A DNA stretch of 14,042 nucleotides from a bacterium (GTDB lineage: Bacteria > CSSED10-310 > JAJRTK01), in the NCBI GenBank assembly GCA_024278345.1, contig JAJRTK010000210.1:1-14042 (forward strand), given 5' to 3'. Positions 1-14,042 of the stretch are shown one piece after another. The position numbers and the translations under genes are program-made. The notes beneath the pieces are model-generated. The model was not told the origin of the DNA, did not search any database, and saw only the letters and a list, made by a program, of their open reading frames with translations. How positions within the stretch are numbered: the stretch's first letter is position 1; every line of letters starts with the position of its first letter.

Positions 1-137
1 CCCTGGTGGGTGCAGGGCAAAGCCCTGCCTGGGGACCGGGGACAGCGTCCCCGGACGACCGCCGAGCAACAGCGAGGCGTTGCCCGGATGCCGGAAACTT
101 CACAATCCTTGAAGCGTCCCGCTTTACGTGGATGGCC
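1..137 (-). repeat. MITE-like structured repeat, copy 1a (short form, cut by window start)
   Basis: Read on the minus strand this is the same element as the complete copy at 9804-10045. It shares the hairpin with stem GCAGGGC/GCCCTGC, a second hairpin at 36-54 (CCGGGGAC, loop AGC, GTCCCCGG), the GCGAGGCGTTGCCCGGA block, and ends at 116-137 in a degenerate terminal repeat that matches about 18 of 22 bases of the intact one. It lacks the 24-bp internal segment present in the complete copy, as does the copy at 13938. It is more diverged than the other copies, so probably an older insertion. The other end lies outside the window. No coding potential is credited here. Confidence 0.8.
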
Positions 138-291
138 GGAAAACGCGTAGCGTACAAAAACGTGGGCTGGGATCCCGTTGCCCTTCGTTGCAACGGGAAG
201 ATGAGCGTGCTCCCTGGTGGGTGCGGGGCGAAGCCCTGCCAGGGGACGGGGGATGGAATCCCCGGATCACCTTCGGGTAACGCACGGCGTG
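138..291 (-). repeat. MITE-like structured repeat, copy 1b (broken, with internal replacement)
   Basis: Starts directly after copy 1a with GGAAAACGCGTAGCGTACAA, which is the reverse complement of the right part of the complete copy near 9984-10003. It then matches that copy almost base for base up to about 291. Around 167-202 the usual segment is replaced by about 35 bases containing a different hairpin (CCCGTTGC at 174-181 pairing with GCAACGGG at 190-197). The copy stops inside the 24-bp segment that distinguishes long from short forms, and neither terminal inverted repeat is present. A short piece at 301-314 (CCCTGGACCCACGT) matches the element in the opposite orientation, so this end is rearranged. 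Confidence 0.8.
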
Positions 292-429
292 CCCCTACAT
301 CCCTGGACCCACGTGGGGGGACTTTTTGGGGGCGGCGCCTGTTTTCCGGTGGCCAGGCCCGGCGTAGCTAGAGCTGCCGGCGGCACCACTTTTTACCGAG
401 ACCCCAAAGGAGAATGGAGGAGCACCCTC
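292..429. other. Leader region of the E1-alpha-like gene
   Basis: No gene is seen between the repeats and the start at 430. The stretch holds the opposite-orientation element fragment at 301-314, G-rich sequence, and a strong ribosome binding site just before the start (AAAGGAGAATGGAGG, about 406-420). I see no convincing -35/-10 pair. Confidence 0.5.
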
Positions 430-1398
430 ATGAGATCGCCTGTCCCAGAAACCAGACCCGGCCAGGAAACCAAACCGGCTCTTGGCCGAAAGGAGCTCCT
501 GGAACAGATGGTTCGGCTCCGGTACGTTGGCCACCTTTTCGAGGCTTCCGCACAACTCCGGCTGGTCCCCTTTTCCTGGTCCGGCCAAGGCCTTGAGGCC
601 GTTGTCGTCGGCGCGGTATCCGCTCTGGAGGAAAGAGAGATCGTCCATGCCGATCCTCGGACCCACGCCGTCGCACTGGTGCGCGAAATGCCCGTGGAAG
701 AGTGCGTCCGGCAACTCCTGAGCCCACACCGGGAAACCCATAGCGTGGGAAAACTGGAGTACGAGGCTCTGTTTCCCCCGATTTCCCCGTCGCCACGGCC
801 TCCCGGTCTATGGCAATGGCCCCGGGGCCGGGTCGCCCCCATGACCTCGGAGCTTGGACACCGTGTACACCAGGCCCTGGGATCGGCCTGGGCAGCCAAG
901 AATGAGGGGGACCAGCACCGGGCGGCTCTCTGTTTTCTTGGGCCGAGCGAGCTGGAACGGCCCGAGGCACTGGACTGCCTCCAAAGGGCGGCCCGTTTGA
1001 GGGCTCCTCTAGTGGTCGTTGCCATGGACAGCCCTCAAAATCTTTCCACTTGGGCGAAATTGCTGGATGGCGCCGGGATCGCCACGGGAAGGGCCGACGA
1101 GGAAGCCGTGGTCGAGCTGGCAATCACGGCCCGAGCGTTGTTGAACGAGGCAAGGCGGCGCTTGGCTCCGGCGGTCCTTTTGGCTCCACGGAAACCCGGG
1201 GCGGAACCCGTGGAGATGCTCCTGGGGCAGATGCGGTCTGACAAGCTTCTGGACGGCCCGGGGTGGGAGGCCCTCCGCGGGCGGGCACGCCAAGAAGTGG
1301 GGGATGCCGTGAAGAGAGTGCTGGGTCCCGGGAGAGCTTTACCGCTCCTTGTCAAACTCGATAGGCTAGCCGGTGCCAGCCTCTTCTATTCTTCCTGA
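430..1398 (+). CDS. E1-alpha-like protein of 2-oxoacid dehydrogenase family, lacking the thiamine diphosphate motif
   Basis: 322 residues. ATG 430 is chosen because GGAGG ends about 9 bases upstream; the frame is open further upstream, but only through repeat DNA. The fold pattern of the TPP-dependent E1-alpha subunit is visible: the N-terminal LLEQMVRLRYVGHLFE helix, GQGLEAVVVGAVSAL (compare GQEA), ADPRTHAVAL (compare YRDH), then HQALGSAWAAKNEGD, and a C-terminal helical region. Length is near the usual 320-370. However, the GDG...N signature that binds Mg-TPP is missing: residues 171-173 are GPS in place of GDG, and the Asn position falls in MDSPQNLST (199-207) as Asp/Ser. This is seen directly. 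Loss of TPP catalysis is inferred; the intact frame and good ribosome site argue for a pseudoenzyme rather than a decayed gene. It lies 213 bp before lpdA (E3), which supports a link to a 2-oxoacid dehydrogenase complex. No E1-beta or E2 gene is in the window. Confidence 0.72.
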   Translation: MRSPVPETRPGQETKPALGRKELLEQMVRLRYVGHLFEASAQLRLVPFSWSGQGLEAVVVGAVSALEEREIVHADPRTHAVALVREMPVEECVRQLLSPHRETHSVGKLEYEALFPPISPSPRPPGLWQWPRGRVAPMTSELGHRVHQALGSAWAAKNEGDQHRAALCFLGPSELERPEALDCLQRAARLRAPLVVVAMDSPQNLSTWAKLLDGAGIATGRADEEAVVELAITARALLNEARRRLAPAVLLAPRKPGAEPVEMLLGQMRSDKLLDGPGWEALRGRARQEVGDAVKRVLGPGRALPLLVKLDRLAGASLFYSS

Positions 1399-1470
1399 CG
1401 GCCTCCGTGGCGGCCCGGGACCTGGTGGCTGCGCCTTTTTGGGGGAACAATCCGGCTGGAAGTCGATGAA

Positions 1471-1535
1471 AGGCGAGTAGCGGGCGCCGGCTGGCGCCTG
1501 ATGGGAGCGGAAGGCAATCCAAAAAAGAAGACAAA
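1471..1535 (-). repeat. Small dispersed hairpin repeat, copy A
   Basis: On the minus strand this about 65-base stretch matches 7992-8056: both contain TTCCGCTCCCATCAGGCGCC preceded by a TGTCT/CTTT-type pyrimidine tract and followed by CCGGC(A/G)CCCGCT(A/G)CTCGC. The centre is a hairpin: GGCGCC at 1483-1488 and again at 1493-1498 around a 4-base loop. It lies between the E1-alpha-like gene and lpdA, where it could act on the transcript between the two genes. REP-like; family unknown. Confidence 0.65.
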
Positions 1536-1611
1536 CTGTTTCACTCGTTGGCGCAATAGGCCAAGAGTCTACGGGCTCTTCGAATTCCGATTTCCAAGAC
1601 GGAGAAGCGGC

Positions 1612-3030
1612 ATGAAATACGATACGATTGTCCTTGGCGGAGGTCCAGGCGGCTACGTGGCGGCCATTCGGCTCACCCAACTGGGCAAGAGCACCGTCGT
1701 TGTGGAAAAGAACCGCGTGGGCGGCGTCTGCCTTCAACGTGGATGTATCCCTTCCAAGGCCCTGATTCATGGGACGCAGGTTCTGGATGAAGTGCGTAAC
1801 AGCGCCAGGCTTGGGATCGAGGTGGGCCAGGTGCAGGTGTCCCTTGAAAAACTCCAGGCCTGGAAGCAATCGGTGGTGGATCGTCTGACGAACGGCGTGG
1901 AAACTCTGTTCCGGGCGAATGGGGTAGACCTGGTTATTGGCGAAGGGAAGTTGCTGTCAGCCCATGGTCTTGAGGTTCGTGCCGCCGACGGTTCCACCGC
2001 GGTGTTAGAGGCCGACAACATCATCGTTGCCACGGGATCCAGGGCCGTGGAGCTTCCCTCTTTTCCCTTCGATGGCCATCGGATTTTCGGTTCAGAGGGA
2101 GTTCTTTCGCTCCAGAAAATACCGAAGCGGATGCTTGCCATCGGAGGCGGAGTCATCGGCCTGGAATTGGGAACGGTCTATGCGAAGCTGGGAACCAGGC
2201 TCACGGTGGTGGAAATGATGGACCAGCTTTTACCCGGCCTGGACAAGGAGCTTGTGAGGGTCGTGAAACGGAAGCTCAGGAAGCTTGGAGTGGAGGTTCA
2301 CATCAAGAGCCGCGCCCTGGACGCGCAAGTAGTGGACGATCATCTGGTGGTTCGGATCGAGACGCCCAGGGGCGAAAAAGAGATCGAGGTCGATTGCGTG
2401 ATGGTCACCGTGGGCCGGCGACCCAACAGCCAGGGGCTGGGTCTTGAAGAAACCGGTGTCAAGGTTGATTCCAAGGGTTTTATCGTCGTGGACCATCAGC
2501 TCCGTACCTCCGTTCCCAATATCTACGCCATCGGCGATGTCATAGGTCAGCCGATGCTGGCCCACAAAGCTTCGAAACAGGGTATCATCGCCGCGGAAAT
2601 CATCGCCGGTCTTCCAAGAGGCGTCGATTACATGGCCATGCCCAGCGTCATCTTCACGGACCCCGAGGTGGCGACGGTGGGCCTGACTCTTGCCCAAGCG
2701 AAGGCCAGCGGTATCCGTGCCATGGAGGCCTCCTTTCCCTTCTCTGGATTGGGGCGGGCGTTGACAATGGACAAACCCGAAGGCATGCTCAAGCTGGTGG
2801 TGGAACAGGAAACCAACCTCCTACTGGGAGGCCATATCGCGGGAGCGGGGGCCTCGAATCTCATCGGCGAGCTGGCGTTGGCGCTGGAAATGGGGGCGAC
2901 GGCCCAAGACGTGGCTCTCACGGTTCACCCGCATCCCACGCTGACCGAGGCGGTGATGGAGGCCGCCGAAGCCATCTTCGGCCAGGCCATCCACGCCGCG
3001 CCGACCAGGAAAAAAAAGCGCCGCGTTTGA
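1612..3030 (+). CDS. lpdA: Dihydrolipoyl dehydrogenase (E3)
   Basis: 472 residues, the usual length. It reoxidises dihydrolipoamide on the E2 or H protein, passing electrons through the disulfide and FAD to NAD+, in pyruvate/2-oxoglutarate/branched-chain dehydrogenase complexes or glycine cleavage; cytoplasmic homodimer. Seen in order: FAD-binding GGGPGG at residues 9-14; redox-active disulfide Cys40/Cys45 in GGVCLQRGCIPSK; NAD-binding GGGVIGLELG from residue 178; second FAD motif IYAIGD ending at Asp309; C-terminal dimerisation domain with the catalytic base pair His441/Glu446 in HPHPTLTE. All key residues are present. ATG 1612 is chosen over the in-frame ATG at 1501 because GGAG at 1601-1604 is well placed, residue 3 onward begins the FAD beta strand, and the upstream extension runs through a repeat. 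The preceding E1-alpha-like gene suggests an oxoacid dehydrogenase role. Confidence 0.97.
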   Translation: MKYDTIVLGGGPGGYVAAIRLTQLGKSTVVVEKNRVGGVCLQRGCIPSKALIHGTQVLDEVRNSARLGIEVGQVQVSLEKLQAWKQSVVDRLTNGVETLFRANGVDLVIGEGKLLSAHGLEVRAADGSTAVLEADNIIVATGSRAVELPSFPFDGHRIFGSEGVLSLQKIPKRMLAIGGGVIGLELGTVYAKLGTRLTVVEMMDQLLPGLDKELVRVVKRKLRKLGVEVHIKSRALDAQVVDDHLVVRIETPRGEKEIEVDCVMVTVGRRPNSQGLGLEETGVKVDSKGFIVVDHQLRTSVPNIYAIGDVIGQPMLAHKASKQGIIAAEIIAGLPRGVDYMAMPSVIFTDPEVATVGLTLAQAKASGIRAMEASFPFSGLGRALTMDKPEGMLKLVVEQETNLLLGGHIAGAGASNLIGELALALEMGATAQDVALTVHPHPTLTEAVMEAAEAIFGQAIHAAPTRKKKRRV

Positions 3031-3102
3031 TTGCGCGCCGTCGATCTCGCCACCGGGACCGACTTCTTCCGGCACCCCTTGGACTCTACTCTAACCCACG
3101 GG

Positions 3103-4266
3103 ATGACAACGATGTCCCAAGCCTTTGGACAGCCGGCTGGCGGTGACTGCCGCCCCTCGGCCGCAAGATCGGTAAAACTCGCCCGGGCTCTGATCTTCCC
3201 GCTCTGGCTGGGCCTGGCAGCGGGTTGCGGTGGCGGCGATTCCGCCACGGACGGCGTGACAGAGATCTTTGTCTCCTTCACCAACGGGCCGACGACTTTG
3301 TGCGGCACCCTGAGCTTGCCTCCCGACACGGGCTCCAATCCGGCGGTGCTTCTTCCGGGGGTCGTGCTGATCCACGGTTCGGGACCTCAGGACCGGGATG
3401 AGAGCGTGCCGTCGGCCATGATACTCCAGTCGGATTTCGATGATTTGGACGGAGTGCTGGACGGCAAGATCACCTTTTCTCCGGAGCTCCGGGTCTTCAA
3501 GGAGCTGGCGACGTACCTTGCCAACCGAGGATACGTGGTGCTTCGTTACGACAAGCGGACCTGGTTGACGCTCCATGGTTCGCCATGCGGTCCGCCGCCT
3601 ACCACGGGGCCTTTTACCGTTTCCATGAGCGACTTCCACAACGACGGCGTCGCCGCGGTGGACTGGCTCAAGGCGCGGTCGGAGACCGATCCCGACGCCA
3701 TCTTCGCCATGGGCCACAGCCAGGGCGCCAGCCTGGCGCTCCTTCAGGGAACCGTGCCAGGCCGCCTCAAGGGTGTCGTCAGTATGGCGGGAACGGCAAG
3801 CCCCATTGACAGCATCCTGTTGGATCAGTATCGCAGGCTCCTTGCGTACCTGGAAAGCCTCCCATCGACGCCGGAGATCGACAAGGCCATTGAAGAGACT
3901 CGCGGGCGGCTCACCCAGGCCGAAGACGGATTCCGGCGGCTCCGGGCCGGAGAGTTTCCCATCACGGAACTGCTCCTTGGCGCCGGCAAGATCTTCTGGA
4001 CAAGCTGGCTGGAGATGACCGACGCCACGTCCGCCACGGTTCGTGGCCTCGAGGCCCCGGCTCTCTTTGTCTCTGGAAGCTTGGACTTCAACGTGCTCCC
4101 TTCGGAGCTCGATCTCCTTGGGCAATGGGCGGATTCGGCCGACACGGTTCTTGCCATGGAGAGTTTGACACACGTGTTCAATCGCCTCTCTACTGCCAGC
4201 TACGGCCAGGAAGTGGATGAGCGATTCCTCCAGACTCTTGGCGATTGGCTCGATGCCCGCCGCTAA
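3103..4266 (+). CDS. Exported alpha/beta-hydrolase lipoprotein
   Basis: 387 residues from ATG 3103 (ATG 3112 is equally possible; neither has a clear ribosome site, and the frame is open back to a TTG at 3031 with no ribosome site). The N-terminus has basic residues, a hydrophobic stretch (LIFPLWLG) and a lipobox LAAGC with Cys42, followed by a Gly-rich linker, so it should be lipid-anchored in the envelope. The catalytic domain shows an oxyanion-type LIHGSGPQDRDES segment, nucleophile elbow GHSQG with Ser206, the likely acid Asp328 in SGSLDF, and His357 in LTHVF. This is the serine-hydrolase pattern of dienelactone-hydrolase/BAAT-like esterases. Substrate cannot be told. A helical insertion (about residues 240-300) lies between strand regions, typical of a lid. 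It follows lpdA by 72 bp on the same strand, without obvious functional connection. Confidence 0.85.
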   Translation: MTTMSQAFGQPAGGDCRPSAARSVKLARALIFPLWLGLAAGCGGGDSATDGVTEIFVSFTNGPTTLCGTLSLPPDTGSNPAVLLPGVVLIHGSGPQDRDESVPSAMILQSDFDDLDGVLDGKITFSPELRVFKELATYLANRGYVVLRYDKRTWLTLHGSPCGPPPTTGPFTVSMSDFHNDGVAAVDWLKARSETDPDAIFAMGHSQGASLALLQGTVPGRLKGVVSMAGTASPIDSILLDQYRRLLAYLESLPSTPEIDKAIEETRGRLTQAEDGFRRLRAGEFPITELLLGAGKIFWTSWLEMTDATSATVRGLEAPALFVSGSLDFNVLPSELDLLGQWADSADTVLAMESLTHVFNRLSTASYGQEVDERFLQTLGDWLDARR

Positions 4267-4369
4267 GGGATGCGCCTCGTGACGATCCCTGATGAGAGTT
4301 TCCGGGACTCAGGCCCATGGCCAAGAAAGGGAGAGGCCGAAAAATTGGGCGAAACTTGGAGCAGTGTTG

Positions 4370-5386
4370 ATGGACGAGCGTTTGGACCTTGCACAACTGG
4401 CCGACTTCGTTTGGAAGCGGCGTGGCGGTTTGTTGATCGCGACTTTGCTGGCGGGAGGAATCAGCTTCGCGGTGGCCTTCTTCCAGCCGCCGGTGTACGA
4501 GTCGAGCTCCCAGGTTTTGCTCCTCAGCCCCGTAGCGGACATCCGCAAGGGGGAGGCCCAATACGAGCTCACCATGAAGACCTATCTGGAGCTCATCCGG
4601 GGCGGCGAGGTCTTGCGGCGGGCCGTGGGCGAGGTCAAGGGGGCCGCGAATCTGGAGGAGATGGACTTTTCCGCAGTCCGCCTGGACGTCAGGAACCTGG
4701 CCGAGACCCGGGTCATCGTCCTTTCGGTGAGAGCCCCGAAGCCTCGGGCAGCGGCCCTGGTCGCCGACGCTTCGGCACGGAAATTCATCGAGCTCTGCCA
4801 GACGATCCGCACCCGGGAGATCGCCGGCAAGAGGTCCATCCTCGAAGCGGAATTGGAGGCTCTGGAGAAAGAACAGAAAGAAGCCCGCGGAGCCTTGGCA
4901 AACCAACTGGCCGGCACCAGCTACCAGACCCGAAGCGATCTTCTTCTGGAAATTGAAGGACTGCGGTCGCTCCTTACAGAGACCCGTTGGCGGCTCCAAA
5001 AGGGGGCTCAGGCGGAAGAGGGGCCGCCAGCCCACTGGGCCGCTCCGCCGCCGGCGGAGAAAAGGCTCGCCCTGCTTCTTCAGCGCTTGGTCGAAAAACG
5101 CGAGCTCTTCGATTCTATCGAAGCCCAAGATCTGAAAGTAGAAGAGCTTGAAGAGTCCCACCGCCTCCTGAGCCAACAGATGATGACCCTGGGTTTCGAA
5201 ATCAACCAAAGACTGGGCCACGCTATCCAGACGGCGCAAGCGCCGGAACCTTTCGCGCCAGCCGGGCTTTCCGCCAGCAAGATCGCCTTCGTTGGCGCGG
5301 CCTCCGCCCTGGTCCTGGCCATCTCGCTCTTGCTCCTCTGGGCCATGGCCACGGGCGAACACATTCCGGTGACCGGCCGCTCCTAG
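4370..5386 (+). CDS. Wzz-like chain-length determinant / polysaccharide copolymerase family protein
   Basis: 338 residues. ATG 4370 has GGAG at 4358-4361; an upstream in-frame ATG (4292) would add 26 polar residues before the conserved N-terminus. Layout fits the Wzz superfamily: short cytoplasmic N-terminus, transmembrane helix about residues 21-40 ending in FFQPPVYESSSQVLLLS (the usual P-x-Y-x-a start of the periplasmic domain), a periplasmic domain with long charged coiled coils (about 155-205 and 235-285), then a Pro-rich segment (APEPFAPAG) and a second transmembrane helix about 307-330. No cytoplasmic tyrosine-kinase domain follows, so it is a stand-alone copolymerase. Such proteins set the length of, or help export, O-antigen, capsule or exopolysaccharide. 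The nearby YfhO-like and GT4 genes support a surface-glycan role. The stop codon overlaps that of the convergent gene. Confidence 0.85.
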   Translation: MDERLDLAQLADFVWKRRGGLLIATLLAGGISFAVAFFQPPVYESSSQVLLLSPVADIRKGEAQYELTMKTYLELIRGGEVLRRAVGEVKGAANLEEMDFSAVRLDVRNLAETRVIVLSVRAPKPRAAALVADASARKFIELCQTIRTREIAGKRSILEAELEALEKEQKEARGALANQLAGTSYQTRSDLLLEIEGLRSLLTETRWRLQKGAQAEEGPPAHWAAPPPAEKRLALLLQRLVEKRELFDSIEAQDLKVEELEESHRLLSQQMMTLGFEINQRLGHAIQTAQAPEPFAPAGLSASKIAFVGAASALVLAISLLLLWAMATGEHIPVTGRS

Positions 5387-7748
5387 GCACGCCCGGACAA
5401 AACAACCCGACTTCGGGACCGAGGCCCGGCCCCAATTGCGCCCTGGGGCCGCCACCACCTCGTCCACACAACTAGGAACAGGAGAAAGAAGAAACCGCTG
5501 CACAACGCTCCAAGATTCAACGAACGGGCATGAAACCGAAACAGGACCTGGTGCCGCCCAGCCGGAACGAAGAGAGCCCGAAAAGCCAGGTTCGCCCGGT
5601 ACAGGCAAGTTTCCTTCCCGTCAATGCTCGCATTCCAAGCCGGATACCAACTGTCGGTGAGAAGCAAAAAGGCCGGCTGGCTGCTCCGCACCTCGACGCG
5701 CACTTCCCGGTCGGTATCCAGCACCATCCGGACGTCTCTTGTCCACGGCTCTCCGGGCTTCCAACCCTGGAATTCGGCCTTGCATCCTGGTTTTGGGGCC
5801 AGAACCACCGTTTCACCTGGATCGAAGCCTGGCCCGGCCAAAAGCTTCTCCGCCATGGAATCCGACGCCAGGACGGCGACCGGAACCAGGGAAGCCCTGG
5901 GGACCGATCCGCCACGGGGAACAACCCGAAAAGGCGGCGCAACATCCAATTGACCACGGGACTTGGATCCCTTCCCTCCAATCCCGTGACCAGAAACCCT
6001 GATCATTGCGTATTCTACCGACATCAGGGCCAACCGCCGCGCCTCCCGGCGATCCCTGAACGCCCTTGACAAACGCAAGTGGGACGACAGCTTCATGGAA
6101 ACGTATTTGTCGGCGCTAAGGTACCCCTTCAAGCCAAGAGAAAATGGATCTCGGGCCACCGAAGTGGCGGGATGCCCCGTGGCAAGCCTCATGGCCCCCG
6201 AAGGATGCTCCAAGGCCTTGGCCGGAGGAAAACCGGTCGGAAGCTCCAGCACCGCCCGAGCCGAGGTCGCCGTGACCAACTTCGAATTGGTCCACACCAG
6301 GTCCGGAAGCATCACCAGCAGCAATCCCAGCCCACACCACCTGGCCAAGCGAATCCGCGTCGCCAGCAAAAAAAGAGCGCCAATTCCGGCCCCGTGCAAA
6401 CAAGCCCAGACAGCCTGACGAACCAGAACCTCGGGCAAAAGGTCAATCCCCCGACCGGCGAGTTGCTCGCCGATCCAGCCAGAGGCTCCCGCCACCACCA
6501 ACCAGCCGCGCCACAAACCGCCAACACCGACATCAAGGCCCCTGCGCCGCGAGCCATCCACCGCCGGGAAACCGCCTCGCGGCCTGCAACTCCGTCGAAA
6601 CCCAACGCCACCAACACCGCCAAAGGGACCATGGTGAAGATGAAGATCTTCGACGGATAACGGAACGAACCAAATCCCGGCAACAACAAGGTAAAAGCAT
6701 CGAAAACCAGAGTGCTCTTCCCCAGCGCCAACAACGTCGTCACCAAACAGATGCCGCCCCAAAAAAACCGCGGGCGACCCCGGGAACGACGCCAGCCAGC
6801 CCAGGCAAGAGCCAGCGCGGGCACCCCCAAATAAACCCCACTCAGATAGGGCTGATTCGCAAAAGATGGCGGTGGCGTCAACATCCATAAGTCCTGCCCC
6901 ACCGGCGTGCCGAAAAGCCCGGGTGCCAGCATTTCCAGGAACCGCTCCGGCCCCAGGGACCAAACACCAGCCAGCGACCCCATCCCTCCAGCTCCACGGC
7001 CACTCAGCCGCCAGAGCTCGAAGGTCGGCACGATCTGCACCGCGCCAAGGCCCAACCCCAAGACCACCGCCAACCCAAGCCAACCCAGCCGGCCCACGAG
7101 CCCCACCCACCATTCACGGCGCGAAGTCGCAACCTCTCCCTCGCCCACAACCGCCAACGCCACCAAATAGACTCCGAAGGCAAGCAAAAGCTCGAACGCA
7201 CCGATCAGCACGGACATGGCCACGGCGAAGACCAGCCAACCCAAGCCCCCCCGCCCCGCCAGCATCCGGCGAGAAGAGGCCATCGCCGCCAAGACCCAGG
7301 GCAAACCGGCGTTCCAGGGAGGACTCCAATGAGCGCTCACCACGGGGCCACACGCCACGAAGAACAAAGCCCCTACCCATGAACCGGACGCCTTGGCCCC
7401 GAATTCCCGCGCCAACCACGCCAACATCCAGCCGCTCAAAAACAGGTGGAGCAGGATGAAAAACTTCTGACCCCGCACCGGCCCCCCAAGGAAAAAAAAC
7501 AAATTGCCAGGATAAAAGGCGTGAGAAATGGGGTCGGCCAGGAGCGGCACGCCACACCCCACGGCCCTGTCCCATAACGGCAACCGACCCTCTTCATAGC
7601 AGGCCACCACCTTGCCCCGGATCCCAAGAAACAACCCGCCTGCGTCCTTGGCCGAGAAGGCCATTCCCGGCGCCAGTCCACGAGCCAGCACCAAAGCCGA
7701 AACCATCGCTAGAAGCACCAAGGCCAAACCACACCGCCATCGGTTCAT
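5383..7748 (-). pseudogene. YfhO-family multi-spanning membrane protein, split by a frameshift
   Basis: Two overlapping minus-strand frames together give one YfhO-type protein of about 790 residues, the family's usual size. The N-terminal part starts at ATG 7748 (ribosome site GGAGG, 5 bases before) and carries a signal-like first helix, then the family's loop RLPLWDRAVGCGVPLLADP with FYPGNLFF, and many hydrophobic helices. It is correct to about 6500, after which that frame becomes unrelated sequence ending at 6312. The C-terminal part continues in the frame ending at 5383 from about WLVVAGASGWIGEQLAG, through a soluble domain with TDSWYPAWNASIDG and a last transmembrane helix, both typical of YfhO. 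One missing base in the G-rich tract at about 6489-6504 explains the break. The family is linked to glycosylation of cell-envelope polymers (GT-C-like fold). Either a recent mutation or a sequencing error; the codon pattern stays coherent on both sides, so decay is not advanced. Confidence 0.85.
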
Positions 7749-7868
7749 CGATTCCTCCAGCGCCACCAAACACCAGCATCGGCCAAGGCGAATCCGATCT
7801 TCCCGCCTGCCCGCGAAACATGCCAAACTCCGGCTCTTCCCGCGAATCCTACAGCCAATTCCCCCCGT

Positions 7869-7896
7869 ATGCTACATTGCCCACGCCACATCACAA
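7869..7896 (-). promoter_or_regulatory. Possible promoter for the YfhO-like gene
   Basis: On the minus strand TTGTGA (7896-7891) and TAGCAT (7874-7869) are 16 bases apart, each matching 4 of 6 of the sigma-70 consensus, in the least GC-rich part of the intergenic region. Start of transcription would be near 7862, about 115 bases before the ATG. Weak evidence. Confidence 0.25.
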
Positions 7897-7991
7897 CACC
7901 GAATCCAACCAAGCCAACCCCTCCCACAAAACAAAGCCTTTCTACCACCCGGTCCCATCCGTTCTTCCAAAGGCGGTTCCTGGACAGTTCC

Positions 7992-8056
7992 CTGTCTCTT
8001 TGTGTTGCGTTCCGCTCCCATCAGGCGCCGTCCGGCACCCGCTGCTCGCTTCTCAC
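7992..8056 (+). repeat. Small dispersed hairpin repeat, copy B
   Basis: Plus-strand counterpart of 1471-1535. The central pair is GGCGCC (8024-8029) and GGCACC (8034-8039) around a 4-base loop; relative to copy A one base of the stem differs, giving a G-U pair in the minus-strand transcript. Both copies sit between genes. Confidence 0.65.
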
Positions 8057-8349
8057 CCCAATCACCATCAACGGTCGGGGGGCCGCGGTGAGAGCCTGCA
8101 AAAAATTATGCACTCCTGTCCTGGAGGTCGCTGCCTCCGGTGGTCAGGGCGTCAGGTGGAGCAAAAACGGGAGGTATGGTTTTACAGGCTCTTCGTTGTT
8201 CGTTCTTGGTTGCCAGTGGCGCTGGACAGTGATTGCGCTCCAGGCCAAGCTCCACCACCCGGAAACATGGAAAGAACCAAGATGAAGCCGTTGTTGGGCG
8301 CAAGGCCTGCCGAGTCGATCCGTCCAAGCTGGAGAGAGGGAAAGGCGCC

Positions 8350-9612
8350 ATGAAACTTCTCTTCATCTCCCCCTTCGTTCCCGGGGAAAACGCCGGCCAT
8401 GCCGGCGGCGTCACCACTTACCACTTCGTGGAGGGCCTGGCCGCCCTGGGACACGAAGTCCATTTGCTGGCGCTCTCCCGCCAGATGGAACGGCCCCTCC
8501 TGGAGCCCCTCCGCCAGCGCCTCGCCTCCCTCCACACCTACGAAATCCCGTACCGCCACGATCCGTCGCACCTCTCCCGAATCCGCCACTTCTGGAAGAT
8601 CGCCGCCAGCATCCTGCGGGGCATCTTCTCCAGAAAACCCATCTACCTGGTGCGGTACGACTACCCGGGCTTCGCGGAACTGGCGGCGGAGCTGGCCCAG
8701 TCTCTCCGCCCGGATGTGGTGCAGATCGAATACGCCACCCTCCACCCCTTGCGCCGAGTTCTGCCACCCGACATTCCCGTCGTCCTGGACACCCACGAAG
8801 TCCGGTCCCTCACCAGCCTCCGGACCCTCCAGGGCAGTTCCCGGCTGCTCCGCCCCTTCCACGCCCTGGAACTGGCCTCCTGGATCGAATCCCTGGCCGG
8901 CCTGGAGGGCTTCGCGCGCATCCTCACCGTCAGCGACGCCGACGGCCTGGCCATCCGCGCCTTCGCGCCCCACCTGCCGGTCCAAACCCTGCCCCAGGGC
9001 GTCGATTGCTCCCAGTACCGCCCCTTCGGCCAGGAAAAGAAACCCAACTCCATCGTCTACGTGGGAAGCTTCGACCATTCCCAGAACGTGGACACGGCCC
9101 TGCTCCTCCTGGACCGGATCCTGCCCGCCGTCTGGGAGAAGCACCCCACCGCCCGGCTCCACCTGGTGGGCAGCCACCCGCCACCGGTCCTCAGCCGACG
9201 GGCAGGCCCCAGGGTGGAGATCCCCGGATTCGTGGAGGACTTGGCCCGGCACGTGGAATCCCGGGAAATCTTCGTCGCCCCCCTCCGCCAGGGAGCCGGC
9301 ATCAAGATTAAGCTCCTCCAGGCCCTGGCCCTGGGGCTGCCGGTGGTGACGACTCCCGCGGGAGCCGAGGGGATCGGCCTGGAACACGAAAAAAACGCCC
9401 TCGTCTCCCCCACGGTCGAGGGATGCGTCCCCCTGGTCCTACGCCTCCTGGCCGATCCCGCCCAACGAAGCCGCCTGGGACAAGCGGGCCGCCAACTCGT
9501 CGAAACCCGCTTCCACCGCCCCGTCTTGGTCAAGAAGCTGGAAGCGCTCCTCGAGGACATCCTGGAAGAAAAGCGGCAGAGCGCCGGTCGCCCGCCGAGC
9601 GGCCAGCGGTGA
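8350..9612 (+). CDS. Glycosyltransferase family 4 (GT-B fold)
   Basis: 420 residues from ATG 8350, preceded by GGAGAGAGGGAAAGG (8331-8345). The in-frame ATG at 8233 would add 39 residues before the obvious N-terminal beta strand MKLLFISPF, so it is rejected. Seen: the N-terminal Rossmann half with HAGGVTTYHFVEGLAALGHEV (the acceptor-side glycine loop), DTHEVRS and ILTVSDADG; the C-terminal half with PQGVDCSQYRPF, IVYVGSFDHSQNVDTALLLL, and the nucleotide-sugar loop GIKIKLLQALALGLPVVTTP followed by AEGI. The acidic residue usual before the A-x-A-x-G segment is Gln324 here, while Glu340 is kept. It transfers a sugar from a nucleotide donor, probably at the inner face of the cytoplasmic membrane during polysaccharide or glycolipid assembly; the donor and acceptor cannot be told. 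Context: Wzz-like and YfhO-like genes next door. Confidence 0.9.
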   Translation: MKLLFISPFVPGENAGHAGGVTTYHFVEGLAALGHEVHLLALSRQMERPLLEPLRQRLASLHTYEIPYRHDPSHLSRIRHFWKIAASILRGIFSRKPIYLVRYDYPGFAELAAELAQSLRPDVVQIEYATLHPLRRVLPPDIPVVLDTHEVRSLTSLRTLQGSSRLLRPFHALELASWIESLAGLEGFARILTVSDADGLAIRAFAPHLPVQTLPQGVDCSQYRPFGQEKKPNSIVYVGSFDHSQNVDTALLLLDRILPAVWEKHPTARLHLVGSHPPPVLSRRAGPRVEIPGFVEDLARHVESREIFVAPLRQGAGIKIKLLQALALGLPVVTTPAGAEGIGLEHEKNALVSPTVEGCVPLVLRLLADPAQRSRLGQAGRQLVETRFHRPVLVKKLEALLEDILEEKRQSAGRPPSGQR

Positions 9613-9795
9613 CGCACTTCCACGCCGCGGCGGCCCGTTTCGGCGCATGGGTGGAGAAGCGGGAAGTGGTGGGGAAAGGCGCGATGATGGGGGAGCAGCG
9701 GCGGCCGACCACCGAGGGGCGGGCCTCGGCGAAATCTCGGGACGCAGTGGCTGCAGTAAAAGCCAGGGTTGAGTATCATAACAAGGCGGGTCCGT
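9613..9795. other. Region between glycosyltransferase and the MITE
   Basis: Together with the MITE and its flanks this makes a 532-base stretch without a gene (9613-10144). The first part is GC-rich, without a recognised protein, promoter or T-tailed terminator. Its end (9771-9792) resembles a diverged MITE end. Confidence 0.45.
9771..9792 (+). repeat. Diverged single end of the MITE
   Basis: GAGTATCATAACAAGGCGGG matches the intact terminal repeat (beginning GGGTATCCACGCAAGGCGGG) at 16 of 22 positions over the full length, and lies just upstream of the intact element in the same orientation. It may be a relic of an earlier, related insertion. Confidence 0.45.
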
Positions 9796-9803
9796 GCGAG
9801 ATC
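9796..9803. repeat. Target-site duplication, left copy
   Basis: GCGAGATC immediately outside the left terminal inverted repeat; the identical 8 bases lie immediately outside the right one. Confidence 0.9.
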
Positions 9804-10045
9804 GGGTATCCACGCAAGGCGGGACATTCCCGGGACTGTGGAATCGCAAGCGTCCGGGCAACGCCTCGCTATCGCTCGGCGGGTCACGCCGTGCGTTACC
9901 CGAAGGTGGTCCGGGGGTTCCATCCCCCGTCCCCTGGCAGGGCTTCGCCCTGCACCCACCAGGGAGCGCGCTCCCTGGACCCACGTTTTTGTACGCTACG
10001 CGTTTTCCTTTTTTTTCTGTTCTGTCCCGCCTTGCGTGGATACCC
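9804..10045 (+). mobile_element. Complete MITE-like element (copy 2, long form)
   Basis: 242 bp bounded by perfect 22-bp inverted repeats (9804-9825 and 10024-10045; outer end GGGTATCCACGCAAGG) and flanked by a perfect 8-bp direct repeat. It has no coding capacity for a transposase, so it would be moved in trans. Internally it is a chain of hairpins: GGGGG/CCCCC (9913-9917 with 9924-9928), GCAGGGC/GCCCTGC with a 3-base loop (9937-9953), a 20-bp perfect palindrome at 9959-9978, then T-rich sequence with eight Ts at 10009-10016. A 24-bp segment at 9881-9904 is present here and absent from the copies at 1-137 and 13938. Eight-base duplications are known for several transposase families (for example IS66, ISL3, IS1595, IS256), so the family cannot be named from this alone. 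The hairpins with T-runs could end transcription entering from the glycosyltransferase side. Confidence 0.9.
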
Positions 10046-10053
10046 GCGAGATC
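10046..10053. repeat. Target-site duplication, right copy
   Basis: GCGAGATC, identical to 9796-9803. The element therefore inserted about 90 bases upstream of the operon start, into sequence that was previously continuous. Confidence 0.9.
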
Positions 10054-10130
10054 CAATCCCTTTCACCAACTGGTCATCGGTCATCGGGCCGGCCACAGGC
10101 GGCCGGGACGTGGCGGATGCCATGCCTCAC

Positions 10131-10137
10131 GAGGAGG
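10131..10137 (+). promoter_or_regulatory. Ribosome binding site of the TrlF-type gene
   Basis: GAGGAGG with a 7-base spacer to ATG 10145. It decides the start against the long upstream in-frame extension from 9794, which would be translated from the MITE. Confidence 0.85.
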
Positions 10138-10144
10138 CGCTCTG

Positions 10145-12799
10145 ATGTCCATGAGGCCCGGCTCGAAACAGTTTTTTTCCCACGGCAGTCGCTGGCTTCG
10201 GGCGGACTTCCACCTGCACACCCGGGCGGACAAGGGGTTTTCCCATGCGGGTGATGCCAACGACTTCCACGCAGACTATATCGATGCGCTGAAAGCGGCT
10301 GAGATCGGCGTTGGAGTCATTACCAACCACAACAAGTTCGCTCGCGCCGAGTTCGTGGCCTTGCGGAAAAGAGCCTGGAAGCAGGGAATCTTTCTGCTCC
10401 CCGGAGTGGAACTTTCCGTTGGTGACGGAGCCAACGGGATCCATACGCTGATTGTGTTCAGCGATGAATGGCTGGCGGATGGCCACAACCGCATCCAGCA
10501 GTTCCTCCAAATCGCCTTTGCCGGCCAGGCACCGGGGCAGTACGAAAACTGGAACGGCCGCTGTTCCCTGGGACTGATCGAAACGATCAAGAAGCTCGAA
10601 GATTTTCACAAAGAGTTCTTTCTAGTGTTCGCCCACGTGGAAGACCGAGGTGGACTGTGGCACGAACTGGGCGGCGGCCGCCTTGGGGAACTGGGAGAAG
10701 ATGAGCGTTTCCGCCGGAGGTGCTTGGCTTTTCAGAAAGTCAGAACCCATGACGTGCCGGATCGAGTATGCAGGGCGAAGGTGCGGGGATGGCTTGACAG
10801 TGCTTATCCGGCGGAAGTCGAAGGTTCGGATGCCAAGGCTATCGACCAGGTCGGTCGAGGGCGTTCCTGTTACCTAAAAATCGGTGATTTCACTTTCGAC
10901 GCCGTGCGGTACGCCCTCCTGGATCACGCGCACCGCGTGGCGCCCGAGCCCCCGGGCCATCGACACTCGCACATTCTGAGCATATCCTTCGAGGGCGGCG
11001 TGCTGCAGGGCACGACGATCCATCTCTCGCCCGGGTTGAATACGGTCATCGGTATTCGTGGCAGTGGAAAATCCTCAATTCTGGAAGCGATCCGTTATGC
11101 CATCAACATTCCCTTTGGCGACAGGGCGCAGGACAAGGAGTATAAGCAGCATCTTGTCGATCATGTCCTGGGCGGCGGGGGAAAGGTCACGCTCCAAGCC
11201 ATCGACCGGCGGGGACAGGAATACGAGATCCGACGCATCAACAGGGAAACGCCGGACGTGTACATCGATGGCGTGCTCCAGCCAGGAGTTTCCATACGGG
11301 AAACCGTCTTGCACAAACCCATCTATTTTGGCCAGAAAGATCTTTCCGCGGCTGGCGAGGGGTTTGAAAAGGACCTGGTGGAAAAGCTGGTGGGCGAAAA
11401 AGTGGCTGAGATTCGTTTGCGCATCGAGGCGCAACGTCAAAAGATTCGCGAGGTCGTGGGGCGATTGACGGGCCTTTCCAACACGGAAGAAAAGAAGACG
11501 GAGTACGAGGACCAACGACGAGACGCGGAGTTCAGGCTGGAATTCTTTAGGAACCATGGGGTGGAAGAAAAACTTCAAAAGCAAGTGGATTTTGACGCCG
11601 ACTCCAGGAAGTGCTCTCAAATGGTCGCCTTCTCCAGGAATTATCTTGAAGCGTTGGAGGAGTTTGTCACTCAATATGAAGACGACCTAAAAAACCACCG
11701 CGTTTACACGTCGAAACAGAACAGAGATTTTTTTGACGAGTTTTTTGATGTTTATGATGGGTTGATTGCCTCGTTCATGAAGGTCAAAGAGGCCTTCACG
11801 GCAGGCAAACAGGCATGGATCGGGCTCAAGAAGAAAGCCAAGGACTTCGAGCAGCGCAAGGAGAGTCTCAAGGAAGAATTCGCTGACATCGAAAGAAATT
11901 TGGCCAAGCAGTTGAAGGAGTCGGGAGCGAGAGCGATCCGGTCGGACGAGTTTCGCGAGCTTCGCAAGACCGTGGACAGTGCGGCTCAAATGCTCGAAGC
12001 CCTGGATAGGGATGAGTCGAAGCGAACAAGCCTCCACCGGGAGTTGGTGAGGGAGCTGGCCGTGCTCAACGAGCTCTGGCGCCAAGAGTACAGGGTGATC
12101 GGAGACGAACTAAAGATCGTCAATCAAGGTCACACTTCGCTTGAGATCAAAGCCGAATTCAAGGGGGACAAGACGGCATTCGCGGCGTTCATGAAGGAGC
12201 TGTTCAGAGGCAGCCGCATCCGGCAAGCGAAGTTTTCGGCTCTTGCCAAGGAGTTTCCCGATTTCGGGGCCATGTACAGGAGACTCGAAGAGGCAAAGAG
12301 AATCGTTGGGGATGCGTCGGCCCGGGTTTTCGAGCAGCTATTTACGGATAACCTCGCGGCCCTCTTGACGTGGCAGATCCCCAATCGTTTTCTCATCGAG
12401 TATCGAGGTAAGGACCTGCAACGCCATTCGCTGGGACAGCGCGCCTCGGCGCTGCTCCTGTTCGTTCTTGGCCGGCGGGAGAACGATCTCTTCATGATCG
12501 ACCAGCCTGAGGACGATCTGGACAACCAGACCATCTGCCAGGACGTCATCGAACTCTTGCGGATTCTGAAACGCAAGACCCAATTCATCTTTGTGACCCA
12601 CAACGCCAATTTCCCGGTTCTCGGTGATGCCGAGCAGGTCATTTCTTGTTCCTACTCCGACGATTCCGTTGGCGTGACGACCGGCAGCATCGACCGGCCA
12701 GAGCTCCAGCAACGGGTTGTCGGCATCATGGAAGGGGGCGAGGAAGCGTTCCGCCAGCGCAGAAGGAGATACGAGACATGGAAACCGCGGAACTCCTAG
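10145..12799 (+). CDS. TrlF-type protein: PHP phosphoesterase fused to SMC/Rad50-like ATPase
   Basis: 884 residues. N-terminal PHP metallophosphoesterase (about 10-250): H23-L-H25-T, H62 in TNHNK, E89 in GVELSV, H100 in IHTLIVF, H164 in AHVED. The last PHP motif, usually D-x-H, reads S228-D229-A-K231, followed by LKIGDFTFDAVRYAL. Then an ABC/SMC-type ATPase: Walker A GIRGSGKSS (303-311), a charged coiled-coil arm (about 400-690), signature-like LGQRAS (763-768), Walker B LFMIDQPEDDLDN (782 onward, D786 with E789), and His-switch H819 in FVTHNAN. This architecture is annotated as TrlF-family AAA-like ATPase and occurs in accessory, defence-like loci. The expected behaviour, an ATPase clamp sensing nucleic acid and gating a PHP nuclease/phosphatase, is inference. 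The stop overlaps the next gene by 22 bases, so the two are co-translated. The start is set by GAGGAGG; ATG 10151 is an alternative. No promoter was recognised between the MITE and the start. Confidence 0.88.
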   Translation: MSMRPGSKQFFSHGSRWLRADFHLHTRADKGFSHAGDANDFHADYIDALKAAEIGVGVITNHNKFARAEFVALRKRAWKQGIFLLPGVELSVGDGANGIHTLIVFSDEWLADGHNRIQQFLQIAFAGQAPGQYENWNGRCSLGLIETIKKLEDFHKEFFLVFAHVEDRGGLWHELGGGRLGELGEDERFRRRCLAFQKVRTHDVPDRVCRAKVRGWLDSAYPAEVEGSDAKAIDQVGRGRSCYLKIGDFTFDAVRYALLDHAHRVAPEPPGHRHSHILSISFEGGVLQGTTIHLSPGLNTVIGIRGSGKSSILEAIRYAINIPFGDRAQDKEYKQHLVDHVLGGGGKVTLQAIDRRGQEYEIRRINRETPDVYIDGVLQPGVSIRETVLHKPIYFGQKDLSAAGEGFEKDLVEKLVGEKVAEIRLRIEAQRQKIREVVGRLTGLSNTEEKKTEYEDQRRDAEFRLEFFRNHGVEEKLQKQVDFDADSRKCSQMVAFSRNYLEALEEFVTQYEDDLKNHRVYTSKQNRDFFDEFFDVYDGLIASFMKVKEAFTAGKQAWIGLKKKAKDFEQRKESLKEEFADIERNLAKQLKESGARAIRSDEFRELRKTVDSAAQMLEALDRDESKRTSLHRELVRELAVLNELWRQEYRVIGDELKIVNQGHTSLEIKAEFKGDKTAFAAFMKELFRGSRIRQAKFSALAKEFPDFGAMYRRLEEAKRIVGDASARVFEQLFTDNLAALLTWQIPNRFLIEYRGKDLQRHSLGQRASALLLFVLGRRENDLFMIDQPEDDLDNQTICQDVIELLRILKRKTQFIFVTHNANFPVLGDAEQVISCSYSDDSVGVTTGSIDRPELQQRVVGIMEGGEEAFRQRRRRYETWKPRNS

Positions 12800-13929
12800 A
12801 AATCATTGGCCGGAACGAAGATAGCCGGCACCAGTTCAAGGCCAACGTCACGAATGAGATCTCCCTTGCCCAAGAGATGGTTGCCTTCAGCAATTCGTGG
12901 GGGGGCAGCCTATTCATTGGCGTAAGCGATGATGGCACCTTTTCTGGCCTGACGCGCAACGACATGGGTCGGCTGAGTCAGCTTGTTTCCAACGCGGCCT
13001 CCCAACAGGTGAGACCTCCCATCAATCCCTCGACGGAAAACATCGCCACGCCAGGGGGACTGGTGATGCGGATTGTCGTGCCGGAAGGCGTCAGCAAACC
13101 CTATATGGACAAAAACGGCGTGACCTGGATGAAAAGTGGTCCGGACAAGCGCAAGGCGACGTCCAGGGAAGAGATTCAGCGACTGTACCAGAGCGCCGGT
13201 TTGATCCATGGAGATGAAATCCCGGTTCGGGGTCTGACCCTGGCGGATTTAGATGTCGAATATTTCAGAGCTTTCTTTGAGCGAAGTTTCGGTGAATCCC
13301 TGGAGGATGTCGATCTTCCCTTGGCAGTCTTGCTGGAGAACATGAACCTGATGAAGGAGAGCCTGCTCAATGTGAGCGGAGCATTACTGTTCGCCAAGAA
13401 TCCAAGCTTCAAGTTGCCTGTTTTTATTGTAAAAGCCATTGCATTTCAGGGCAATGACATCCATGAAGAGCATTATATCGACAGCCAGGATATTACTGGA
13501 AAGATAGGAGATGTCTTTCATAAAAGCATGAGCTTCGCTCTTCGAAATACTCGACACATCCAGGGATATCAAAACGTCAACGCCCCGGGTGAACCTGAAA
13601 TCCCGCGAGTTTCGCTTGAAGAGTTGATCGCCAACGCGCTCATCCATCGAGACTATTTTATTTCGTCTCCCGTAAGACTATTCATATTCCGTGATCGCCT
13701 GGAACTTATCAGCCCTGGACATCTCCCGAACAATCTTACCATTGAGAACATCAAGAGAGGGAACTCCAATATCAGGAACCCTATTCTGGCTTCCTATGCC
13801 ACCAAGATTCTACCTTACCGCGGTCTTGGCAGCGGGATTATCCGTGCTTTGAAGGCGTATCCGGATATCGATTTCGACGATGACCTCGACGGGAACCAGT
13901 TCAAAGTCGTGATGGAGCGAAGGGGTTAG
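12778..13929 (+). CDS. AlbA_2 (Schlafen-like) domain protein with GHKL-type ATP-binding domain
   Basis: 383 residues from ATG 12778, with GGAG at 12765-12768, inside the end of the upstream gene. N-terminal AlbA_2 domain (about 1-130): E14-x4-Q19-F-K21 where the family usually has E-x4-E-F-K, then AQEMVAFSNSWGGSLFIGVSDDG. C-terminal domain about 180-383 with EELIANALIHRDY (282-293; the Asn/His-Arg-Asp motif of the divergent AAA_4/HATPase_c_4 group), LELISPGHLP and YRGLGSGI. Many relatives carry a C-terminal winged helix and are called transcriptional regulators or RecG-like; this one stops without it. The Gln at position 19 replaces one acidic residue matching those used by Schlafen RNases, so RNA cleavage is doubtful and nucleic-acid binding more likely (inference). 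The 3' half is visibly AT-richer than the rest of the window, suggesting transfer. It works presumably with the overlapping TrlF-type gene, as sensor, regulator or partner. Confidence 0.87.
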   Translation: METAELLEIIGRNEDSRHQFKANVTNEISLAQEMVAFSNSWGGSLFIGVSDDGTFSGLTRNDMGRLSQLVSNAASQQVRPPINPSTENIATPGGLVMRIVVPEGVSKPYMDKNGVTWMKSGPDKRKATSREEIQRLYQSAGLIHGDEIPVRGLTLADLDVEYFRAFFERSFGESLEDVDLPLAVLLENMNLMKESLLNVSGALLFAKNPSFKLPVFIVKAIAFQGNDIHEEHYIDSQDITGKIGDVFHKSMSFALRNTRHIQGYQNVNAPGEPEIPRVSLEELIANALIHRDYFISSPVRLFIFRDRLELISPGHLPNNLTIENIKRGNSNIRNPILASYATKILPYRGLGSGIIRALKAYPDIDFDDDLDGNQFKVVMERRG

Positions 13930-13937
13930 GAGCAGGG

Positions 13938-14042
13938 GGGTATCCACGCAAGGCGGGACATTCCCAGGACTGTGGAATCGCAAGCGTCCGGGCAACGCCT
14001 CGCTATCGCTCGGCGGTGGTCCGGGGATTCCATCCCCCGTCC
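13938..14042 (+). mobile_element. MITE-like element, copy 3 (short form, cut by window end)
   Basis: Begins with the intact 22-base terminal repeat (13938-13959) and continues nearly identical to 9804 onward, in the same orientation, but lacks the 24-bp segment (9881-9904 in copy 2). The hairpin GGGGAT/ATCCCC is present. It starts exactly 8 bases after the stop codon of the AlbA_2 gene; those 8 bases (GAGCAGGG) are the predicted target-site duplication, but the other end is outside the window. Its hairpins may serve as the operon's transcription end. Confidence 0.88.

What the first reader, a model, noticed from the sequence alone, without database searches (positions are those of the whole stretch)
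9804..14042. TrlF/AlbA_2 operon bracketed by two direct copies of the MITE
The two elements lie in the same orientation immediately outside a two-gene accessory module (90 bp before the first ribosome site region and 8 bp after the last stop). Such brackets could let the module move like a compound element or be lost or amplified by recombination between the copies. No integrase or other genes sit between them. The two copies are of different forms (long and short), so they likely arrived independently rather than by duplication.
Basis: partly seen in the sequence, partly recalled or inferred. Interest (0 to 1): 0.72.

Follow-up and report, generated by a model that had tools for sequence, protein, structure and literature searches.

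The report
Ordinary MITEs beside a TrlFG operon
A two-gene stress or defence operon of a known kind happens to lie between two copies of a short jumping DNA repeat that is scattered hundreds of times through this genome; the left copy shows that it jumped in alone, so there is no sign that the repeats carried the operon here.

Summary
The repeats and genes are real. Copy 2 (9804-10045) is an intact 242-bp MITE with perfect 23-bp inverted ends and its own 8-bp target duplication, gcgagatc. Copy 3 (13938-14042) starts 8 bp after the operon's stop codon, but the contig ends inside it; its right end and target duplication cannot be seen. The element is unusually common here: 222 copies of the end sequence (at most 1 mismatch) in 6.06 Mb. 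An unbiased 0.90-Mb sample holds 93 copies or fragments (46 strong) and 13 neighbouring pairs 0.8-6 kb apart (5 among the strong, all direct). One strong pair brackets a leucyl-tRNA synthetase gene. The bracket is what copy number predicts.

Copy 2's inner and outer flanks match 8/8 (chance about 2e-5). A compound element landing here would not leave that, so compound arrival is rejected; independent arrival is supported. The operon is trlF-trlG of the known 'temperature restriction locus' family: PHP/ABC-type ATPase plus AlbA_2 (Schlafen)-HATPase protein. Its homologues occur without this element near BREX-like genes, inside plasmid type I restriction operons, or alone. The operon looks acquired (GC 0.545 against 0.627 beside it), with the elements probably settling later. 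Loss or exchange by recombination between copies remains possible but unobserved.

The parts
9796..9803 (.). left copy of the 8-bp target-site duplication (gcgagatc) of copy 2
   Evidence: read directly; matched 8/8; chance about 1.6e-5
9804..10045 (+). copy 2: intact 242-bp non-autonomous element (MITE), perfect 23-bp terminal inverted repeats, no transposase
10046..10053 (.). right copy of the 8-bp target-site duplication (gcgagatc) of copy 2
10145..12799 (+). trlF: TrlF family AAA-like ATPase, 884 aa; PHP-like metal-binding motifs (HLH, NHN), Walker A GIRGSGKSS and ABC signature/Walker B read by eye
   Evidence: NCBIfam NF045780 E 3.5e-171, 572 bits against cut-off 350; sequence
12778..13929 (+). 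trlG: SLFN_AlbA_2 plus HATPase_c_4 protein, 383 aa, overlapping trlF by 22 bp
   Evidence: Pfam PF04326 E 1.5e-19 at 14-127 and PF13749 E 3.6e-13 at 297-363
13930..13937 (.). gagcaggg, presumed left target duplication of copy 3; partner not found
   Evidence: read; genome searches; the only exact candidate (C267) belongs to C210 instead
13938..14042 (+). copy 3: left 105 nt of an element of the short subfamily, cut by the contig end
1..295 (-). copy 1 region: two partial, rearranged element copies at the left contig end

Best explanation
A very abundant, apparently lineage-limited MITE family (169-297 bp, about 22-23-bp inverted ends, 8-9-bp target duplications, presumably moved in trans by a transposase not identified here) has inserted mostly as single units throughout this genome. 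Two of these solo insertions lie beside a trlF-trlG operon, one in the 5' gap and one directly after the stop codon. The operon itself is probably an older horizontal acquisition. By analogy with the Photorhabdus temperature restriction locus and with Schlafen RNases found next to BREX systems, its likely job is to stop growth under stress or phage attack: TrlF, an ABC-type ATPase with PHP-like motifs, as sensor or regulator, and TrlG, an AlbA_2/Schlafen protein, as effector. Shown here: element structure, target duplication of copy 2, abundance, common bracketing, operon identity, and absence of the element from the homologous loci tested. Inferred: the acquisition, the order of events, the solo insertion of copy 3 and the function of the operon.
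For: Copy 2 has its own 8/8 target duplication (chance 1.6e-5). Elsewhere in the genome most intact copies likewise have their own 8-9-bp duplications, each with a different sequence. Abundance: 222 ends with at most 1 mismatch; 93 element loci in an unbiased 0.90-Mb sample (46 at 60 bits or more), with 13 neighbour pairs 0.8-6 kb apart at the loose cut-off and 5, all direct, at the strict one. Other brackets hold ordinary genes: leuS in a strict bracket, dus in a loose one. The element gave no hit in 59 other genomes, none in plasmids, and its 22-nt end has no exact match in viral contigs. Operon homologues at 66-70% TrlF identity keep the pair and the overlap but show no element in the stretches held. 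Conjugative IncA/IncC plasmids carry the pair inside a type I restriction operon, and those stretches have no element either. GC of the operon is 0.545 against 0.627 for the rest of the contig; 3% of genome windows are as low. TRL family and phenotype: PMC7554251.
Against: Copy 3's own target duplication could not be checked because the contig ends inside it. No close relative with an empty or occupied site was available. The drop in GC begins next to copy 2, so a boundary role of the elements in acquiring the operon, for example homologous recombination with DNA from a sister strain, is not formally excluded. The low-scoring element hits in the sample may include other hairpin repeats that share sequence, so only the strict counts are secure. 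The transposase was not found.
Confidence: 0.88

Rival explanations
1. A MITE-bounded composite transposon (TIME-COMP-like): a transposase acts on the outer ends of copies 2 and 3 and moves the operon as one unit.
For: Two copies in direct orientation bound a foreign-looking module. MITE-bounded composites are established elsewhere: PMC13367494 and PMC3934969.
Against: Copy 2's inner flank equals its outer flank over 8 bp, which a composite insertion here would not give. The copies belong to different subfamilies. The operon homologues examined lack the element. Such brackets also enclose leuS. No second copy of the operon is in the genome.
Confidence: 0.03
2. The elements act as portable homology: the interval between them is swapped, lost or amplified by homologous recombination between copies, including with incoming sister-strain DNA.
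For: Direct repeats of about 105 nt at high identity lie 4.1 kb apart, and very many further copies exist. GC changes near copy 2.
Against: No junction, empty site or amplification was seen in the assembly. Nothing singles this interval out from the other brackets of the genome. The target duplication surviving on both sides of copy 2 argues that no recombination through copy 2 has replaced either flank since it inserted.
Confidence: 0.06
3. Copy 3 interrupts a larger defence operon, so the 'two-gene module' is an artefact of the contig end. (This can be true together with the best explanation.)
For: The contig ends 113 bp after trlG. In relatives the pair is followed by, or nested in, BREX-like or type I restriction genes.
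Against: Two of the four closest homologues (L045, L046) have no defence genes directly upstream, which suggests that the pair can stand alone, although those loci also end soon after trlG. No contig with the right flank was found.
Confidence: 0.2

Closest known systems
Bacterial MITEs such as MITEPsy1 and MITEAba12 (PMC3189936, PMC6382973)
   Same: Short non-coding elements with inverted ends, mostly under 300 bp, presumed to be moved in trans by a related transposase.
   Different: This family is far more abundant (hundreds of copies), is built of G+C-rich hairpin blocks with indel subfamilies, makes 8-9-bp duplications, and has no identified parent insertion sequence.
TIME-COMP and other MITE-bounded composite elements (PMC13367494, PMC3934969)
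   Same: Two copies of one MITE enclose accessory genes.
   Different: Known composites have a target duplication outside the two outer ends. Here the left copy has its own duplication on both of its sides.
Temperature restriction locus trlR-trlF-trlG of Photorhabdus (PMC7554251)
   Same: TrlF-family ATPase; TrlG with AlbA_2 and HATPase_c_4 domains at the same positions (14-127 and 297-363 here, 14-128 and 298-365 there); gene order trlF-trlG.
   Different: No room for trlR between the upstream gene and trlF; an element lies 99 bp upstream; function untested.
Schlafen RNases linked to BREX and BREX-related systems (PMC12839542) and type I restriction operons of IncA/IncC plasmids
   Same: Schlafen/AlbA_2 protein with a C-terminal histidine-kinase-like ATPase domain; the trlF-trlG pair sits next to PglZ, DUF1156 or restriction genes in relatives.
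   Different: No such partner genes are present in this window; downstream sequence is missing.

Membership tests
MITE | terminal inverted repeats | tested here: met
   Perfect 23-bp ends on copy 2
MITE | target-site duplication | tested here: met
   8/8 at copy 2; 8-9 bp at most other intact copies
MITE | short, non-coding, many copies | tested here: met
   242 bp, no transposase; 222 ends in the genome
MITE | parent insertion sequence with the same ends | tested here: inconclusive
   None seen in about 1.2 Mb of the genome; the ISAzo13 transposase search rang nowhere, controls included, so it shows nothing
MITE-bounded composite (TIME-COMP) | two complete MITE copies enclosing cargo genes | tested here: inconclusive
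   Copy 3 is cut by the contig end
MITE-bounded composite (TIME-COMP) | target duplication outside the composite, not at the single copies | tested here: not met
   Copy 2 carries its own duplication on both of its sides
MITE-bounded composite (TIME-COMP) | same unit found at another site | tested here: not met
   No element near the homologous operons; operon single copy in this genome
TRL operon | TrlF-family ATPase | tested here: met
   NF045780, 572 bits against cut-off 350
TRL operon | TrlG with AlbA_2 plus HATPase_c_4, next to trlF | tested here: met
   architecture as in PMC7554251
TRL operon | small regulator gene trlR (79 aa) | tested here: not met
   Gaps of 191 bp and 99 bp upstream are too short for it; downstream sequence is not held. 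PMC7554251 reports that all three genes are syntenic outside Photorhabdus in only a few genomes, so filing is as a trlF-trlG pair of this family, not as the full three-gene operon
TRL operon | growth arrest at raised temperature | not testable with these tools
   needs an experiment

The most novel reading that the evidence does not exclude
The dense MITE family serves as a genome-wide set of homologous joints through which foreign modules such as trlFG are exchanged between strains of this lineage, so that accessory genes sit in MITE-bounded slots.
Probability: 0.05. Interest if true: 0.55.

Novelty: new member of a known kind. Interest (0 to 1): 0.15.

Why it matters
It is mainly a caution. 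In a genome with about 50-100 MITE loci per Mb, any operon has a fair chance of lying between two copies, and fragmented assemblies tend to break at them, so contigs look bracketed. A matching target duplication on both sides of one copy is a cheap test that separates solo insertion from compound movement. The apparently unnamed MITE family, seen only in this genome among those searched, would be worth cataloguing.

Tried and rejected
Compound element: rejected by the solo target duplication of copy 2. C267 as the sequence after copy 3: it carries GAGCAGGG after an element end, but its element half is the wrong type, and it fits C210, whose end overlaps its start by about 32 nt and carries the same 8-mer; rejected. 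Five other places with copy 3's deletion-junction sequence were checked; none of the right flanks visible there begins with gagcaggg. Parent transposase: no TIR pair 0.8-5 kb apart with a matching target duplication around a gene in the sampled contigs; the ISAzo13 family search gave nothing even in the controls. Promoter or terminator carried by copy 2: no consensus match. Relatives with the same locus: none; the nearest in the phylum are 29% (TrlF) and 35% (TrlG) identical. One Pfam call failed on coordinates and was repeated; one accession was not held in the annotated collections.

Full report
What is there. The window is not an arbitrary slice but the entire contig C134 (14042 bp) of a fragmented 6.06-Mb genome in 550 contigs. 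Both contig ends lie in copies of the repeat. In a sample of every fifth contig, 50 of 176 contig ends lie within 250 bp of an element, as expected where an assembler breaks at a repeat. So the appearance of a module ending at an element on the right is partly made by the assembly.

The element. Copy 2 spans 9804-10045 with perfect 23-bp inverted ends and is flanked on both sides by gcgagatc (9796-9803 and 10046-10053). The chance of an 8/8 match at this base composition is about 1.6e-5. Other intact copies in the genome are 169-297 bp long (one nested composite is 646 bp), and most have 8-9-bp duplications of their own, each of a different sequence. They carry no gene. This is a MITE family. 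It gave no hit in 59 other genomes or in the plasmid collection, and its 22-nt end has no exact match in the viral contigs. No parent transposase was found in about 1.2 Mb of sampled sequence.

How common such brackets are. The end sequence occurs 222 times with at most one mismatch. In an unbiased sample of 0.90 Mb, a profile found 93 element loci, 46 of them with strong scores. Even within these broken contigs, 13 neighbouring pairs lie 0.8-6 kb apart, 9 in the same orientation. Among the strong ones there are 5 pairs, all in the same orientation. One strong pair encloses a leucyl-tRNA synthetase gene, and a loose one a dihydrouridine synthase. A 4-kb interval between two direct copies is therefore ordinary in this genome and does not single out accessory genes.

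History of the two copies. If [copy 2-operon-copy 3] had landed here as one unit, the new duplication would lie outside the pair, and copy 2's inner flank would come from the donor site. Instead the inner and outer flanks of copy 2 are the same 8 bp, so copy 2 inserted here alone. Copy 3 differs from copy 2 by a 24-nt deletion that recurs at several other loci, so it is from another subfamily. For copy 3 the test could not be completed: the contig ends inside it, and the only exact candidate for the far side, C267, was shown to belong to another contig, C210.

The operon. The two genes are trlF (TrlF family ATPase, NF045780, 572 bits against a cut-off of 350) and trlG (AlbA_2 plus HATPase_c_4), overlapping by 22 bp. 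They match the temperature restriction locus of Photorhabdus, where trlG mutations or loss of the locus relieve growth arrest at 36 deg C (PMC7554251). Homologues with 66-70% identical TrlF occur in unrelated bacteria: next to a helicase and PglZ in a Desulfobacterales bacterium, between a helicase and a DUF1156 gene in a Geobacteraceae bacterium, and beside genes with no evident defence role (judged by eye from the reading frames) in two others. On conjugative IncA/IncC plasmids the pair sits between the R and S genes of a type I restriction operon. None of the stretches examined holds the element. [quoted passage not shown]). The likely role here is stress- or phage-triggered growth arrest, but that is inference. 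The operon has lower GC (0.545) than the rest of the contig (0.627), with 3% of genome windows as low, which fits horizontal acquisition but does not prove it.

What remains open. Recombination between direct copies could delete or exchange the interval, as it could at many other places in this genome; nothing observed suggests that it has. The operon may continue past copy 3.

Verdict. Real sequence features of known kinds; the bracket is expected from copy number and shows no sign of function.

Noticed in passing
L127 about 196-349 (G000:C386): A second MITE-like family, about 154 bp, with ends GGGACCTATCA(A/G)ATCC, inserted inside a copy of the first with an apparent 8-bp duplication TGGAAATC; its ends also adjoin element ends near contig ends in L085, L104 and L120.
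   Followed up: partly
window 1-295: Two partial, rearranged element copies in tandem in the opposite orientation at the left contig end.
   Followed up: no
window 1467-1523 and 7999-8055: A 57-nt inverted pair, 84% complementary, unrelated to the MITE; possibly another repeat family.
   Followed up: no
L172 and L173 (IncA/IncC plasmids): trlF-trlG sit between the R and S genes of a type I restriction operon, a position reminiscent of prrC in its host operon (the comparison with prrC is from memory).
   Followed up: partly
L044 8366-9997: A second AlbA_2 plus HATPase_c_4 protein (24% identical to TrlG) just downstream of trlFG and before a DUF1156 gene.
   Followed up: no
G000:C210 end and G000:C267 start: Two contigs joined through one element: ends overlap by about 32 nt and carry the same 8-bp duplication GAGCAGGG; such duplications could be used to scaffold this genome.
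   Followed up: yes
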